Of a stretch of DNA of 64,000 nt, positions 1 through 64,000 are shown one piece after another. The stretch is from contig JASMLC010000002.1 of the NCBI GenBank assembly GCA_030748895.1, positions 62,001 through 126,000 of the forward strand, written 5' to 3'. The position numbers and the translations under genes are program-made. This stretch comes from Candidatus Poseidoniia archaeon (GTDB lineage Archaea; Thermoplasmatota; Poseidoniia; MGIII; CG-Epi1). The notes under the pieces were generated by a model that was not told the DNA's origin, ran no database searches, and was given only the letters and a program-made list of their open reading frames with translations. Each line of letters starts with the position of its first letter. Position 1 is the stretch's first letter.

Positions 1-1140
1 GACTACCGCAGTCCCATGGTCGCCCTCCAGCGCCATCGGGGCGACGCCCCACTTTCCGTCGTCGTAGGTTCCGTTCCGGAAGTTGTAGATAACGTAGGCC
101 GAGCCAATACCGTCCTCATCAGCCAGAGTGGCGCTGATGACCGCCTGGCTGCCTTCGAGCCGGTCATCGTATTCCGTCACGGTTGGTGGCTCGTTCTGTT
201 CATCATACGCAGTCGAGCGTGGCGTTGCCGAGTTGATGGCACGAGGTGTGTCAGCGGCATTACTGGTCTTGCTAGAGTGCCGTGAGTTATCATTCAGGTC
301 GTAAACAACTGCCACTACCTCGGTCTTGGCGGGATTGATAGGCGTCGGGATGGGATGTGCCCCCTCCTGCGGGTTTCCGTCCCTGTCCTCATGGCCATCA
401 ACGTAGTCAATTATGTCCGGAATGACCCATTCCACCTCGGTTGACCATTCCTCTCCCGGCTGCATCGTTCCGGGGCGTTCGTCGTGCAACGCGGTCTCGC
501 GGTGGGTGTTGTGCTGCATTACCTCCTTGCCCTCCTCCGAGCTCCACGCCATGATGTCATCCTCGACTACGAATAGGTAGACTGCCGGTTCAAGCTCGTC
601 CGGGTCGATGAACGGATCGTGGAGACCGCCATCGCCGAGGTAGGTGAGGTTGACGCGGAAGACAAAGCGGTCTTCGCGGAATTCCTGCCACACCCGCAGC
701 TCGGTCGGCTTGACCTCTCTCTCACCGCTGTCGGTGTAGTGGTCCAGGTAGGTTTCGTAAGTTCCGTCGCCGCCGCCTAGCTCCTCGATATAGCCGCCGT
801 CGAACTGTGCGTCGGGAGTGCCCTGCACTACGTAGTGCTCGTAGCGCTGCTTGGCTTCCTTGCTCGCGAACTCGTCATCTGCGTAAGCACCATTGCGCTG
901 GTGAAACGACACGTACGTCCATGGCACCTCTGGCTCGTTACGGTAGTCAGTCCAGAGCCTCCCCACGTCAGGGTCAATCGACATGCAGGGGGGGCACCCC
1001 AAGCTGGTGAAGTGCTCCATGACGGGGCGATGGGTCCACCCGGCCGGAACGGTTTCCTGCGGTTCCGCAACGGGCGCCGCAACCGACGGCAGTGTCAGCA
1101 ACAACCCGAACAGTAGTGTCAGCACCAGCTTTGCATACAC
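1..1140 (-). CDS. Omp28/thioredoxin-like exported protein, 3' part beyond window
   Basis: The reading frame starts at GTG 1140, directly downstream of an in-frame stop, and stays open to base 1, so about 380 residues are visible and the C-terminus is missing. A hydrophobic signal segment (residues 3-22) is followed by a thioredoxin-like start with the motif HFTSLGCPPCMS (Cys49 and Cys52). The far end, YNFRNGTYDDGKW, matches the equivalent part of the next gene (1173-2624), so the two are tandem paralogues. The CxxC suggests thiol redox work outside the membrane; the substrate is unknown. ATG 1150 is out of frame, which makes GTG the likely start. Confidence 0.75.
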   Translation of the reverse strand, partial: MYAKLVLTLLFGLLLTLPSVAAPVAEPQETVPAGWTHRPVMEHFTSLGCPPCMSIDPDVGRLWTDYRNEPEVPWTYVSFHQRNGAYADDEFASKEAKQRYEHYVVQGTPDAQFDGGYIEELGGGDGTYETYLDHYTDSGEREVKPTELRVWQEFREDRFVFRVNLTYLGDGGLHDPFIDPDELEPAVYLFVVEDDIMAWSSEEGKEVMQHNTHRETALHDERPGTMQPGEEWSTEVEWVIPDIIDYVDGHEDRDGNPQEGAHPIPTPINPAKTEVVAVVYDLNDNSRHSSKTSNAADTPRAINSATPRSTAYDEQNEPPTVTEYDDRLEGSQAVISATLADEDGIGSAYVIYNFRNGTYDDGKWGVAPMALEGDHGTAVV

Positions 1141-1172
1141 TTTTCAGCATGTGGTTGGGGGCTATTTGACGC

Positions 1173-2624
1173 TTACGCAGGGCGTCGCGCCCAGACTACG
1201 AACAGTGTACCGCCGAGAACCCCCCCCGTCGCCACGCCACTTATCAGTAGCCACGGCAGCGCCCCATCAGTAACAACTGGGCGCCCCCCTCCGTCGCTGC
1301 CGACAAACATCTGCACATCCGATCTCCCGGAAGTGCCGTTACCATCGACGTAGAGCACCTGGTAGTAGATATTGTCATCACTCTGGTAGGGGAAGGTCGC
1401 AGTGCCGGTCGCGTCAGCGTAGGCGTAGCAGACGCCGTCATCGTCGCACACCTCCTCGCCCACAATCTTGAGCTCGGCTATTTGCCACTCGCCAGTGTAG
1501 TTTTGGCTATCATAGTTGTAGACCGCGAACGAGGTGCCGATGCCCTCCTCGGCCTCGAACTCCACCTCGAGTTGTGCGCCAGCTTCGGTGAAGAGTTCGC
1601 GCTGCCGTTCGATCTCGGGCACGTCGCGCTCAGGATTATCGTAAATAGTGCTCTGCGGCGACGCCGACTGGATTGAGCGCGGGGTAGGGTAGGTGTCGTC
1701 GCTCGGATCGTCGTTCTTGCCGCCCGACTCGGTGTCATCCCGGTCAAAGACCGCTGCAATCGGGGTAATCCGGCCGGGGTTGATGGGAATCTTGATGGGT
1801 CCCTCGACGCCATCGGCGTCAACTTGCGTTGTCGGCACCTTCCAGACAGCTTCGTAGGTGGCTGCCTCATCCTTCTGCAGGGTGAATTCCTCACCCTCAA
1901 TGGCATATCCGCGGAACACTCGCATGTTAACCCAGTCCTGCTCCAGGTACGAGGACCAGGCAGTAACATCATCTTCAACCATGAAGACATAGAGCGTACC
2001 GTCCAGATTAGTGTCCTCGAGCCCTGCCTGCTGCTCCCACGACTCCGGTCCAGCCAGGCCGTGGTAGGTCATGTCGACTCTGACTTTGAATGTCCCGACT
2101 TCGCCCTCGGTCGAGCTGCCTATGAACTCGCTGTAGATGTCCAAATCGACTATCTTGAAATCTTCGCCGTCGTCACCGTCACGGGGCCCGGAGTCCTCCA
2201 GTTCGGCCTTGTAGTCGTCGTAATTGCTTTCGCTGCCGCCGCCCTCGTAACGGTAGTTGCCGTCGAACTGCGCGTTTGGAGTCCCAGTCTGCCCGTAGTG
2301 GTCACGCATACGTGCATTGGAGTCCTCAGTGTGGAATGGGTCGTCGCCGGCACCACCGTTAGGTTGGTGGAAGTAGACGATGTGGTATGGCACCGAAGAA
2401 TCACCCTCGATGTCATGCAGCACCTCGTCCATGGCGGGGTCGGCATAGGACATGCAGAAGACGCAGCTGAGGCTGGTAAAGAGCTCGACCAGCGGCCGGT
2501 GGGTCCAACCGTTGGGATACTCGCGATCCGCACTAACTGTGGCCACAGTATCAGGTGTTGCGGTAGTCACGGCGGGCGCTGCCATGAGCAGCAGCGCCAG
2601 CAACAGGATGGAAAAGCTGCGCAT
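1173..2624 (-). CDS. Omp28/thioredoxin-like membrane-anchored protein
   Basis: This 483-residue protein has a signal peptide (residues 1-22), a thioredoxin-like N-terminal region with LFTSLSCVFCMS (Cys54 and Cys57), a long acidic beta-rich middle and a C-terminal membrane helix (about 455-478) ending in ARRPA. It should face outward, held by the C-terminal anchor. The CxxC and the overall plan resemble Omp28-related thioredoxin-fold proteins, but the family call rests on pattern only. A box reading CTTAAATAGCC on the minus strand (2654-2662) lies about 30 bases ahead of the ATG. The neighbouring paralogue at 1-1140 points to a duplication. Confidence 0.75.
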   Translation of the reverse strand: MRSFSILLLALLLMAAPAVTTATPDTVATVSADREYPNGWTHRPLVELFTSLSCVFCMSYADPAMDEVLHDIEGDSSVPYHIVYFHQPNGGAGDDPFHTEDSNARMRDHYGQTGTPNAQFDGNYRYEGGGSESNYDDYKAELEDSGPRDGDDGEDFKIVDLDIYSEFIGSSTEGEVGTFKVRVDMTYHGLAGPESWEQQAGLEDTNLDGTLYVFMVEDDVTAWSSYLEQDWVNMRVFRGYAIEGEEFTLQKDEAATYEAVWKVPTTQVDADGVEGPIKIPINPGRITPIAAVFDRDDTESGGKNDDPSDDTYPTPRSIQSASPQSTIYDNPERDVPEIERQRELFTEAGAQLEVEFEAEEGIGTSFAVYNYDSQNYTGEWQIAELKIVGEEVCDDDGVCYAYADATGTATFPYQSDDNIYYQVLYVDGNGTSGRSDVQMFVGSDGGGRPVVTDGALPWLLISGVATGGVLGGTLFVVWARRPA

Positions 2625-2657
2625 AATGCACCGGGCTCGGCGTAGCGTATCGGCTAT

Positions 2658-2813
2658 TTAAGTTTCGTTCCAGAGCTGCGCCAGCCGCGTGCAGAGCCGC
2701 TGTAGGAATACCACCTCGTCCTGCGAGAAAGGGTCGTGCGTGTGCGAGTCGATATCGAGCTGTGCGACGAACTCGCCGTCGGCATGAATTGGAATGACAA
2801 TTTCCGACTGCAC
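2658..2813 (-). pseudogene. C-terminal remnant of free-methionine-(R)-sulfoxide reductase (GAF domain)
   Basis: The frame from GTG 2813 to TAA 2658 reads SEIVIPIHADGEFVAQLDID and then FSQDEVVFLQRL. This is the end of the GAF domain in fRMsr (MsrC) enzymes, where the usual text is SEIVVPI...GVLDIDS. Only about 50 of roughly 150 residues remain, and the catalytic Cys region is gone. The upstream gene at 2832-3350 stops immediately before it, and the fragment's own stop codon overlaps the TATA box of the 1173-2624 gene. It is best read as an eroded gene; a functional micro-protein is possible but unlikely. Confidence 0.7.
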
Positions 2814-2831
2814 CCCCAGCCTGGCTGGGGC

Positions 2832-3350
2832 TTAAGCCGCTTCGTAGAAGATTTCGATTAAGAGGTAGGGGCCAAGTTCCTGCGTTTCCCATGCCTGTGT
2901 TTCGACTCCATCCACAGTCATCCGCAATGCGTGGGTCTCATCCACTGCATGGTCGAGTACCTGTTCGCTTGAGAAGGGTTGCTCCCAGATGGCAAAAAAA
3001 TCTCCCAGTGTTACCGTCGCATTAGGGATAGTTTCGATGTGGACCTGCCCCGAATCATCGTATGTATGGACTGGATGGATGAACAGAACACTGCCATCGT
3101 CGTTGTATTCGAAACCGACGTTTGCTGGTATTTCGACCCGGTCGCCGTTGGCAGTTATGTTCAGCCAGAGGTGGTAGTGGTAATCGCTCACGATGCCCTC
3201 CACGGCATAGATACAAATGGATGTTTTCAGCAGGTCGCCGTAATCCTGCTCCTGCGGTTCCGGCTCAGGCAGGCTGAGCCAGTAGATTCCGCTCAGCACG
3301 GAAATAGTCATGAGGCTGAGGGCAAGCCCCGTCACCAGCTCCTGCCGCAT
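2832..3350 (-). CDS. Membrane-anchored protein with His-rich HTxDxSGxxHxE-type domain
   Basis: This 172-residue protein has one N-terminal membrane anchor (residues 8-27) and an outward domain with DYHYHLWLNI, PANVGF, HPVHTYDDSGQVHIE and VTLGDFFAIW. I recall the same order of motifs (HxHxxL, PANIG, HTHDxxGxIHVE, LGxFFxIWG) from a widespread uncharacterised family of bacterial and archaeal membrane proteins. The clustered histidines could bind a metal, which fits the cupredoxin and SCO neighbours, but this is inference. Its ATG overlaps the stop of the upstream cupredoxin gene in TGATG, so the pair is probably translationally coupled. Confidence 0.7.
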   Translation of the reverse strand: MRQELVTGLALSLMTISVLSGIYWLSLPEPEPQEQDYGDLLKTSICIYAVEGIVSDYHYHLWLNITANGDRVEIPANVGFEYNDDGSVLFIHPVHTYDDSGQVHIETIPNATVTLGDFFAIWEQPFSSEQVLDHAVDETHALRMTVDGVETQAWETQELGPYLLIEIFYEAA

Positions 3351-3946
3351 CAGCTCTTCGGTTGGCCCTGCAGCACCAGATAGCCTAGGAGAGCGGCACC
3401 GACTGCCGACAACCCTGCGACCGCCAGCAGCCAGCTGGGTCGCCCCTCCTCTTCAGGAGTGGATTCTTCTGGCGGCGGCTGCTGGAAGCCAGCAGCTATG
3501 TGGCCAGCCCCCACGTCGGGATTGACCACGATCGTGGCGTTGAGAATCCCGCCGTCGGAGAGCAGGTCCTGGTAGTAATAGGTCCCGGTCCCGAAGGTGG
3601 AGTTGAAGCTTACCCGGAACGAGGTCTGGCACTCTTCGTCCAGCTTGGTACCATTTTCATCACTCTCGCACTCGTTCTGCAAGGTGCCGGAGTCCCAGTC
3701 GTAGGTGCCATTGTAGAGTCCGTCACCGTCACCGTCGTAGACAATCCGGTGGGTGAGGTTGTCGTCTTCGCCGACATCTATCCAGAGTGCAGTGTCGTTG
3801 TACTGGAAACTGGCGGTTTCTGGGACTATTCCGTCATCCCTCACAATGATACTGAAAGTTCCTGCATCATGTGCCTCTGCCGATGGGAGTACCAGTGCCA
3901 GCACCAGTACGAGCAAGACGACAATGGCAATCCTCACCTGACTCAT
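3350..3946 (-). CDS. Cupredoxin-like membrane-anchored protein
   Basis: This 198-residue protein has a signal peptide (residues 1-25), a beta-sandwich with DGIVPETASFQYNDTALW and LTHRIVYDG, a GTYYYQDLL strand and a C-terminal membrane helix (about 172-192). The layout is that of plastocyanin-like domains, where a first His (LTHR) and later Cys/His residues bind copper. Here the usual C-terminal Cys-His-Met loop is replaced by YYYQDLLSDGG, so copper binding is uncertain. The two internal cysteines (CESDENG..., EECQ) may form a disulfide. It is coupled to the 2832-3350 gene by a stop/start overlap. Confidence 0.65.
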   Translation of the reverse strand: MSQVRIAIVVLLVLVLALVLPSAEAHDAGTFSIIVRDDGIVPETASFQYNDTALWIDVGEDDNLTHRIVYDGDGDGLYNGTYDWDSGTLQNECESDENGTKLDEECQTSFRVSFNSTFGTGTYYYQDLLSDGGILNATIVVNPDVGAGHIAAGFQQPPPEESTPEEEGRPSWLLAVAGLSAVGAALLGYLVLQGQPKS

Positions 3947-3992
3947 CGGCGAGGCAGCAGGGGGTGGTATAAATTAGCGCCCTGAGCGAGGA

Positions 3993-5093
3993 TTAATCCA
4001 GCAGCAGCGCCACGTCGTGGTGGATGTCGCGGTAGGTCCAATCTAGCCCTGGCCACGCGACCTTCAACCGACCCTGCTGGTCGATAATGTAAAGGATAGT
4101 CGAGTGGCTGATGCCGTAGTCACCGTAGCCACCTGCTCCCTCCGTCAGCACGCATGACAGCCTGTCTTGTCCGGACCAGCCGTATCCCTCATCGCACATG
4201 CAGTGCATTCCGGAGCCTTCACCCATCAGCCAGCCATGACCGTCACAGGTGAACGCGCTGGGCAGTGGCAGCTGCGAGGTATTGGCGTTTCCAGGCACCC
4301 AGGCGGCGTGCGCGGATTCGGTGAGCGGAATCTCCGTGGCGTTCGCGCCGGCTGGTTCCCAACCCCCACTACTAGCATTCCAGGCATGCAATGTCCAAGA
4401 CCAGTTGGCATTCGCTTCGTGGCCGGAGACGTTGGTAATGGAATCTGCTCCTGTATAGTTGTAATCCAGTTGTAGCTCCTCTAGCCCCTTCTGGGTCAGG
4501 TTCCACATCGTGGCAGCGGAGTCAAACGCGCTCGCTGGAACCTCTACAGCAGCGGTCGAGTTGTCGGGCAACATGATTACCAGTGAGTGGTCCGCCGGCG
4601 CGATCTCCATTTCCTGGTCCTCGAGCATCTTCTCAACATAAATGCCGTACGGCCCCCATACAGAACTGTTCATCGCCATCTCCGGCATGGCATCACTAGA
4701 TGTGAGGTGCGGCCAGCTGGCGTTCCGCATCATGGCCCACTGGGCAAGATGCTCGACAGTATCGCGCTCCGGGTCGACCGTGATGGAGAGAATTTCCACT
4801 CGTTCACCGTAGTCGCCACCGAGTGCTTCCTGCAATTTCGTGAGTTGGTAGGTGACGGCAGGGCAGACGTCGGGACAGTGGGTATAGACAAATGTCATCA
4901 CCACCACCTTGCCCAAGGTGTCACCAAAGCTGAAATTGTCACCATGTTGGTCAACCAGCGTGAAGTCGGCCGCCGTCTCCTCAGGTAGTTCGACGCCCCA
5001 AAAATTTTCCTCTGAAGGCGTATCGTGTAGGCAACCTGTCAGCGTCAGCACCAGCGCTAGCAGCATGGCTCGAAAGCTAGAGTTAGTGTTCAT
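3993..5093 (-). CDS. SCO1/SenC-type copper chaperone with large insertion
   Basis: This lipoprotein (lipobox LTGC, Cys21) has a thioredoxin fold with the SCO motif VYTHCPDVCPAV (Cys73 and Cys77). In SCO proteins these two cysteines and a distant His bind copper for delivery to the CuA site of cytochrome oxidase. Here the His region GISHSTILYIID (His330) comes about 250 residues after the cysteines, far more than usual. The extra segment includes an EGF-like stretch with Cys283, Cys298, Cys300 and Cys314. A second candidate His lies in PADHSLVIML. At 366 residues it is nearly twice the normal size. It shares a promoter with the divergent 5146-6918 gene. Confidence 0.85.
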   Translation of the reverse strand: MNTNSSFRAMLLALVLTLTGCLHDTPSEENFWGVELPEETAADFTLVDQHGDNFSFGDTLGKVVVMTFVYTHCPDVCPAVTYQLTKLQEALGGDYGERVEILSITVDPERDTVEHLAQWAMMRNASWPHLTSSDAMPEMAMNSSVWGPYGIYVEKMLEDQEMEIAPADHSLVIMLPDNSTAAVEVPASAFDSAATMWNLTQKGLEELQLDYNYTGADSITNVSGHEANANWSWTLHAWNASSGGWEPAGANATEIPLTESAHAAWVPGNANTSQLPLPSAFTCDGHGWLMGEGSGMHCMCDEGYGWSGQDRLSCVLTEGAGGYGDYGISHSTILYIIDQQGRLKVAWPGLDWTYRDIHHDVALLLD

Positions 5094-5113
5094 TTGCGGG
5101 CCACCAGCCCGAG

Positions 5114-5121
5114 GTATAAAT
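5114..5121. promoter_or_regulatory. Shared bidirectional TATA box
   Basis: The octamer TATAAATA reads TATTTATA on the other strand. It lies 32 bases before ATG 5146 on the plus strand and 21-28 bases before ATG 5093 on the minus strand. It therefore fits as box A for both the LVIVD-protein gene and the SCO gene. No other AT-rich box is present between the two starts. Confidence 0.7.
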
Positions 5122-5145
5122 AGCCGTCATAAGTCTGCGTGCAAT

Positions 5146-6918
5146 ATGCAACAGGCGGTCCTGCGAGTCTCCGCAATCCTGCTGCTGGTCGTTGCCGTCG
5201 CAGCGACTGCAGCCTACCTGTTGGAGGGCGACGGCGGTCCTAGCGGTGGCACCGGCCCCACGACGGGGCGCCCCTTCGCCGACGCGCTGCTACAGGATGA
5301 GGAACATGACCATCGTAATGCGTCGGAACACCAGCTTTACACCAACAATATCGAGTATGTTGGCTTCAACCCCAATTTTGACAACGCCGAAATTCAAGTC
5401 GCCGAAGCGCCTGATGGGCGCACCTACGCCTACCAGGCAGGCTGGAATGAGATGCGTATCATCGATGTCACGGACCCTTACAATATGAGCGAGGTAGGTA
5501 GGTACAGCGATCCAAATACTCAGGTGCTTGACGTCAAGTACATCGAATTTGACGCACGCGAATACGTGATTATTCAAAACCAGATTATAGACCCCGGCAA
5601 CGCTGACCCAGACTTTACCACCTGGAACGATTTCGTACAGGTAGCGGTAACGCTGGTTGATGTCACGAACAAGGCCAACCCAATCTGGGTCGACCACTGG
5701 AACGACATTGACCACCCCTCAGGACCACACAACCTCTACACCCACATGATTGACGGCGAGTGGTATATTTTCGTTGCTAACCCGGATTACACAGCCTGTC
5801 AAATTGGGAGTGAGGAAGCATGTGGTGGTATTACTATTGCGCACTTGAACCTGCAGGGCTCGGCATCACGCTTACTCGACGGGGTCCCTGCCTCTGGCGA
5901 GGGGCACACGATTAACAAAGTAGGCGAGGCCGAAGTGGCATGGTCAACCACCCGTGGCGGCTGGATTTACATCCATGACATGACCGTCCAGAAATGGCCG
6001 GGTGAGGACACTAATGACCCACGCTATGGTCACACCTACATCTACGGCGCCTACTGGGAAGCGGGACTACGCATCTTTGACCTCGAAACCATTCCTCACC
6101 CAGTCAATACACCAGCCCAATACATAGCGATGGCAACTACCTGTAAGGCGGGGCTTGGCAATCCAGTCACCTGTCGCTGGCGCGCGCCCGAGGTCGGACA
6201 GTGGATGGACTTTGCCGACTTGGACCATGACGGGCAGCCCGACTCCAGCACGACCGGTAACGTCAACGGCGGCCGCGCCTCCTACATCCACTACGTTGAG
6301 CCCTTCCCGGTACTGGTCGACGGCAGCCACCTGGGTCTCGGCAGCGAGCTGCGCCACGTCACTTTCTGCGCGACCGAGGTCCTGGAGACATCTGTCGGCA
6401 CCGGGCTGACATACATTCTTGATACCACGGAGTACGAGATGGTTAATGGCAACCTGCGCTTCAAGCCGCAGCTGCTCAGCTACTGGGAGAATCCTTTCGG
6501 GGTAGACCACTACATCCCCGGCGGCGAGGAGTGGCTTATTTTCAGTCCACACAACCTAGACAGCGCGTGGTTTCCCACAACACCTGAGACAGATGCTTCT
6601 ATGGGCGGTAACTGGGACGGCCGGCTCTACATGGGTAACTACCATACTGGTCTCTGGGTACTCGACTTGGAGACGCTGATGGCGCCACCTGTAGAGAACA
6701 TGACTGACCTGCATTTTGCTGCAACCGTCGGCTACTACCTGCCGCACGGCGCCGACGGCCAGACGCTCGATTCAGCCTTCTACGACTTCGGCTGGGTGCC
6801 GTTCCTTTGGACCGCCGAATACCACAAAGGCTACATCTATCTGAGTTGCATCACCAGTGGGCTATACGTTGTGCAACTGGATTTGGATGTGCCATACACT
6901 GGACAGGACTACGGTTAG
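5146..6918 (+). CDS. Exported LVIVD-repeat beta-propeller protein
   Basis: This 590-residue protein has an N-terminal signal or anchor (residues 4-25). It then has propeller-type repeats such as [53 protein letters not shown] and LYVVQLDLD, which is the LVIVD pattern. It is secreted or tethered outside the cell. LVIVD proteins have no settled biochemical role. ATG 5146 is chosen because a TATA box lies 32 bases upstream and the signal peptide begins there; the frame is open further upstream but that part overlaps the divergent SCO gene. It converges with the cyclophilin gene with a 4-base overlap. Confidence 0.8.
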
Positions 6919-7394
6919 TCCCGCTTCACCGAGATAATCTGTTTTGGATTCGCCGGTCGGTCTCCCCCGCCGGTCTTGCACGTCTCAATCTTTCGTACGA
7001 CGTCCATCCCTGAAGTAACCTCGCCGAAGATGGCGTGCTTACCGTCGAGCCAGGGGGTCGCGACGGTCGTCAGGAAGAACTGGCTGCCGCCCGTATTGGG
7101 GCCGGCGTTGGCCATGCTCAGCAGCCCGGGGCGGTCGTGCTTCAGCTGTGTATGGAACTCGTCCTTGATTTGCCAGCCAGGGCCGCCGGTCCCGGCGCGT
7201 GGGCTGCGCGGGTCTTTCGAGTGGGGGCAGCCCGCCTGTAGCATGAAATCGCGGATGACGCGGTGGAAATGGAGGCCGTTGTAGAACCCCTTGTCGACCA
7301 GCTTCAGGAAGTTGGCCGTGGTCTGCGGGGCGCGGTTAACGTAAAGCTTCAGCGAGATGTCGCCGGCGCTGGTGCACATTGTGAGGGTGGTCAT
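6915..7394 (-). CDS. Cyclophilin-type peptidyl-prolyl cis-trans isomerase
   Basis: This 159-residue protein catalyses proline isomerisation during folding. It starts [17 protein letters not shown] and carries the cyclophilin motifs [28 protein letters not shown] and [14 protein letters not shown], with the catalytic Arg in FHRVIRDFM and the substrate-pocket residues in SQFF. There is no signal peptide, so it is cytoplasmic. The length is normal for single-domain archaeal and bacterial cyclophilins. ATG 7394 is preferred over upstream in-frame codons because it gives the standard N-terminus. Confidence 0.93.
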
Positions 7395-7461
7395 GCAGCC
7401 GCCACCCGGGCGGGCGATAAAGCGTTGCGGGAAGCTTTTTGAAACCGGGCCTTGCCCGAGC

Positions 7462-8064
7462 GTGGAGGACCCTGTCAGCACCCCCGATTTCTGGGAGGCC
7501 TGCTATCACGCCGGCGAAGACCAGTGGGACCTGGGCCAGCCGACGCCGCTGTTCGAGCGCGTCGCGGCGGAGCTCGAGCCGGGGCGCATCTGCCTCATTG
7601 GCTGCGGCCGCGGCTGGGACGCAGTCACCTTCGCGAAGGCGGGCTTCACCGTCACCGCCATCGACTTCGCCGAGCCGGCGGTGCTCGCGGCGCGCCGCAA
7701 CGCGCTCGCGGCGGGCGCCGAGGTGACTGTCCTCAAGGAGGATATTTTTGACCTGCCCGGGGAGCTGCACGGACAGTTCGACTACCTGCTGGAATACACC
7801 TGCTTCTGCGCCGTCTCGCCGCTGCGTCGCTTCGAATACGACCGCGTCGCGTGGCAGCTGCTCAAGCCGGGCGGGATGCTCGTCGGCGCCTTCTTCCCGC
7901 TCGACAAGCCGCTCGCCGAGGGCGGCCCGCCGTGGGGCGTCACCATCAGCGAGCTGCACGCCCTCTTCTCGCTCCACTGGCAGCTTGACCGCGAGGAAGC
8001 CCCCGAAGACTCAATCGAGCCGCGGCGCGGCCGCGAAGTGCTGCAATACTGGCGGAAGGTCTAG
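7462..8064 (+). CDS. TPMT-family SAM-dependent methyltransferase
   Basis: This 200-residue cytoplasmic protein is a class I methyltransferase of the thiopurine/thiol methyltransferase type. The family opening [20 protein letters not shown] is present, followed by the SAM-binding [18 protein letters not shown], the acidic loop AIDFAEPAV and the post-core [11 protein letters not shown]. Relatives methylate small thiol, halide or tellurite/selenium compounds; the substrate here cannot be read. GTG 7462 is the likely start, since upstream codons run antisense into the divergent cyclophilin start. It converges with the DUF35 gene with a 4-base overlap. Confidence 0.8.
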
Positions 8065-8513
8065 AGCTCGACTTCGACCGAATCGGCCGATTCCTCGTCC
8101 TCTTCCTCGGGCTCATCGACCGGCGTGAACTTGGTGCCGTAGTAGATGATGCCGGACTCGCTGTCCTCGCCCAGCTTGCGGAAGACCGCCTCGACGCGCA
8201 TGCCGCGCTTCACCATCTCTGGCGCGACATCGACAATCTGCGCTGTTATGCGTGCGCCTTCGTCCATCTCAATAATTGCCATGGGGTAGGGGCCGTGCAT
8301 CTCGTAGCCCTGCTGCGGCTGGTAGACCACGGTGTTCGCGACTATCTGGCCGGTGCCAGCGAACCGGTGCTCCTCCATCTTGCCGAGCGACTCGCGGTGG
8401 CAGCCGGAGCACATCGCGCGCGGCGGGTAGTGATACATGTCGCAACCGGTGCAGTGCGAACCAATCAGGTTGTAGCGCACCGGCATCTCGCGCCAGAAGC
8501 GGGGAACCGCCAT
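8061..8513 (-). CDS. DUF35 OB-fold acyl-CoA-binding protein (mevalonate complex bridge)
   Basis: This 150-residue protein has an N-terminal rubredoxin-like zinc ribbon (Cys21, Cys24, Cys35, Cys38) followed by an OB fold and an acidic tail. In methanogens the DUF35 protein bridges acetoacetyl-CoA thiolase and HMG-CoA synthase and channels acetoacetyl-CoA between them. Its position as third enzyme gene after HMG-CoA synthase and thiolase supports that role. It starts where the thiolase gene stops (shared base 8513), so co-translation is likely. Confidence 0.9.
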   Translation of the reverse strand: MAVPRFWREMPVRYNLIGSHCTGCDMYHYPPRAMCSGCHRESLGKMEEHRFAGTGQIVANTVVYQPQQGYEMHGPYPMAIIEMDEGARITAQIVDVAPEMVKRGMRVEAVFRKLGEDSESGIIYYGTKFTPVDEPEEEDEESADSVEVEL

Positions 8514-9679
8514 CAGTTCATCTCCAGCAGGTGGACCACCGCCGTCGCGCCGGTCCCGCCGTGGTTCTCGAGCAGCCCGAGCGTCGCGCCCCTGACCTGC
8601 CGCTCGCCGGCGGTGCCGCGCAGCTGCTGCACGATTTCGACCGCCTGCGCGACGCCGGTTGCGCCGGGTGGGTGACCGCGCGCCTTCAGCCCGCCGCCGG
8701 TGTTGACCGGGATGGCGCCCCCGAGGGCGGTGGCACCATCGAGCGTCAGCTGCCCCGCGGAGCCGCGCTCGGCAAGGCCGATTTCCTCGAGCGCTATCAG
8801 CTCGGAGATGGTGAAGTTATCGTGGATTTCGGCGACGCTGACGTCGGCCGCCTTACGACCGGCGTGCGCGAACGCCCGCTCGGCAGCGACGCCGATGGCC
8901 GGCATGCGGCTCAGGCTGGCGCGGTGGTGCAGGCTGAGCGTGTCGGACGCCTGCCCCGAGCCGATAATCGAGACTGGCTTCTTCGAAAATTCCTTGGCGC
9001 GGTCGCTGGCGCAGAGCACGACCGCTGCGCCGCCGTCACTCTGCGGCGCACAGTCAAGCATCCGCAGCGGGTCGGAAACCAGCCCCGAGCCGGAGACCGC
9101 TTCTGGCTTGATTGGGAAGGGAAATTGCGCCTGCGGGTTCAATGCCGCGTGGCCGTGGTTTTTCGAAGCGACGGCCGAGAGCATCTCGCGCGTCGTCCCG
9201 AACTCGGTCATGTGCGCCTGTGCCATCATCGCGTGCAGCGACGCAAAGGTTGCGCCCTGCTGCGATTCCCACTCCTCGTCGGCGCCCATCGAGAGCGTGT
9301 GCGCCGATTCCGAGTCGCTGACGTCGGTCATCTTCTCGGCGCCGCCAACAACCGCGACGTCGATGAAGCCGCCCGCGACCGCCATGTACGCCTGCCGCAA
9401 CGCCAGCCCGCCCGAGGCGGAGGCGCCTTCGATGCGCGTCGACGGGACGTGCGCGCCAGCCATGGCGCAGTAGTCGGCAATCAGCGCCGAGACGTGCTCC
9501 TGCTGCACCAGCGAACCGGCCGCCATGTTGCCGACGTAGAGTGCGTCGATATCGCTGCTGCCGATGCCGGCGTCCTGGATTGCTTCCAGCCCCGCCATCA
9601 AGCCGAGCTCGCGCAGCGACTTGTCCCACAGTTCGCCGAACTTGGTGACGCCGGCGCCGATAATCGAGACTTCCCTCAT
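8513..9679 (-). CDS. Archaeal acetoacetyl-CoA thiolase (SCP2-thiolase type)
   Basis: This 388-residue enzyme should condense two acetyl-CoA into acetoacetyl-CoA, the first step of the mevalonate route to archaeal lipids. It has the family opening GAGVTKFGELWDKS, the conserved EIHDNFTISELIALE and the catalytic ARGHPPGATG near the C-terminus. At the nucleophile site, where relatives read ACASG, this protein reads GASASG with Ser87 (codon TCC) in place of the Cys. That would cripple the normal mechanism unless another residue serves. The gene overlaps HMG-CoA synthase by 4 bases and is followed by DUF35. Confidence 0.92.
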   Translation of the reverse strand: MREVSIIGAGVTKFGELWDKSLRELGLMAGLEAIQDAGIGSSDIDALYVGNMAAGSLVQQEHVSALIADYCAMAGAHVPSTRIEGASASGGLALRQAYMAVAGGFIDVAVVGGAEKMTDVSDSESAHTLSMGADEEWESQQGATFASLHAMMAQAHMTEFGTTREMLSAVASKNHGHAALNPQAQFPFPIKPEAVSGSGLVSDPLRMLDCAPQSDGGAAVVLCASDRAKEFSKKPVSIIGSGQASDTLSLHHRASLSRMPAIGVAAERAFAHAGRKAADVSVAEIHDNFTISELIALEEIGLAERGSAGQLTLDGATALGGAIPVNTGGGLKARGHPPGATGVAQAVEIVQQLRGTAGERQVRGATLGLLENHGGTGATAVVHLLEMN

Positions 9680-10722
9680 CCGCCCGACCCCATGTGGATT
9701 TTCCCGCGATACTTGGCGTAGGTGGGATAGTTGATTATTTTCATCCTGCTAATCATCTGCTCGACGGTAACGCTGCGGTCTAGTTTCTCAATGTGGTCAG
9801 TGATGGTGATGTCGAACCCGTCGCTGCCGGCGCCCGAGCCGTAGGCGATGGAGAGGATGCGGTCGCCCGGCTTCGCGACATCAAAGACCGCCGCGAGGCC
9901 AAGGAAGACTGCGCCGGAGTAGGTGTTGCCAACGCGCGGCGTCATCAGCCCCGTCTCGACCTGTTCGGGGGTGAAGCCCAGCGCCTTGGCGACCCGCAGC
10001 GGGAACTTGCCGTTGGGCTGGTGGGTGACGATATACTGGTAGTCCTTCGCCTCGGTTCCCGCCATCTTCATCGTCAGCTGCGCGCAGCTGGCGACGTGCC
10101 GGAAGTAGGCTGGCTTGCCAGTGAAGCGGCCGCCGTGGCGCGGGTATTGCTGCCCCTCACGCCGCCAGAAGTCGGGGGTGTCGGTCGTGTAGGAAGTGGT
10201 GTGGTTAATTTCGGCAATCACCTTGTCGCGCCCGATCAGGAACGCGCCGCCGCCCGCCGAGGCGGAATATTCCAGCGCATCGCCCGGCGCCGCCTGCGAA
10301 GTGTCGACGCCAATCGCGAGGCCGTAGTCAATCTGTTTGTCGCCCACCATCCCGAGGCAGGTCTGGATGGCGGCAGTCCCCGCCTTGCAGGCGAACTCGT
10401 AGTCGGCCGCTGTCAGGTGGGGCGTCGCGCAGACCGCCTCTGCCACGACGGTCGAGCTGGGCTTGACCGCATAGGGGTGCGACTCGGACCCGGTGTAGAT
10501 TGCGCCAACCTGCTGGCCGGTCACGCCGCAGCGCTTCATTGCCGTGCGGGCTGACTCGACCGCGATGGTAATCACGTCCTCGTCCGGCCCGGGGACCGAC
10601 TTGGAGTAGACGTTCAGGTTGCGCGCCATGGCACTACCGTCCTGGCCCCACACTGAGGCAATCTCGGTGGTCTCAATCTTGTAGCGCGGAATATACGCGC
10701 CGTAGCTTACGATTCCGTTCAT
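9676..10722 (-). CDS. Hydroxymethylglutaryl-CoA synthase (archaeal type)
   Basis: This 348-residue enzyme joins acetyl-CoA and acetoacetyl-CoA to give HMG-CoA in isoprenoid synthesis. The catalytic Cys is intact (YEFACKAGTAAI, Cys112), as are the Glu region YTGSESHPYAVKP (Glu80) and the His in VTHQPNGKFP. It begins MNGIVSYGAYIPRYKI, the usual archaeal N-terminus. It lies between the HTH regulator and thiolase genes with 4-base overlaps on both sides, so the four genes 11399-8061 form one operon. Confidence 0.95.
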   Translation of the reverse strand: MNGIVSYGAYIPRYKIETTEIASVWGQDGSAMARNLNVYSKSVPGPDEDVITIAVESARTAMKRCGVTGQQVGAIYTGSESHPYAVKPSSTVVAEAVCATPHLTAADYEFACKAGTAAIQTCLGMVGDKQIDYGLAIGVDTSQAAPGDALEYSASAGGGAFLIGRDKVIAEINHTTSYTTDTPDFWRREGQQYPRHGGRFTGKPAYFRHVASCAQLTMKMAGTEAKDYQYIVTHQPNGKFPLRVAKALGFTPEQVETGLMTPRVGNTYSGAVFLGLAAVFDVAKPGDRILSIAYGSGAGSDGFDITITDHIEKLDRSVTVEQMISRMKIINYPTYAKYRGKIHMGSGG

Positions 10723-11399
10723 AATTTCTCCAGTCCTGCCTGAACCTGCCCGAGGGAAAGTTCGGTACTGACGAGTACGATACGCTCCATTTCTGCCAGC
10801 TTCGCAGCCAGTTTGTCAACGCTGCCGGGCTGGATGTAACAGACCAGCCGCGGCTTGACCGGGTGCGCCCGCACCGCAATCATTGGCGAGCGGCCGAACT
10901 TGACTCCCGTGAAGAAGAGCGCACGCTCGTTCGACCAGCCATACATTTGCCCGAAGTTGGCGCCCGAGAAAGTGGTAATTGCACGCAGCGCGTCAACAAT
11001 GGTATAGCCGTAGATGGGCCGCTCCAGCTCCTCCTCCCCGGCGAGCACCTTGCCCCCAATCGCCTCGACAAGGCTCGCAATCGGCAGCCCGATAGCGAAT
11101 TCCTGGATGCTGGTGATGGCCGAGTTGCCCTGTTGCCCCTCCATGTTGGTAACGATGCGGCCACCATGCGCGCGGTCGTAGCTCACCATGGTTTCGACCA
11201 GTCGCCGCACGGTCCCGATTCCGGGCGAGCGGCGGCGCCCCTTCTCGAAATCGCACACCACGCTCGGGTTCACTCCGAGGAGGCTCGCCAGATGTTTTTG
11301 CGAAAGCTGGAAGATTTCACGCCACTTGCGGAGCGTCTCGCCGGGGCTGTCCGAGACCACGATTTCGCCCGCCATACGGCGGGTCAGCTGGGCGTCCAC
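10719..11399 (-). CDS. HTH (XRE-type) regulator heading the mevalonate operon
   Basis: This 226-residue protein has an N-terminal helix-turn-helix (about residues 18-75, with REIFQLSQKHLASLLGVN and VCDFEKGRR) and a C-terminal sensor-like domain (about 85-226) with PIYGYTIVDALRAI and ERALFFTGVKFGRSPM. Such regulators are commonly linked to archaeal HMG-CoA synthase genes. It probably controls this operon, perhaps autoregulating it; the ligand is unknown. GTG 11399 lies about 20-28 bases after a TATA box at 11418-11427, giving a leaderless start. Confidence 0.85.
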   Translation of the reverse strand: MDAQLTRRMAGEIVVSDSPGETLRKWREIFQLSQKHLASLLGVNPSVVCDFEKGRRRSPGIGTVRRLVETMVSYDRAHGGRIVTNMEGQQGNSAITSIQEFAIGLPIASLVEAIGGKVLAGEEELERPIYGYTIVDALRAITTFSGANFGQMYGWSNERALFFTGVKFGRSPMIAVRAHPVKPRLVCYIQPGSVDKLAAKLAEMERIVLVSTELSLGQVQAGLEKL

Positions 11400-11417
11400 G
11401 CGGCGGCAGCCAGAGGG

Positions 11418-11427
11418 TCTATATAAC
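11418..11427 (-). promoter_or_regulatory. TATA box of the mevalonate operon
   Basis: The minus strand reads GTTATATAGA here, 19-28 bases upstream of GTG 11399. It is the only strong AT-rich box ahead of the HTH gene. The divergent arginine decarboxylase gene has its own box at 11509-11518. Confidence 0.6.
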
Positions 11428-11508
11428 GATAAGCGTATCGCGCTTCGTCAATCGCCAAACATGCGGCGTTACAGGGGCTGCTGGCCGTCGGCCGGCTTGC
11501 AGACGACC

Positions 11509-11518
11509 TATATAAATA
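11509..11518 (+). promoter_or_regulatory. TATA box of arginine decarboxylase gene
   Basis: TATATAAATA lies 20-29 bases upstream of GTG 11538. This is the spacing expected for a leaderless archaeal transcript. Confidence 0.65.
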
Positions 11519-11537
11519 CCGCCGGTAGTGCATTCGA

Positions 11538-12095
11538 GTGCCCCGCTCCGTCTTCACGCCGCACTCGCTTTTCCTGACCCGTGGCACCGGCACTCATCGC
11601 GAGAAGCTCGCTTCGTTCGAGCTGGCGCTGCGTGAGGCGGGCATCGAGTGCTACAACCTCGTCTCGGTCTCCTCCATCCTGCCGCCACGCTGCGAATTTG
11701 TCGAGCCGGCGGCTGGAGCAAGTTTGCTCCAGCCGGGGCAGGTGGTGCCGGTCGTCATGGCGCGCAGCGACAGTAACCTGCCGGGAACGCAGGTCTGCTC
11801 GGGTGTCGGCGTCGCGGTTCCGCGCAACCGCGACCACTACGGCTACCTCTCCGAGCACCACGCCACCGGCATGGGCGAGCAGGAGATGGAGGATTATGTC
11901 GAGGACCTCGCCGCCGAGATGCTCGCGACTACCTACGGTATCGAGTTCGACCCTGACGCGTCGTGGGATGAAAAACGTGAAATCTGGAGCATCGACAACC
12001 GCATCGTGCGCACCCGTTCAGTGAACCAGGTCGCGACCGTTGGCGAGAATGGTTTCTGGACCACGACCGTCGCTGCGGCGGTGCTGGTACTCTGA
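11538..12095 (+). CDS. pdaD: Pyruvoyl-dependent arginine decarboxylase
   Basis: This 185-residue proenzyme converts arginine to agmatine, feeding polyamine synthesis and the agmatine-modified tRNA-Ile of archaea. It cleaves itself at LVSVSSILPP, expected between Ser45 and Ser46, so that Ser46 becomes the pyruvoyl cofactor. GTGTHREKLASFELAL and GMGEQEMEDYVEDLA are family-typical. The length is slightly above the usual 155-165. GTG 11538 is the start: a TATA box lies 20-29 bases upstream and no better codon follows. Confidence 0.95.
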   Translation: MPRSVFTPHSLFLTRGTGTHREKLASFELALREAGIECYNLVSVSSILPPRCEFVEPAAGASLLQPGQVVPVVMARSDSNLPGTQVCSGVGVAVPRNRDHYGYLSEHHATGMGEQEMEDYVEDLAAEMLATTYGIEFDPDASWDEKREIWSIDNRIVRTRSVNQVATVGENGFWTTTVAAAVLVL

Positions 12096-12135
12096 CGGGA
12101 ACCGCTTAATACCGGGAGCACATCGTCGAGGCAAC

Positions 12136-13377
12136 ATGGCCGAGGCGCGCACTCTCTGGACATACCGGGACAAGTCGCCAATTACCGCTATGGCGGTCGG
12201 CAGCGAGGGGGAGTTCTGCGCTATCGGCAGCCGGCAGGGCGGAGTCACGTTCCTTGGGCCTGATGGCCGGCAACTCTGGCGGATGCAGGAAATCCCCGAC
12301 ATCCGCGACATCTCGCTCGCCGGCAACGCCCGCGCGGTACTGGTTGCCAGCGGCGACAACGCCATTCACTACCTCGACCGGCGCGGTCGCGAAATCTGGA
12401 ACCGCACCACTAGTCACGCCGCAACCTCGGTCGGCGTCTCCAATCGCGCCGACCTCGTGGTCGTCGGCACCCGCCGCGGGAACCTCTCGGCCTACGACCG
12501 CACCGGCAAACTTCTCTGGGAACACCAGCCGGGCGGGACCGACTTCCGCATCAATGACATCGTCATCTCGGCCAACGGCCACTACGTCGTGGTCGGGACC
12601 GACTACATGCACATCTACCTCTATGACGCCAAGGGGAACGTTCTGTGGGCTACCGAGACCACCGGCAAGGTGCTCGAGGCGTGCGTCAGCAACAACGGCG
12701 ACTACATCGGCTACATGACCGACGACCAGCGCATTTACTTCGCGGTCAAGAACTCGCGCGTCATCTGGGAATACCACTTCAACCGGCAGCCGTTCTGGAT
12801 TGACATGGCCTCGACCGCCGACTTCCTCGTCGTCGGCGAGTCCCTGCGCAAGGTCTCGGTCTTTACCAAGTCGGGACGCCGCGCCTGGAGCTTCGAGCTT
12901 CCTGACGGCAGCCCGGTTGGCCGCATGGCGCGCAGCGGCGGCCACGTGCTGGTCGGCAGCCGGCAGGGGGGCGCCACAATGCTCGGCATCGAAGCGTTCC
13001 TCGGGAAGTTGCTGCGGCAGTCGCAGCGACAGGTCGAGCGGGCGCGCGGTGAAGGACTTGACACGTCCGAAGCAGACCAGTTGCTCTACGCCGCCAAGCG
13101 CGCGCTCGCGGACGGTTCGCATCAGGAATTCCTTGAAACTGTCGGTAAAGCCAATGCCGCCGCTCAGGAGGCGCCGCTGGCGCGCAAGCAGGAGAAGGCG
13201 TCAGTTACGGGAGTGGGAGGCGACAGCAACGCCTGCGGGAGCTGCGGGACGGGCAATCCTTCCGGCTTCCAGTTCTGCGGTGGCTGCGGCCAGAAACTGG
13301 CGTTCAGCTGCGCCGGCTGCGGGACGCCGGCGCAGCCCGGGTTCAAGTTCTGCGGCAACTGCGGGCATACACTATGA
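12136..13377 (+). CDS. PQQ/WD-like beta-propeller with C-terminal double zinc ribbon
   Basis: This 413-residue protein has no signal peptide and appears cytoplasmic. Residues 1-290 are propeller blades with repeated LWxY...I...GxY...G units such as GKLLWEHQPGG and GNVLWATETTG. Residues 295-350 are charged and helical. The end has two zinc ribbons, CGSCGTGNPSGFQFCGGC and CAGCGTPAQPGFKFCGNC. Propellers plus zinc ribbons suggest a scaffold or sensor binding proteins or nucleic acid, but no specific function can be assigned. ATG 12136 follows a CTTAATACC box by about 25 bases. The last 23 bases of coding DNA are copied again just downstream. Confidence 0.8.
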   Translation: MAEARTLWTYRDKSPITAMAVGSEGEFCAIGSRQGGVTFLGPDGRQLWRMQEIPDIRDISLAGNARAVLVASGDNAIHYLDRRGREIWNRTTSHAATSVGVSNRADLVVVGTRRGNLSAYDRTGKLLWEHQPGGTDFRINDIVISANGHYVVVGTDYMHIYLYDAKGNVLWATETTGKVLEACVSNNGDYIGYMTDDQRIYFAVKNSRVIWEYHFNRQPFWIDMASTADFLVVGESLRKVSVFTKSGRRAWSFELPDGSPVGRMARSGGHVLVGSRQGGATMLGIEAFLGKLLRQSQRQVERARGEGLDTSEADQLLYAAKRALADGSHQEFLETVGKANAAAQEAPLARKQEKASVTGVGGDSNACGSCGTGNPSGFQFCGGCGQKLAFSCAGCGTPAQPGFKFCGNCGHTL

Positions 13378-13456
13378 TGCCGCGAGCGCAGCCTGACGTC
13401 ACCGCTCGCTCCGCTGAGCGGCGACGCGGCTGCTGCGGCAACTACGGGCATACACT
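13351..13456. repeat. 23-base direct repeat flanking a hairpin element
   Basis: Bases 13351-13373 (the end of the propeller gene) and 13434-13456 match at 22 of 23 positions. They enclose 60 bases that hold hairpin element copy C. The layout looks like an insertion with duplicated target, or an 83-base tandem duplication that later diverged. Confidence 0.7.
13388..13433 (+). repeat. Structured hairpin element, copy C
   Basis: The element is a nested inverted repeat: GCAGCC (13388-13393) pairs with GGCTGC (13428-13433), CGTC with GACG, then an A/C mismatch, then CCGCTC with GAGCGG around an 8-base loop. It lies 11 bases after the stop of the propeller gene, in the same sense. Copies A and B near 45.4-45.8 kb share the flanks and the 4-5 bp, mismatch, 6 bp plan but with different stem bases. 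A 19-base stretch (13419-13437) recurs exactly in copy D. Confidence 0.65.
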
Positions 13457-13532
13457 CTGACGGAACGCGGATTGGCCCGTCTCGTCGATGCGGGCGGGAG
13501 CAGGTTGTTTAATACCTGAGCGGGTGCCCCCC

Positions 13533-15314
13533 ATGGCCTCCACGACTCCCTCCCGTTTGCTCGAGAACGCAATGAAGTACGCCGACCAGCCGGCGCTTTC
13601 ATCCCCGTCAGGCGACGACTGGATGACCGAGACCTGGTCCGAAGTCACCGAATTCGTGATGGACATCGCCAAGTCGCTGGTCGCGCTGGGCTTCGAGCCG
13701 GGCGATAAACTGAGCATTTACAGCTACAACCGTCGCGAATGGTACGGTGGCTACCTCGCCGCGCAGATGGCGGGCGGTGTCGGAGTTGGCATTTACCACA
13801 CTTCGTCAGCCGAGGAGGTCGAGTGGGTTGCCGGCAACTCGGAATCGAAAGTGCTGTTTGTCGGCGACAACCCGATGGCGGCTGGCGACAAGGACAAGAT
13901 GCCACAGCACCGGCTGATGCAGGTTATCGACAGCCTGCCCGAGGTCGAGCACTTCGTGCTGCTGCCGGGCGTGGGCGGAGTAGAGCACGAGCGGATGATG
14001 ACCTGGGATGCGTTCATGGGCCACGGCAGCGGAGTCGAGACCGCGACGCTCCACGAGCGCGTCGGCGCGCTGACCGACGCCGACACGAGCGCGCTCATCT
14101 ACACTTCCGGGACAACGGGCAACCCCAAGGGCGTCGAGTTGACGCACGGCAACTGGAATTTTGAGGTCAGGGCGGCAGACTTCGCCTTCCTGTTCACCCA
14201 GGGTGAGCGCTATGTTTCGTGGCTGCCGCTGGCGCACGTTTTCGGCCAGCTGATTGACAACCATTACTGGGTCGACAAGGCGATGCACATGTATGTGGCG
14301 GACAATCCGCTCAACGTCGTCGACCTTGCCAAGGAGGTGCAGCCGCACCTCTTCATCGGAGTGCCGCGCATCTACGAGAAAATCTACTCTAACGTCAAGG
14401 CCGCTATCGACGGCAAGGCGGTGCTGCGCATAGGGCTCAAGCTGCCGCTGCTTTCGGGCATCTTCCGCAAGGCGCTGAAGAAGAAAATCGGCATGAAGGC
14501 GTGCCGCTTCGCGATTACCGGCGCAGCGCCCATCAACCCCGACATTCTGGAACTGTTCCAGTCGCTCGGCATCCCCATTTTCGAAGGCTACGGCATGACC
14601 GAGAACACCGCCGGCGCGACGCTGAATTACGCCGAACAGAACCGCGTCGGCAGCGTCGGCCCGGTCTTCCCCGGCACCGAGATGAAGGTAGCCGATGACG
14701 GTGAGCTGCTGATTAGCGGCCCGCATGTCATGAAGGGCTACTACCGTGACCAGACGGCGACCGACGAGGTGCTCCGCGACGGCTGGCTCTACACTGGCGA
14801 CGTCGGGGCCATCGACGGCGACGGCTTCGTGAAAATCACGGGTCGCAAGAAGGAAATCTACGTCAGCTCGGGCGGCAAGAATATCGCGCCGCTGGTCATC
14901 GAGGAGACGATGAAATCGATGCCGCTGGTGTCGCAATGCTTCCTCGTCGGCGACGCGCGCAAGTATTGCTCGGCGCTGCTGACGCTCGACGCCTTCGCCA
15001 TCATGCGCGACGAGCTCGGGATGGACCCGCTCGAAATCCCCAAGAACCCGGTCGAGCAGGTGGCGAAGCTGGAGGAGCTGGGGCACCCGCTCGACGAGTA
15101 TACCGGCTCGGCCGACATCCGCGCTGAAATTCAGGCGCAGGTGGACGAGCTGAACCAGAAATTCTCGAACCCCGAGCAGGTCAAGAAATTCGCCATCCTG
15201 TCGCGCGACTTCACCGTTGACGACGGCGAACTGACTCCCACGCTTAAAATCCGGCGCAAACAGATAACCGATAACTGGGCGGCGGAAATCGAGTCGCTCT
15301 ACGCCGACGCATGA
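13533..15314 (+). CDS. Long-chain acyl-CoA synthetase (AMP-forming)
   Basis: This 593-residue enzyme activates fatty acids to acyl-CoA through an acyl-adenylate. The AMP-binding signature LIYTSGTTGNPKGVELTHGN is intact, followed by FEGYGMTENTAG, GWLYTGDVGAIDGDGF and the hinge/lysine region LKIRRKQITDNW. Its length and the insert FRKALKKKIG match long-chain (FAA1/FadD15-like) members. It is cytoplasmic or membrane-peripheral. ATG 13533 lies about 20-28 bases after a TTTAATACC box, so an upstream in-frame GTG at 13488 is less likely. The stop overlaps the start of the next gene. Confidence 0.93.
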   Translation: MASTTPSRLLENAMKYADQPALSSPSGDDWMTETWSEVTEFVMDIAKSLVALGFEPGDKLSIYSYNRREWYGGYLAAQMAGGVGVGIYHTSSAEEVEWVAGNSESKVLFVGDNPMAAGDKDKMPQHRLMQVIDSLPEVEHFVLLPGVGGVEHERMMTWDAFMGHGSGVETATLHERVGALTDADTSALIYTSGTTGNPKGVELTHGNWNFEVRAADFAFLFTQGERYVSWLPLAHVFGQLIDNHYWVDKAMHMYVADNPLNVVDLAKEVQPHLFIGVPRIYEKIYSNVKAAIDGKAVLRIGLKLPLLSGIFRKALKKKIGMKACRFAITGAAPINPDILELFQSLGIPIFEGYGMTENTAGATLNYAEQNRVGSVGPVFPGTEMKVADDGELLISGPHVMKGYYRDQTATDEVLRDGWLYTGDVGAIDGDGFVKITGRKKEIYVSSGGKNIAPLVIEETMKSMPLVSQCFLVGDARKYCSALLTLDAFAIMRDELGMDPLEIPKNPVEQVAKLEELGHPLDEYTGSADIRAEIQAQVDELNQKFSNPEQVKKFAILSRDFTVDDGELTPTLKIRRKQITDNWAAEIESLYADA

Positions 15315-15592
15315 GCCTGCTGCGCGTCAGCTTCGCTGGTTGCGGCATTCTGGCGCTGGCCAACACGTTGCTGGCGCAAAGCGCCCCGGTCGAGTACCTC
15401 GCCTACCTCGCGGCGCTCGCCGCCTTCGGGCTGGCGGCGTGGTGGCCCGACCCGTTGCCGCCGCCCCCCGCGCCGGGGCAGTGGAGCGAGCCCGCTGGCG
15501 GGCAGGAGCGTACGCTGGACAGCTGCGGCGGCTGCGGCCGCGAAGTGGACGCCGACTGGTCGATGTGCCCCTACTGTTCGACGCGGCTGTGA
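15311..15592 (+). CDS. Small membrane protein with C-terminal zinc ribbon
   Basis: This 93-residue protein overlaps the acyl-CoA synthetase stop by 4 bases (ATGA). Two hydrophobic helices (residues 4-20 and 27-45) are followed by a Pro-rich linker and a zinc ribbon with CGGCGREVD and MCPYC. The helical hairpin is clearly related to residues 396-447 of the fused peptide permease at 26244-28670: both read SFxxCGILA, LLAxS, VEYxAYLxALAAFGL and WP. The function is unknown. Confidence 0.75.
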   Translation: MSLLRVSFAGCGILALANTLLAQSAPVEYLAYLAALAAFGLAAWWPDPLPPPPAPGQWSEPAGGQERTLDSCGGCGREVDADWSMCPYCSTRL

Positions 15593-15630
15593 ATCCGGCA
15601 GCCTAAAGAGCCCCGGCGGCTTGGGGAAGC

Positions 15631-15885
15631 ATGGCCCAGACGGAGGTCGGCCGGGTTGACAAGTATTTCCGCAAGGTTGGCGTCGCGGCGCTCGAGCTGA
15701 GTGCGGCCATCGCGGTTGGCGACAAGCTGCGCTTTTCCGGCGCGACCACCGACTTCGAGATAAAGCTCGAGTCGATGCAGATTGACCACAAGGTAGTCGA
15801 GAGTGCCGCCGCGGGGGCGGACGTCGGCATCGCGGTCCCGGAAAGAGTGCGGCGCAGCGACACGGTCTTTCGCGTCAGCGACTGA
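15631..15885 (+). CDS. EF-Tu domain 2-like small protein
   Basis: This 84-residue protein is a single beta-barrel with GRVDKYFRKVGVAALEL, AIAVGDKLRFSG and the paired ESMQIDHKVVESAAAGADVG followed by IAVPERVRRSD. These are the strands of translation-factor domain 2, as also found in small archaeal 'translation elongation factor-like' proteins. It lacks any GTPase domain. The role is unknown; RNA or ribosome contact is a guess from the fold. Confidence 0.8.
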   Translation: MAQTEVGRVDKYFRKVGVAALELSAAIAVGDKLRFSGATTDFEIKLESMQIDHKVVESAAAGADVGIAVPERVRRSDTVFRVSD

Positions 15886-15958
15886 CACAAACACGTCTTC
15901 GCGCCGTACAGCCGGCGGTGACGCCAACTTTATCAGCCGCCGACGCTCCGCCGCCGTG

Positions 15959-17977
15959 ATGCGACGACTCGCGGCACTCCTGCTGGTGGCGCTGCTGCTG
16001 GCGGGCAACCTGCAATTACCAGCGGCGAGCGAGCCTGAAGCGTCCGCCGTTTCCACGGCGCCAGCGTCCGCGGCCGGCGGCGGCGCGCCGCCGCCGGCCG
16101 TGCCGTGGTGGGAGCGCACCTCGCGCGACAGCGACCGCGACGGCATCGTTGACTGGCTCGAGGTACGTGATGAGCCCACTGCCGTCGGGGTTTCCTACGG
16201 CTACCCGCCGGGCGAGCGCGAGCTGGAGCTGCTGCTGCTAGCCGGCTTCGCGCCGCGGCTGCTGCTCTCCGACGCGGTGCTGCTCGGGAGCGTGGCTCCG
16301 GAGCGGTTCGCGCTGGCGGCGTCGCTGCCGGGGGTGGTGATGGTCGAGCCGTACGGCAGCGTCGAGTTCTACGGCGACGTCCAGACGCCCAATATCAAGG
16401 CGAAGAATTCGACCGCCTACCCGCTGGGCGCGTGGGACCTGGGCTACACCGGCCGTGGGGTCAACGTCGCGATTGTCGATACCGGGATTGACAACGAGCA
16501 TCCCGGATTGGCGGGCAAGTTCGTCGCGGGCTATGACGCGGTCTGCTACATGCACACCGATATTCCGCGCTGCCTGCTCTCTGGGACTGGCGGCCGGCAG
16601 GATGACGGCTCGTTCGACCCTGACGACGGCAACCAGCACGGCACCGCCTGCTCGGGGATGGCAACCGCGACCGGGCTGCTCGCCGACGGGAGCCTGACCG
16701 ACTACCAGGGTGCCGCGCCCGACGCGTCGTTGGTCGACGTTAAAATCGGCTCCGACGTCGGTGCAGGACCGTTTGAAAACTACCTAACCGAGCAGGAAGT
16801 CTATGAGTCGGCGATGAACGGGCTACAGTGGGTTATCGACCACCGTGATGACGCGTGGGCCGGTGTGGGGGAGGCGAACTACGGCATCGATATAGTCTCG
16901 CTCTCGTGGGGCATAACCTCGCACGAGGATGGCGGTAGCGACGGCACCGACATGCACTCGCGCAAGCTCGATCTGGTGACCGAGGCGGGCGTCGTCGTCA
17001 GTGTCGCGGCGGGAAACGACGGCCCCAATAACGACGGCTTTTCTGGCATGGGCTCGTCGAGCCTCTCAGTCACAGTCGGCGCGCTCGACGACCAGGACAC
17101 CATCGAACGCGGCGACGACACCATCGCCGGCTACAGCAGCCGCGGCCCGCGCCGTGATAACAATGACGGCTACCCCTACGACGAGCTGAAGCCCGACGTC
17201 TCGGCGTCCGGCAGCAACATCGTGCAGGCGCAGGGCTGCTACACTTCGGGCGGCTGCAGCAACAGCATCCCGGGGCAGGACGCGTCGGACAACGGCTACT
17301 CCGGCCGCGGCTCCGGCACCAGCTACGCGACGCCGTCAGTGGCGGGAGTCATGGCGCTGCTGCTCGAGGTCAACGACAACCTGACGCCCGCGCTGGTCAA
17401 GGAAATCCTGCGCACCACTGCCGAGCCGCGCGGTGAGCCGACCTACCCGGAGCTGGACCCGTTCTGGAACCGCGATTTCGGCTGGGGCATGGTCGACGCG
17501 CTGCTGGCGGTCGAGGAGGCGACAAAGCTGGAAGACCCCGGGAACGTCGATGTTGAATTGCAGGCGCACATCCTCGAGACGCAGGCCAACGACTCCGTCG
17601 TCATCAAGGGCGTTTCGTGGGCGCGGCTCGGCAACGTCTCGGCGGTGCAGTATCGCCTAGACGGTGGACCGTGGCGCGAGGTGCATGACTACGTGGTCGA
17701 GCTGCCGCAGCCGACCGGCGCCTACATTCCGTGGAGCATCACGCTCGACGAGCAGGAGCTGGCGTTCAGCGGCAACCACACGCTCTTCGTCCGCGCGCTC
17801 GGCAACGGCGGCTTCCACTCGCTAACCCCGCACGTCCATTTCGTCGCCGACGGCTTCACCCCCGAGTCGAGCGCGCGCGACCTGCTGCCGCTGATTCTCG
17901 CCCTCGCGGTGGCGCTGGGCGGCACGGTCGCGGTGGTGGCGTGGCGCGGTGGTTACCTCACGGCGCCGCGCGACTAA
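15959..17977 (+). CDS. Secreted subtilisin-like serine protease (S8), membrane-anchored
   Basis: This 672-residue protein has a signal peptide (residues 1-24), a propeptide-like region with a calcium-type DSDRDGIVDWLE motif, an S8 catalytic domain and a C-terminal helix (about 641-662) as anchor. The triad is Asp174 (AIVDTGID), His227 (NQHGTACSG) and Ser455 (GSGTSYATPSVAG); the oxyanion Asn is in AAGNDGP. It should degrade proteins outside the cell and feed peptide importers. ATG 15959 directly follows an alternative GTG. A CTTTATCA box lies about 28 bases upstream. Hairpin copy D follows its stop. Confidence 0.93.
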   Translation: MRRLAALLLVALLLAGNLQLPAASEPEASAVSTAPASAAGGGAPPPAVPWWERTSRDSDRDGIVDWLEVRDEPTAVGVSYGYPPGERELELLLLAGFAPRLLLSDAVLLGSVAPERFALAASLPGVVMVEPYGSVEFYGDVQTPNIKAKNSTAYPLGAWDLGYTGRGVNVAIVDTGIDNEHPGLAGKFVAGYDAVCYMHTDIPRCLLSGTGGRQDDGSFDPDDGNQHGTACSGMATATGLLADGSLTDYQGAAPDASLVDVKIGSDVGAGPFENYLTEQEVYESAMNGLQWVIDHRDDAWAGVGEANYGIDIVSLSWGITSHEDGGSDGTDMHSRKLDLVTEAGVVVSVAAGNDGPNNDGFSGMGSSSLSVTVGALDDQDTIERGDDTIAGYSSRGPRRDNNDGYPYDELKPDVSASGSNIVQAQGCYTSGGCSNSIPGQDASDNGYSGRGSGTSYATPSVAGVMALLLEVNDNLTPALVKEILRTTAEPRGEPTYPELDPFWNRDFGWGMVDALLAVEEATKLEDPGNVDVELQAHILETQANDSVVIKGVSWARLGNVSAVQYRLDGGPWREVHDYVVELPQPTGAYIPWSITLDEQELAFSGNHTLFVRALGNGGFHSLTPHVHFVADGFTPESSARDLLPLILALAVALGGTVAVVAWRGGYLTAPRD

Positions 17978-18017
17978 TCTGCTACGCTCACATCCTTCGC
18001 TCGCTCGCTTCGCGGGC

Positions 18018-18063
18018 GCAGCTCGCCGTCACTGCTTGTTACACGGCGCGGCGACGCGGCTGC
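18018..18063 (+). repeat. Structured hairpin element, copy D (degenerate)
   Basis: GCAGC at 18018 faces GGCTGC ending at 18063, with an inner GCCGT/ACGGC stem. Nineteen bases at its end (18049-18067) are identical to 13419-13437 in copy C. It lies 40 bases after the subtilase stop, in the same sense, and touches the end of the convergent ogt gene. Pairing is weaker than in copies A-C. Confidence 0.5.
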
Positions 18064-18067
18064 TGCG

Positions 18068-18544
18068 CTATTTCCCGCCGCTCGCTTCGTGCGCGAGCAG
18101 CCACTTCTTCGCGCCCGGCTGCCCCGACCAGCCGCCCGGACCGCTGGAGCCGACCGCGCGGTGGCACGGAATCAGGACCGGAATCGGATTGCGCGCGCAC
18201 GCCTGCCCCACCGCGCGGGCGGCGCGGGGCGAACCAGCCCGCGCCGCCAGTTCGCCGTAGGTAGCGGTCTCGCCGGCCGGAATTGCCCTGAGCGCTTCCC
18301 AGACGCGCTGCTGGAAGGCGGTGCCGCCCGGCCGCAGCGTGAGCGCGGGCGGCTTCCCAGCAGCGAAATACGCGCCGAGCGCCGCCGTGACGCGCTCGCC
18401 CGCGGGCGAGCGCGGGCCGTTCCCGGTCGGCTGCGCCGTCGCGCCGGTGCGTGGGGAGCGGGGGAACTCGAGCCGCGTGACCGCGTCGCCCTTGAGCGTC
18501 AGCGCCAGCGGGCCGAGCGGCGAAGCGACCGCGAAGAGCTCCAT
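18068..18544 (-). CDS. ogt: Methylated-DNA–protein-cysteine methyltransferase
   Basis: This 158-residue suicide repair protein takes the methyl group from O6-methylguanine onto Cys127 in PVLIPCHRAVG. The helix-turn-helix part reads FQQRVWEALRAIPAGETATY, and SPRAARAVGQACARNP matches the recognition helix and Arg finger region. The length is normal for Ogt without an Ada domain. A CCTTATCCC box on the minus strand (about 18566-18574) precedes the ATG by about 25 bases. Confidence 0.93.
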   Translation of the reverse strand: MELFAVASPLGPLALTLKGDAVTRLEFPRSPRTGATAQPTGNGPRSPAGERVTAALGAYFAAGKPPALTLRPGGTAFQQRVWEALRAIPAGETATYGELAARAGSPRAARAVGQACARNPIPVLIPCHRAVGSSGPGGWSGQPGAKKWLLAHEASGGK

Positions 18545-18642
18545 CGCGCGGGGAATCGCGGCGCGGGATAAGGCAGCGGGCCGAGCGCTTTCAAAATAAA
18601 TTTTTGAAACAGGGTTAAATACCAGTAGTCTCGGGGGCGAGT

Positions 18643-20523
18643 ATGTCGCAATACCTGGTCTGGTTCCTGCTCTGGCTCTGTGTCTGCCTGACGCCTGTCG
18701 CTTACGACCGGGGCGGGTTTGGCATCACGAAGGTCAGGTCGAACCGCCACGACGTTCCCGAATTCTTGCGAAACTTCCGCTTCGTCACTGCTGGCGGTTA
18801 CATCCTTTTCCCGCTCGCCAGTGGCATATTCTGGGCGGTTGCGCTACTCGGCTGGGCTATTTTCCAGGACTTTACCTTTGCACAGTGGACCGGCTCCGTG
18901 CTGGGTCTCCTGTCGCTCTCAATCGCTTTTCTGGTCATAGGAACCGTGACTCGCAATATCACGGTCTACTACATCCGTGGCAGTGGTCCGGACGGCAGGA
19001 ACTTGCTGCAATATGCCGGGGTCCGTCCGCTCGTCGCAATCGGCATTATTATCCTGCTCGTGGGGGCAAACATCACCCCGCTGATGGGAAACCTCGAGTT
19101 CAACCCGATGTTCAGCAACCTGAACGAGAGTGCCGAGAACACTGACGCGCCAGCAAACTACCTGACCGACCCCAACGAAGTGCGCGTCATTTCATGGTAC
19201 CTCGCCACGCAGTACCTGGAACGCTCGTACGGTGACTCAGCCTCCTCACTGAGCACGGATGAGTGGGAAATGATGGAATACACCGCGCCTACGCTGGTCA
19301 ACGGCGAATTCGTCTGGGTCAACGCACCCAAGTTCGAGGCCTGGAAATGGACCGGTGGCAAGCAGGTGCCGTTCTACGTGACGGTGACCAACGACCCTGC
19401 CAACATGTCGAGCGAAGGCTTCGACCCGGTCCGGAGTTCGAGCGAGGGCTTCGCAGTCCACGTTTCGCAGATTAGCTGGGCCAACCGTGTTGACCAGCTC
19501 CTGTTCGACGAATACGCGCTGGAGCTGGTCAAGGTGCAGGTGCGCTTCGACATCGACGACAACGAGAACCCGTTCTGGATTGTCTACCTTGGCGAGCGCG
19601 GCGTCGTCAGGGATGTCGTGACGCTGGAGAAAATCCTGATAATCAATGCCCGCGACATCGACGACCATGCGGTCTACGATGTCGACGACCCGGAAATCCC
19701 GGCCTGGCTGGAGGTGGTCTATCCCGACTACTACGTCGAGGACTGGGCCAGCCTCTGGGGCGAATGGCGGGAAGGTATCCTCTACCACATGTTCACGAAG
19801 ACGCACCTCTCCACCCCGTCCGACTCGGCGCGTTTCGTAGTGCTCGACGGGCAGACCTACTGGTATATCCCGATGAACCAGCTCAGCTCGAACGTGCTGG
19901 CGGGCTACATCCTGGTCGATACCCGTTCCGGGGAAGCGGTCTACCACAACCGCGAGGCGAAGTCGCTCGCCAACCTTGACACTGCCTTGGAACAGGTCTA
20001 CGCCTACCTCGCCAGCGGCGCCGAAGGTTTCAGCCAGCTGCGGATTGACGAGGGCTACCTCTACCCGATTATGAGCGATTCCGGCGCCGTACGGGACGCC
20101 TACATCTTTCCGCTCTACAGCGGCTTCTCAATCCAGAAATTCGCGCTGGTTGATGCGGAAGAATATACGCAGACGCCGGTGCTGGAGACCAGCCTCGAGT
20201 CGGCGCTCACGAAGTACAAGTCCCGCGCCTGGGGCGAGGCGCAGGCGAACCTCAGTTACGACTGGGTCGAGTGGCGGCTCGAAAACGGCTACTGCGAAGA
20301 GGCAGAGTGCGTCGTAACCGCCGCTTCCGCGACTTACGTGATTGCCGAGGACGACCTTGCGGGTGGTGCCATCAACAACGGCGCCAATGAGTGGCGCGAG
20401 CTGAAGCTGGCGGTGAGCGAATTCGAGCGAACCGGCAACGCCACCATCTTCGTCACGGTCAACTCAGGCCTCGTGAGTGACGTGGATTACGAAGGCTCCG
20501 ACCTGGTAGAAAGAGAACAGTAG
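18643..20523 (+). CDS. Large polytopic membrane protein of unknown function
   Basis: This 626-residue protein has four hydrophobic helices in its first 150 residues (about 3-20, 45-70, 83-105 and 127-145). The remaining 450 residues form a mixed domain, probably extracellular, rich in aromatic and acidic residues (for example WLEVVYPDYYVEDWASLWGE). It ends in DLVEREQ with no C-terminal helix. I recognise no family. TTAAATACC at 18615-18623 lies 20-28 bases before ATG 18643, so it heads its own transcript. GC content is like the neighbours, with no sign of recent transfer. Confidence 0.8.
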   Translation: MSQYLVWFLLWLCVCLTPVAYDRGGFGITKVRSNRHDVPEFLRNFRFVTAGGYILFPLASGIFWAVALLGWAIFQDFTFAQWTGSVLGLLSLSIAFLVIGTVTRNITVYYIRGSGPDGRNLLQYAGVRPLVAIGIIILLVGANITPLMGNLEFNPMFSNLNESAENTDAPANYLTDPNEVRVISWYLATQYLERSYGDSASSLSTDEWEMMEYTAPTLVNGEFVWVNAPKFEAWKWTGGKQVPFYVTVTNDPANMSSEGFDPVRSSSEGFAVHVSQISWANRVDQLLFDEYALELVKVQVRFDIDDNENPFWIVYLGERGVVRDVVTLEKILIINARDIDDHAVYDVDDPEIPAWLEVVYPDYYVEDWASLWGEWREGILYHMFTKTHLSTPSDSARFVVLDGQTYWYIPMNQLSSNVLAGYILVDTRSGEAVYHNREAKSLANLDTALEQVYAYLASGAEGFSQLRIDEGYLYPIMSDSGAVRDAYIFPLYSGFSIQKFALVDAEEYTQTPVLETSLESALTKYKSRAWGEAQANLSYDWVEWRLENGYCEEAECVVTAASATYVIAEDDLAGGAINNGANEWRELKLAVSEFERTGNATIFVTVNSGLVSDVDYEGSDLVEREQ

Positions 20524-20558
20524 TTTCTGCGCATATCCCTAGACCCGCCTGGGATTAC

Positions 20559-20693
20559 TCCCGCCACCAGCCCCGTGAAGAGGCAGTAGAGCATCCCGCC
20601 ATTGAACAGGTGCCACAGGAAGTGAGTGCCGGGCGGAAACGCGTCGCACACCTGCTGGTCGATTGAGCGGAACAGCAGCGCCGTCGCCGTCAT
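20559..20693 (-). pseudogene. C-terminal remnant of ceramidase-like membrane protein
   Basis: The minus frame from 20693 reads LFRSIDQQVCDAFPPGTHFL followed by WHLFNGGMLYCLFTGLV. This resembles the last helix region of ceramidase-family membrane hydrolases, where a Cys-x-x-x-Phe-Pro-x-Gly-Thr-His-x-x-W-H signature ends the protein. Everything upstream is replaced by AT-rich DNA. The frame then runs on antisense into the end of the 18643-20523 gene. It is the left border fragment of the island. Confidence 0.55.
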
Positions 20694-20813
20694 CTCGCTG
20701 CGTCGGCGACGCTGATTCAGACGAAGAATTATCTGCAACGAACGAAAGAATCGCTAAGCCATAATCTCCGATAGGCACGTTTGCTGAATGCCCTCTCGCT
20801 AATATATGATTGT

Positions 20814-20831
20814 TCACAAAAAATATTGTGA
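20814..20831. promoter_or_regulatory. Inverted repeat, possible operator
   Basis: TCACAA and TTGTGA form a perfect 6-base inverted repeat with a 6-base spacer, just upstream of the TATA-like box at 20847-20855. It is placed where an archaeal activator or repressor could act on the oxidase gene. No other support is visible. Confidence 0.35.
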
Positions 20832-20846
20832 CTGACGTGGGTTAGT

Positions 20847-20855
20847 TGTAAATAC
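20847..20855 (+). promoter_or_regulatory. TATA-like box and Shine-Dalgarno of the island oxidase gene
   Basis: TGTAAATAC lies about 30-38 bases before GTG 20885. Unlike most genes here, the start is also preceded by AAAGGAG, 6 bases upstream, so the transcript probably has a leader with a ribosome binding site. Confidence 0.5.
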
Positions 20856-20884
20856 TGAATGATTGTAAGAGCAAAGGAGATTAA

Positions 20885-22150
20885 GTGAAATCAGAAAATC
20901 ACAATGATAATGACTGTGACGTCACAGTAATCGGGGGAGGAGTAATTGGCATATCTAGTGCCTATCAACTTGTCAAGGCAGGTTACTCGGTCCGATTACT
21001 GGAAAAGGGCTTGATTGGAGATGGATCATCTCGAGAAAACTGTGGATTGATAACACCTAGTCATGTGTTACCACTTTCTCGTCCCGGCCTTATCGTAAAA
21101 GCTGTGAGCATGATGTTGCAAAGTGATGCGCCTCTCTACGTCAGTCCCTGGATGAACTGGACTGCAATGCGTTGGTTCATGCAAACTGCGCGCAAATGCA
21201 ATCTGTCTGACATGAAACATGCTATGCTTGGACGTCTGCAATTGCTTGACGCTTCTCGCCCAATGTGGAACGAAATGGTCAATCGTGAGAATATGGAGAT
21301 TGAACTAGATGAGGTGGGCTGTATTCAGGTGCATGCAGGAAAGGAAAACATGGAAACCTTTGCTCCAATTCAAAAGATGTTAGATGAAATTGGATTATTC
21401 GCAACGCCCCTGATAGGTGATGAATTATTCCAGACTGAGCCTGGCCTGCAATCGGATCTGTATGGAGGTTGGCTCTACAAAATGGATGCCCACATGAGGC
21501 CTGAAAGCCTGATGTCGGAATGGAGGCGCGTTATCTCTGAAATGGGAGTTAACGTAATTGAGAAATGTAAAGTTACAGATTTTAAGACAAATGGAACAAG
21601 GATTGACTCTGCTGTCACCAATAAAGGCAATTATTCCTCAAAAAATTATGTTCTGGCTTCTGGCGCCTGGTCTCCCATCTTATCAAAAAAACTGGGCGTA
21701 AAAATCCCTATCCAGCCTGGTAAAGGATACAGTATTACTTTGGAAAGGCCTGAAGGGTGTGTCAAAATCCCACTTATACTGAACGAGGCAAGTATGGCTG
21801 TTACACCTTGGAAAAGCGGATTGCGATTAGGGGGTACTATGGAATTTTCTGGTTATAATTCTAAAATCAACCATCACAGAATAGAGGCCTTGAAGCGTGG
21901 TGCACGTCGTTATCTAAAGGAACCTGGAGAGATTCCTATGAAGGAAGAATGGTATGGCTGGCGCCCCATGACTCCAGATGGAATGCCCATAATCGATCGC
22001 TCTCCCAATTATGGTAATTTGATAATCGCTACTGGACACAATATGCAAGGCATGGGTATGTCACCAATTACTGGAGTTCTTGTCAAAGGCCTGATTGCTG
22101 GCGATGAAGCACCTTTCGACATATCTTTTTACTCTGCCGCCAGATTCTGA
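20885..22150 (+). CDS. FAD-dependent D-amino-acid dehydrogenase/glycine oxidase-like protein
   Basis: This 421-residue DAO-family flavoprotein has the FAD-binding VIGGGVIGISSAYQLVKAG near the N-terminus, LLEKGLIGDGSSRENCGLI, and the C-terminal GWRPMTPDGMPIIDRSPNYG and IATGHNMQGMGMSP. Relatives oxidise D-amino acids, glycine or related amines, passing electrons to quinone or oxygen. Its base composition (about 42% GC, codons ending in A/T) contrasts sharply with the surrounding GC-rich genes, and it uses a Shine-Dalgarno. Both point to acquisition from elsewhere. The substrate cannot be read from sequence. Confidence 0.85.
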   Translation: MKSENHNDNDCDVTVIGGGVIGISSAYQLVKAGYSVRLLEKGLIGDGSSRENCGLITPSHVLPLSRPGLIVKAVSMMLQSDAPLYVSPWMNWTAMRWFMQTARKCNLSDMKHAMLGRLQLLDASRPMWNEMVNRENMEIELDEVGCIQVHAGKENMETFAPIQKMLDEIGLFATPLIGDELFQTEPGLQSDLYGGWLYKMDAHMRPESLMSEWRRVISEMGVNVIEKCKVTDFKTNGTRIDSAVTNKGNYSSKNYVLASGAWSPILSKKLGVKIPIQPGKGYSITLERPEGCVKIPLILNEASMAVTPWKSGLRLGGTMEFSGYNSKINHHRIEALKRGARRYLKEPGEIPMKEEWYGWRPMTPDGMPIIDRSPNYGNLIIATGHNMQGMGMSPITGVLVKGLIAGDEAPFDISFYSAARF

Positions 22151-22223
22151 ATTATCTATGGGCGGTTTTTGTTGTGATATGGGGAGTAATGTTTCTCATA
22201 AATAATCCCTGAAAGTTAAATCT

Positions 22224-22236
22224 CTGAGGGGCCCGG
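22224..22236 (+). repeat. CTGAGGGGNCCGG repeat, copy 1
   Basis: CTGAGGGGCCCGG lies just before the TATTTAAT box that precedes the small ORF at 22269. Copies 2 and 3 recur at 22424 and 22611, each about 190-200 bases on, with only the ninth base varying. Confidence 0.6.
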
Positions 22237-22268
22237 TAGTATTTAATGGAGGAAGAATTTAGGGAATT

Positions 22269-22409
22269 ATGACAGATAAAACAAGAGAATGTACTTGTGA
22301 CCCCAAAAAAGAAAGTCATACTAAACCAAAACAAGGATCACAACCAACCAAGAAATTATTTTCTTCTCCTTGTAGCATGGAAGAAATTGAAAACTTAGAA
22401 GAAGAATAA
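22269..22409 (+). CDS. Tiny Lys/Glu-rich protein with three cysteines
   Basis: The 46-residue frame starts MTDKTRECTCDPKKES and ends in an acidic EEIENLEEE tail, with CxC near the start and SPCS in the middle. It is preceded by a TTTAAT box about 26 bases upstream and is AT-rich like the rest of the island. The spaced cysteines could bind a metal. I know no family. The similar set-up of the next ORF makes it more believable than either would be alone. Confidence 0.45.
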   Translation: MTDKTRECTCDPKKESHTKPKQGSQPTKKLFSSPCSMEEIENLEEE

Positions 22410-22423
22410 AAAAATAAATTAGA

Positions 22424-22436
22424 CTGAGGGGGCCGG
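22424..22436 (+). repeat. CTGAGGGGNCCGG repeat, copy 2
   Basis: CTGAGGGGGCCGG lies 15 bases after the stop of the first small ORF and about 35 bases before the TTTTTAAT box of the second. Confidence 0.6.
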
Positions 22437-22494
22437 ATGAGGAAGATTGGGCCTAAAGCAAAAAAAGTTTTTAATGTAGCTGCGTTGGGAGATT

Positions 22495-22614
22495 ATGGCC
22501 GAATGTACTAAATGCAATTGTAGTGATTGTAATATGATTCAAGAAAGAGTCGTGGAATTAGAAAAATTCATGGAATATCTTTTGGAAAATCATTTCCAGT
22601 TGGTGAAAGACTGA
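22495..22614 (+). CDS. Tiny cysteine-cluster protein
   Basis: The 39-residue frame begins MAECTKCNCSDCNMIQERVV and continues as a short amphipathic helix rich in Glu and Leu. The CxxCxCxxC cluster looks like a metal-binding knot. A TTTTTAAT box lies about 22-30 bases upstream, fitting a leaderless start. Its TGA stop is part of the third CTGAGGGGNCCGG repeat. It is unrecognised and may belong with the 22269 ORF as a pair. Confidence 0.45.
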   Translation: MAECTKCNCSDCNMIQERVVELEKFMEYLLENHFQLVKD

Positions 22615-22623
22615 GGGGTCCGG
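22611..22623 (+). repeat. CTGAGGGGNCCGG repeat, copy 3
   Basis: CTGAGGGGTCCGG overlaps the stop codon of the second small ORF. About 110 bases of AT-rich sequence without a convincing gene follow before the AlaX fragment. Confidence 0.6.
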
Positions 22624-22733
22624 GGCTCTCAGACTAAGACAAGCTGGATGAGGAAGAAGTTCTAGAGAAATAGTAGCCATAATCGGACCCGTACCTTGCC
22701 CTACGGATTGAATATACCTTGCAGTCCTGAATT

Positions 22734-22912
22734 CTATTCGCTTCCTGGTTTCTTCAGCGTGTAGGTTAGCCGTTGTTTTCCGCTGCCCTTGTTATCGCGC
22801 TTGATGAATTCCACCTCGCCAATCTCGGCGGTGGAGCGGACGTGGGTCCCGGCGCAGGGCAGCGCGGTGCAGGGCGCCTCGCTGCTCTCTATCGAGAGCC
22901 AGGCGCGGCGCG
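22734..22912 (-). pseudogene. C-terminal remnant of alanyl-tRNA editing protein AlaX
   Basis: The minus strand reads RAWLSIESSEAPCTALPCAG, then THVRSTAEIGEVEFIKRDNK and a stop at 22734. This is the C-terminal zinc-binding part of AlaX/AlaRS editing domains, where the usual text is PCGGTHVxxTGEIG. Only about 55 residues remain and the N-terminal half, with the first HxxxH pair, is missing. Upstream it is cut exactly at a 23-base perfect palindrome, beyond which an MFS transporter fragment begins on the other strand. Confidence 0.7.
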
Positions 22913-23075
22913 GCGCGGCGCCACGATGATCGTGGCGCCGCTGCTCGGCTACGCGGTCGACGCAGCGGTCGCGACCGGTAGCGCCAGCCCGTGGTGGCCG
23001 GCCGGCGTGCTGGGACTAGCCTGCTCGCTGCTGTTCCTGCTCAGGAGCGTCCGGCCGGACGCCAGCAGCGGGTAG
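22913..23075 (+). pseudogene. C-terminal remnant of an MFS transporter
   Basis: The plus frame reads GATMIVAPLLGYAVDAAVAT, then a helix PAGVLGLACSLLFLLRSV and a stop at 23073-23075. This looks like the last loop and helix of a 12-helix major facilitator transporter. No upstream part exists: the preceding sequence is the antisense AlaX fragment. It carries the high GC of the host genome. Confidence 0.5.
22917..22939. repeat. Perfect 23-base palindrome at a gene-fragment junction
   Basis: GGCGCCACGAT and ATCGTGGCGCC are exact inverted copies around one central G. The palindrome lies exactly where the minus-strand AlaX fragment meets the plus-strand MFS fragment. It could have driven a hairpin-mediated inversion or deletion, or be chance coding sequence of the transporter. 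Confidence 0.65.
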
Positions 23076-23161
23076 TCCCGCACGGCCATTTCCCGACGAC
23101 GAGGATGGCAACCGGGGCCGGCGACCGCAGGCTTATATCGCTTTTGAATCTCGCAGGGGAG

Positions 23162-23914
23162 ATGGTCGCGCGACCGCTGCTGCTTGGAGGCGCCCTGCTA
23201 CTGGTGCTGGGACTGCTGGGCGAGTTCCTGATTTTCCCCGGGATGATCGCGTCGGATGGCGACGAGTTTGCGGCGCAGATTAGCAGCTCGGGCGACACCG
23301 AGTCCTTCAACGACTATGACGTGGGTGAGACGGTCACCATCGTCGACACGGTCGCCCGCATCCAGCTCGATGAGGGGCAGACGCGCATCTGGCTCGCGAG
23401 TATCGGCGCCGGCGATACCGACATCGCGTTCCGTTTCAATGGCGACTTGCTCGCCGACTTCGGGCCTGACGACAAGGTCGTGATTAGCTTCGAGGTTGCC
23501 CAGCTCGGTGCGGGCGAGACGCCTGCCGGCTACGAGACCAGTGCCGAGGCGCTCCCGGCCGACGCCATCGCGCCGCGCTACTCATCGATGCCCGAGCTGG
23601 CGTTCGCGGGGCTCGCGGCGCTCGGCCTCGGGCTTGTCGTCTTCGGCGGCTTCAACTCCTGGCGTGGCAGCGGCGCCCCGGAAGATGACTGGGACGCGCC
23701 CGCTGCGCCCGCGGCTGCGCCCATGGCTGCACCGCCCGCGATGACACCTGCCGCTCCGGCGATGGCTGCCGCAGCCCCGGCTGCAGCAGCTCCGGTCGCG
23801 CAGCCGGTTACCATCCAGTGCCCCGCCTGCCAGGCCGGGCTCCAGATTAACGACCCGACGCGTCCGCTGAACATCACCTGTCCAGCGTGCCAGGCGGGGA
23901 TGGTGGTGAGATAA
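23162..23914 (+). CDS. Membrane protein with Ala/Pro linker and zinc-ribbon-like tail
   Basis: This 250-residue protein has an N-terminal helix (residues 5-27), an outward beta-rich domain, a second helix (about 142-162), a long Ala/Pro linker (about 178-220) and a cytoplasmic tail with CPACQAGLQI and CPACQAGMVV. The paired CPAC motifs probably bind one zinc. Function unknown. A CTTATATC box lies about 25-30 bases before ATG 23162. Its stop overlaps the start of the peptide-binding lipoprotein (TAATG), so it may belong to the importer operon. Confidence 0.75.
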   Translation: MVARPLLLGGALLLVLGLLGEFLIFPGMIASDGDEFAAQISSSGDTESFNDYDVGETVTIVDTVARIQLDEGQTRIWLASIGAGDTDIAFRFNGDLLADFGPDDKVVISFEVAQLGAGETPAGYETSAEALPADAIAPRYSSMPELAFAGLAALGLGLVVFGGFNSWRGSGAPEDDWDAPAAPAAAPMAAPPAMTPAAPAMAAAAPAAAAPVAQPVTIQCPACQAGLQINDPTRPLNITCPACQAGMVVR

Positions 23915-26211
23915 TGCACGAACGAAAACCTTTCGCAGCAGTCATGGTCGCGATGCTGTTTCTCACTGGTTGCCTCGGCACCGGCGGCGGCATTGGTTCC
24001 AACCAGAACCCGCAGTCGGTTGTCACGCTTACGGGCGGCACGAATGTCGTCAACGTCGGCGACACAGTCCAGCTCGACGGCTCGCAGTCGTGGGACGAGG
24101 ACGGCGCCCTCAAGTCGTGGAACTGGGACTATGGCGACGGCCAGTCCGGTTCCGGCCAGATTGTGACGCACACATACTTCCAGCCGGGCGAATACATTGT
24201 CGCGCTGGCAGTCACCGATGACAAGGGCGCGGTCGGCAACAACGACCACCGGCTGACCTACGTCACGGTGCTGCCGCTGGAGACCAGCAGTTCCGGTTCG
24301 TCGCCGCCGACAGCGATGATTTCCGCCTCCGCTTCGGTCGTCAAGCCGGGCAGCACGGTCCGCTTCTCGGGCGCCGCCTCGTGGGGCTGGTCCGACGGAA
24401 GCGCCTCGACCAGCGCGGTCACCGGCTGGCAGTGGCAGTTCGGCGACGGGGCGACCGACAACGGGGTCGAGACCACCCACGCCTTCGGCAGCGGTGGCGG
24501 GCTAACCAGCGACCGCACCACCGGCAACTATCCGGTCATACTGACTGTCACGGGCGAGAACGGCCTCACCAGCAATGCGGTCTACACCATCCGCGTCATC
24601 CGCGAGAAAGCGGTAGCGGGCGAGGTGAAGAATCCCGATACGTTTACAACGGTTTCCATTGGCGACCCGCAGGAACTGGACCCGGCTCACGCCTACGACA
24701 CCGCCTCGGGCGCGGTCATCATGAACGCCTACGAGACGCTGGTCTGGTATGAGCGCGAGCGGACCGACAAGCTGAAGCCGATGCTGGCGACCGTGGTTCC
24801 GACGCAGGCCAACGGCGGCATATCGCCTGACGGGCTCACCTATACCTTCAATATTCGCCAGAACGTAAAATTCCATGACGGTTCGACGCTGACGGCCGAC
24901 GACGTCGTCTTCTCGATAAAGCGGCTGGTGGTAATGAACCTTGCCGACGGCCCGGCCTGGATGTATACCGAAATCCTGAACGAAAGCGGCATCCAGAAGA
25001 TTGACCAGTATACTGTCCAGTTCACGCTGACCGAATCGGCGCCGCGCTTCCTCTCGATTATGGCCTACAACGCCGCTGCCATCCTCTCGCAGAACTGGGT
25101 TGCCTCCCGGGGCTGCGGCGACCCCATCGAGGGCGTCCCGTGCGAAAACATCGAGAGGGACGCCATGGGTACCGGCCCCTACAAGTTCGTCAAGTGGGTT
25201 CCCGACCAGTATGTGCTGATGGAGTACCACCCCGACTACTGGGGCGGCTGGTCGACCGCCGAGCGCAAGGCGCAGGGGTACCCGGACGGCTTCATCAAGA
25301 CTGTTTACATGAAGAAGAACAACGACAAGGATTCGCGCATCCTCGAGCTGCTCGCAGGCGACGCCGACTTTGCATACGTCCCGATTGCCGACCGCGACAA
25401 AGTGGACGGCAAGGATGGCATCCGCATCATGGAGGGGCAGCCGACCTTCAGCATGGGGTTCATCGGCTTCAACCATGATATCCAGAACTGGGATCAGACC
25501 GCCCCCTCATCTGACTTCTTCGCCGACATCAACGTCCGCAAGGCGTTCTGCTACGCGTTCCCCTACCAGCAGTTCATCACCGATGAACTGGACGACCACG
25601 CGCTCAAGCCCAAGGGGCCGGTCCCGTCCGGGATGCTTGGCTACAACGAATACGGCCCGGAATACAATCTCGATCTTGAGCAGGCTGAATACTACTTCAA
25701 GGAAGCTGGCGTCTGGGAAACCGGCTTCACGCTGACGGTCTACTACAACTCGGGCAACACCGCGCGTGAGAACGGGCTGCTGATGCTCGAGAACAACGTC
25801 GAGTCGCTCAACGCCAAGTTCGACCTTGTGGTGCAGGGGCTCGAGTGGCCCGACTATCTGGACAAGTTCATCCAGTCCGAGATGCCGCTATTCTTCCTCG
25901 GCTGGGCACCCGATTACGCCGACCCGCATGACTACGTCCAGCCCTTCCTGCACAGTAGCGGCCACTTCCCGCACTACCTGGCGTACCACAACGATGAACT
26001 GGACGAGCTAATCATGGACGCCGCGCGCGAGACCGATGACGCGACCCGCATCCAGCTCTACGCCGACATCATCGACCTGGAGCACGAGGAGGCTATCTAC
26101 ATCTGGACCCATCAGGGCATCACTTTCCACGTTGAGCGCGACTGGGTCGATGGCTGGTATTCAAACCCGATGTACGGCGGCACCTACTACTACTCGCTGA
26201 GCAAGGGCTGA
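23914..26211 (+). CDS. ABC transporter peptide-binding lipoprotein with two PKD domains
   Basis: This 765-residue protein has a lipobox (LFLTGCLG), then two PKD domains (about residues 40-115 and 125-215, with WNWDYGDGQSGSG and WQWQFGDGATDNG), then a family-5 solute-binding domain (about 235-765). The latter shows YTFNIRQNVKFHDGSTLTAD and DAMGTGPYKFVKW. It should capture oligopeptides or dipeptides outside the cell for the permease downstream. PKD modules ahead of the binding domain are unusual and may act as a stalk or bind cell-surface material. The operon continues with permease and two ATPases. Confidence 0.93.
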   Translation: MHERKPFAAVMVAMLFLTGCLGTGGGIGSNQNPQSVVTLTGGTNVVNVGDTVQLDGSQSWDEDGALKSWNWDYGDGQSGSGQIVTHTYFQPGEYIVALAVTDDKGAVGNNDHRLTYVTVLPLETSSSGSSPPTAMISASASVVKPGSTVRFSGAASWGWSDGSASTSAVTGWQWQFGDGATDNGVETTHAFGSGGGLTSDRTTGNYPVILTVTGENGLTSNAVYTIRVIREKAVAGEVKNPDTFTTVSIGDPQELDPAHAYDTASGAVIMNAYETLVWYERERTDKLKPMLATVVPTQANGGISPDGLTYTFNIRQNVKFHDGSTLTADDVVFSIKRLVVMNLADGPAWMYTEILNESGIQKIDQYTVQFTLTESAPRFLSIMAYNAAAILSQNWVASRGCGDPIEGVPCENIERDAMGTGPYKFVKWVPDQYVLMEYHPDYWGGWSTAERKAQGYPDGFIKTVYMKKNNDKDSRILELLAGDADFAYVPIADRDKVDGKDGIRIMEGQPTFSMGFIGFNHDIQNWDQTAPSSDFFADINVRKAFCYAFPYQQFITDELDDHALKPKGPVPSGMLGYNEYGPEYNLDLEQAEYYFKEAGVWETGFTLTVYYNSGNTARENGLLMLENNVESLNAKFDLVVQGLEWPDYLDKFIQSEMPLFFLGWAPDYADPHDYVQPFLHSSGHFPHYLAYHNDELDELIMDAARETDDATRIQLYADIIDLEHEEAIYIWTHQGITFHVERDWVDGWYSNPMYGGTYYYSLSKG

Positions 26212-26243
26212 GCGGTTTTTAGCGGCGGCTGCCTGCCGCTGCC

Positions 26244-28670
26244 GTGAAGCTGTGGCAATACGTGTTGCGGAGGCTGGCTTTCACCATCCCGGTGATGCTG
26301 GGGGTGACGCTCATCACCTTCTCGCTCTCGAACCTGATGGGCGACCCGGTCGCGCCCTACGTCACCGAGAAATCAACTCCCGAGCAGATTGAGGAGCTGC
26401 GCAAGCTGCACAACCTCGACAAGTCGCTCCCGGTCCGCTACTTCACCTACATCAACAACCTGCTCCACGGTGAATGGGGCTACTCGCAGACCATCAACCA
26501 ACCGGTGTCGGATGCCATCGTGTTGAAATTTGCTGCGACTCTCGAACTTTCGTTGTTAGCATTCGCCGTCGCGGTCGCGACTGCATTACCGCTCGGCATC
26601 TTCTCCAGCGTCAAGCATAATCGCTGGGAGGACCACTGGATTCGGCTCTTCGCGCTCTTCGGCTCGGCGGTGCCAATTTTCTGGTTCGCGCTCATCCTGA
26701 AGTATTTCCTCGCCTTCCAGTGGGGCGACGCGACGCAGCTGCCGCTGGGGTATCGCTACGACGCCATCCTGTGGGACCTCGAAGACCCGATTGAGCAACG
26801 CACGGGGCTGCTGCTGGTCGACGCGTTGCTCGCCGGTTCGTGGGTCCACTTCAAGGACGCATTGATGCATATGCTGCTGCCGGCGACGACGCTGGCGTAC
26901 GCGTCGATGGCGACCACCATCCGGCTGATGCGCGGCAGCATGCTCGACGTGCTCGAGCAGGATTACGTGCGCACCGCGCGCGCCAAAGGGCTACCGGAGC
27001 ACAAGGTGGTGGTCAACCACGCCGCGCGCAACGCCATGATTCCGACCGTGACACTGCTTGGCCTCGCCTTCGGCGGGCTGCTCAACGGCTCGGTGCTGAC
27101 CGAGACGGTCTGGCAGTGGCCCGGGCTGGGGTTGTGGGCGGTGACGGCGATGCGCAACCTCGACACCGCTGCTATCCTGGGCTACACGCTCTTCGCCGGG
27201 ATGCTCTACGTGCTGGCGAATCTTGTCGTCGACGTGGCGTACGCCTGGCTTGACCCGCGCGTCGAACTGAGCGGCGACGTCGGCCTCGCCGAATGGGTCA
27301 TCGCCGGGATGGCCATCCTGCTGCTCGCCGTTACATGGCTAAGCGTCGACCTCGGTCTCGGCCTGGCCCAGCTGCTGCTCTACGCACTGCTGCTGGGTGC
27401 TCTGGTGGGGCTGGTGTGGCAGCTTCCATTGCGCGCCAGCTTTAGTGTCTGTGGAATTCTGGCGTTTGTAGATGCACTGCTGGCGGAGAGCGTGCTGGTT
27501 GAATACATCGCCTACTTGATGGCGCTGGCTGCCTTCGGTCTGGTGGCTTTGTGGCCAGGCCATCTGCCGCAACAGGACCATCGCGATTTCCTGGCGCAGT
27601 TGCGGGAATACCTGTGGGTGCCGGCGCTGGCGGCAGGGACCGTGCTGGCGGTCGTTGGAATCTTCCGGGGCTACGCGACCGAGATGGTGCTGTTGTTCGT
27701 GCTGTTCGTGCTGGTGCAGCTGGCCCTGAACTGGCGGGATTTCGTCGCCGAAATCCCGCCGCGCCGGGCCGAGCTGCGGCGGATGGCGCACCAGTTCCGG
27801 CGTAACCCGCTGGCGCTGCTGGGGCTCTTCATCGCGCTCACCATCCTGCTGGTCGCGCTCATGGCGCCATTCCTGGCACCGCTCGAGCCGGGGCAGCGCG
27901 ACGCGGACCGCATGGTCGAGCACTTCGAGTTCAACCACGACCTGCAGCCCCCTTGCTACTGGTCCTGCACTGGCGAGCGGGGGGAGGCTGACGGCTACAT
28001 TCTCGGCTCGACCAGCAAGGGCTACGACATCTGGTACGGCATCATCTGGGGCAGCCGCACCTCGCTCGACGTAGCGCTGAAGGTTGTCATCAGCGGCACC
28101 TTCATCGCCGTCGTGCTGGGGGTGATTTCGGGCTACTACGGCGGGCGCGTCGATGAAATCATGATGCGCGTCACCGACGTGTTCCTTGCGATTCCGGGGC
28201 TGATACTGGCGCTGGCGATTGTGGCGGTGACCAATAATCCCTCGATTGAATACCTGATGTATGCGCTGATAATCGTCTGGTGGCCCGGTTTCACGCGCAT
28301 CGTGCGGGCGCAGGCGCTCTCCGTCCGCAACCTGCCATACGTCGAGGCGGCGCGCGCCGCCGGCGCGAGCGACTTCCGCATTATCTTCCGGCACGTGCTG
28401 CCCAACTGCCTGACCCCTGTCGTAATCGCCGCGACGATGGACATGGGGTCCATCGTGCTGGTGCTGGCGGGGCTGGGCTACCTCGGCTTCGGCGGCGGCC
28501 CCGACCTGGCCGAGTGGGGCAAGCTGGTCGGCTACGGGCAGGAGCACCTGCTGGCGGGCGACTGGTGGGCGTTCTTCTTCCCGGGACTGGCGATTGCGCT
28601 CTGGGCGTTGGCGTTCTACCTGCTCGGTGACGGACTGCGGGATATCCTCGACCCGCGGCAGAGGGAATGA
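26244..28670 (+). CDS. Fused DppB–DppC peptide ABC permease with extra membrane domain
   Basis: This 808-residue protein holds two permease subunits in one chain. Residues 1-335 are DppB-like (LRRLAFTIPVMLGVTLITF and the EAA loop RTARAKGLPEHKVVVNHAAR). Residues 514-808 are DppC-like (HQFRRNPLALLGLFIALTI and the EAA loop AARAAGASDFRIIFRHVLPN). Residues 340-510 form a linker with several helices; part of it (396-447) resembles the small protein at 15311-15592. The fusion fixes a 1:1 ratio of the subunits. GTG 26244 is the start, preceded by a GTTTTTAGC box. Confidence 0.93.
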   Translation: MKLWQYVLRRLAFTIPVMLGVTLITFSLSNLMGDPVAPYVTEKSTPEQIEELRKLHNLDKSLPVRYFTYINNLLHGEWGYSQTINQPVSDAIVLKFAATLELSLLAFAVAVATALPLGIFSSVKHNRWEDHWIRLFALFGSAVPIFWFALILKYFLAFQWGDATQLPLGYRYDAILWDLEDPIEQRTGLLLVDALLAGSWVHFKDALMHMLLPATTLAYASMATTIRLMRGSMLDVLEQDYVRTARAKGLPEHKVVVNHAARNAMIPTVTLLGLAFGGLLNGSVLTETVWQWPGLGLWAVTAMRNLDTAAILGYTLFAGMLYVLANLVVDVAYAWLDPRVELSGDVGLAEWVIAGMAILLLAVTWLSVDLGLGLAQLLLYALLLGALVGLVWQLPLRASFSVCGILAFVDALLAESVLVEYIAYLMALAAFGLVALWPGHLPQQDHRDFLAQLREYLWVPALAAGTVLAVVGIFRGYATEMVLLFVLFVLVQLALNWRDFVAEIPPRRAELRRMAHQFRRNPLALLGLFIALTILLVALMAPFLAPLEPGQRDADRMVEHFEFNHDLQPPCYWSCTGERGEADGYILGSTSKGYDIWYGIIWGSRTSLDVALKVVISGTFIAVVLGVISGYYGGRVDEIMMRVTDVFLAIPGLILALAIVAVTNNPSIEYLMYALIIVWWPGFTRIVRAQALSVRNLPYVEAARAAGASDFRIIFRHVLPNCLTPVVIAATMDMGSIVLVLAGLGYLGFGGGPDLAEWGKLVGYGQEHLLAGDWWAFFFPGLAIALWALAFYLLGDGLRDILDPRQRE

Positions 28671-29614
28671 TGTTACGCGTCGAGAACCTCGTCACCCGCT
28701 TCCACACCTACGACGGCGTGGTGCGCGCGCTCGAGGGCGTCAGCTTCGAGGTGCGCGAGGGCGAAATCTTCGGTCTGGTCGGCGAGACCGGCTGCGGCAA
28801 GTCGGTCACCACCTATTCGACGCTGCGGCTGCTCCCCTCGACCGGCCGCGTCCATTCCGGGAGCATTACCCTCGCTGGCGAGTCGCTCCTCGACGCGAGC
28901 GAATCGCGCATACGCGAAGTGCGCGGCGGCGAAATCGCGATGATATTCCAGGACCCGCTCTCGGCGCTCAACCCGGTGATGCGCGTCGGCGACCAGATAG
29001 CGGAGGCGGTGCGGCTGCATGACGACCTCCCCGACGCGAACGCGGTCACCGCGCGCGTCGTCGAGGTGCTGGGGCAGGTGCGGATGCCCGACCCGGCCGG
29101 CGCGGCGCGCGCGTTCCCGCACGAACTCTCGGGCGGAATGCAGCAGCGGGTGATGATTGCGATGGCGCTCGCGGGGCGGCCGAAGCTGCTGATTGCCGAC
29201 GAGCCGACGACGGCGCTCGACGTCACCATCCAGAGCCAGGTCCTGCAACTGCTGCGGCAGTTGAAGCAGGAGGCGGGGCTGACGGTGCTGCTCATCACAC
29301 ACGACCTTGGTGTCGTGGCGGAGCTGTGCGACCGCGTCGCCGTGATGTATGCCGGGACGATTGTCGAGACCGCCCCCGTCGCCGAGCTGTTCAGCGACCC
29401 GCAGCACCCCTACACGCAGGGGTTGCTGGCGGCGCTCCCGGGCGCCAGCGAAACGCTGGCGCCAGTGCCGGGACGCGTGCCGGACCTGCTCGCGCCTCCG
29501 TCTGGCTGCCGCTTCCACCCGCGCTGCCCGCTGGCGGTCGACCGCTGCCGGGCGGAGGCGCCGGAGCTGCGCGGTGACACGCGACAGGTGGCGTGCCACG
29601 AGGTTGAGCCATGA
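28667..29614 (+). CDS. dppD: Peptide ABC transporter ATP-binding protein (DppD-like)
   Basis: This 315-residue ATPase has Walker A GETGCGKSVTT, the signature ELSGGMQQRVMIAMAL and Walker B LLIADEPTTALD. The C-terminal oligopeptide-transporter motif CRFHPRCPLAVDRC has cysteines that in DppD relatives may hold an iron-sulfur cluster. It energises uptake through the fused permease upstream, whose stop it overlaps. A second ATG three bases on is an equally possible start. Confidence 0.95.
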   Translation: MMLRVENLVTRFHTYDGVVRALEGVSFEVREGEIFGLVGETGCGKSVTTYSTLRLLPSTGRVHSGSITLAGESLLDASESRIREVRGGEIAMIFQDPLSALNPVMRVGDQIAEAVRLHDDLPDANAVTARVVEVLGQVRMPDPAGAARAFPHELSGGMQQRVMIAMALAGRPKLLIADEPTTALDVTIQSQVLQLLRQLKQEAGLTVLLITHDLGVVAELCDRVAVMYAGTIVETAPVAELFSDPQHPYTQGLLAALPGASETLAPVPGRVPDLLAPPSGCRFHPRCPLAVDRCRAEAPELRGDTRQVACHEVEP

Positions 29615-30579
29615 TACTGCGCACGCACGGACTGGCGAAGCATTTTCCCATCCGGGATTTCCTCGGCCGCGTCGAGGGGCAGGTCCGTGCGCTCGACGGC
29701 GTTACGCTGACGCTGCCCGAAGGGAAGACGCTCGGTATCGTCGGCGAGAGCGGCTGCGGCAAGACCACGCTGGCGCGGACGCTGCTGGGTCTCGAGACGC
29801 CGACCGCCGGTTCGGTCGAACTGGGACCGGCGCTGGCAGATGGTCTGGCAGGGGACCGGCTGGAGGAGCTGCGGCTGGGCGACTTGCGGCGGCTGCGCCG
29901 GCGCATCGGCGTCGTGTTCCAGGACCCGCTGGGGGCGCTGAACCCGCGCATGCTGGTCAAGGACCTCGTCACCGAGCCGCTGGTAATCCACGGCCAGACG
30001 CGGGGGCTGCGCGACCGCGCGCGCGAGCTACTCGAGTTGGTCGGCCTCAACCCCGACCACCTCTACCGCTTCCCGCACCAGTTCTCGGGCGGGCAGCGGC
30101 AGCGCATCGTGATTGCGCGCGCGCTGGCGCTGGAGCCGCAGCTGCTGGTGCTCGACGAGCCGACCAGCGCGCTTGACGTCAGCGTGCAGGCGCAAATCCT
30201 CAACCTGCTCCAGCAGTTGCAACGCCGCCTCGGCCTTAGCTTCCTCTTCATCTCGCACGACCTCGCCGTCGTGAAGCACATGTGCGACCGCGTCGCTGTG
30301 ATGTATCTTGGCCGAGTCGTCGAGGAGGCGGACGCCGCGCAGCTCTTCGCCAACCCGCGCCACCCCTACTCGCAGGCGCTGGTCAGCGCTACCCCCGAGC
30401 TGGACCCCGCAAGGCGACAGGCGCGTATCGTGCTCGAGGGCGACGTCCCGTCGCCCGCCGCACCCCCCAGCGGCTGCCACTTCCACCCGCGCTGCCCCAT
30501 CGCGGTCGATAATTGTGCGGTGGAATACCCCGAGCTGCGCGAGGGCGATGGGTGCGCGGTTGCGTGTCATCTGGTTTAG
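29611..30579 (+). CDS. dppF: Peptide ABC transporter ATP-binding protein (DppF-like)
   Basis: This 322-residue ATPase has Walker A GESGCGKTTLART, the signature FSGGQRQRIVIARAL, Walker B LLVLDEPTSALDVS and the C-terminal CHFHPRCPIAVDNC. It pairs with the DppD-like subunit to drive peptide import. It overlaps the previous gene by 4 bases (ATGA) and closes the operon 23914-30579. A tRNA gene follows in the same sense. Confidence 0.95.
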   Translation: MILRTHGLAKHFPIRDFLGRVEGQVRALDGVTLTLPEGKTLGIVGESGCGKTTLARTLLGLETPTAGSVELGPALADGLAGDRLEELRLGDLRRLRRRIGVVFQDPLGALNPRMLVKDLVTEPLVIHGQTRGLRDRARELLELVGLNPDHLYRFPHQFSGGQRQRIVIARALALEPQLLVLDEPTSALDVSVQAQILNLLQQLQRRLGLSFLFISHDLAVVKHMCDRVAVMYLGRVVEEADAAQLFANPRHPYSQALVSATPELDPARRQARIVLEGDVPSPAAPPSGCHFHPRCPIAVDNCAVEYPELREGDGCAVACHLV

Positions 30580-30617
30580 CGGAGCCCCTAAAAACCGCCC
30601 CAAATACCGGCCCACGT

Positions 30618-30694
30618 GGGCCGGTAGATCAGCCTGGAAGATCGCCTGCTTTGCAAGCAGGAGGCCGTGGATTCAAATTCCGCCCGGTCCACCA
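30618..30694 (+). tRNA. tRNA-Ala (anticodon TGC)
   Basis: The cloverleaf folds fully. Acceptor GGGCCGG pairs with CCGGTCC, the D stem is GATC/GATC, and the anticodon stem CCTGC/GCAGG encloses TTTGCAA with anticodon TGC. The T arm is GTGGA-TTCAAAT-TCCGC. The discriminator is A (30691) and CCA is encoded (30692-30694). No intron is present. Confidence 0.95.
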
Positions 30695-30707
30695 CGCCCC
30701 CGCACCG

Positions 30708-31376
30708 CTACCCCTCGAGCGGGTCCGGGATGCCCGCCGCCTCGAAGCCGCGCCGCCGCAGCAGGCAGGCGTGGCAGCTTCCGCAGGGCGGCCGCGCGCC
30801 GTTGTAGCAGGTGTGCGACAGCGCCAGCGCCGGGAGCGCGCCGACCTCCTGCGCCAGCAGGACCGTCTCGCGCTTGGTGAGCCGCATCAGCGGCGTCTCG
30901 ATGACGATGGGCGGCGCGGCGCCCTCGATGGCGGCGTTGATTGCCGCCTGCATCGCGTCGATGAAGGGCTGGCGGCAGTCGGGGTAGCCGCCGAAGTCGG
31001 TCTCGCAGACGCCGGCGACGATGGTGTCGCAGCCGGTGGCGGCAGCGCGGTTGGCGGCCAGCGACAGGAAGAGCAGGTTGCGGCCCGGGACGAAGGTTGC
31101 CTCGACGCCATCCGGCAGCGCCTCGCCATCGGCGTATTGCGCGACCGCGCGCGAAGCGTCGGTGAGCGGCGAGCTGCCCGCCAGTCCCGGCAGCTTGACC
31201 AGCTCCCACTCGACCCCCGCCAGCGCGGCGATTTCGCGCGCCGCGTCGATTTCGACGCGGTGCCGCTGCCCGTAGTCGAAGGTGAGCGCCGCGACCGATT
31301 CGTGGCGCGCGAGCGCCCAGTAAAGGCAGGTGGTGCTGTCCTGCCCGCCGCTGAAAACTACGAGTGCCTTGCCCAT
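30708..31376 (-). CDS. queC: 7-cyano-7-deazaguanine (preQ0) synthase
   Basis: This 222-residue enzyme turns 7-carboxy-7-deazaguanine into preQ0, the precursor of archaeosine in tRNA. It has the PP-loop VVFSGGQDSTTCLYWAL and a C-terminal zinc site with CYNGARPPCGSCHAC. ATG 31376 is preferred over an upstream in-frame start because a CCTATAAC box at about 31402-31409 lies 27-33 bases before it. That box overlaps the stop codon of the glycosyltransferase gene upstream. Confidence 0.95.
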   Translation of the reverse strand: MGKALVVFSGGQDSTTCLYWALARHESVAALTFDYGQRHRVEIDAAREIAALAGVEWELVKLPGLAGSSPLTDASRAVAQYADGEALPDGVEATFVPGRNLLFLSLAANRAAATGCDTIVAGVCETDFGGYPDCRQPFIDAMQAAINAAIEGAAPPIVIETPLMRLTKRETVLLAQEVGALPALALSHTCYNGARPPCGSCHACLLRRRGFEAAGIPDPLEG

Positions 31377-31404
31377 CGTGCTCCGTGGCGGGGATGGCGT
31401 GCGG

Positions 31405-34050
31405 TTATAGGAACCCACGCCGCCACGCGACCCACGCCGCGCTGCCGTTCGCCAGCGCGGCGGCCGCCAGCCCGAGCGTCAGCGCCAGCCGTTGCGCCTC
31501 GTTGAGCGGCAGCTTCCCGCGCGGTTGCCCCTGCCCTTGCGGCGGCTGGTGCTGATTCGCGACCGGCTGCTCTCCGTCGGGGCCTTGCAGGTGCTCCAGG
31601 TCAGCGGCGCTCTGCAGGAAGAGTGCGAAATCGTTCTCGGGATGGTTGTCGGCGCGGAACTGTGCGCTGACCGCGATGCGTTCGCCCGGCTCGAGCGTGA
31701 CCGCATGCTGGCCGAAAACCAGCATCACCGTCGCGTTGCCCTCGACCGGGTCGCGCAACAGCGCCGCGCTGGAGCCGCGCAGCTCGACCACCTCGGCGCC
31801 CCCGACGTGGACGCGCCGGTCAAGGAACTGCTGCGGCGTCGCGTCGAGCTGGAAGATGGTCGCCTCGGTCGTCGGCTGCTGCTGCTGCCCGCTGCGGTTC
31901 CAGCGCTGCTGCAGGTCGGTTTCGGCGTCGGCGAAGGCGACCGCGCCCGACGCGATGATGAGCGCTGCGATGGCCAGCGCCAGCCACTTGCCCCGCTCCA
32001 GCGAACCGGAAATCTGCGCCAACCCGGCCGCCGCTAGGATTCCGGCCGGCGGTGCCAGTGGGAGGTAGTAGCGGATGTCGGTGAAGGTATTGGCGAGTAC
32101 CCACCCTTGCGTCAGGTAGATGGCGCTGATTGAGCCGAGCCACCATCCCAGCGCGATGCCAGCAGCGGGCTGGCGCCGCAGTGCCAATGCGCCGGGGAAT
32201 GCGCAGAGCAAGGCGGGGAAGAAGGCGGCGACGAACTTCGCGACCTGCGGCAGGTTCTCGCGCTCCTGCTCGCCCAGGTTGATGTAGCCGTCCCACATCG
32301 AGACCGACGCCTCGTGCGTCTCGACCGTCAGGTTGTCACCGTCGCTCGAGACCTCGAGCTGGTTGCGCGACTGGTAGCCGGAGTTGAGCGCACCGCCGAA
32401 ATAGTGTGCATTGTAGGCGGCGAGCGGGATGCCGACCAGCAGCAGCCCCACAGTCAGCGCCCCCGCCTGCAGCAGCGGGTCGCGCACCGCCGGCCACGCT
32501 AGCGCTTCGCGCAGCCGCCGGGGCAGTTCGCGCGTCCGGCCCGCCGGCAGGTTGAGCCAGCCGATGTAGAGATACGGTGCGCCCGCCATCACGACCGTCG
32601 TATAGCGCATCGACACTCCCAGTCCGAAGAGCACCCCGCCGCCGAGCGCCAGCAGCAGCACGCTGCGGCTGGCGCCTTCCCGCCGGCCGCGGTGCGCCGC
32701 CTCGACCACCAGCCACAAGCCGGGCAGCGCGAACGAGACGGCGGCCAGGTCGCCCATCCACTGGCTGAACCAGAGCAGCAGCACCGTCGCGTTGGCGAGC
32801 GTGAAGGCTGTCGCCAGCCACGCCACGCGCCAGCCGCACCAGCGGCGCGCCAGCCCGTAAGTGGCGGCGCCCGCTATTAGCGCCAGCAGCGTGCCGAAGA
32901 GCGGTTCGGCGCCGAGCAGGATGAGCGGCATCAGCGCTGCGCTGGGGCCGGGCGGCCAGTGGTTGACGTAGTGGTATTCGCCGTCGACCTCGGCGATGCC
33001 GGATGCCAGCGGCGGGTCGTAGCCCTCGATAAGCCAGTGGCTCGCCAACTGGTATTCGCCCAGCTCCAGCTCGCGCTCCGCGACCAGTTTCCCGTCGGCG
33101 CCGGTCATCCCGAGCGGCTCCGGCGTGGCGTCCGGCCCGCGCTGCGACAGCTCGACCTCGGCGCCAGCGACGGGGACGCCCAGGGTATCCTGCAGAGCGA
33201 CGGTCAGCCGCACCTGCTCGACCACCATCGCGGTGCGCCGCCCCTGCGCGTCGGTCGCCCCCAGCTCGTGGCCGTCGAGCAGCAGGCGCGCGCCGGCGAC
33301 CGGGTCGCCGTCACGCTCGACCCGCAGCGTGCCGCGCTTCGCCCCCAAATCGCCCAGCGCCAGCCGCCCCTGCGCGTCGGTCTCGCCGCGCGGTTGGCCG
33401 TTGAAGCGCACCGTGAGCCCTTCGCGGTCGCCCTCCAGCTGCACCTCGAGCAGCCCGCCCAGCGTGCGGTCGGTCAGGAACTCGATGCTCGCCAGCGACG
33501 CAATGCCGTAGCGCACGGCGTTGCCGAGCGGCACCTCCAGCAGCGTGCGGTAGACCACGCTCTGGCCGTCGCGCGACGCGCGCACCTCGAGCGGCGGGTT
33601 GCCGGCCGGGAGCCCGCGCAGCTCTGCGCCGCCGTCGGCGTCGGTGACGGCCGTGAGTGCGCCTTGTGGGCGCGGGATGCTGACGCTGGCGTTGACCGCC
33701 GGCGCGCCGTCGTTGAACGCCACGCTGACGCGCAGGTCGTCGTCGAGCCCGTCGGGGTCGAGCGCGACGATTTCCCACGCCACCTGCAGCGGCGGCACTC
33801 CGCTATCGATGGAGATTGCCTCTTCGTCACGGTGGTCGCCGTTGGCCAGTTGCAGCGGCAGCGACCAGTATCCGTCAAGGTAGAGTTCGGCCCACGGGTA
33901 GTAGCCCTCCTCGTCCTTCAGGTGCCCCGCCGCGACCAGGTCGTGCGGCTGCGCGAGCATCCAGCCCGTCAGGAGCAGGAACGCCAGTACCAGCAGCGCC
34001 AGCGCCGGCCGCTCGCGGTCCAGCCTGCTCATCGCCGTGCGGAGTTCCAC
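31405..34050 (-). CDS. GT-C membrane glycosyltransferase with large outward insertion
   Basis: This 881-residue protein has a first helix (about residues 15-33), then about 330 outward residues of beta-sandwich repeats of the carboxypeptidase-regulatory/Big type (for example [19 protein letters not shown] and [16 protein letters not shown]). Some ten further helices follow (about 370-740), then a small beta domain and a last helix. The polytopic part resembles dolichyl-phosphate-linked GT-C enzymes, with an acidic [19 protein letters not shown] in the first loop. It probably glycosylates surface proteins or lipids. GTG 34050 follows a CTAAATATC box by 20-28 bases; ATG 34032 is the alternative. 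Confidence 0.7.
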
Positions 34051-34134
34051 GCGGTCGGAGCCGCCGCGCGATATTTAGGAGTCGTGCAGCCTTACCGGGC
34101 GCTGAATAGTAATAACCGCCACCGCTCGCCGCGC

Positions 34135-34803
34135 GTGACCACGCCGGAAATGCAGCCGCTCGACTTCCGCGAACTGCCGCTGGAGGAGATGCAGACGCGC
34201 GTCAGTGATTTCGTCGCCGACCTGCGTCGCCGCCGCACGGTGCGCCACTTCACGGACCGGGCGGTACCGCGCACGCTCATCGAGGAGTGCCTGCGTGCCG
34301 CCAACTCGGCGCCGAGCGGCGCCAACCGGCAGCCGTGGCACTTCGTCGCGGTCGGCGACGCCGGGACGAAATCGTGCATCCGCACGGCGGCCGAGGCGGA
34401 GGAGCGCGAGTTCTACCACGGACGCGCACCCGACGAGTGGCTCGACGCGCTGGAGGTGCTGGGCACCGATGAGCACAAGCCGTTCCTCGAGGTAGCGCCG
34501 TGGCTCATCGTCATCTTCGCCGAAACGTATGGCGTCGCGGACGACGGGGAAAAAATAAAAAACTACTACGTGCCGGAGTCGGTCGGCATCGCCACTGGCT
34601 TCCTGATTGCGGCGCTCCACCGCGCCGGGCTGGCGACGCTGACGCACACGCCCAGCCCGATGGGGTTCCTGCGCGACATCCTCGGCCGCGGGGAGCACGA
34701 GCGCGCGTTCCTGATTCTCGTGACGGGCTACCCCGCCGGCGACGCACAGGTACCGGCGCTCGCGAAGAAGAGGCTGGCCGACGTCGCCAGCTTCGTCGAG
34801 TAG
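34135..34803 (+). CDS. Nitroreductase-family flavoprotein, iodotyrosine-deiodinase-like
   Basis: This 222-residue FMN protein has [89 protein letters not shown] and [11 protein letters not shown]. These match the iodotyrosine deiodinase branch of the nitroreductase superfamily, which removes halogens from tyrosine; the active-site lid [11 protein letters not shown] is part of that match. The physiological substrate in an archaeon is not known. GTG 34135 lies about 20-28 bases after an AATAGTAAT box; ATG 34150 is the alternative. Confidence 0.85.
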
Positions 34804-34812
34804 CGCGCCCGG

Positions 34813-35685
34813 CTACCGCTTGCGCGAGCGGGTGCGGGTGGAGCGGCTGCGCGAACGCCTGACGGGCGAGCGACCGCGGCGTGAGCGGCGGTGGCCGAAA
34901 CGGCCCCCGAACATCCGGCCGGGCCGGCCCCAGCCCCACCTTCGTCCTGACCCGAAGTTGCCGCTGCGGAGCTGGAAAAAGAGGCCCACGATGATGAGTA
35001 TGACGATAACCGGCAGGACGCAGAACAGCGCCGCGTAGCCTGCATCCGGCCCGTTTACGATGAAATTTTCATCCGGGTCGTCCGGGTTGTAGTGGACGGT
35101 GACCGTTCCGTTGACCACGTACCGCCCCTCCAGCTCGGACTGGCACTCGCTCTCGCCGTATTCGCCGTCGACAACCTCCGAGCCGCGGTAGGTGCGGTTG
35201 GCGAGGGTGAAGTTGTAGCTGACGTCGATTTCGCACCAGAAGGTCTCGGTGCACTCGTTGTCGTCATAGTAGCCGTCGTCGTCGCGGTCGGTGCACTCCT
35301 CGTCGAAGCCGTCCTCGTAGAGAGTCTCCGACACCAGCCCCGCCGCGGTGGGCCAGCTGGCGACGTCATCGGCGTTCTGGAAATACAGGTAGGCACCGAA
35401 CAGCCCGCTGCCGACCAGCAGCAACAGGACGACCGCAGCGCCGATGACGAGGTTCCGGTCCGAAGATGAGCCGCCCCCGGAATCGGCAGGGGCACTGGGC
35501 GGCGCGGAGCCGGACTCCGCGCCGCCGAAATATTCTGTGTCGGACATGTAGGTGTCGTCATCAGTCCCCTTGCGCCACTCCTCGTATTCCTTGCTGTCGA
35601 GCGCAATCGACTCTTCCTCGTCATCGGCGGGCTTGCGCGGCTTTCCGCTGTCGTGCGAAACCCAGCCTTCGTCGTCGCTTGCCAT
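34813..35685 (-). CDS. Two-helix membrane protein, DUF3592-like, with basic tail
   Basis: This 290-residue protein begins with an 80-residue acidic cytoplasmic region. It then has a helix (about 83-104), an outward beta domain with two likely disulfides (DEECTDRDDDG, CTETFWCEI) and VTVHYNPDDPDENFIV, a second helix (about 218-240) and a tail of about 45 residues almost wholly Arg, Ser and Gly. The YNPDDPxE motif between two helices is that of DUF3592 proteins. The basic tail may bind nucleic acid or lipid heads. A GCTATACC box lies about 25-31 bases before the ATG. Confidence 0.7.
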   Translation of the reverse strand: MASDDEGWVSHDSGKPRKPADDEEESIALDSKEYEEWRKGTDDDTYMSDTEYFGGAESGSAPPSAPADSGGGSSSDRNLVIGAAVVLLLLVGSGLFGAYLYFQNADDVASWPTAAGLVSETLYEDGFDEECTDRDDDGYYDDNECTETFWCEIDVSYNFTLANRTYRGSEVVDGEYGESECQSELEGRYVVNGTVTVHYNPDDPDENFIVNGPDAGYAALFCVLPVIVILIIVGLFFQLRSGNFGSGRRWGWGRPGRMFGGRFGHRRSRRGRSPVRRSRSRSTRTRSRKR

Positions 35686-35812
35686 GTTCGTTTTCCCCGG
35701 CCCAGCCCGGTATAGCAGGAGCCAGATAACCGCTATTTAACGCTAATACGATAATTCCCGTTCAAAATATTTTGTGAAACGCACTTATATATGGCGACCA
35801 CGTCCGAAACCC

Positions 35813-38146
35813 ATGCGCCAAAGCCTGTTTGTGGCCCTGATGCTTTGCCTGACGCCCGTGCTAGCGGGCTGCCTCGACTCCCTGACCGGAGACGAGGAGC
35901 TCCGCACCGGCTGTACCTACACCGAGGCGGAGAACTGGGACCCCCAGGCGCAGATTGACGATGGATCCTGTGATCTGGGTCTTGAAGGTTGTACGTATGA
36001 AGGCGCTGAAAACTACAATCCCTCATTCGTGGTAGACGATGGTTCCTGTGTTTTTGCCGATCCGGTCGTTGGATGTATGGACCCTGCAGCCAGCAACTAC
36101 AACTCGTATGCTGAATATGACGACGACTCATGCGTGTACCTGCTTGGCTGCACATACGCGGACGCCGGCAACTACGATTCGTCTGCACAGGTAGATAACG
36201 GAACCTGTGAATTTGCAGAACCAGTGACCGGCTGCATGGATGACACAGCCACTAATTACAATCAGTACGCCGAGTATGATGATGATTCATGTGAATACAT
36301 CTCAGGTTGCACCTACGATGATGCTGATAACTACAATTCCAGTGCAACTGTGGATGACGGGAGTTGTAATTTCCCCGACCCTGTTCTTGGCTGCACGGAT
36401 GATACCGCAGCTAACTACAACCCCTACGCGACGATAGACGACGATTCCTGCTATTACCTGTACGCGAGCCTGACGAGCGAGGAGTTCAACGACTTTGCCA
36501 ACCTGTTCACGGAGCAGAAAGATTTCACGCAGTGGTCGGATGACTTTGACCGCTTCGGCTCTGAAATGAAAATAAATCCGATAATGATGGGAGAAATGGA
36601 TGAAGGCGGTGAGGGGGGCGATAATGGCACTGAAGATGATGAAGAGGAGGAAATGCCTGAAGAAATGTACATTGTCCTCGGGATGCAGAAAGATGACGCG
36701 AGTCAGATTTTCACGGCAACCTTCGGCATGGAAATGAGTATGGAGGGAGATCCCATGGAGATGGGGGCAGAAGATGGTGAAGCCAAGATGTCACTCAGGA
36801 TGACGTCAGTGAGACAGGGTCCCGGGTGCACCAGTGGGGACTGCACCTTGACCAACGAGGTCATGGAGGTTTCCATGTACGGTGGCTCCGAAAGTCCCGG
36901 TACAAAGATGATTATGTCGATGTACATGTTTGCCACCACCTACAGCCGTGACATGGTGCCCTACTATGGTGACCCTGTTGCCGAACTCCCGGGTGGCGGC
37001 AGTTTCTTCTTGGGGCAAAGTGAACCTGAAGAGGTCGAAATCATAAGGGATGGCGATAACGTGATGTTTTCGCCCGCTGAAATAGAGATAGAGGTCAATA
37101 CCACCGTAATCTGGTACAACGATGATGATACGACCCATACTGTCACCGATGAGGATGGAACTTTCGACTCAGGTGATATAGACCCATATAGTGAGTGGGA
37201 ATACACTTTCGGAGAGGTCGGTGAGTACGCCTACTATAGTGATAAGACCGAGGACAAGCCGCCTCTTGGAGATTTAACTGGCAAGGTAGTTGTCACGGAG
37301 ATAGAGCCGATTGACCTGGATTGGGATACCGAAGCGGGAGTGGGATTGGATTCCGATGACGATGGCAAGGATGACTGGATTGAATATTACGCCTATGCCT
37401 GGGATGACGAGGACAATATGAGCATTGCCGCGACTCTGACACAGAATATCGAGACTGGTACGTTGTATCCGAGGCATCTGGAGTTCCACAATGAGACTGG
37501 CGTACCAATCATGGCTTTCGAGTTCTGGTACGGTGACGAAGTCTACATCGAGCTGAATGACGACGAAGGCCTGAACAAGTCCGCAACCCAGTTCAATTGG
37601 GACGCAGACTCCTACGATGACAACGAAACATCGCAGAACGTCTATGAGGGGACGATATCGGAGGGTAATGGCAATTACATGCAGGAAGCCCCCAACGATG
37701 AGATGGAGATTCGGGTTCTTGAGGCGTATGAAGGCAGCGATGATGAAGGTCCCGATATTGGTGATCCTTTCGGCGGGGACGAGGAAGAAGGCGGCCGGGA
37801 GAATGCCAGGGTAGTGGCTAGTATGATCCTCTCAGATGGAGGGGCCGACATGCTTGATACCGAAACTGGCTGCCATTGGTACATCACGTGGAACGATAAC
37901 GATGGGGATGGTCTTGTATCTGTGAACGACACGTACGAAATCCGCAGCGACAAGATGGGCACCGGCGGCGAAGTCTGCAACCGCGAGGACGAGAACGGCA
38001 ACGCCACCTACGTAATCGAGTTCTTCGACCTCTGGGCCGATGCATACGTCGATGGTCCCAACCCGGCATTAGCGCCTGGTTTCACGGGGCTGTTTGCGGC
38101 CTTTGCCATCGCGGGCCTGGCCGGCCTGCGCCGCCGCCGGCGTTAG
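35813..38146 (+). CDS. Lipoprotein with seven Cys-repeats, cupredoxin domain and PGF-CTERM tail
   Basis: This 777-residue exported protein has a lipobox (PVLAGCLD) and seven 20-22-residue repeats of the form GCT-x4-A-x-NY-x4-A-x2-DDGSC (about residues 30-215). An acidic Met-rich middle follows, then a plastocyanin-like domain with [20 protein letters not shown] and [14 protein letters not shown], and a C-terminal [19 protein letters not shown] plus Arg cluster. The tail is a PGF-CTERM signal cut by an archaeosortase. Having both a lipobox and a PGF-CTERM is odd. ATG 35813 follows a CTTATATAT box; an earlier in-frame GTG lies upstream of that box. Confidence 0.85.
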
Positions 38147-39294
38147 CCGAAGCGGTCGCGAACCCGCTCGAAGAGCGAGGGCGATTCGCCGTCCAGCTCG
38201 CGTAGCTGCTCCCACGCCGGACGCGACTTGCGTCCCGCCTTCGGGATGCGGACGTTTACCCGCACGTGCTGGTCTCCGTAGCGGCCGGCGCGCGCTAGGT
38301 CAGGCATCCCCTTGCCGCGCAGCCGCAGCACCGCGCCCGACTGGGTTCCCGCGGGCACCTTCAGCATCACCTTGCCGGCGAGCGTCGGCACCTCGATTTC
38401 CTCGCCCAGCACCGCCTGCGCCGGCGTTATCTCCAGCTCGAGCACGATTTCGGTCTCCTGCCGCTGGAAGGTGCGGTGGCGCCGGACGTTGGTGACGACG
38501 TAAAGATCGCCGCGGGGGCCGTTGCGCGGGCCGGCCGAGCCCTGCCCACGCAGGCGCAGCCGGTGGCCGTCATCAATCCCGGGGGGGATGGTTAGCTTGA
38601 TTTTCTTCCGCGCCTCGCGAACGCCGCGCCCACGGCAGCCGCTGCACGGCTTGTCGACAGTTTTCCCGTCGCCGCCGCACTGCGGGCACTCGCCGGTCTG
38701 GACCGTCTGCATAAAGCCGCGCCGCTGGACGTGCTGCACCATCCCGCGACCGCCGCACTGGCTGCAGGTCACAGCGCTGCCCCCTTCGGCCGCGCCGCTG
38801 CCGGAGCAGTCGCCGCACGCTTCGTCACGCGGGATAGTCACTTGCTGCTCGAGGCCGCTGTAGGCCTGCTCGAGGCTCAGCGTCAGGTCGTAGCGCAGGT
38901 CGGCGCCGCGGTTGCGCGGGCCGCGCTGCCGGGCGCCCCCGCCGAAGAACTGCGAGAAGATATCGCCCATCCCGCCGCCACCACCGCCGCCGAAGAGCTG
39001 GCCGAAGATGTCGGAGATGTCGCCCTGGTGGGTGAAGTCGTCCCACGAGAAGCCGCCGCCGCCGAAGTTGACCCCCTCATGGCCGTGGCGGTCGTAGCGT
39101 GGCCGCTTCTCGTCGTCGGCCAGCACTTCGTACGCCTCGGAGATTTCCTTGAATTTCTCCTCGGCTTCGGACTGGTTTTCGCGGTTGGCGTCGGGGTGGT
39201 ATTTCCGCGCCAGCGTACGGTACGCCTTCTTGACATCGGCCTTCGACGCATCCCGGCTGACGCCGAGCACTTCGTAGTAATCCCGCTTCGCCAT
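38143..39294 (-). CDS. dnaJ: Chaperone DnaJ
   Basis: This 383-residue Hsp40 stimulates DnaK ATPase. It has a J domain with KYHPDANRE (HPD intact), a Gly/Phe-rich region, four zinc motifs ([32 protein letters not shown]) and a C-terminal substrate domain. The length is typical. DnaK and GrpE are not in the window. A GCTTAAATCC box lies about 24-33 bases upstream of the ATG. It converges with the 35813-38146 gene with a 4-base overlap. Confidence 0.96.
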
Positions 39295-39328
39295 GGCGGC
39301 GGCGCTACTTCCCGGCGGATTTAAGCTT

Positions 39329-40219
39329 TCAGAATTGCTTGCGTTCGAGCATCCGTGAGGCGAGCATGAAGGCGAGCGCCGTCACCGCCAGCAGCACGGC
39401 GACCGCCTGCCCCGGGTCAGTTGCGATGGAGACCACGGTGGCAAATTCACCACTCAGGCTCTCGGCGGTCAGCCCTAGGTCGCCGGCTTCTATCCTGAGA
39501 TACTTCAGCTGCGGCAGCGCGAACGAGCGCAGGTAGTGCATGATGCTGAAGCGTTGTGAATCGCCGCTCGCCAGCATCACTTCCCATACCAGCCAGTAGA
39601 CCAGTGAGATCGGCAGCGGCCGTTGCACCAGCGCGTTGATGAGCAGGAATATGCTGGTGTAGGCGAGCGACGCCAGCAGCAGCGTCCCGAGCACCGCGCC
39701 GAGCAGCGGCAGGTGCTCGCGCAGGCCGAAGCTGCCGCCGTGCGCCAGCAGCGCCAGATAGAGGATCGTGAGCGGCGTTCCCACCGCGACGAAAGTGCCT
39801 AGAGTGCCAGCGAGCAGCTTGGGGAGCAGGATTTCGTACATCCGCACCGGTGAGGTGCGCAGCAGCTGCATCGTCTTTTGCTTGAACTCGGTGTTGAGCA
39901 ATTCGGCCGCACCCAGCAGCGCCACCAGCGCTACTACCAAGGGCAGATAGAGGTTGAAGGCGAGACCGTAGAACAGGTTTGCCATCTCCGCGTGCAGCAC
40001 TTCCCCTTCAAAGACGCGCACCTCGTCACCGGCGATGACCTGCGTCTCCACTTTACCGCGGCTGTCGTACCAGAACCAGCCTGAGAGTAGCCCCGGAGTC
40101 AGCAGCAGCGCGGCGATAATCAGCGTGCTGCGCGCCAGCAGGAACTGCCGTACGCCGTCGCGGAACACCGGCCGGCCAATTTGCAGCAGCCGCGCCACTT
40201 CCTCGCCTACGCTTCCCAC
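39329..40219 (-). CDS. ABC-2 type transporter permease
   Basis: This 296-residue protein has about six membrane helices (the first near residues 30-48, then about 88-108, 138-160, 168-195, 205-222 and 270-288) with an outward loop after the first. The cytoplasmic [20 protein letters not shown] is the usual coupling segment of ABC-2 permeases. It overlaps the ATPase gene upstream by 13 bases and is the last gene of a four-gene ABC operon (42907-39329). Substrate unknown; such exporters move lipids, drugs or surface polymers. Confidence 0.85.
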
Positions 40220-41145
40220 TGCTCGCCTCCTACCAGCTTCTCGTAGAGCGCTTCCAGGTCCTCACCCGGTGAGTCGATGCCGTGAATCGCAATCTTTGCC
40301 TTACGCAGCAGCGGCGGCAGCAGCGCGTGGAACGCCTCGGCGTCGGTCGTATCGACCTCGACCCAGTCGCGCTGTAGCGAGACTCCTTCGACCGACGGTT
40401 GCTCGAGTAGCAGCCGCGCCAGCTGCGGCCGCTGCCCCGCATCGGCGGGGGTCAGTCGCACCTTCTGCCGCACGTGCGGCATCAGCTTCTGGATGGCGTG
40501 GCGGTCGCCGACGGCGAGCATCTGCCCGCCCGAGAGGAAGACGATGCGGTCGGTCAGCGCCTCGACGTCGTGCAGGATGTGGCTCGAGAGCAGGATGGTG
40601 CGCCCCGCGTCAGCCCAGTTCCGGATGAGTTCCATCAACAGCCGCCTCGTCGTCGGGTCGGTACCCTGGAACGGTTCGTCCAGCACCAGCAGGTCGGGGT
40701 CGTGCGCAATTGCCCGTGCGAACTTTGCCTTCTGCCGCATCCCGCGCGAGTAGGTGCGGATGCGCCGCTCCATCGCGTCGCCGAGGCCGACGTCATCAAG
40801 CAGCGCCGCGGCGCGCTCGCCCGCTTCATCCGGGGCGACACCCTGCAGTTGCAGGAAGTGCGCGACGTATTCGCGGGCAGTCATGTGGTCATAGAAGCAG
40901 TCGTATTCCGGGACGAAGCCGAAACGGCTGCGCAGCTCCCAGTCGCTGGCCGGATCGCGTCCGTCAATGCGGACGTGTCCCAGCGACGGCCGTGCCAGCC
41001 CCAGCACCAGCTTCATCAGCGTGCTCTTGCCGGCGCCGTTGGGGCCGAGGATGCCGGTGATGCCCGGGCCGAGCTCGAGCGAGACGCTGGAAACTCCCTG
41101 CACCAGCCCGTAGTTCCGCGTCGCGGCCTCGAGGACGATGCTCAA
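40207..41145 (-). CDS. ABC-2 type transporter ATP-binding protein
   Basis: This 312-residue ATPase has Walker A ILGPNGAGKSTLMKLVLG, the signature YSRGMRQKAKFARAI (Arg where Gly is usual in SGG) and Walker B LLVLDEPFQGTDP, then the switch His in LLSSHILHDVEAL. It partners the permease at 39329-40219. It is about 30% similar in layout to the ATPase at 42008-42907, and the two ATPase–permease pairs look like an ancient duplication. Confidence 0.93.
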   Translation of the reverse strand: MSIVLEAATRNYGLVQGVSSVSLELGPGITGILGPNGAGKSTLMKLVLGLARPSLGHVRIDGRDPASDWELRSRFGFVPEYDCFYDHMTAREYVAHFLQLQGVAPDEAGERAAALLDDVGLGDAMERRIRTYSRGMRQKAKFARAIAHDPDLLVLDEPFQGTDPTTRRLLMELIRNWADAGRTILLSSHILHDVEALTDRIVFLSGGQMLAVGDRHAIQKLMPHVRQKVRLTPADAGQRPQLARLLLEQPSVEGVSLQRDWVEVDTTDAEAFHALLPPLLRKAKIAIHGIDSPGEDLEALYEKLVGGEQWEA

Positions 41146-42011
41146 TGGGTCACCTCCAGCCGCTGCAGCCGCAGCGTGACCGCCGAGGCGGTCGCCGCCC
41201 AGATTGCCGCCAGCAGCAGCAGCGGCGTGCGCCAGCCGAGGTCAATCCGGAAGAAAAATCCGTAGACTGTGACCCACTGCGGCGCATCGAACATCTCGTG
41301 ACCCACCATGTCGAGCAGGTGCAGCACCGAGAATAGCAGGATGCGCTCGTCCTGCACCAGCCCATAGCCAGTCTCAACGAGGAACGACGGGAAATAGACG
41401 GCGAGGAAGAAGCCGACCGCAGCGTAACCGCTGCGACCGGTCAGCGCCGAGCACGCCAGCGCCAGCAGCGAGAAGGTAATCGAGACCAGCAGCCCGTAAC
41501 CGACCGTCGCCAGCAGCATCCAGCGATAGTCACCGAACCATCCCAGTGCGTAGCCGGAGTCGGTCCACTGCGCCAGCGCTAGATAGAGGTTGGGCGCCAG
41601 CGCCGCCAGCAGGAAGAGCAGCAGCAGCGTTAGCAGTCGCGCCAGCAGGTAGTCGACGCGGGTCAGCGGCCGCGCGAGGTAGAGGTGAATTGACTGGTCG
41701 CTGAGGTCGCGCGAAACCAGCTGGCTACCGGTGATGGCGGCGAGTAGCACCAGCTGGATGCGAATGCCGCCACCCGCTAGGTCACCGTAAAGCCGCAGGT
41801 GGATTTCCTGCGGCGTGAAGAACCCCTGCGGCATCACTATCAGCGCAATCAGCAAGGTCTGCGCCCACGCGAGGCCAATCACCAGTAGCACCCAGCGGTT
41901 GCGCACCAGTCGCTCGAATTCGCGCCAGCCCATGCCCCAGACAATGGTGCGCCGGTCGGCCAGCGCAGCAGTGTAGCGGCGGTAGCGCTCCATCACGCGC
42001 GCCTCGCTCAC
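41142..42011 (-). CDS. ABC-2 type transporter permease
   Basis: This 289-residue protein has about six membrane helices and a cytoplasmic start with WREFERLVRNRWVLLVIGLA. The segment DLSDQSIHLYLARPLTRVDY is the typical ABC-2 coupling region, marking the boundary where the transporter is engaged by its ATPase. It lies between the two ATPase genes with 4-base overlaps on both sides. Together with 42008-42907 it forms the first ABC module of the operon. Confidence 0.85.
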   Translation of the reverse strand: MSEARVMERYRRYTAALADRRTIVWGMGWREFERLVRNRWVLLVIGLAWAQTLLIALIVMPQGFFTPQEIHLRLYGDLAGGGIRIQLVLLAAITGSQLVSRDLSDQSIHLYLARPLTRVDYLLARLLTLLLLFLLAALAPNLYLALAQWTDSGYALGWFGDYRWMLLATVGYGLLVSITFSLLALACSALTGRSGYAAVGFFLAVYFPSFLVETGYGLVQDERILLFSVLHLLDMVGHEMFDAPQWVTVYGFFFRIDLGWRTPLLLLAAIWAATASAVTLRLQRLEVTH

Positions 42012-42907
42012 TTGACCACCTCGAGGTAAAGGTCCTCAAGCGCCCGCGTCGCGCGCTCCATCTGCAGCAGTGGCGCGCCGCTCTCCCCCGCGGCAGCCAG
42101 AATGGTGTCGAAGGTCTCGTCGCCGCGGAAGCCGACGCGCAGCGCCGGGCCGTGCTCCTGCCACTCCAGCTTGCGCTTGTCGAGGGCGGCGCAGAAGGCG
42201 GTGCGCGGTTCGCCGACACGTACCTCGACCCAGTCTTCGAACCGGGCGAGCAGCGACTCGACTTGCTCTACCATCTGGAGGCGGCCCTGCGAGACGATGA
42301 TGACATGGTCGCAAACCTGCTCGACGTCGTGCAGGATGTGGGTTGAGAGCAGCACGTTGGAGTGCCCCAGCTCGGTCAGCGTGCGAATCGTGCGCAGCAT
42401 CTCGCGCCGCGCCTGCGGGTCCAAGCCGGATGTGGGCTCGTCGAGGATAACCAGCTCGGGGCCGTGCACAAGGCCCTGCGCCAGCTTCACCTTCTGCCGC
42501 ATCCCGCCGCTGTATTCCGAGATGGGACGATATTTCTCCTCGCCCATGCGCAGGTGGTTGAGCACTTCGTGCGTGCGCTGGATGGCCGCCTGCCGAGCCA
42601 TGCCGGAAACCTGCGCCATCTCGACCACGAACTCAACGCCGGTAAGCCGGTCGGGCAGGCAGTCGTGCTCCGGCATGTAGCCGATGCGCTGCCGCAACTC
42701 GGGACCGGCGGTGGCGACGCTTTCGCCCAGTACCGTAACCGAGCCACCGCTCGGCGCGAAGATGCCGAGCGCCAGTTTGATGAACGTGCTTTTGCCGGCG
42801 CCGTTGGGGCCAAGCAGCCCCACGCGGCCTTCGGGAACCTTGACCGAGAGGCCGGCCAGTGCGGTCACCGCGCCGAACTGCTTGACAAGCCTGCGCGCCT
42901 CAATCAC
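42008..42907 (-). CDS. ABC-2 type transporter ATP-binding protein
   Basis: This 299-residue ATPase has Walker A LLGPNGAGKSTFIKLALG, the signature YSGGMRQKVKLAQGLV, Walker B LVILDEPTSGLDP and the switch His in LLSTHILHDVEQV. It starts at GTG 42907, with a CAATATCC box about 22-30 bases upstream that runs into the end of ftcD. It heads the four-gene operon of two ATPase–permease pairs. The transported substrate is not evident. Confidence 0.93.
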   Translation of the reverse strand: MIEARRLVKQFGAVTALAGLSVKVPEGRVGLLGPNGAGKSTFIKLALGIFAPSGGSVTVLGESVATAGPELRQRIGYMPEHDCLPDRLTGVEFVVEMAQVSGMARQAAIQRTHEVLNHLRMGEEKYRPISEYSGGMRQKVKLAQGLVHGPELVILDEPTSGLDPQARREMLRTIRTLTELGHSNVLLSTHILHDVEQVCDHVIIVSQGRLQMVEQVESLLARFEDWVEVRVGEPRTAFCAALDKRKLEWQEHGPALRVGFRGDETFDTILAAAGESGAPLLQMERATRALEDLYLEVVK

Positions 42908-42936
42908 GGTCGCTCACCAAGCGGGGGGATATTGAA

Positions 42937-44754
42937 CTAACGCAGCGTCGCCTCGACCGCTTCCGCAACCGCGGCTGCGTGCGCGTCACACTCGCCCAGC
43001 AGCGTCTCGAGCGCCACGCTGGTCTCGCGGCAGAACGCCTCGTCGGGGATTTCCTTCAGGTTGATGCGCACGTTGTAGCCCGCGGCACGGGCGCCAGCGT
43101 GCGCCAGCAGCGCCCCGGAGCCGACGTCGCTCGCCATCGCGGCGTCCATCAGCGGCGCCATCTCGCCGCAGACCGCGAGCGCGTCGCGGCACTGCCCGAC
43201 GGTCGCCAGCGGCACCGCCGTCGCGTCGCGGTAGCCGGCCTCGAGCGCAGCGTCGCGCGTAGCGCGTTGCTCGTCGCTATCCTTCGGCATGCGCATCGCC
43301 GCAATTACGCCGTCGAAGGCGCTGGTGTCTGCGTCGACGCCCGCGACGAGCGCCTCTTTCACCGCTTGCCCGCGCTCGGCGATGCCGGCCAGCGCATCGT
43401 AGTTCGCCGCCTGCGTCCCTTTCGTGGCGGAAAGGTTGGCGACCATCGTCCCGAGCGCAGCGCCCAGCGCGCCGGCAAGCGCCGCGACCGAGCCGCCGCC
43501 GGGGGCGGGCGAGTCGCGCGAAACCTCGTCGACGAAGTCGTAGGTGACGCGGTTGACCAGCTCGCCTTCCTGCTTCGGCATCCCCAGCACCTTGCTGGCG
43601 GGGTTAAAATCAGCGACGTCGCGCAGGCCGAGCGACTGGATTGCCGCCGCGGCAAGGTCGGGAACCGGCAACCCGGGCGATTTCCCCATCCGCCGCAGGT
43701 AGTGGACGGCGGCCTGCCGCAGCACTTCCCACGGCACCAGACCCACGATTTCGGAGCCCGTGACGCGGATGCCGCGTTTTCGCGCCTCCTCGCAGGCGGC
43801 GTCGAAGACCTCGTGCAGCGGCGTGGTGCGGAAGTTCGTGACGTTGAAGCTGAGCTGCGCACAGCCGTATTCGGGGATTTCCCAGCCGATGCCCTTCAGG
43901 TTCGTGAAGCGGCCGTCTTTGTAGACTGGCTTGCCGACCAGCGCGCGGGGGTCGAGCCCGCGCGCGCAGTATGCTTCGGTCAGGTCGCCGCCGTGCACCT
44001 CGGCGTAGTGCGCCGCGAGCGCATCGAAATCGGCGCCCGTGAAGTCGCAGTTGCCGCACGGGAACTCCCCGTTGGCGAAATGGACGACGTCGCCCTTGTA
44101 GTAGAACGCGTCGGGCGACCCGCTGCGTTTCCAGCGACCGCGCTCGCGCAGCTCGTAGGCGAGCTCGTTGGCGTAGGTACGGTCGCGCGTGTTCAGGTTG
44201 ATGTTCCACGCAATCAGGAACTCGCGCGCCCCGACGGCGGTCGCGCCGCTGCGCGCGTTGAACTTCGCGGGGCCGGCGTCGGGCGCCCCCCCATCGAGCC
44301 GCTCCGCAAGCCCCTCATACTCGCCGGCGCGGACGCGCGCCAAGTTGCGGAACTCGGACGACCGCGCCGCCTCTTCATAGAACCAGACCGGGATGCCCAG
44401 CTCGGCGCCGATGCGCTCGCCGGTCGTGTGCGCAATAGCGATGCAGTCGTCCATGTTCACGCCGCTGACCGGCACGAACGGTAGCACGTCGGTGGCGCCC
44501 ATGCGGGGGTGCGCGCCGGCGTGGGCACGCATGTCAATCAGCTCGGCCGCGCGGGCGACGCCGGCGAACGCCGCGTCGCCGACGCTCGCGGGGGGCGCTA
44601 CGAAGGTCACGACCGTGCGGTTGGTCTCGCCGCCCATGTCGATGTCGAGCACCTCCGCCCCCTCGACCGATGTGATGGCGGCGGCGATGGCGTCAATCAC
44701 CTTGCGGTCGCGCCCTTCCGAGAAGTTGGGCACGCACTCGACCAATCCGCTCAC
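42937..44754 (-). CDS. ftcD: Glutamate formiminotransferase/formimidoyl-THF cyclodeaminase with zinc-finger insert
   Basis: This 605-residue bifunctional enzyme moves the formimino group of formiminoglutamate to tetrahydrofolate and then releases ammonia, linking histidine breakdown to one-carbon metabolism. Residues 1-190 and 280-385 are the transferase (CVPNFSEGRD, GAHPRMGATDVLPFVP, WNINLNT). Residues 410-605 are the cyclodeaminase (FVDEVSRDSPAPGGGSVAAL). Between strands of the transferase a C2H2-like finger is inserted: Cys233, Cys236, His249, His254 (CGNCDFTG and AAHYAEVH). A GCTATAATCC box lies about 25-34 bases before the ATG. Confidence 0.92.
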   Translation of the reverse strand: MSGLVECVPNFSEGRDRKVIDAIAAAITSVEGAEVLDIDMGGETNRTVVTFVAPPASVGDAAFAGVARAAELIDMRAHAGAHPRMGATDVLPFVPVSGVNMDDCIAIAHTTGERIGAELGIPVWFYEEAARSSEFRNLARVRAGEYEGLAERLDGGAPDAGPAKFNARSGATAVGAREFLIAWNINLNTRDRTYANELAYELRERGRWKRSGSPDAFYYKGDVVHFANGEFPCGNCDFTGADFDALAAHYAEVHGGDLTEAYCARGLDPRALVGKPVYKDGRFTNLKGIGWEIPEYGCAQLSFNVTNFRTTPLHEVFDAACEEARKRGIRVTGSEIVGLVPWEVLRQAAVHYLRRMGKSPGLPVPDLAAAAIQSLGLRDVADFNPASKVLGMPKQEGELVNRVTYDFVDEVSRDSPAPGGGSVAALAGALGAALGTMVANLSATKGTQAANYDALAGIAERGQAVKEALVAGVDADTSAFDGVIAAMRMPKDSDEQRATRDAALEAGYRDATAVPLATVGQCRDALAVCGEMAPLMDAAMASDVGSGALLAHAGARAAGYNVRINLKEIPDEAFCRETSVALETLLGECDAHAAAVAEAVEATLR

Positions 44755-44872
44755 ACCGGGCGACGATTAGGGATGTTAATAGGATTATAGCTGAATCTTC
44801 TTTTCCATCTTCGGTTATTATGTGTCGTTGTTTCTGTAAAGGCTTTTATAACTAAGATAGTTCAAGCGGCAA

Positions 44873-45298
44873 GTGGACCGACACGACCTGCAGTATGGCG
44901 ACAACACCCAGGTTCTGGCCCCTCAGAAGGATAAACTTGTCGCAGGGATATTGGGAATTGTTATAGGTGGTTTAGGGATTCACAGGTTTTACTTGGGTTA
45001 TATAGGGATTGGGATAGCCCAGATTTTAGTCACCTTGATTACATTTGGAGTGGGGGCTATCTGGGGTTTAATCGAAGGAATCCTGATTTTAGTCCAAGAC
45101 GACTGGACTGACGCGCAGGGCAGGCCTTTGAAGGGCAATGAAGCGACAAATTATCTATCGAACCCTTCCGCGCAGTTTGCGAGTCAACAACAATCAGGCG
45201 ACAGGGTTTCCCAACTCAAGGAATTGAGTGAACTGAAAAAATCGGGCCTGCTCACCGAAGATGAATTTGCGCGCGAAAAGCAAAAAATTTTGAGATAA
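44873..45298 (+). CDS. TM2-domain membrane protein with SHOCT motif
   Basis: This 141-residue protein has a TM2 domain (residues 18-75, KDKLVAGILGIVIGGLGIHR, FYLG and two helices with a short loop containing conserved Asp/Trp) and a C-terminal SHOCT-like stretch (LKELSELKKSGLLTEDEFAR, EKQKIL). SHOCT pieces mediate oligomerisation. The role is unknown. Base composition is clearly poorer in GC than the neighbours, suggesting acquisition or relaxed codon use. TTTTATAAC at 44844-44852 lies 21-29 bases before GTG 44873. Confidence 0.8.
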   Translation: MDRHDLQYGDNTQVLAPQKDKLVAGILGIVIGGLGIHRFYLGYIGIGIAQILVTLITFGVGAIWGLIEGILILVQDDWTDAQGRPLKGNEATNYLSNPSAQFASQQQSGDRVSQLKELSELKKSGLLTEDEFAREKQKILR

Positions 45299-45343
45299 TT
45301 AATTAACGTTGCAGGCACCCCCCTCTAAATTTTAACAAGTAGA

Positions 45344-45404
45344 CCAGCAGCCGGTGGTCGTCGCCCCGCGACGGCCACTCAGGCTGCGCTTGGCCACGCA
45401 GCGA
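45344..45404 (-). repeat. 61-base repeat/hairpin element, copy A
   Basis: It matches copy B (45731-45791) at 57 of 61 positions in direct orientation. On the minus strand the core (45387-45347) folds as GCAGCC/GGCTGC, GTGG/CCAC, a C/A mismatch and CGTCGC/GCGACG around a 3-base loop. It lies about 60 bases 3' of the small minus-strand ORF 45465-45641. Confidence 0.8.
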
Positions 45405-45464
45405 GTCCTGCGAGCGGAGTCGGCCAGCACGCTCACGGTTGAAGACCTGCGGGGGGATTTAGAG

Positions 45465-45641
45465 TTAGTCACGCCGCCGGGGACGCGCGCCTGCCTTGCC
45501 GCTGCCGGTTTCCGGCTTCCGCTGCCGGCGCCTCCGCCGGCGCACCCGCTTCACAGGCTGCGCCTGCGAAAGCCCGCCAAAGTCCGTCCAGTCCGAACCG
45601 CGCTGCGCGCAATCCGGCTCCTCGCTCCAGTCGCTTGCCAT
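45465..45641 (-). CDS. Small basic protein, possible
   Basis: The 58-residue frame begins MASDWSEEPDCAQRGSDW and becomes strongly basic (RVRRRRRRQRKPETGSGKAG). A GGAGG lies 8-12 bases before the ATG and a TATATAT box about 50 bases before it, which gives the frame some support. It has no recognisable family; the Arg run suggests RNA or DNA binding. It lies between two 61-base repeats, next to the RNase P RNA gene. High GC makes chance frames common here, so certainty is low. Confidence 0.4.
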   Translation of the reverse strand: MASDWSEEPDCAQRGSDWTDFGGLSQAQPVKRVRRRRRRQRKPETGSGKAGARPRRRD

Positions 45642-45730
45642 TTTTTGTTTCCTCCCTCTAATGGGGTTCCGCCGCCCGGCCATGTCTGATATATATAGCT
45701 ATCGTCGGAAAACATGGACGAGTGGGGTGG

Positions 45731-45791
45731 CCAGCAGCCGGTGGTCGTCGCCCTGCGACGGCCACCCAGGCTGCGCTCGGCCACGGAGCGA
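45731..45791 (-). repeat. 61-base repeat/hairpin element, copy B
   Basis: Direct copy of 45344-45404 with four differences, all leaving the stems paired. It starts about 23 bases after the 3' end of RNase P RNA, in the same sense. The core 45774-45734 folds GCAGCC/GGCTGC, GGTGG/CCACC, C/A mismatch and CGTCGC/GCGACG with loop AGG. Confidence 0.8.
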
Positions 45792-45813
45792 TTTACCCTG
45801 CAAATCGCACAGT

Positions 45814-46127
45814 GGCCAGATGATGGGAATAAGCCCCTTTCTGTTCACCCCGCGCAATTACTCGCGCGAGGTTGGCGGCATTCAGCTTTGCGTCCTACCT
45901 GGCGCTCCCGGGCCGGTCGTCGCGCCTGCTTGGACTTGCTCCGGCAGGGGTGGCCGTTTCACCAAATCCGCCGGCGACGTCACGCCCGAGGCGCTCATCC
46001 CGTTAACCGGCGGCTGTGCCGTTTCTGCTCCATTGCCGACCCTCGCGGGCCCCCGAAGGCTGCCTTGCCCTTGGAGAGGGGACTTTCCTCAGCCCGAAGG
46101 CCGTAAGCCGCCCTCCATCTCCTGGCC
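45814..46127 (-). ncRNA. rnpB: RNase P RNA, archaeal type
   Basis: The minus strand carries the universal RNase P cores in order: GAGGAAAGTCCCC (about 46090-46078), GCAGAAACGGCACAGCC, GGTGAAACGGCC, GGAGCAAGTCC and near the end GAACAGAAAGGGGCTTATTC (about 45846-45827). The ends pair as P1: GGCCAG with CTGGCC and GATGG with CCATC. The length, about 314 bases, is normal. A TTAAAT box at 46150-46155 lies about 25 bases before the start. This RNA cuts tRNA leaders; its protein partner Rpp21 is encoded at 50848. Most of the gene-free stretch 45299-46203 is explained by it. Confidence 0.95.
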
Positions 46128-46148
46128 GGGCCAATTGTGTTTGGCGGT

Positions 46149-46156
46149 GATTTAAG
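46149..46156 (-). promoter_or_regulatory. TATA box of RNase P RNA
   Basis: The minus strand reads GCTTAAATC around 46157-46149. Its centre lies about 25 bases before the 5' base of helix P1 (46127), as expected for direct initiation at the mature end. The divergent mutase gene has a separate CCTTATTAC box at 46175-46183. Confidence 0.65.
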
Positions 46157-46203
46157 CCCTCGCTCGCCGATAATCCTTATTACATCCACACCTCCGGAGC
46201 GCG

Positions 46204-47919
46204 ATGACTCCTCCAAGTCGGGCCGCCGCCGGGAGCGGTGGCGGCGAAAAGTCGCGGCCCGGCGACCTCGAGGCGGAGCGGGCGCGCTGGGAGCGCGAGA
46301 CGCTCGCGCCGGCGCTGGAGCGGCACCCCGAACGGCGGCCGCGTTTCATCACTACCTCGGGGCAGGAGGTGGGGCGGCTCTATACCGCGCTCGATACGGC
46401 GCACCTCGACTACGACCGCGACATCGGCTTCCCGGGCGAGTATCCCTACACCCGCGGCATCCACGCCACGATGCATCGCGGCCGGCTCTGGACGATGCGC
46501 ATGTTCGCCGGCTTCGGTTCGGCGCGCGAGACCAATGCGCGGTTCAAGTATCTCCTTTCGCAGGGGCAGACCGGGTTGAGCACCGCCTTCGACCTGCCGA
46601 CGCTCTACGGCTACGACTCCGACTCGCCCACCGCGGCGGGGGAGTTCGGCGAGTGCGGGGTGGGCGTCTCGTCGCTGGAGGACATGGCGCAGCTGTTCGA
46701 CGGGATTCCGCTCGACAAAGTCACGACGTCGATGACCATCAACTCCCCCGCGGCGATTATCTGGGCGATGTACATCGCCAACGCCGAGAACAACGGCGTC
46801 CCGCGCGCGAAGCTGGGCGGCACCATCCAGAACGACATCCTGAAGGAGTTCATCGCGCAGAAGGAGTATCTCTATCCGCCGCTGCCGTCGCTGCGGCTGG
46901 TGACCGACACGGTCGAGTTCGGCACTCGCGAGATGCCGAAGTGGAACACCATCTCGATTTCGGGCTACCACATCCGCGAGGCTGGCTCCACCGCGGCGCA
47001 GGAGCTGGCGTTCACGCTCGCCGACGGCTTTGCGTATGTCGACGATGCAGTTGCGCGCGGGCTGGGCGTCGACGAGTTCGCGCCGCGGCTCTCGTTCTTC
47101 TTTAACGCGCACAACGACTTCTTCGAGGAGATTGCCAAGTATCGCGCTGCGCGCCGCATCTGGGCGCGCGAGATGCGCGAGAAGTATGGCGCGCAGGACC
47201 CGCGCTCGTGGAAGCTGCGGTTCCACACGCAGACCGCCGGCTGCTCGCTGACGGCGCAGCAGCCTGAAGTCAACATAGTGCGCGTCGCCATCCAGGCGCT
47301 CGCGGGCGTGATGGGCGGCACGCAGAGCCTGCACACCGACGCGATGGACGAGGCGCTGGCGCTGCCGTCGGAGAAGGCGGCGCAGATTGCCCTGCGCACG
47401 CAGCAGGTAATCGCGCACGAGTCGGGCGCCGCCAACGTGGTCGACCCGCTCGGCGGCTCATACTATCTTGAGTGGCTCACCGACGACCTTGAGCGGCAGG
47501 CGCGCGACTACTTCGACCGCATTGATTCGCTCGGCGGCGTCATCCCCGCCATCGAGAAGGGCTGGTTCCAGAAGGAAATCGCCGCCGCCGCCTACGCCTA
47601 CCAGCGCGAAATCGACTCCGGCGAGCGCAAGGTGGTCGGCGTCAACGCGCACACAGTCGATGAGCCCATCGAAATCCCCATCCTGGAGATTGACCCCAAG
47701 GGCTTCGAGCGGCAGTGCGCGCGGCTGGCGCGGCTGCGCAAGCGACGCGACCCCAGGAAGCACGAGGCGGCGCTGGACGCGGTCCGCAAGGCGGCCGAGG
47801 GCGACGACAACCTGATGCCGCACTTCATCACCGCGGTCCGCGCCGACGCGACGCTCGGGGAACTGTGCGAAGTGCTGCGCGGGGTCTTCGGCGAATACCG
47901 CGAGCCGTCGGAGTTCTGA
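46204..47919 (+). CDS. Methylmalonyl-CoA mutase, catalytic (alpha) chain
   Basis: This 571-residue subunit interconverts methylmalonyl-CoA and succinyl-CoA with adenosylcobalamin, serving propionate and branched amino-acid breakdown. The family motifs [52 protein letters not shown] and [19 protein letters not shown] are intact. The B12-binding domain (DxHxxG) is absent, so it needs a separate small subunit, as in many archaea; none is visible here. ATG 46204 follows a CCTTATTAC box by about 21-29 bases. The next gene starts at its stop codon. Confidence 0.96.
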
Positions 47920-48470
47920 TGACCATCATCGCGCTGACCGGCATGCCCGCCGCCGGCAAGGGCGAGGTGGCGGCGGTCGCGCGGGAGCGCGGCTGGGCGG
48001 TGCACCGCATCGGTGACCTAGTGTGGGAGGAGACCGAGCGGCGCGGGCTCGAGCTGGCGCCCGCCAGCGTCGGCGCGGTCGCCAACGGCGAGCGCAAAGC
48101 TCTGGGCTACGGCATCTGGGCTTCGCGGTCGCTGGAGCGCATCGACGCGCTGCGCGCTGCCGGCAGCCACGTGCTGATTGACGGCATGCGCGGCGAAGAA
48201 GAGCTGGCGGTGTTTCGCGCCGCCTACGGTGACGCGCTCGTTACGGTCGCGGTCGTCGCGTCCGCCGAGGAGCGGCTGGCGCGGGTCCAGCAGCGCGGCC
48301 GCGTCGACGACGGCGACGCGGCCGCGTTTCACGCGCGTGACGAGCGCGAGCTAGGGTGGTCGCTGGCGGAGACGATTGCGGCGGCCGACGAGACGCTCGC
48401 CAACGAAGGGGAACTCGATGCGCTGCGCGCGGCGGCGGGGGAACTGCTGGCGCGACTCGAATCGCTTTAG
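47919..48470 (+). CDS. UPF0200-type AAA/dephospho-CoA-kinase-like P-loop protein
   Basis: This 183-residue cytoplasmic P-loop protein has Walker A ALTGMPAAGKGEVAAVA, IGDLVWEETERRGLEL and VLIDGMRGEEELAVFR. These match the archaeal UPF0200 family, related to adenylate and dephospho-CoA kinases. The exact substrate is not established. ATG 47919 overlaps the mutase stop (TGATG), so the two are co-translated. The end overlaps the convergent M28 peptidase gene by 4 bases. Confidence 0.88.
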   Translation: MTIIALTGMPAAGKGEVAAVARERGWAVHRIGDLVWEETERRGLELAPASVGAVANGERKALGYGIWASRSLERIDALRAAGSHVLIDGMRGEEELAVFRAAYGDALVTVAVVASAEERLARVQQRGRVDDGDAAAFHARDERELGWSLAETIAAADETLANEGELDALRAAAGELLARLESL

Positions 48471-50050
48471 CTGCGGTCGTAGACCGGCCGCTCGTCGAGA
48501 TACCAGAATAGCCCGGCGAACCACCACGCAATCATGTCGAGCGACCCGACTAGGTTCTGCTGGCCGGTGCCGTTGGCGGTTGCCATCCAGTCGACCATTT
48601 CGGGCAGCGTGTCGCACGGCGCGTGGTAGCAGTCGTAGCCGCCGGTGATAGCGCCGAAGTCCAGCGAGACGACCCCGAGCCGGTCGGCGAAGCGCACGTA
48701 GTCGCTGCGGCCACGCTGCGACTCGTGGACCGAGATAGTTTCCGGATGGGGGTGGTCGTGGTCCTTCATCGCCGCGTAGCCTTCGCTGTAGTAGAGCTCG
48801 CGGCCGTTACGCAGCACCGGCGCGATGTCGTAGAAGGTGGAGCCAATCCACTCGGTGAGCGAAATCATCTCCCACTGCTCGTTGAGCTGGTCGTCGCTGT
48901 CGGGAATGATGTCGACGACCAGCGTGTATTCCCCGGGATAGTTCACCCCGGCGCTGTCGATGTTCAGGTAGTTGGTCACGGTTACCCCGGCCGGCAGGTT
49001 GTCAATCCAGCGATCGGCGCCGTCGTAACCGTTCTCTTCGTTCGACCAGAAGCAGACCGCGAGCGTGCGCCGGCTGTCGAACTGCGCCAGCGCGCCCGCC
49101 GCCGCGAGCGCCATCGCCACTCCCGCAGTGTTGTCGTGCGCGCCGATGTGGGTCCCGCCGCCCGGTGGGCTGCCCGGCTCCGCGAGGTCGAGGTGCGCCC
49201 CGAGCACCAGCCACTCATTGGGGTAGACCGTCCCCGTCCTGTAGCCGCAGACGTTGACCGCGTAGGGTGAGCTGGAGAACTCGTAGCGGTGAATCTGCCC
49301 GTCGAGCCCCATTGAGTCAAACTCGCCCTCCAGGAACGCCAGCGCCCGCTCATAAGCAGGATCGCGCGGGACCAGTGGCCCCCAGCGCTCGTTATAGCCG
49401 TCCTGCTCGTCCGTTACGAATTCCAGCCACTCATAGATGGAATAGCCGTCGACTAGCCCGGTGCTGTGGTTACCTCCCTGCTCCAGGGCAATACCGTCAC
49501 GCATGGGACGCGAAACCGGGAACTGCAACGTCTCGATGCCGGCGGCGGTGAGCCTTTCCGGGACCAGCGCCGGCAGTTCACCGTCACCAGCTACGCGCAG
49601 CGCGCCGATGCCGTCGGCCATGCCTTCCGCGGGGCCGCCGCGGTCTATCCACTCGCGCCAGCTCTCATTGGTCGCGCGCAGCGGCCACGCATCGCGCCCC
49701 TGCTCGGCGACGAGGAACGTGGCCGTGGCGTGGCCGGGCGGCGCCAGCAGCATCACCTGCCGCGAGTCCCACGCCTGCGCGAAGTCAAGCACAGTGCCGT
49801 TCTGCACCAGCCCCGAGATGGAGTCGCGGACCGGGTAGGGCACTAGCAGGCTCAGCGGCTGGCGCGCGGTGAATTCGACCGGCTGGAAGGTGCCGCCGAT
49901 CAGCTCGCCCGGCGCCATGCTCACGGAAGCGGCGAGCGACGGCTGCGCCGGTTCGCCGCTGTCGAGGCAGCCGGCGAATGCCGGGAGCAATAGCAGCAGC
50001 GCCAGCGCGGGGGTGAAGCGTGGCGTTGCCGGGCTGCTTTTGGGAATCAT
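48467..50050 (-). CDS. Exported M28-family zinc aminopeptidase-like lipoprotein
   Basis: This 527-residue protein has a lipobox (LPAFAGCLD) and a C-terminal M28 domain (about residues 270-520). The two-zinc site is complete: His in VLGAHLDLAEP, bridging Asp in GAHDNTAG, Glu-Glu in WSNEENGYDG, Asp in YLNIDSAGVN and the last His in DCYHAPCDTL. It should trim peptides outside the cell, upstream of the Dpp importer. The 260-residue N-terminal region is not recognised. ATG 50050 gives a clean signal sequence. Confidence 0.9.
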   Translation of the reverse strand: MIPKSSPATPRFTPALALLLLLPAFAGCLDSGEPAQPSLAASVSMAPGELIGGTFQPVEFTARQPLSLLVPYPVRDSISGLVQNGTVLDFAQAWDSRQVMLLAPPGHATATFLVAEQGRDAWPLRATNESWREWIDRGGPAEGMADGIGALRVAGDGELPALVPERLTAAGIETLQFPVSRPMRDGIALEQGGNHSTGLVDGYSIYEWLEFVTDEQDGYNERWGPLVPRDPAYERALAFLEGEFDSMGLDGQIHRYEFSSSPYAVNVCGYRTGTVYPNEWLVLGAHLDLAEPGSPPGGGTHIGAHDNTAGVAMALAAAGALAQFDSRRTLAVCFWSNEENGYDGADRWIDNLPAGVTVTNYLNIDSAGVNYPGEYTLVVDIIPDSDDQLNEQWEMISLTEWIGSTFYDIAPVLRNGRELYYSEGYAAMKDHDHPHPETISVHESQRGRSDYVRFADRLGVVSLDFGAITGGYDCYHAPCDTLPEMVDWMATANGTGQQNLVGSLDMIAWWFAGLFWYLDERPVYDRS

Positions 50051-50079
50051 GTCGCGTCGTCACGCACAGTTAGCGCCAC

Positions 50080-50823
50080 TTATGCTATTTCCTGCGTCAC
50101 GACTAGCAGGAACAGGAACACCATCGGCAGCAGGTGGAACATGAGGCCGATGCCGACGTTGACCAGCATCCAGCGCCGCGCGTAGGCGTCCGGCTTTTCC
50201 ATCACCTTGTCGACGACCGTGTTGGTCGTGTCGATCACGCGCGTGGCGAGGAAGCCGACAAAGCGCGCCACCCGTTCGTGCGGCTGCGCCTGCACGCCGC
50301 GCTCGGCCGAGCCGTGGAGCCAGTCACCCATCGAGAGCATTCGGTCGACCATCGGCCGGTAGCGGCTGATGTCGATGCTGATGATGCGCACCGCCAGCTC
50401 GCGTGTGTCCCACACCCGCCGGAAGTCGAGGTAGGTGTGCGCGATGAAGAAGACGGCGATGGCGAGGTAGTGCCACTGCGATATTTCGCTCCACGCCGGG
50501 ACATGCAGCGTCACGCCCGCCAGCGTGACGAGGCCATCCGCGTCGGGGCTCGGGACGAAGAAGCGCAGCAGCGCAATCGTCGCCGGCACCAGCAGCCCGA
50601 TGGTGAACTTGACCGCGATGGTGTAGCCGCGCGGGATTTCCTGCAGCCGCTCGAAGAGCCATTTGAGGTGGTGGCCGTGGAGCTTGATGGCGGTCAGCGC
50701 CGGCCCGCCCAGCACGCCCAGTCGCAGGACAATCGGAACGAAAATCAGGAAGTGGAAGTAGAGTTCCCATGCGGAGTCCCACCGTAACAGGTCGCCGAGC
50801 ACGCTCGCGCAGCCGGTGCCCAT
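50080..50823 (-). CDS. Integral membrane protein, unknown
   Basis: About 247 residues with four helices (around HFLIFVPIVLRLGVL, FTIGLLVPATIALLRFF, WHYLAIAVFFIAHTYL and FHLLPMVFLFLLVV). Conserved-looking histidines (LHGHHLKW, SQWHYLAI, FFIAHTYL) could bind heme as in small b-type cytochromes, but this is only a resemblance. The start is uncertain: ATG 50823 overlaps the A/T box serving the divergent Rpp21 gene. GTG 50802 lies about 21-30 bases from that box and would fit leaderless initiation; a longer frame reaches back to 50916. Confidence 0.6.
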   Translation of the reverse strand: MGTGCASVLGDLLRWDSAWELYFHFLIFVPIVLRLGVLGGPALTAIKLHGHHLKWLFERLQEIPRGYTIAVKFTIGLLVPATIALLRFFVPSPDADGLVTLAGVTLHVPAWSEISQWHYLAIAVFFIAHTYLDFRRVWDTRELAVRIISIDISRYRPMVDRMLSMGDWLHGSAERGVQAQPHERVARFVGFLATRVIDTTNTVVDKVMEKPDAYARRWMLVNVGIGLMFHLLPMVFLFLLVVTQEIA

Positions 50824-50847
50824 TAAAAAACCGGCCACTCGCGGCGC

Positions 50848-51207
50848 ATGTCGTCGCGTCGTCGCGGTCGCCGCACGAACCGCATGGAGACCATCGCTCG
50901 CGAGCGCATCGCGCACCTGCTCGAGCAGGCGGAGCGCTGGGCGCTGGAAGGGCGGCAGGAGGACGCTGACCGCTGCGCGCAGCTGGCGCGGCTCATCGGC
51001 AAGCGCTACCGGCAGAAGCTGACGCGCGAGCAGCGGCTGCGCGTCTGTCGCGGCTGCGACGGCTTCCTGGGGCCGGCGACCGCCCGCGTGCGGCTCTCGC
51101 GCAAGGGGTGGCGCACCACCACTTGTCTGCAGTGCGGGCGCGTCTATCGCCAGTCGCTACGAAGCAAGGCCAGCGCCCCCGCACGGCGAGCGCTAGACGA
51201 GCGATGA
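50848..51207 (+). CDS. rnp4: RNase P protein component 4 (Rpp21/Rpr2)
   Basis: This 119-residue zinc protein is part of archaeal RNase P, helping the RNA at 45814-46127 to cut tRNA leaders. A basic start (MSSRRRGRRTNR) is followed by two helices (ERIAHLLEQAERWALEGRQE, LARLIGKRYRQKL) and a zinc ribbon with CRGCDGFLGPATARVRLSR and TTTCLQCGRVYR. Cys spacing and the R-rich ends match the family. ATTAAAAAACC at 50822-50832 lies 16-26 bases before ATG 50848. It overlaps pcm by 4 bases. Confidence 0.92.
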   Translation: MSSRRRGRRTNRMETIARERIAHLLEQAERWALEGRQEDADRCAQLARLIGKRYRQKLTREQRLRVCRGCDGFLGPATARVRLSRKGWRTTTCLQCGRVYRQSLRSKASAPARRALDER

Positions 51208-51848
51208 GTGCAAACCCCGCGCGGACGCGGCTGCTCGACTACCTTGAGCGGCGCGAATACCTACGCACGCCCGCAGTCCGGGCGGGGATGGAGGCGATCG
51301 ACCGCGCCGCGTTCGTTCCGCAGCCGCAGCGCTACGCTGCGTGGGACGACACGCCGCTGCCTATCGGCCGCGGGCAGACCATCTCTGCGCCGCACATGGT
51401 CGCGATGATGCTCGAGGAGCTGCAGCCGCGCCCCGGCCAGCGGCTGCTCGAGGTCGGCTCCGGGTGCGGCTACCACGCGGCGGTCGCGGCGGCGATGGTC
51501 GCGCCGGACGGCGAGGTGCATACCGTCGAGCGCATCCCGCAACTGGCGCAACGGGCGCGCGCCAACCTTGCGGGCGTCACGAACGCGACGGTGCACCACG
51601 GCGACGGCTCGCTCGGCCTGCCCGAACTGGCGCCGTTCGACCGCATCCTGGTCACCTGCGGCGCGCCGCGGCTGCCGGGGCCGCTGCGCGAGCAGCTCGC
51701 CGTGCGGGGGCGCATGGTGGTGCCGGTCGGCGGCCGCACGTTGCAGGAACTGCTCGTCATCGAGCGTGACAGCGACGAATGGCGCGAAGAGCGGCGGCCC
51801 GGCGTCGCGTTCGTGCCGCTCATCGGGAAGCACGGCTACGAAGATTAA
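51204..51848 (+). CDS. pcm: Protein-L-isoaspartate O-methyltransferase
   Basis: This 214-residue enzyme methylates isoaspartyl residues to start repair of aged proteins. It has DRAAFVPQPQRYAAWDDTPL, PIGRGQTISAPHMVAMM, SAM-binding LLEVGSGCGYHAAVAAAM and RILVTCGAPRLPGPL, all characteristic of PCMT. Its ATG sits in the stop of Rpp21 (ATGA). It converges on purE; a strong hairpin (51875-51894) separates the ends. Confidence 0.95.
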   Translation: MSANPARTRLLDYLERREYLRTPAVRAGMEAIDRAAFVPQPQRYAAWDDTPLPIGRGQTISAPHMVAMMLEELQPRPGQRLLEVGSGCGYHAAVAAAMVAPDGEVHTVERIPQLAQRARANLAGVTNATVHHGDGSLGLPELAPFDRILVTCGAPRLPGPLREQLAVRGRMVVPVGGRTLQELLVIERDSDEWREERRPGVAFVPLIGKHGYED

Positions 51849-51874
51849 ATAGCAGTCGTCGAGAAAATCGGCGC

Positions 51875-51894
51875 GCTGAAACGACCGTTTCAGC
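51875..51894. terminator. Hairpin between convergent pcm and purE
   Basis: GCTGAAAC and GTTTCAGC pair perfectly around a 4-base loop. It lies between the two convergent stop codons and overlaps the last codons of purE. It is a plausible bidirectional 3' end structure, although archaeal termination usually relies on T-runs rather than hairpins. Confidence 0.4.
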
Positions 51895-52351
51895 TCGACT
51901 CGATGACCTTGCGTTCCAGCTCGGCGTGGTAATCTTCCAGCGCGGAAGCCACCGCATCGTCGCCGAGCGCGAGCATGCGCGCCGCGAGCAGCGCGGCGTT
52001 CTCGCCGCGGCCGAGTCCGACCGCGGCGACCGGGACGCCGGGCGGCATCTGCACCACCGAGAGCAGTGAATCGAGGTTGCCGGGCGAGCTGCCCGAGGTG
52101 CACGGGACGCCGATGACCGGCTTGCGCGTGTGCGCCGCCACGACGCCCGGCAGCGCTGCGGAGAGGCCGGCGACGGCGATGAAGACTGACGCGTCGCTGC
52201 CTTCCACGAGCTCGACCACGCGGCGCGGGGTGCGGTGCGCCGACGCGACGTGCGTCGCGTGGCTGATGCCGAGCTGCGCCAGCACCTCCTCCGCCTTCGC
52301 TGCTATCGGCTTGTCGCTCGCCGAGCCGAGCAGCAGCATCACGCTTGTCAT
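51890..52351 (-). CDS. purE: N5-carboxyaminoimidazole ribonucleotide mutase (PurE)
   Basis: This 153-residue enzyme makes CAIR in purine synthesis. It has MLLLGSASDKPIAAKAEEVL, THVASAHRTPRRVVELVE, FIAVAGLSAALPGVVAAHT and PVIGVPCTSG. SASD, with Ala in place of the usual GSDSD, and the text around AGLSAALPG lean towards the class II (AIR carboxylase) side, so the exact reaction (N5-CAIR mutase or direct carboxylation) is open. PurK is not in the window. Confidence 0.92.
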   Translation of the reverse strand: MTSVMLLLGSASDKPIAAKAEEVLAQLGISHATHVASAHRTPRRVVELVEGSDASVFIAVAGLSAALPGVVAAHTRKPVIGVPCTSGSSPGNLDSLLSVVQMPPGVPVAAVGLGRGENAALLAARMLALGDDAVASALEDYHAELERKVIESS

Positions 52352-52460
52352 GCGGCGCCAAGGCGCCGAGTCTTAAGGGTTTGAGTGGCGCGCAATCGTC
52401 GCCAGCGAGCTGCCGCGCCTTCGCCGCGGGCTTTAAAGAAGGCGAGCCATCGCGCCGCGC

Positions 52461-52536
52461 GCCCGGATGGTGTAGCCAGGAATCACTGGAGCTTGCGGAG
52501 CTTCGAACCCGGGTTCGAATCCCGGTCCGGGCGCCA
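52461..52536 (+). tRNA. tRNA-Arg (anticodon GCG)
   Basis: Acceptor GCCCGGA pairs with TCCGGGC, the anticodon stem GGAGC/GCTTC holds loop TTGCGGA with anticodon GCG, and the T arm is CCGGG-TTCGAAT-CCCGG. The discriminator is G (52533) and CCA is encoded (52534-52536). The D stem GTGT/TCAC has one mismatch. A TTTAAA box at about 52432 lies some 25 bases upstream. Confidence 0.93.
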
Positions 52537-52651
52537 GTTCTACGGGTATGCTCTCGACGATAGCGCTTTTCTTTTTTCCGGGCGGCAAGCATAATTTGCC
52601 CCGCTCGCGGGCGGCTGCAAACACTTATCACCGGCTTGACTACGCGCCGCC

Positions 52652-55600
52652 GTGAAGCGGTTCATGACGCTGCTGCTGGTCGCCCTGCTGGCACTACCAA
52701 CGCTGGCAGGGATGCTGCCGGCTGGGGCGATGCCCGTATCACCTGATGGGGTCGAGCTGCCGGCGGAAACGGCGTCGCTGGTCGACCCGCGGCTGGCGCT
52801 GATGGCTGCCCAGCCGGGGCGCATTGGTGAATTGGGGGGAACGCCAGCCCCCGAAGGGCAGATTTCGGTAATCATGCGTGTGGATGATTTACGTGGCGAG
52901 CACCGCACCTACGTTGTGTCCTTAGGTGGTGAAGTCGTATCCTGGTTTCCCAGATTCGAGACATTCGGGGCAATCGTGCCGCTCAATGCGCTACCATCAC
53001 TAACATGGCTTCCTGGACTGGTGTGGCTCGAGCCGGACGTTATGTTCTACCCGGCGCTCGACAACAGCGTCGCGTCGCTGCGCACGACCGACGTCTGGTC
53101 GCAGTTCGGCTTCCGGGGCGAGAACGTGACGATTGCGATTCTCGATACTGGCGTCGACTTCGCGCATGAGTCTCTCGACGACCTTGACGATATCAGCTCG
53201 ACCGACGACCCGAAGATAGCAGTCGACGCGGACGGTAAGCTGGCGTTCTACAACGCTAACACTGACAAGGAATACCCCGACGAGCAGCCGCACGACTCCG
53301 GCAGCCACGGCACGCATGTGGCGGGCATCGCGGCCGGCACCGGCGGGCCTTCGGGAACCTACGCCGGGATGGCCCCGCAGGCGCGGCTCGCCGGGGTCAT
53401 CGCACTCGACGGCGGCGGTGGCGACACCAACGACCTGCTGCGGTCGGTAAACTGGACGATTTCCAACCGCGACCGCTTCAACATCCGCGTCATGTCGCTC
53501 TCGCTGGGCGGGCCGGTCGTGATTCCCGGTGCGACCAATGACGGGCAATCGTCGATTTCGCAGGCGCTCGACAACGCTGTCGAGAACGGCATCGTGACGA
53601 CGGTCGCCATCGGCAACGGCAACCTGGGCGTCGCGGCGCACCCCGGCTCGGTGACCTACCCGGGCGACAGCGAACGCGCGATTACCGTCGGCTCGGTCAA
53701 CGACAACCACAACCGCGAAATCTACTCGTCGCGCGGCCCGACTGGCGACGGCCGTCTCAAGCCCGATGTGATGGCGCCCGGTGGTGGCGTGATGTCCGCC
53801 CAGAAAGGAAGCGGCGACGGCTACGTCTCCTATTCCGGGACGAGCATGTCGGCGCCGCACGTCGCCGGCCTTGCCGCATTGATGGTGCAGGCCAACCCGC
53901 AGATGCGGCCCGACGCCGCCAGCAGTCCCTATAAGCAAATCATGCGCGAGACCAGCGACCACCGCGTCCCGTTCGACCTGGATTGCGGCGAGTTATACTC
54001 GCCCAACAACTGCTACGGCTGGGGCACGGTCGATGCGCTCGGCGCGGTGCGGCGAGCACTCGACCTGCGCTCCGGCTCCATTGCGGGGCCGCCCGAAATT
54101 CCGGTGCTCGAGAACGGCAGCTTCACGCTCGCGATGGATTACACCCGCACCGAGCACACGACTCGCGGCGAGGATGGCGGCACCATCCAGGACTACCCGC
54201 AAGGCGAGCAGCCCGATTCGGTGCGGGTCGAGGCGCGCTGGTCAGCGTCCTGGCCGGCGCCCAGCAACTTCGAACTGGACGCCGATGCCGCCGACGGGCT
54301 GACCGCCGAGGCGGCCTTCGCCTCTGGCGTCGATGGCGGCGAGCGATTCGTGCGCGGCTGGTTCAACTACACCGGCGAGCCGGCAGCGGGCGCGGTGCTC
54401 ATCTCGTACCCGACGCTGCGCTTCGACCTCGGGGCGCCGGTCGCTGTCACCGAGACGCAGCTACGCGCCAGCTACGCGCTTAACAACAATCCCGGCATTT
54501 CCCGGTCTCTGGAGGTCAGCAGCTACAGCGACCCGCCCGACCTGCGCATCGAGGAGCTGCGGCTGCAGCCCGAGGTGCCGCTGCCCGAAGAGGAGGTGCA
54601 GCTGATCGCGCGCATCGTCAACGAAGGTCTCGGCCGAGCGCGCAGCTTCAGCGTCGAGTTCAGCCTCGACGGCGAGCCGCTCGGCACCCGTGAGGGGTCG
54701 TTAGACCCTGAACAGGCGCTGAACCTTGCGCTGCCGTGGACCGCGGTGCTCGGCGAGCACGAGTTCACCGCATTGCTGGTTGACATCTCGCCCACTGATG
54801 CTGATGATTCTGACCACAGCGCCACGCTCTCGGCAACAGTCACTGACATTATTGATACGCAGCCGCCGCTGGCGTTCATCACCGCGCCGCACGAAAACGA
54901 AATCCTCTCCGGGACCGTTACAGTCAGCGGCACCGCGAGCGACAACTACGCGGTGCGTCGGGTCGAGGTGCGTGTCGCGCCCAACGCATGGGAGACCGCT
55001 TCCGGCACCATTGACTGGGGCTGGGAATGGAACACAACAGCTGACCTGAACGGTCGCTACCGGATTGAGGCGCGGGCGTGGGACGGCTTTAATTACTCGT
55101 CGTCGGCGACAGTCGAGGTCGAAATAACCAACGACGACGCCAACCGGCGGCCCACCGCACGGCTCTCGGCGGAGCCGCTCGAGCTCGAGTTCGGCGAGCC
55201 CGTGAGCTTCAGTGGAAACGGTTCCAGCGACGACTCGCAAGTCGCCGGCTACGCCTTCGATTTCGGCGATGGCGACGCCACCGGCTGGGCTTCGCAGTCG
55301 TGGGCGCGCCACACCTACCTCTCACCGGGCAGCTACACGGCAACGCTCGAGGTGCAGGACGACGAGGGCGCGCACTCTTCGGCGCCCGCCAGCGTTACTA
55401 TCATGGTCCTCGACGAGCAGCCCAACCGGCCGCCACTGGCGCTGATTGCGCTGCCGCAGCCGGGCACGCAGCTCTCCGCAGGGGTGGTGGCGCTCTCGGC
55501 TGCCGGCAGCAGCGACCCGGACGGCGACCCGCTGCTCTTTAGCTGGAGCAGCGACCGCGACGGCCACCTCGTGACGACCTCCTCGTTCGAGACGTCTGCG

Positions 55601-55810
55601 ACGCTCTCGGCCGGCGCGCACATCCTGACGCTGGAGGTGCGTGACGGCGAGGGAGGTGAAACGACCGCGACAGTCGCGGTCGAGGTCCGCGCTATCGAAC
55701 GCGAAGACTCGTCATTCCTGCCCGCGCCGGGTGCGTGGATGACGGCGGTCGCCCTCGCCGGCGTCAGTCTTCTTCTGGCTGCCAGACGTGACCGGTCTCG
55801 TCGAGGTTGA
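52652..55810 (+). CDS. Large secreted subtilisin-like protease (S8) with CARDB and PKD domains
   Basis: This 1052-residue exported protease has a signal peptide (residues 1-20), a propeptide and an S8 domain with Asp165 (AILDTGVDFAH), His219 (SHGTHVAGIAAG) and Ser398 (YSGTSMSAPHVAGLAAL). Downstream are a CARDB-like domain (about 625-730), an Ig-like domain (about 740-830), a PKD domain (about 835-925, YAFDFGDGDA), another PKD-like module and a C-terminal helix plus Arg tail as anchor. It should break down external protein. GTG 52652 follows an ACACTTATC box by about 23-31 bases. The end overlaps the next gene by 47 bases. Confidence 0.93.
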   Translation: MKRFMTLLLVALLALPTLAGMLPAGAMPVSPDGVELPAETASLVDPRLALMAAQPGRIGELGGTPAPEGQISVIMRVDDLRGEHRTYVVSLGGEVVSWFPRFETFGAIVPLNALPSLTWLPGLVWLEPDVMFYPALDNSVASLRTTDVWSQFGFRGENVTIAILDTGVDFAHESLDDLDDISSTDDPKIAVDADGKLAFYNANTDKEYPDEQPHDSGSHGTHVAGIAAGTGGPSGTYAGMAPQARLAGVIALDGGGGDTNDLLRSVNWTISNRDRFNIRVMSLSLGGPVVIPGATNDGQSSISQALDNAVENGIVTTVAIGNGNLGVAAHPGSVTYPGDSERAITVGSVNDNHNREIYSSRGPTGDGRLKPDVMAPGGGVMSAQKGSGDGYVSYSGTSMSAPHVAGLAALMVQANPQMRPDAASSPYKQIMRETSDHRVPFDLDCGELYSPNNCYGWGTVDALGAVRRALDLRSGSIAGPPEIPVLENGSFTLAMDYTRTEHTTRGEDGGTIQDYPQGEQPDSVRVEARWSASWPAPSNFELDADAADGLTAEAAFASGVDGGERFVRGWFNYTGEPAAGAVLISYPTLRFDLGAPVAVTETQLRASYALNNNPGISRSLEVSSYSDPPDLRIEELRLQPEVPLPEEEVQLIARIVNEGLGRARSFSVEFSLDGEPLGTREGSLDPEQALNLALPWTAVLGEHEFTALLVDISPTDADDSDHSATLSATVTDIIDTQPPLAFITAPHENEILSGTVTVSGTASDNYAVRRVEVRVAPNAWETASGTIDWGWEWNTTADLNGRYRIEARAWDGFNYSSSATVEVEITNDDANRRPTARLSAEPLELEFGEPVSFSGNGSSDDSQVAGYAFDFGDGDATGWASQSWARHTYLSPGSYTATLEVQDDEGAHSSAPASVTIMVLDEQPNRPPLALIALPQPGTQLSAGVVALSAAGSSDPDGDPLLFSWSSDRDGHLVTTSSFETSATLSAGAHILTLEVRDGEGGETTATVAVEVRAIEREDSSFLPAPGAWMTAVALAGVSLLLAARRDRSRRG

Positions 55811-56069
55811 AGACCTCACGCAACAGTTCGTCGGTGAACCGCTTTCCAATCGAGGTCTCGGCCTGAATATATTCCTCCAGCTCGCCGAGGTCAATCTCGC
55901 CGTCGGGGCCGAAGGCCACCGGCGATTCGGCGAAGCGGAAGCGCACTTCCTGCGCGCCGCGGTCGAAGCTGAACTCCTCGAGGTAACCGGCTTCGCGCAT
56001 CAACTCGCCCAGATCCACCAGCCGCTTGCCGCGTGCGGTGGAATCAACCCGGAAGGCGATAGTGGTCAT
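55764..56069 (-). CDS. Small acidic protein, unknown
   Basis: This 101-residue cytoplasmic protein begins MTTIAFRVDSTARGKRLVDL and is acidic, with EIDLGELEEYIQAETSIGKR in the middle. No family is recognised. It overlaps the 3' end of the subtilase gene by 47 bases. A GTTTTTAG box lies about 20-30 bases upstream. Regular strand–helix alternation and normal codon use support a real gene. Confidence 0.65.
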   Translation of the reverse strand: MTTIAFRVDSTARGKRLVDLGELMREAGYLEEFSFDRGAQEVRFRFAESPVAFGPDGEIDLGELEEYIQAETSIGKRFTDELLREVFNLDETGHVWQPEED

Positions 56070-56118
56070 GCGGGCGTAGCGGCAGCCGGCTAAAAACTGT
56101 GACCCCCGGGCGCCCGCG

Positions 56119-56481
56119 TCAGCCGGCGAACTCGACGCGCGAGGTCTCGTTCTCCCACAGCACCAGCTTGCGCAGCTGCGGCAGGCTCGGCGCCAGCCGT
56201 TCCCAGAGCCATGCGACCAGCACCTCGCTGGTCGGGTTCTCCAGCCCCGGAAGGTCGTTGAGGTAGTTGTGGTCGACCTGCGCTTTCAGCGACGCGAACG
56301 CCTCTTCGAGTAGTGCGAAATCGACCACCATCCCGGTCGCGGGGTCCATCTCGCCTTCAACGTGGATTTCGAGCCGGAAGGCCTGACCGTAGACCCGCCT
56401 ACAGGGATGGCCTGCGGGGACGCGCGTCAGCTTGCGCGCCGACTCGAAACGGATGATATGGACCAGTTTGTGGACGCCCAC
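56119..56481 (-). CDS. QueD-like (6-carboxytetrahydropterin synthase/PTPS) protein lacking zinc histidines
   Basis: This 120-residue protein is strikingly close to QueD over its length: DHNYLNDLPGLENPTSEVL, GMVVDFALLEEAF and VLWENETSRVEF are intact, as are the catalytic Cys (AGHPCRRV) and the Asp-His pair. QueD normally binds zinc with the His of AHRL and the two of HGH. Here these read ARKL and YGQ, so all three ligands are lost. It may be a zinc-free homologue with a new role or one using another metal site. GTG 56481 abuts the MBL gene stop; the two are probably co-transcribed. Confidence 0.8.
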   Translation of the reverse strand: MGVHKLVHIIRFESARKLTRVPAGHPCRRVYGQAFRLEIHVEGEMDPATGMVVDFALLEEAFASLKAQVDHNYLNDLPGLENPTSEVLVAWLWERLAPSLPQLRKLVLWENETSRVEFAG

Positions 56482-57222
56482 TCAGCAGGTGACGACATCG
56501 CCCGATTCGGGGATGGTCCACTTGCGCTGGCGGTATTTCTTGAGGATATCCTTCTTCTGCTTGCGCAGGTCGCGCTGCAGGTGGACCAGCGCCATCTGCT
56601 TTGGTCGCGCCAGGTCATGCAGTCGCTCCAGCTGGACCAGGCTGCAGTGGGTCTTGGTCTGCCCGTCCTCAAGGTATGCCTCGTGCACCAGCAGGTTGGC
56701 TCCCGTGTAGAGCTTGGCGGCGGTGGGGGTGAACATCCCGTCACCCGAGTAGCAGAACACCTTCTGCGGCGAGCCCGCTTCGAGGCGCAGCCCGAGGTTC
56801 TGGACGCTGTGGCGCGTGTTGACGACGCGCAGGTTCCAGTCGTCCCAGCGGTGCGACCGCTGTAGCTCGCGGAAACGTAGTGTGAAGGGAATGTGCTTGA
56901 CCATCCCGGGGTACGCCATCTCCATCAGCCGCTCGAGGTGGCGCTGGCTCCCGACCGGGCCGAAGAGGTAGAATGGGCGCGTGCGGCCATCTTCCCACAT
57001 GCGCATCAGCAACGCCGGCAGTCCGAAGACGTGGTCAGCGTGGAAATGCGAGATAAATACACCATCGAGGAAGTCGGGCCGGACCGAAATCTTCCACACT
57101 TCGGATGGTGTGTTGGCACCACACTCGACCAGCATGCGTCGTCCGGCTGCCTCTACCAGCAGGCAGACGTTGGTCTGCGTCTCGTCGAATGCCTCACCGA
57201 CACCCAGGAAACTGATTTTCAT
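56482..57222 (-). CDS. MBL-fold hydrolase, RNase Z-like
   Basis: This 246-residue cytoplasmic metallo-beta-lactamase-fold protein has the metal motif FISHFHADHVFGLP, a second His region NTRHSVQNLGLRLE, the Asp in CYSGDGMFTPT and a final His in MALVHLQ. RNase Z and related phosphodiesterases share this order, but the tRNA-binding exosite is not seen. The 3' neighbour is the QueD-like gene, and both are on one transcript, so a pterin- or deazaguanine-related phosphodiesterase is possible. A TGAAAAATG box is about 25 bases upstream. Confidence 0.8.
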   Translation of the reverse strand: MKISFLGVGEAFDETQTNVCLLVEAAGRRMLVECGANTPSEVWKISVRPDFLDGVFISHFHADHVFGLPALLMRMWEDGRTRPFYLFGPVGSQRHLERLMEMAYPGMVKHIPFTLRFRELQRSHRWDDWNLRVVNTRHSVQNLGLRLEAGSPQKVFCYSGDGMFTPTAAKLYTGANLLVHEAYLEDGQTKTHCSLVQLERLHDLARPKQMALVHLQRDLRKQKKDILKKYRQRKWTIPESGDVVTC

Positions 57223-57368
57223 GTTCTCGCCCCGCTTGATTCATTTTTCATAGTTTGTTTCACCTCGCGCTGCTGGACGCCCGTTCCCGGCACTAAATAC
57301 CATGGCCAGAACAACGAGCTTTTCGCCGCATACTTCCGAATTATTTAATAATTGCGCAGGAAATCGCT

Positions 57369-57887
57369 TCAGCGCGAGCGGCGGTGCCCCTCGAGGTAGT
57401 GGTAGACCGAGCCGTGCTCGGCCCCCGCGAGCAGCATCCCCAGCGCGACCTTGGCCGCCTCGACCGCCTCGAGCGAGCCAAGCAGCGCTACCGTATGCCC
57501 CTGCACCGCCATGCGGGCGTTGCTCTGCTCCTCGATGATGCGGCGTGTCTTGCCGTTGCGACCGATGACCCTGCCGCGCATCCGCTCCAGCCGCTTGCGC
57601 GAGTGGCCGGTGTGGTCGCGGATATCGACCACTTCAAGGTAGGTCTCGGGGTCGAGCAGCTCGCGTGCCGTCTCCGGGGAAAAGCCGCGGCCGATGGCGC
57701 GCACGACCGCCAGCAGCTGCAGCGCCAGCAGCGCGTCGCCCCGCTCGGGCTGGACGACGCGCACCATCCCGGTCCGCGAGTCAATTTCGAGGGTACAGCC
57801 GGTGGCGTCCTCGAACTCCTTGCGGGTTTCTCCGTCGTGGCCTATGAGCACCCCGATGCGACGTTGCGGAATCCTCACGTACTCCAT
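57369..57887 (-). CDS. KH-domain RNA-binding protein (archaeal Dim2/Pno1-like)
   Basis: This 172-residue protein has two KH domains: the first with VRIPQRRIGVLIGHDGETRK (GxxG: GHDG) and the second with MRGRVIGRNGKTRRIIEEQS (GxxG: GRNG). It corresponds to the archaeal homologue of Pno1/Dim2, which binds 16S rRNA during small-subunit maturation. It overlaps the RIO1 kinase gene by 13 bases, and aIF1A precedes both, a conserved archaeal ribosome-related cluster. Confidence 0.92.
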   Translation of the reverse strand: MEYVRIPQRRIGVLIGHDGETRKEFEDATGCTLEIDSRTGMVRVVQPERGDALLALQLLAVVRAIGRGFSPETARELLDPETYLEVVDIRDHTGHSRKRLERMRGRVIGRNGKTRRIIEEQSNARMAVQGHTVALLGSLEAVEAAKVALGMLLAGAEHGSVYHYLEGHRRSR

Positions 57888-58624
57888 TGCTCGACCTCCT
57901 GTCGCGACAGCCCCGGCAGCCGCTTGCGGAACCAGCGGTGGATATTGCCAAGGTCGCGCTCATGCAGCTCTGCGAAGCGTGGATGCTGGCGAGGTACCGC
58001 CTGCCCCACGTCGATAATGCAGGGCTGCTCGCGCACGTTAAGCACGTTGTATTCCGACAGGTCGCCGTGCGCCAGCCCCGCGCCGTGGTACGCCTTCACC
58101 GAGCCCATCAGCGCCTGCAGGAACTCGCGCGGTTCCTCGGGCGGCAGCTCGCGCAGCGTTGGATAGGGGTGGTAGCGCCAGCCGCGGTACTGCATCACCA
58201 GCAGGTTGCGGTGGACGTGGAACGGCTGCGGTACGCTGGCGCCAGCGGCGTGCATCAGGTGCAGGTTCTTGAATTCCTTCTGCGCCCAGGTGAAAATCCG
58301 GTCGCGGTGCGACTTGCCGCTGTGCGGGAAGCGCGGGTCGCCATCAAGGTAGGGCGCCAGCTTGCGGAAGGTGGCAGTGCTGAGCCGGTAGATTTTCACG
58401 GCGCGGTTGCGCCCGTCGCGCGTCTTGCCGCGGAAGACGTTCGCCTCCTTGCCGGTGGCGATGATGTTTTCGAGCGTGTGCAGCACGCCGCGGCTGAAGA
58501 GCTGCTGGATGGCGTGCAACGTCGGCTCGTCAAACACCGCGTCGAGTGTCTTGCGTCCGTCGCGGTCGCCCGCGCGTACAAGCTGCCCCCGCTGTCGGTC
58601 CAGCCTCAGCAGGCTCTCTTCCAT
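57875..58624 (-). CDS. rio1: RIO1-type serine/threonine protein kinase
   Basis: This 249-residue atypical kinase/ATPase acts in late 40S-type subunit maturation. It has the flexible ATP loop STGKEANVFRG (read ATGKEANVFRG), the Lys in RAVKIYR, the catalytic LAHGDLSEYNVL and the metal loop PCIIDVGQAVP. The usual N-terminal RIO helices are short but present. It starts in the TGATG overlap with the aIF1A stop and ends 13 bases inside the KH gene. Confidence 0.95.
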   Translation of the reverse strand: MEESLLRLDRQRGQLVRAGDRDGRKTLDAVFDEPTLHAIQQLFSRGVLHTLENIIATGKEANVFRGKTRDGRNRAVKIYRLSTATFRKLAPYLDGDPRFPHSGKSHRDRIFTWAQKEFKNLHLMHAAGASVPQPFHVHRNLLVMQYRGWRYHPYPTLRELPPEEPREFLQALMGSVKAYHGAGLAHGDLSEYNVLNVREQPCIIDVGQAVPRQHPRFAELHERDLGNIHRWFRKRLPGLSRQEVEQWST

Positions 58625-59010
58625 CAGTAAATGTCCAGGATTTCCGGTATCAGGTCCTGCCGCTTCAGGTTGGCGCTTTGCGTCGCCGTGTAGCGGAACT
58701 TGACGTCAGCCTTCGAATCCTGGAACGACCACGGGACGATAATCAGCAGGTCGTTCTCGCGCACCCACATCCGGCGCCGCAGCTTGCCGGGGATGCGCCC
58801 CATGCGCCGCTTGCCATCCTCGCAGATGAGCTGCAGCCGGCTGCCGCCCTGGAAGGTCTCGGCGACGGCGAACATTTCCCCTTTGGGGCGATACGGCAGC
58901 GGCAGCCGCAACGTATGTTTCTGCCCCTCCTTGTCTTCAATGGTGACTTTTACGCTCTGCTTGAATCCGCGCTTTTTGTCGTCGCTGGGGACTGCCACAT
59001 CGTGCGGCAC
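58624..59010 (-). CDS. eif1A: Translation initiation factor aIF1A
   Basis: This roughly 128-residue OB-fold factor binds the ribosomal A site during initiation. It has LPYRPKGEMFAVAETFQGGS, LICEDGKRRMGRIPGKLRRR and MWVRENDLLIIVPWSFQDSK, the aIF1A core. No ATG fits: the frame has GTG at 59010 and 58998. A GCTTATAA box (59028-59021) lies 11-30 bases before them, favouring GTG 58998 for a leaderless start or 59010 with a minimal leader. It leads the aIF1A–RIO1–KH operon. Confidence 0.93.
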   Translation of the reverse strand: MPHDVAVPSDDKKRGFKQSVKVTIEDKEGQKHTLRLPLPYRPKGEMFAVAETFQGGSRLQLICEDGKRRMGRIPGKLRRRMWVRENDLLIIVPWSFQDSKADVKFRYTATQSANLKRQDLIPEILDIY

Positions 59011-59077
59011 ATCCAGACGGTTATAAGCATTGAGTCGCGCCCCAACGGTTTTTCCCCGTCGGCGGGGTGCGGTCGCG

Positions 59078-60106
59078 ATGCACCACACCCCGCTCCATGC
59101 AAGCCACAGGGCCCTCGGCGCGCGGCTGGTCGACTTCGCCGGCTGGGAAATGCCCATCCAGTTCGAAGGCATCATCGCTGAACACCGTGCGGTGCGGTCG
59201 GCCGCGGGCGTCTTCGATGTCTCGCACATGGGGCAGCTTTTCGTTCGTGGCCCGAAGGCGGCGGCGTTTCTGGCGTGGGTGACAACATGGGATATCCGCA
59301 ACCTCGAGCCGGGGCGCTGCCGTTACTGCCACATCCTCGACGAACAGGGCTGCATCATCGATGACACGATAGTCTACTGCCTCGCCCCCGACGAGTTCCT
59401 GCTGGTGCCCAACGCCGCCACGACCGGTCGCATTGCGGACTGGCTTGCGACGCACATCGCCGACTTCAACGCGACGCTGGAAGACCGCAGTGCGGAGCTG
59501 GCGTGCATTGCGCTGCAAGGCCCTGACGCGCCACGACTGCTCGAGATGCATCTCGCATTGGCGGTCGAGCCGTTCAGCCACACGCGGCAGGGTGAATTCA
59601 TTGTCAGCGGCACGGGATATACGGGCGAGCCGGGGTGCGAAATCATCCTGCCGCGCGACGCGGCGCTGGCGCAATGGGAGGCGCTGCTGGCGCTCGGAGC
59701 CGCGCCGTGCGGGCTTGGCGCGCGTGACACGCTGCGGCTCGAGCGCGGAATGCTGCTCTCGGGGACTGATTTTGACGGGGGCCAGACGCCGCTCGAGGCG
59801 AATTGCGGCTGGGTCATCGGCTGGGGCCACCAGTTCATCGGCCGCGAGCCGCTGCTGGCGCAGCGCGGCAGCGGCTACGCGGTGCTGCGCGGCATCCAGC
59901 TTGGGGAGCGCGGCGTTCCGCGCCCCGGCTGCGAGGTTTTCCACGCCGGCGAACGCGTCGGCCAGCTCACGAGCGGGACGCTCTCTCCATCGCTGGGGAC
60001 TGGCATCGGCCTCGCCTACCTCAACCTCAAGCCGGGGACCGCGGTGACGGTCGCCGTGCGCGGAAAACACTTAAACGCGCGCGTGGTGCGGCCGCCGTTC
60101 CAGTGA
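59078..60106 (+). CDS. gcvT: Glycine cleavage T protein (aminomethyltransferase)
   Basis: This 342-residue folate enzyme takes the aminomethyl group from GcvH and gives methylene-THF and ammonia. It has HASHRALGARLVDFAGWEMP, FDVSHMGQLFVRGPKAAAFL, GYTGEPGCEIILP and RDTLRLERGMLLSG. The substrate Asp and the Arg near the C-terminus match the family. It is co-transcribed with gcvH, overlapping by GTGA. The P protein (GcvP) is not in the window. ATG 59078 gives the standard N-terminus. Confidence 0.95.
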   Translation: MHHTPLHASHRALGARLVDFAGWEMPIQFEGIIAEHRAVRSAAGVFDVSHMGQLFVRGPKAAAFLAWVTTWDIRNLEPGRCRYCHILDEQGCIIDDTIVYCLAPDEFLLVPNAATTGRIADWLATHIADFNATLEDRSAELACIALQGPDAPRLLEMHLALAVEPFSHTRQGEFIVSGTGYTGEPGCEIILPRDAALAQWEALLALGAAPCGLGARDTLRLERGMLLSGTDFDGGQTPLEANCGWVIGWGHQFIGREPLLAQRGSGYAVLRGIQLGERGVPRPGCEVFHAGERVGQLTSGTLSPSLGTGIGLAYLNLKPGTAVTVAVRGKHLNARVVRPPFQ

Positions 60107-60480
60107 GCGACATACCCGAAGAACTGCTCTACGCCGAGTCGCACGAGTGGCTGCGCCAGCACGATGACGGGACCTGCGTCCTCGGCATCAGCGACCACGC
60201 CCAGCAGGCGCTCTCCGACGTGGTGTTCGTCGAACTACCGGCGGTCGGCGACACTTTTGGCGCGGGAGACAGGGTTGCTGTCGCCGAGTCGGTCAAGGCC
60301 GCCAGCGATATCTACGCGCCGGTGGCGGGCGAAATAACCGAGGTCAACCAGCAGCTGGAAGAGGCGCCCGAATTGCTGAACGAGTCGCCCTACGAGCTCG
60401 GCTGGATTGTTGCCTTCCGGCCTGCCGCGGAGTCGCAGGGCTTGCTTGACGCGGCGGCCTACCGTCAGGCCATAGAGTGA
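60103..60480 (+). CDS. gcvH: Glycine cleavage H protein
   Basis: This 125-residue shuttle protein carries lipoyl-bound intermediates. The lipoylation site is Lys in VAVAESVKAASDIYAPVAG, and YAESHEWLRQHDDGTCVLGI and LNESPYELGWIVAFRP are family landmarks. It starts at GTG 60103 in the stop of gcvT and itself overlaps the trm5 start by 4 bases, so three genes form one transcript. Confidence 0.95.
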   Translation: MSDIPEELLYAESHEWLRQHDDGTCVLGISDHAQQALSDVVFVELPAVGDTFGAGDRVAVAESVKAASDIYAPVAGEITEVNQQLEEAPELLNESPYELGWIVAFRPAAESQGLLDAAAYRQAIE

Positions 60481-61460
60481 TTCCCCACTTGAAAGTGCAG
60501 CGCGCCGACGCCGAAACAGCACGCGCCCGGCTTGAGCGGGAAGGGCTGCTGCATCCCGACTTCCGCGCGCAGCACGACGGCGACTTCGTCCTCTGGCCGC
60601 TGGCGGGCGCAGCCGAGGGCGAAATCGTGCAATGCAAGGGGCGGCCGGCGCGCGCCATCGGGCGCGACTACCGCGACGCGCTGTCGCCTGAGTTGCGCAA
60701 GCTGGCGCCGCGCGCGTTTGATATGCTGGGCCACGTTGGAATCCTGCGGCTCTCCGACGAGGCACAGCCCCATGTCACGGCCATCGCGCAGGCGTTACTG
60801 GAGAGTCACGCCAACCTGCGGACGGTGGCGGTCGACAGCGGCGTTGGCGGGCAGTGGCGCGTACGGAACCTCGCGGTGGTTGCTGGCGATGACGACCTCG
60901 TCGTGCTGCATCGCGAAAACAATCTCCGTTTCGAGGTTGATTTGCAGCAGGTCTTTTTTTCGCCGCGGCTGGCGGGTGAGCGGGCGCGCATTGCGGCGCT
61001 GGTGCGGCCGGGCGAGCGGATGCTAGACGCGTTTGCCGGGGTGGGGCCGTTCGCCATCACCGCCGCCCGGGCTGGAGCGCAGGCGGTCGCCATCGACGGA
61101 AATCCTGCCGCCGAAAAATGGGCTTTGCGTAATTGTGAGTTTAATAACCTGTCATCTGAGAGCTTTGAGTTCCACACTGGCCTGGCGGAGGAGCTGGTAC
61201 CGAGACTCGGGAGCTTCGACCGCGTCGTGGCGAACCACCCCACCGGCTCGCTCGCTTTCATCGCCACCGGCCTCGCCGCGCTCGCGCCGGGCGGGGTGCT
61301 ACACCTCTACTTGCTGGCTGACCGCAAAGCGCCGGAATTGCCGGCCGGAGTCGCGGAGGAGCTGAGCGATTTCGCCAGCGTCAGCGGCTCGCGAATGGTG
61401 CACCCCTACTCGCCCGGACGGGAGCTGAGGGTGCTGGACCTGCTGCGGAAAAGCTCCTAA
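60477..61460 (+). CDS. trm5: tRNA (guanine37-N1)-methyltransferase Trm5 family
   Basis: This 327-residue class I methyltransferase modifies G37 next to the anticodon, guarding the reading frame; some homologues act as Taw2 in wybutosine synthesis. It has VDLQQVFFSPRLAGERARIA, LDAFAGVGPFAITAARAG and the SAM-binding AVAIDGNPAAEKWALRN. The catalytic motif, usually NLP, reads VVANHPTGS here. GTG 60477 overlaps the gcvH stop. A second role (Taw2) cannot be excluded. Confidence 0.9.
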   Translation: MIPHLKVQRADAETARARLEREGLLHPDFRAQHDGDFVLWPLAGAAEGEIVQCKGRPARAIGRDYRDALSPELRKLAPRAFDMLGHVGILRLSDEAQPHVTAIAQALLESHANLRTVAVDSGVGGQWRVRNLAVVAGDDDLVVLHRENNLRFEVDLQQVFFSPRLAGERARIAALVRPGERMLDAFAGVGPFAITAARAGAQAVAIDGNPAAEKWALRNCEFNNLSSESFEFHTGLAEELVPRLGSFDRVVANHPTGSLAFIATGLAALAPGGVLHLYLLADRKAPELPAGVAEELSDFASVSGSRMVHPYSPGRELRVLDLLRKSS

Positions 61461-61560
61461 TGTCAAACGATTGTACCACTTATCTTAAATAGTAGTTCCA
61501 GCGGACTGGGGTGTTACTTTATTATCACCCTTCGGGATGGAAGGAGACTGCGCTCATTCT

Positions 61561-64000
61561 ATGAGTACGGTAAAGGACAAAACAGCGAAGGTGTGTAAAA
61601 TGAACGCAAACAGCACTGCATCCGCTTTCCAGACAGGGAAGCTGGCTGCAATACTGGTTGCCTTCCTGATGACAGTCAGCGGCATTACAATGCTGGCTGG
61701 CACAGGACAGGGAACCGAGAGCAAGACGCCCTACATGGGCGACGATGTCTTCTTCTCCGAGGAAGGCGTCCAGGCCTACGGCGACATCAACGCCATCGTG
61801 GAAGGATACGCGCCACAGCCAGCTAAGACGCTGGCTACCGGCAAGTTCTCACCAGAGCCGGCAGAACCAGGTGACGCTAAAATCCTGATTGTCGACGACG
61901 ACATGGAACGCTGGATGTCGGGCCCTTGGCTCGAGGCTTCCCACGTTGAGACGGCACTGAACGACGGTGGGTATTCATTCGACGTCTTCCGCGCCGGCAT
62001 GTGGGGTGGCACCAACTGGATGATTCCCAGCGGCAATGAAGGGCTATCCTTGCTCGACAACTATGAGGTAGTTATCTGGTATTCCGGCTGGAATACTGAA
62101 ATTGTCTCTAGCGGCGAGGGAAATACGATGATGGACTACCTCGATGGAAATTCCGGTACCGAGGATGATTTTTCAGTGTGTCAGGAGTGTCGTAACGTAA
62201 TCCAGCTGACCCAGATGGGCGACTGGCTTGCGGCCTATGGAGGTACTTACGTCAGTAACTACCTGCATGCCAACACGTGGTACTCCAGTTACCTAGTCGT
62301 TGACGGTACTTCCAACCCGATGAAGGGAGTCGATGACTCCCTTTTCGACGGCAAGGAGTACTCGACCGACACCGCGGGTATCCACTATCTGGACCGGCCC
62401 TGTGGTTTCCAGCCGCAAGACAATAATGCAATGGGATCCTTCTGGATGGATGTCCACAGGGATGCGACTCACAACTACAAGTACCACGCCATTGAATTTC
62501 CACGGAACGATGGCCAGCCGGTGACTTCCACCCAGACCCACAAGGCGTTCACTTTCGCTGACGAGATTGGCGTCTTCGATTCCCGCTCCGAGCGGGCAGA
62601 CTTCTTCGCCACTATCCTGGACTGGATGGAAGTTAACCGCGAGCCCAAGCAGAACGTCGATATCGGTATCGGCGGACTGGATATCCCGAACCATTCGCAG
62701 TACTGGCGTACAGTCGAAGCGATGGTCCCGGTCGAAATCAAGGTAACTATCACCAACTACGGCTACCTGCCGCAGTCGGGTACTGGCGTACACCTTAAAC
62801 TGAAGAACCAGTACGGCCAGATACTGTTTGACAGCACTTTCACGACGCAGGCGTTCGCCGGCGAGGAAGGACATCCGATGAATGTCGAAACCATCATGCC
62901 GGGCCAGTCAGTGGTCTTTACCTTCAACAAGCTTAACGACGCTATCCAGCGGGCCCACGATGGTAACGACCCCAACCGGGCACGCCACGTGCTCTTCACC
63001 AGTGCCGGTATGGATCGCATCACAGCTGGTGTAATCCACACGGGTGACCAGGTTTCCGCCAACAACTTCGTTCAGGCCGACGTCGGCGTCTCCAAGTGGG
63101 TCGACAACGCCGAGCTGGATGAACCGGGGGCATCGATTACCATCGCTGACACCGATGACAATGGCGCGAGCAGCTATGACAGCATAAACTACCATCGTGC
63201 CCACTCCTACGACTGGGACATGGATGGCTGTGGCTGGGCCCGCGAATGTGACGGTACCACCGACAACAAGACCCAGAGTGCAGTCTACCACGAGGGCATG
63301 TACTCCTTCGGGTCGTTCAATACCAACGGTTGGTACAAGACTAATGCCAACCCAGCTAATTGTGACTGGGATGCCAACCACAATGCCCAGAACGACTGTC
63401 CCAAGTTCGTACCCAACCCGAACCAGGATGATTACTTCCAAACCCCGCCGCTCGACCTGAGCGCGATGGAAGAGGTCGTAATTAGCATGCTCTTCACCGG
63501 CTGCATGGAATCGGGAGACTACTTCCGCATGCAGATTTCGAAGGACGATGGCGCCAGCTGGGTCAACCTGATTAACTACTCCGGTTTCTGTCCTGGCGAA
63601 GGAGCCTGGTACCTGTGGGGCGGTGGTAACACGCGCTACCAGGGCTACGCTCTGGCTTCCACCTACTACGGAGCGGAAGACACAGCCTCAATCCTCTGGC
63701 GTGTCCAGATGGACGCAGACAATGACCAGGTCACCGAGCAGAACAACGCCAACGGCCGCCCCTACCCGGGCTGGTTCATTGACGAAATGTGCTTCCGCGG
63801 CACCGAGCGCATCACGCGCGACGTGGCTGTGACTGACGTCACGGTTCGCGATGAGTCGTTCCGCGTACACGCGCAGAATACTAACAACGACCGTGAGTTC
63901 AATGCTACCGTGCTGAACGCCGGCGAGGCGAGCTGGGACTCACTGCCGATCAAGTTCACCGTAACTGATCTGCAGGGCGAGGACTGGTCGCACATGCTGA
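61561..64000 (+). CDS. Large exported surface protein, 5' part
   Basis: The frame is open to the window end (at least 813 residues). After a signal helix (about residues 29-48) come a region with AKILIVDDDMERWMSGPW, like a GATase/flavodoxin-type fold used in surface proteins, and a segment like the MAM domain after immune-inhibitor A proteases (YDSINYHRAHSYDWDMDG, DYFRMQISKDDGASWVNLIN). A CARDB-like stretch follows. It is probably anchored to the surface. ATG 61561 is used; in-frame ATG 61537 (24 bases after an ACTTTATTA box) and ATG 61600 are alternatives. Confidence 0.75.
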   Translation, partial: MSTVKDKTAKVCKMNANSTASAFQTGKLAAILVAFLMTVSGITMLAGTGQGTESKTPYMGDDVFFSEEGVQAYGDINAIVEGYAPQPAKTLATGKFSPEPAEPGDAKILIVDDDMERWMSGPWLEASHVETALNDGGYSFDVFRAGMWGGTNWMIPSGNEGLSLLDNYEVVIWYSGWNTEIVSSGEGNTMMDYLDGNSGTEDDFSVCQECRNVIQLTQMGDWLAAYGGTYVSNYLHANTWYSSYLVVDGTSNPMKGVDDSLFDGKEYSTDTAGIHYLDRPCGFQPQDNNAMGSFWMDVHRDATHNYKYHAIEFPRNDGQPVTSTQTHKAFTFADEIGVFDSRSERADFFATILDWMEVNREPKQNVDIGIGGLDIPNHSQYWRTVEAMVPVEIKVTITNYGYLPQSGTGVHLKLKNQYGQILFDSTFTTQAFAGEEGHPMNVETIMPGQSVVFTFNKLNDAIQRAHDGNDPNRARHVLFTSAGMDRITAGVIHTGDQVSANNFVQADVGVSKWVDNAELDEPGASITIADTDDNGASSYDSINYHRAHSYDWDMDGCGWARECDGTTDNKTQSAVYHEGMYSFGSFNTNGWYKTNANPANCDWDANHNAQNDCPKFVPNPNQDDYFQTPPLDLSAMEEVVISMLFTGCMESGDYFRMQISKDDGASWVNLINYSGFCPGEGAWYLWGGGNTRYQGYALASTYYGAEDTASILWRVQMDADNDQVTEQNNANGRPYPGWFIDEMCFRGTERITRDVAVTDVTVRDESFRVHAQNTNNDREFNATVLNAGEASWDSLPIKFTVTDLQGEDWSHML

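Follow-up and report, generated by a model that had tools for sequence, protein, structure and literature searches.

Proteins of the QueD/PTPS family are treated, to our knowledge, as obligate zinc enzymes, and they are annotated automatically as members of the preQ0 pathway. The closest described system is QueD (PTPS-I), with structures from E. coli (4ntk, 4ntn, 3qn0) and P. aeruginosa (2oba). The roles given here to the zinc ligands, Cys27, the Asp70-His71 pair and Glu110 are those established from PTPS/QueD structures, in which Glu110 is the anchor of the pterin ring. In PTPS-III, the bypass of dihydroneopterin aldolase in the folate pathway, the catalytic Cys is replaced (by Glu in Plasmodium), and in the QueF layout a T-fold carries Cys, Asp-His and Glu with no metal. 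QueD paralogues tied to zinc economy have also been described, such as QueD2 of Acinetobacter (7v0f), and Zur-controlled queD2 genes are known among them (PMC9508795).

Here we analyzed a window of 64,000 nucleotides (the whole stretch of DNA under study) from a genome which is, by its relatives, a Marine Group III (MGIII) archaeon; the related contigs include those of CG-Epi1. On the minus strand of the window, at 56481..56119, lies an ORF of 120 amino acids with a GTG start, which we call QueDL. It contains the PTPS domain (Pfam PF01242, E 6.9e-26, 91 bits) and its residues 10-113 align without any gap to the same residues, 10-113, of E. coli QueD (4ntm), so that one residue numbering serves both proteins. 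The AlphaFold2 model of QueDL has a pLDDT of 96.1, and the Foldseek search with this model ranks QueD-type structures first (TM 0.96). Among solved proteins its best relatives are QueD of E. coli and 2oba of P. aeruginosa. On the profile match and the predicted model, QueDL is a QueD/PTPS-family protein with a T-fold. It has about 42-50% identity to QueD/PTPS-I and shares Cys27, Asp70-His71 and Glu110 with it, but all its zinc ligands are replaced, its score against the QueD equivalog TIGR03367 (NCBIfam) is 74.9 bits and thus under the cut-off of 89.25, and it persists in genomes that have neither folE nor queC nor a canonical queD. Like PTPS-III it belongs to the COG0720 family; PTPS-III, however, differs at the catalytic Cys, whereas QueDL keeps Cys27 and loses zinc instead. 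Acinetobacter QueD2 resembles QueDL in being a paralogue, but with about 16% identity it is far more distant than QueD.

The sequence-only reading of this DNA had claimed that all three zinc-binding histidines are lost, and the alignment to E. coli QueD bears this out. His16, His31 and His33 are replaced by Arg (CGC, 56434..56436), Tyr (TAC, 56389..56391) and Gln (CAG, 56383..56385), all on the minus strand. The motif YGQ, which had been given in place of HGH, is true of the window copy, but it is not the family pattern: Arg and Tyr are found in 26 of 26 zinc-less sequences at positions 16 and 31, whereas at position 33 there are 25 sequences with Leu and the window copy alone has Gln, the consensus at the third ligand being Leu. 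The statement that several independent base changes are needed stands for the site as a whole, where three independent hits are required, but for each ligand a single base change suffices. It was also right that this is no sequencing slip; a sequencing error or a pseudogene was considered and ruled out, since R16 and Y31 are at 100% in 26 distinct, independent sequences and dN/dS of close pairs (0.06-0.34) is well below 1. The catalytic Cys and the Asp-His pair are present as described, with Cys27 at 56401..56403, Asp70-His71 at 56269..56274 and Glu110 at 56152..56154 (minus strand). Throughout the zinc-less clade H25, C27, D70, H71 and E110 are at 100%, T111 is always N, and 26 of the 39 positions that are invariant in 75 canonical QueDs are kept. 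Binding of zinc through other residues had been raised as a possibility, and no alternative set of metal ligands is visible at the QueDL site.

For classification and for the tree, 122 distinct PTPS sequences were used. Twenty-six of them have R16, HPC, YG[L/Q], D70-H71 and E110-N111, six have R16 with an intact HGH and about 75 are canonical. The zinc-less set forms a single clade with support of 100/99, also when the trait (diagnostic) columns are removed. Within the window's MGIII family 21 genomes were examined; 18 of them carry QueDL intact, and in a nineteenth (G014) it is in pieces, broken by a masked stretch. Outside MGIII, zinc-less members were found only in Myxococcota among the matches listed in a scan of GTDB genomes, and the carriers there number nine after a sample of 284 Myxococcota genomes. 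The best matches in viral contigs have 50% identity, which is the level of canonical QueD, and these contigs gave nothing closely related to the zinc-less proteins. Another PTPS gene is present alongside the zinc-less one in three of four Myxococcota carriers checked (G060, G062, G063), and the zinc-less gene is therefore an extra paralogue. The MGIII sequences nest among those of Myxococcota, and because of this nesting the tree suggests a transfer of the gene from a bacterium to an archaeon; support is modest (81/81) for the fork at which MGIII meets the nearest copy from bacteria. The highest dN/dS values of QueDL involve the window's own species, the sole carrier of Q33. The dN/dS values give a clear signal of purifying selection on QueDL, and it is nearly certain that the zinc-ligand-less lineage is conserved and under selection.

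A second QueD with intact ligands had been suggested as a thing to look for, and none was found: the only other PTPS gene of the window genome (L002, at G000:C4:134662-135006) has H16R and keeps HGH, so that this genome has FolE and QueC with no three-ligand QueD found. Within the window's genus, four other genomes have counterparts of L002, and a Myxococcota protein (L188) resembles it. These R16/HGH proteins share with QueDL the H16R change, the HPC motif, the catalytic Cys and membership of the same Myxococcota-MGIII group, but they differ from it in retaining His31 and His33. They are sister to the zinc-less clade only with the trait columns included, and their joint grouping is not rejected (p-AU 0.40); as the sister relation is lost when those columns are dropped, they were not accepted as a proven intermediate. 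In one Myxococcota locus (L202:3840-4439) an R16/HGH QueD-like gene is directly followed by a different PTPS-family gene as a tandem pair. TGT was not found in the window genome, where contig C4 ends (at 136216) about 1.2 kb past L002; in two relatives TGT lies 2-5 kb beyond the L002 counterpart, and its absence here is probably due to the contig break.

The relation of QueDL to preQ0 synthesis was surveyed across the MGIII genomes. As had been stated earlier, queC is far from QueDL, at 30708-31418 on the minus strand, and there is no genomic link of QueDL to folE, queE or queC, the adjoining gene being that of a metallo-beta-lactamase-fold (MBL) protein. The window queC scores 227 bits, against 132-157 for other full-length queCs of MGIII and MGII, and its place is next to an opp-type transporter, away from folE and queD; it is possibly a separate acquisition. 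In five MGIII genomes (G009, G012, G013, G015, G017) folE, queC and another QueD are found together, and in G015 they form the operon folE-queE-queC-queD (G015:C4:74054-76449). The QueD of this operon (L287:15989-16450) has AHRQ/HGY, with Tyr at the third zinc histidine, and for this reason zinc coordination may be variable elsewhere in the QueD family.

Five further genomes (G006, G008, G010, G011, G016; 85-92% complete) gave no FolE, QueC or other QueD in profile searches, and all five keep the MBL-QueDL pair. The chance that the pathway is absent from all five by accident is about 2e-5, if the absences are independent. The absence of FolE is that of profile searches in incomplete genomes, with CG-Epi1 (G011) alone providing a direct empty site. 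In its assembled genome stretches (about 1.18 Mb) the genes that flank the G015 operon are adjacent and 49 bases apart (G011:C21, about 14268-14317), the four genes between them being gone. CG-Epi1 has lost the whole folE-queE-queC-queD operon cleanly. FolE2/MptA (PF02649) is absent from 24 of 24 genomes searched; a cell in which FolE and FolE2 are both absent has no recognised way of making dihydroneopterin triphosphate, but QueDL is kept all the same. It is very likely that QueDL is not a QueD of the preQ0 pathway, and because it outlives this pathway both a pterin enzyme and a zinc-sparing QueD are weakened as explanations. The sequence-only reading had proposed a non-zinc pterin enzyme with a new reaction. 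The lost zinc site, the selection and a likely function other than that of QueD agree with this proposal, but the usual pterin role does not, as FolE, QueC and QueD are lost in five genomes. A salvaged pterin, or else a purine-like ligand, is possible.

The same data bear on the alternative that QueDL still produces 6-carboxytetrahydropterin but needs no zinc to do so, standing in for QueD at low zinc in the way of the Zur-controlled queD2 (PMC9508795). Such a substitute would fit with true QueDs as the nearest homologues, with the retention of those catalytic residues that bind no metal, and with a window genome that has FolE and QueC without a three-ligand QueD. QueDL persists, however, where FolE, QueC and QueD are absent (QueE too in CG-Epi1), and an enzyme of this kind would therefore have neither its substrate nor a use for its product. 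Other MGIII, and Myxococcota too, have it together with canonical QueD, and it lies in a translation operon and not in a metal-stress context, which leaves this alternative improbable. TGT is kept in CG-Epi1 and in the MGIII genomes without preQ0 synthesis, and these must therefore salvage preQ0. This need would fit a metal-free handling of 7-deazaguanine or its tRNA form via Cys27, in the manner of QueF/QueF-L, in preQ0 salvage or archaeosine formation, and a T-fold with Cys, Asp-His and Glu and no metal does resemble the QueF layout. But QueF is absent from the Pfam/NCBIfam matches of QueDL and from its 50 top fold matches listed, and Myxococcota, as far as we know, do not make archaeosine; we regard such a role as very improbable.

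The gene beside QueDL had been described as an RNase Z-like MBL gene, and this is correct. It occupies 56482..57222 on the minus strand, and its stop TGA is followed with no gap by the GTG start of QueDL. The same operon includes a KH-domain (Dim2/Krr1-like) protein (57369..57887), a RIO1-type kinase (57875..58624) and eIF1A (58624..58960, 5′ end approximate), all on the minus strand and named from sequence, the first two also placed by ORF and MGIII synteny. eIF1A is the first gene of the conserved run and has 85-87% identity to the syntenic MGIII copies. The MGIII gene order is eIF1A-RIO1-KH-MBL-QueDL. QueDL is directly downstream of MBL in every MGIII copy examined. At the 14 MGIII loci where the junction was measured, the two genes either abut without a gap or overlap by 1 base, and the junction reads TGAGTG, TAGATG or TAATG. 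Downstream of QueDL an ORF of 101 amino acids (55764..56069, minus strand) is conserved only in the window's genus and has no Pfam or NCBIfam match.

The MBL protein matches the RNase Z profile TIGR02651 with E 1.2e-31, but its 110 bits are below the cut-off of 293. Only profile positions 1-149 and about 198-287 are covered, and 150-199, the exosite arm, is skipped. The metal motif is invariant (H59xH61xD63H64, H138, D161, H214), and the predicted structure has a pLDDT of 39 only. For close pairs dN/dS of this gene is 0.01-0.15, compared with 0.06-0.34 for QueDL. On these profile and motif data the protein is RNase Z-like with the tRNA-binding (exosite) arm absent. In nearly every MGIII genome searched, with G002 as the exception, no other protein comes near it as a match to RNase Z. 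A comparable protein is the arCOG00500 'NZ' MBL HVO_2763 of Haloferax, which is likewise archaeal, RNase Z-like and without exosite, but has no reported QueD-like neighbour; the partner of QueDL is a candidate member of arCOG00500. HVO_2763 has no tRNA-processing activity (PMC3296008).

Because the two genes are coupled, QueDL may share a pathway or a complex with MBL in archaea, and we consider a functional partnership of the two in MGIII to be likely. In Myxococcota no MBL of this kind adjoins the zinc-less gene (best match 27%); the neighbours are an aminopeptidase P, an inositol phosphatase, an RNase H and a methyltransferase, and they differ between two synteny groups, so nothing common is suggested and a shared neighbour was rejected. 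The partnership is therefore not universal, and it may be incidental or archaeal only. It is also conceivable that QueDL is non-catalytic and serves the arm-less MBL as a subunit which binds a ligand or acts as a scaffold, either regulating the MBL or completing it, for instance with a substrate-recognition surface in place of the exosite. The coupling in all MGIII copies examined, the exact loss of profile segment 150-199, the RNA-related operon (eIF1A, RIO1, KH) and the rank of this MBL as top RNase Z match outside G002 are in line with such a subunit. We nevertheless hold it to be unlikely, as a scaffold would not need the invariant C27, D70, H71 and E110, Myxococcota have no such MBL neighbour, and CCA is encoded in 8 of 8 MGIII tRNA genes read (two of them in the window), so that RNase Z is not strictly required in MGIII. 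The inactivity of the exosite-less Haloferax MBL in tRNA processing counts against it as well (PMC3296008). With encoded CCA and an inactive counterpart, the idea that the MBL is the tRNase Z of MGIII and that QueDL takes the place of its arm was kept as a rival only. An MBL that opens the dihydroneopterin cyclic phosphate (MptA) for QueDL was rejected, as none of the genomes searched contains PF02649.

The explanation that we favour, and to which we give about an even chance, is that QueDL is a neofunctionalised metal-free T-fold protein which acts, together with the coupled MBL, on a ligand that does not belong to the preQ0 pathway. In Myxococcota, a duplicate of QueD would have lost its zinc site via H16R, H31Y and H33L and retained the fold, the Cys27/Asp70-His71 relay and the ligand-anchoring Glu110. 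The gene would have entered the MGIII family through a single transfer to its ancestor, and there it would have been placed directly downstream of the exosite-less RNase Z-like MBL and translated with it as a coupled pair. QueDL would probably still be catalytic through Cys27 and Asp-His without metal, its ligand may be purine- or pterin-like and not derived from FolE/preQ0 synthesis, and the MBL, a metallo-phosphodiesterase in this scheme, would share with QueDL either the molecule acted upon or a complex. That C27, Asp-His and Glu are invariant speaks for a chemistry still carried out on a planar ligand of a related kind; metal-free catalysis using Cys27 has somewhat less than an even chance, and invariant C27, D70 and H71 could in principle be structural rather than catalytic. 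More tentatively, a new metal-free T-fold enzyme, which would have arisen from QueD by removal of the zinc site, and a coupled MBL phosphodiesterase might together catalyse a reaction not yet described, in archaea as well as in bacteria, with a purine- or pterin-like nucleotide as the substrate.

The zinc-less QueD relative probably does a new job. Its clade is present in two domains of life, with the metal site gone and the remaining active site kept under selection, and it outlives the pathway of its origin and marks a misannotated family. It thus provides a natural experiment in the conversion of a metalloenzyme to metal-free use, in one small protein with a coupled partner.
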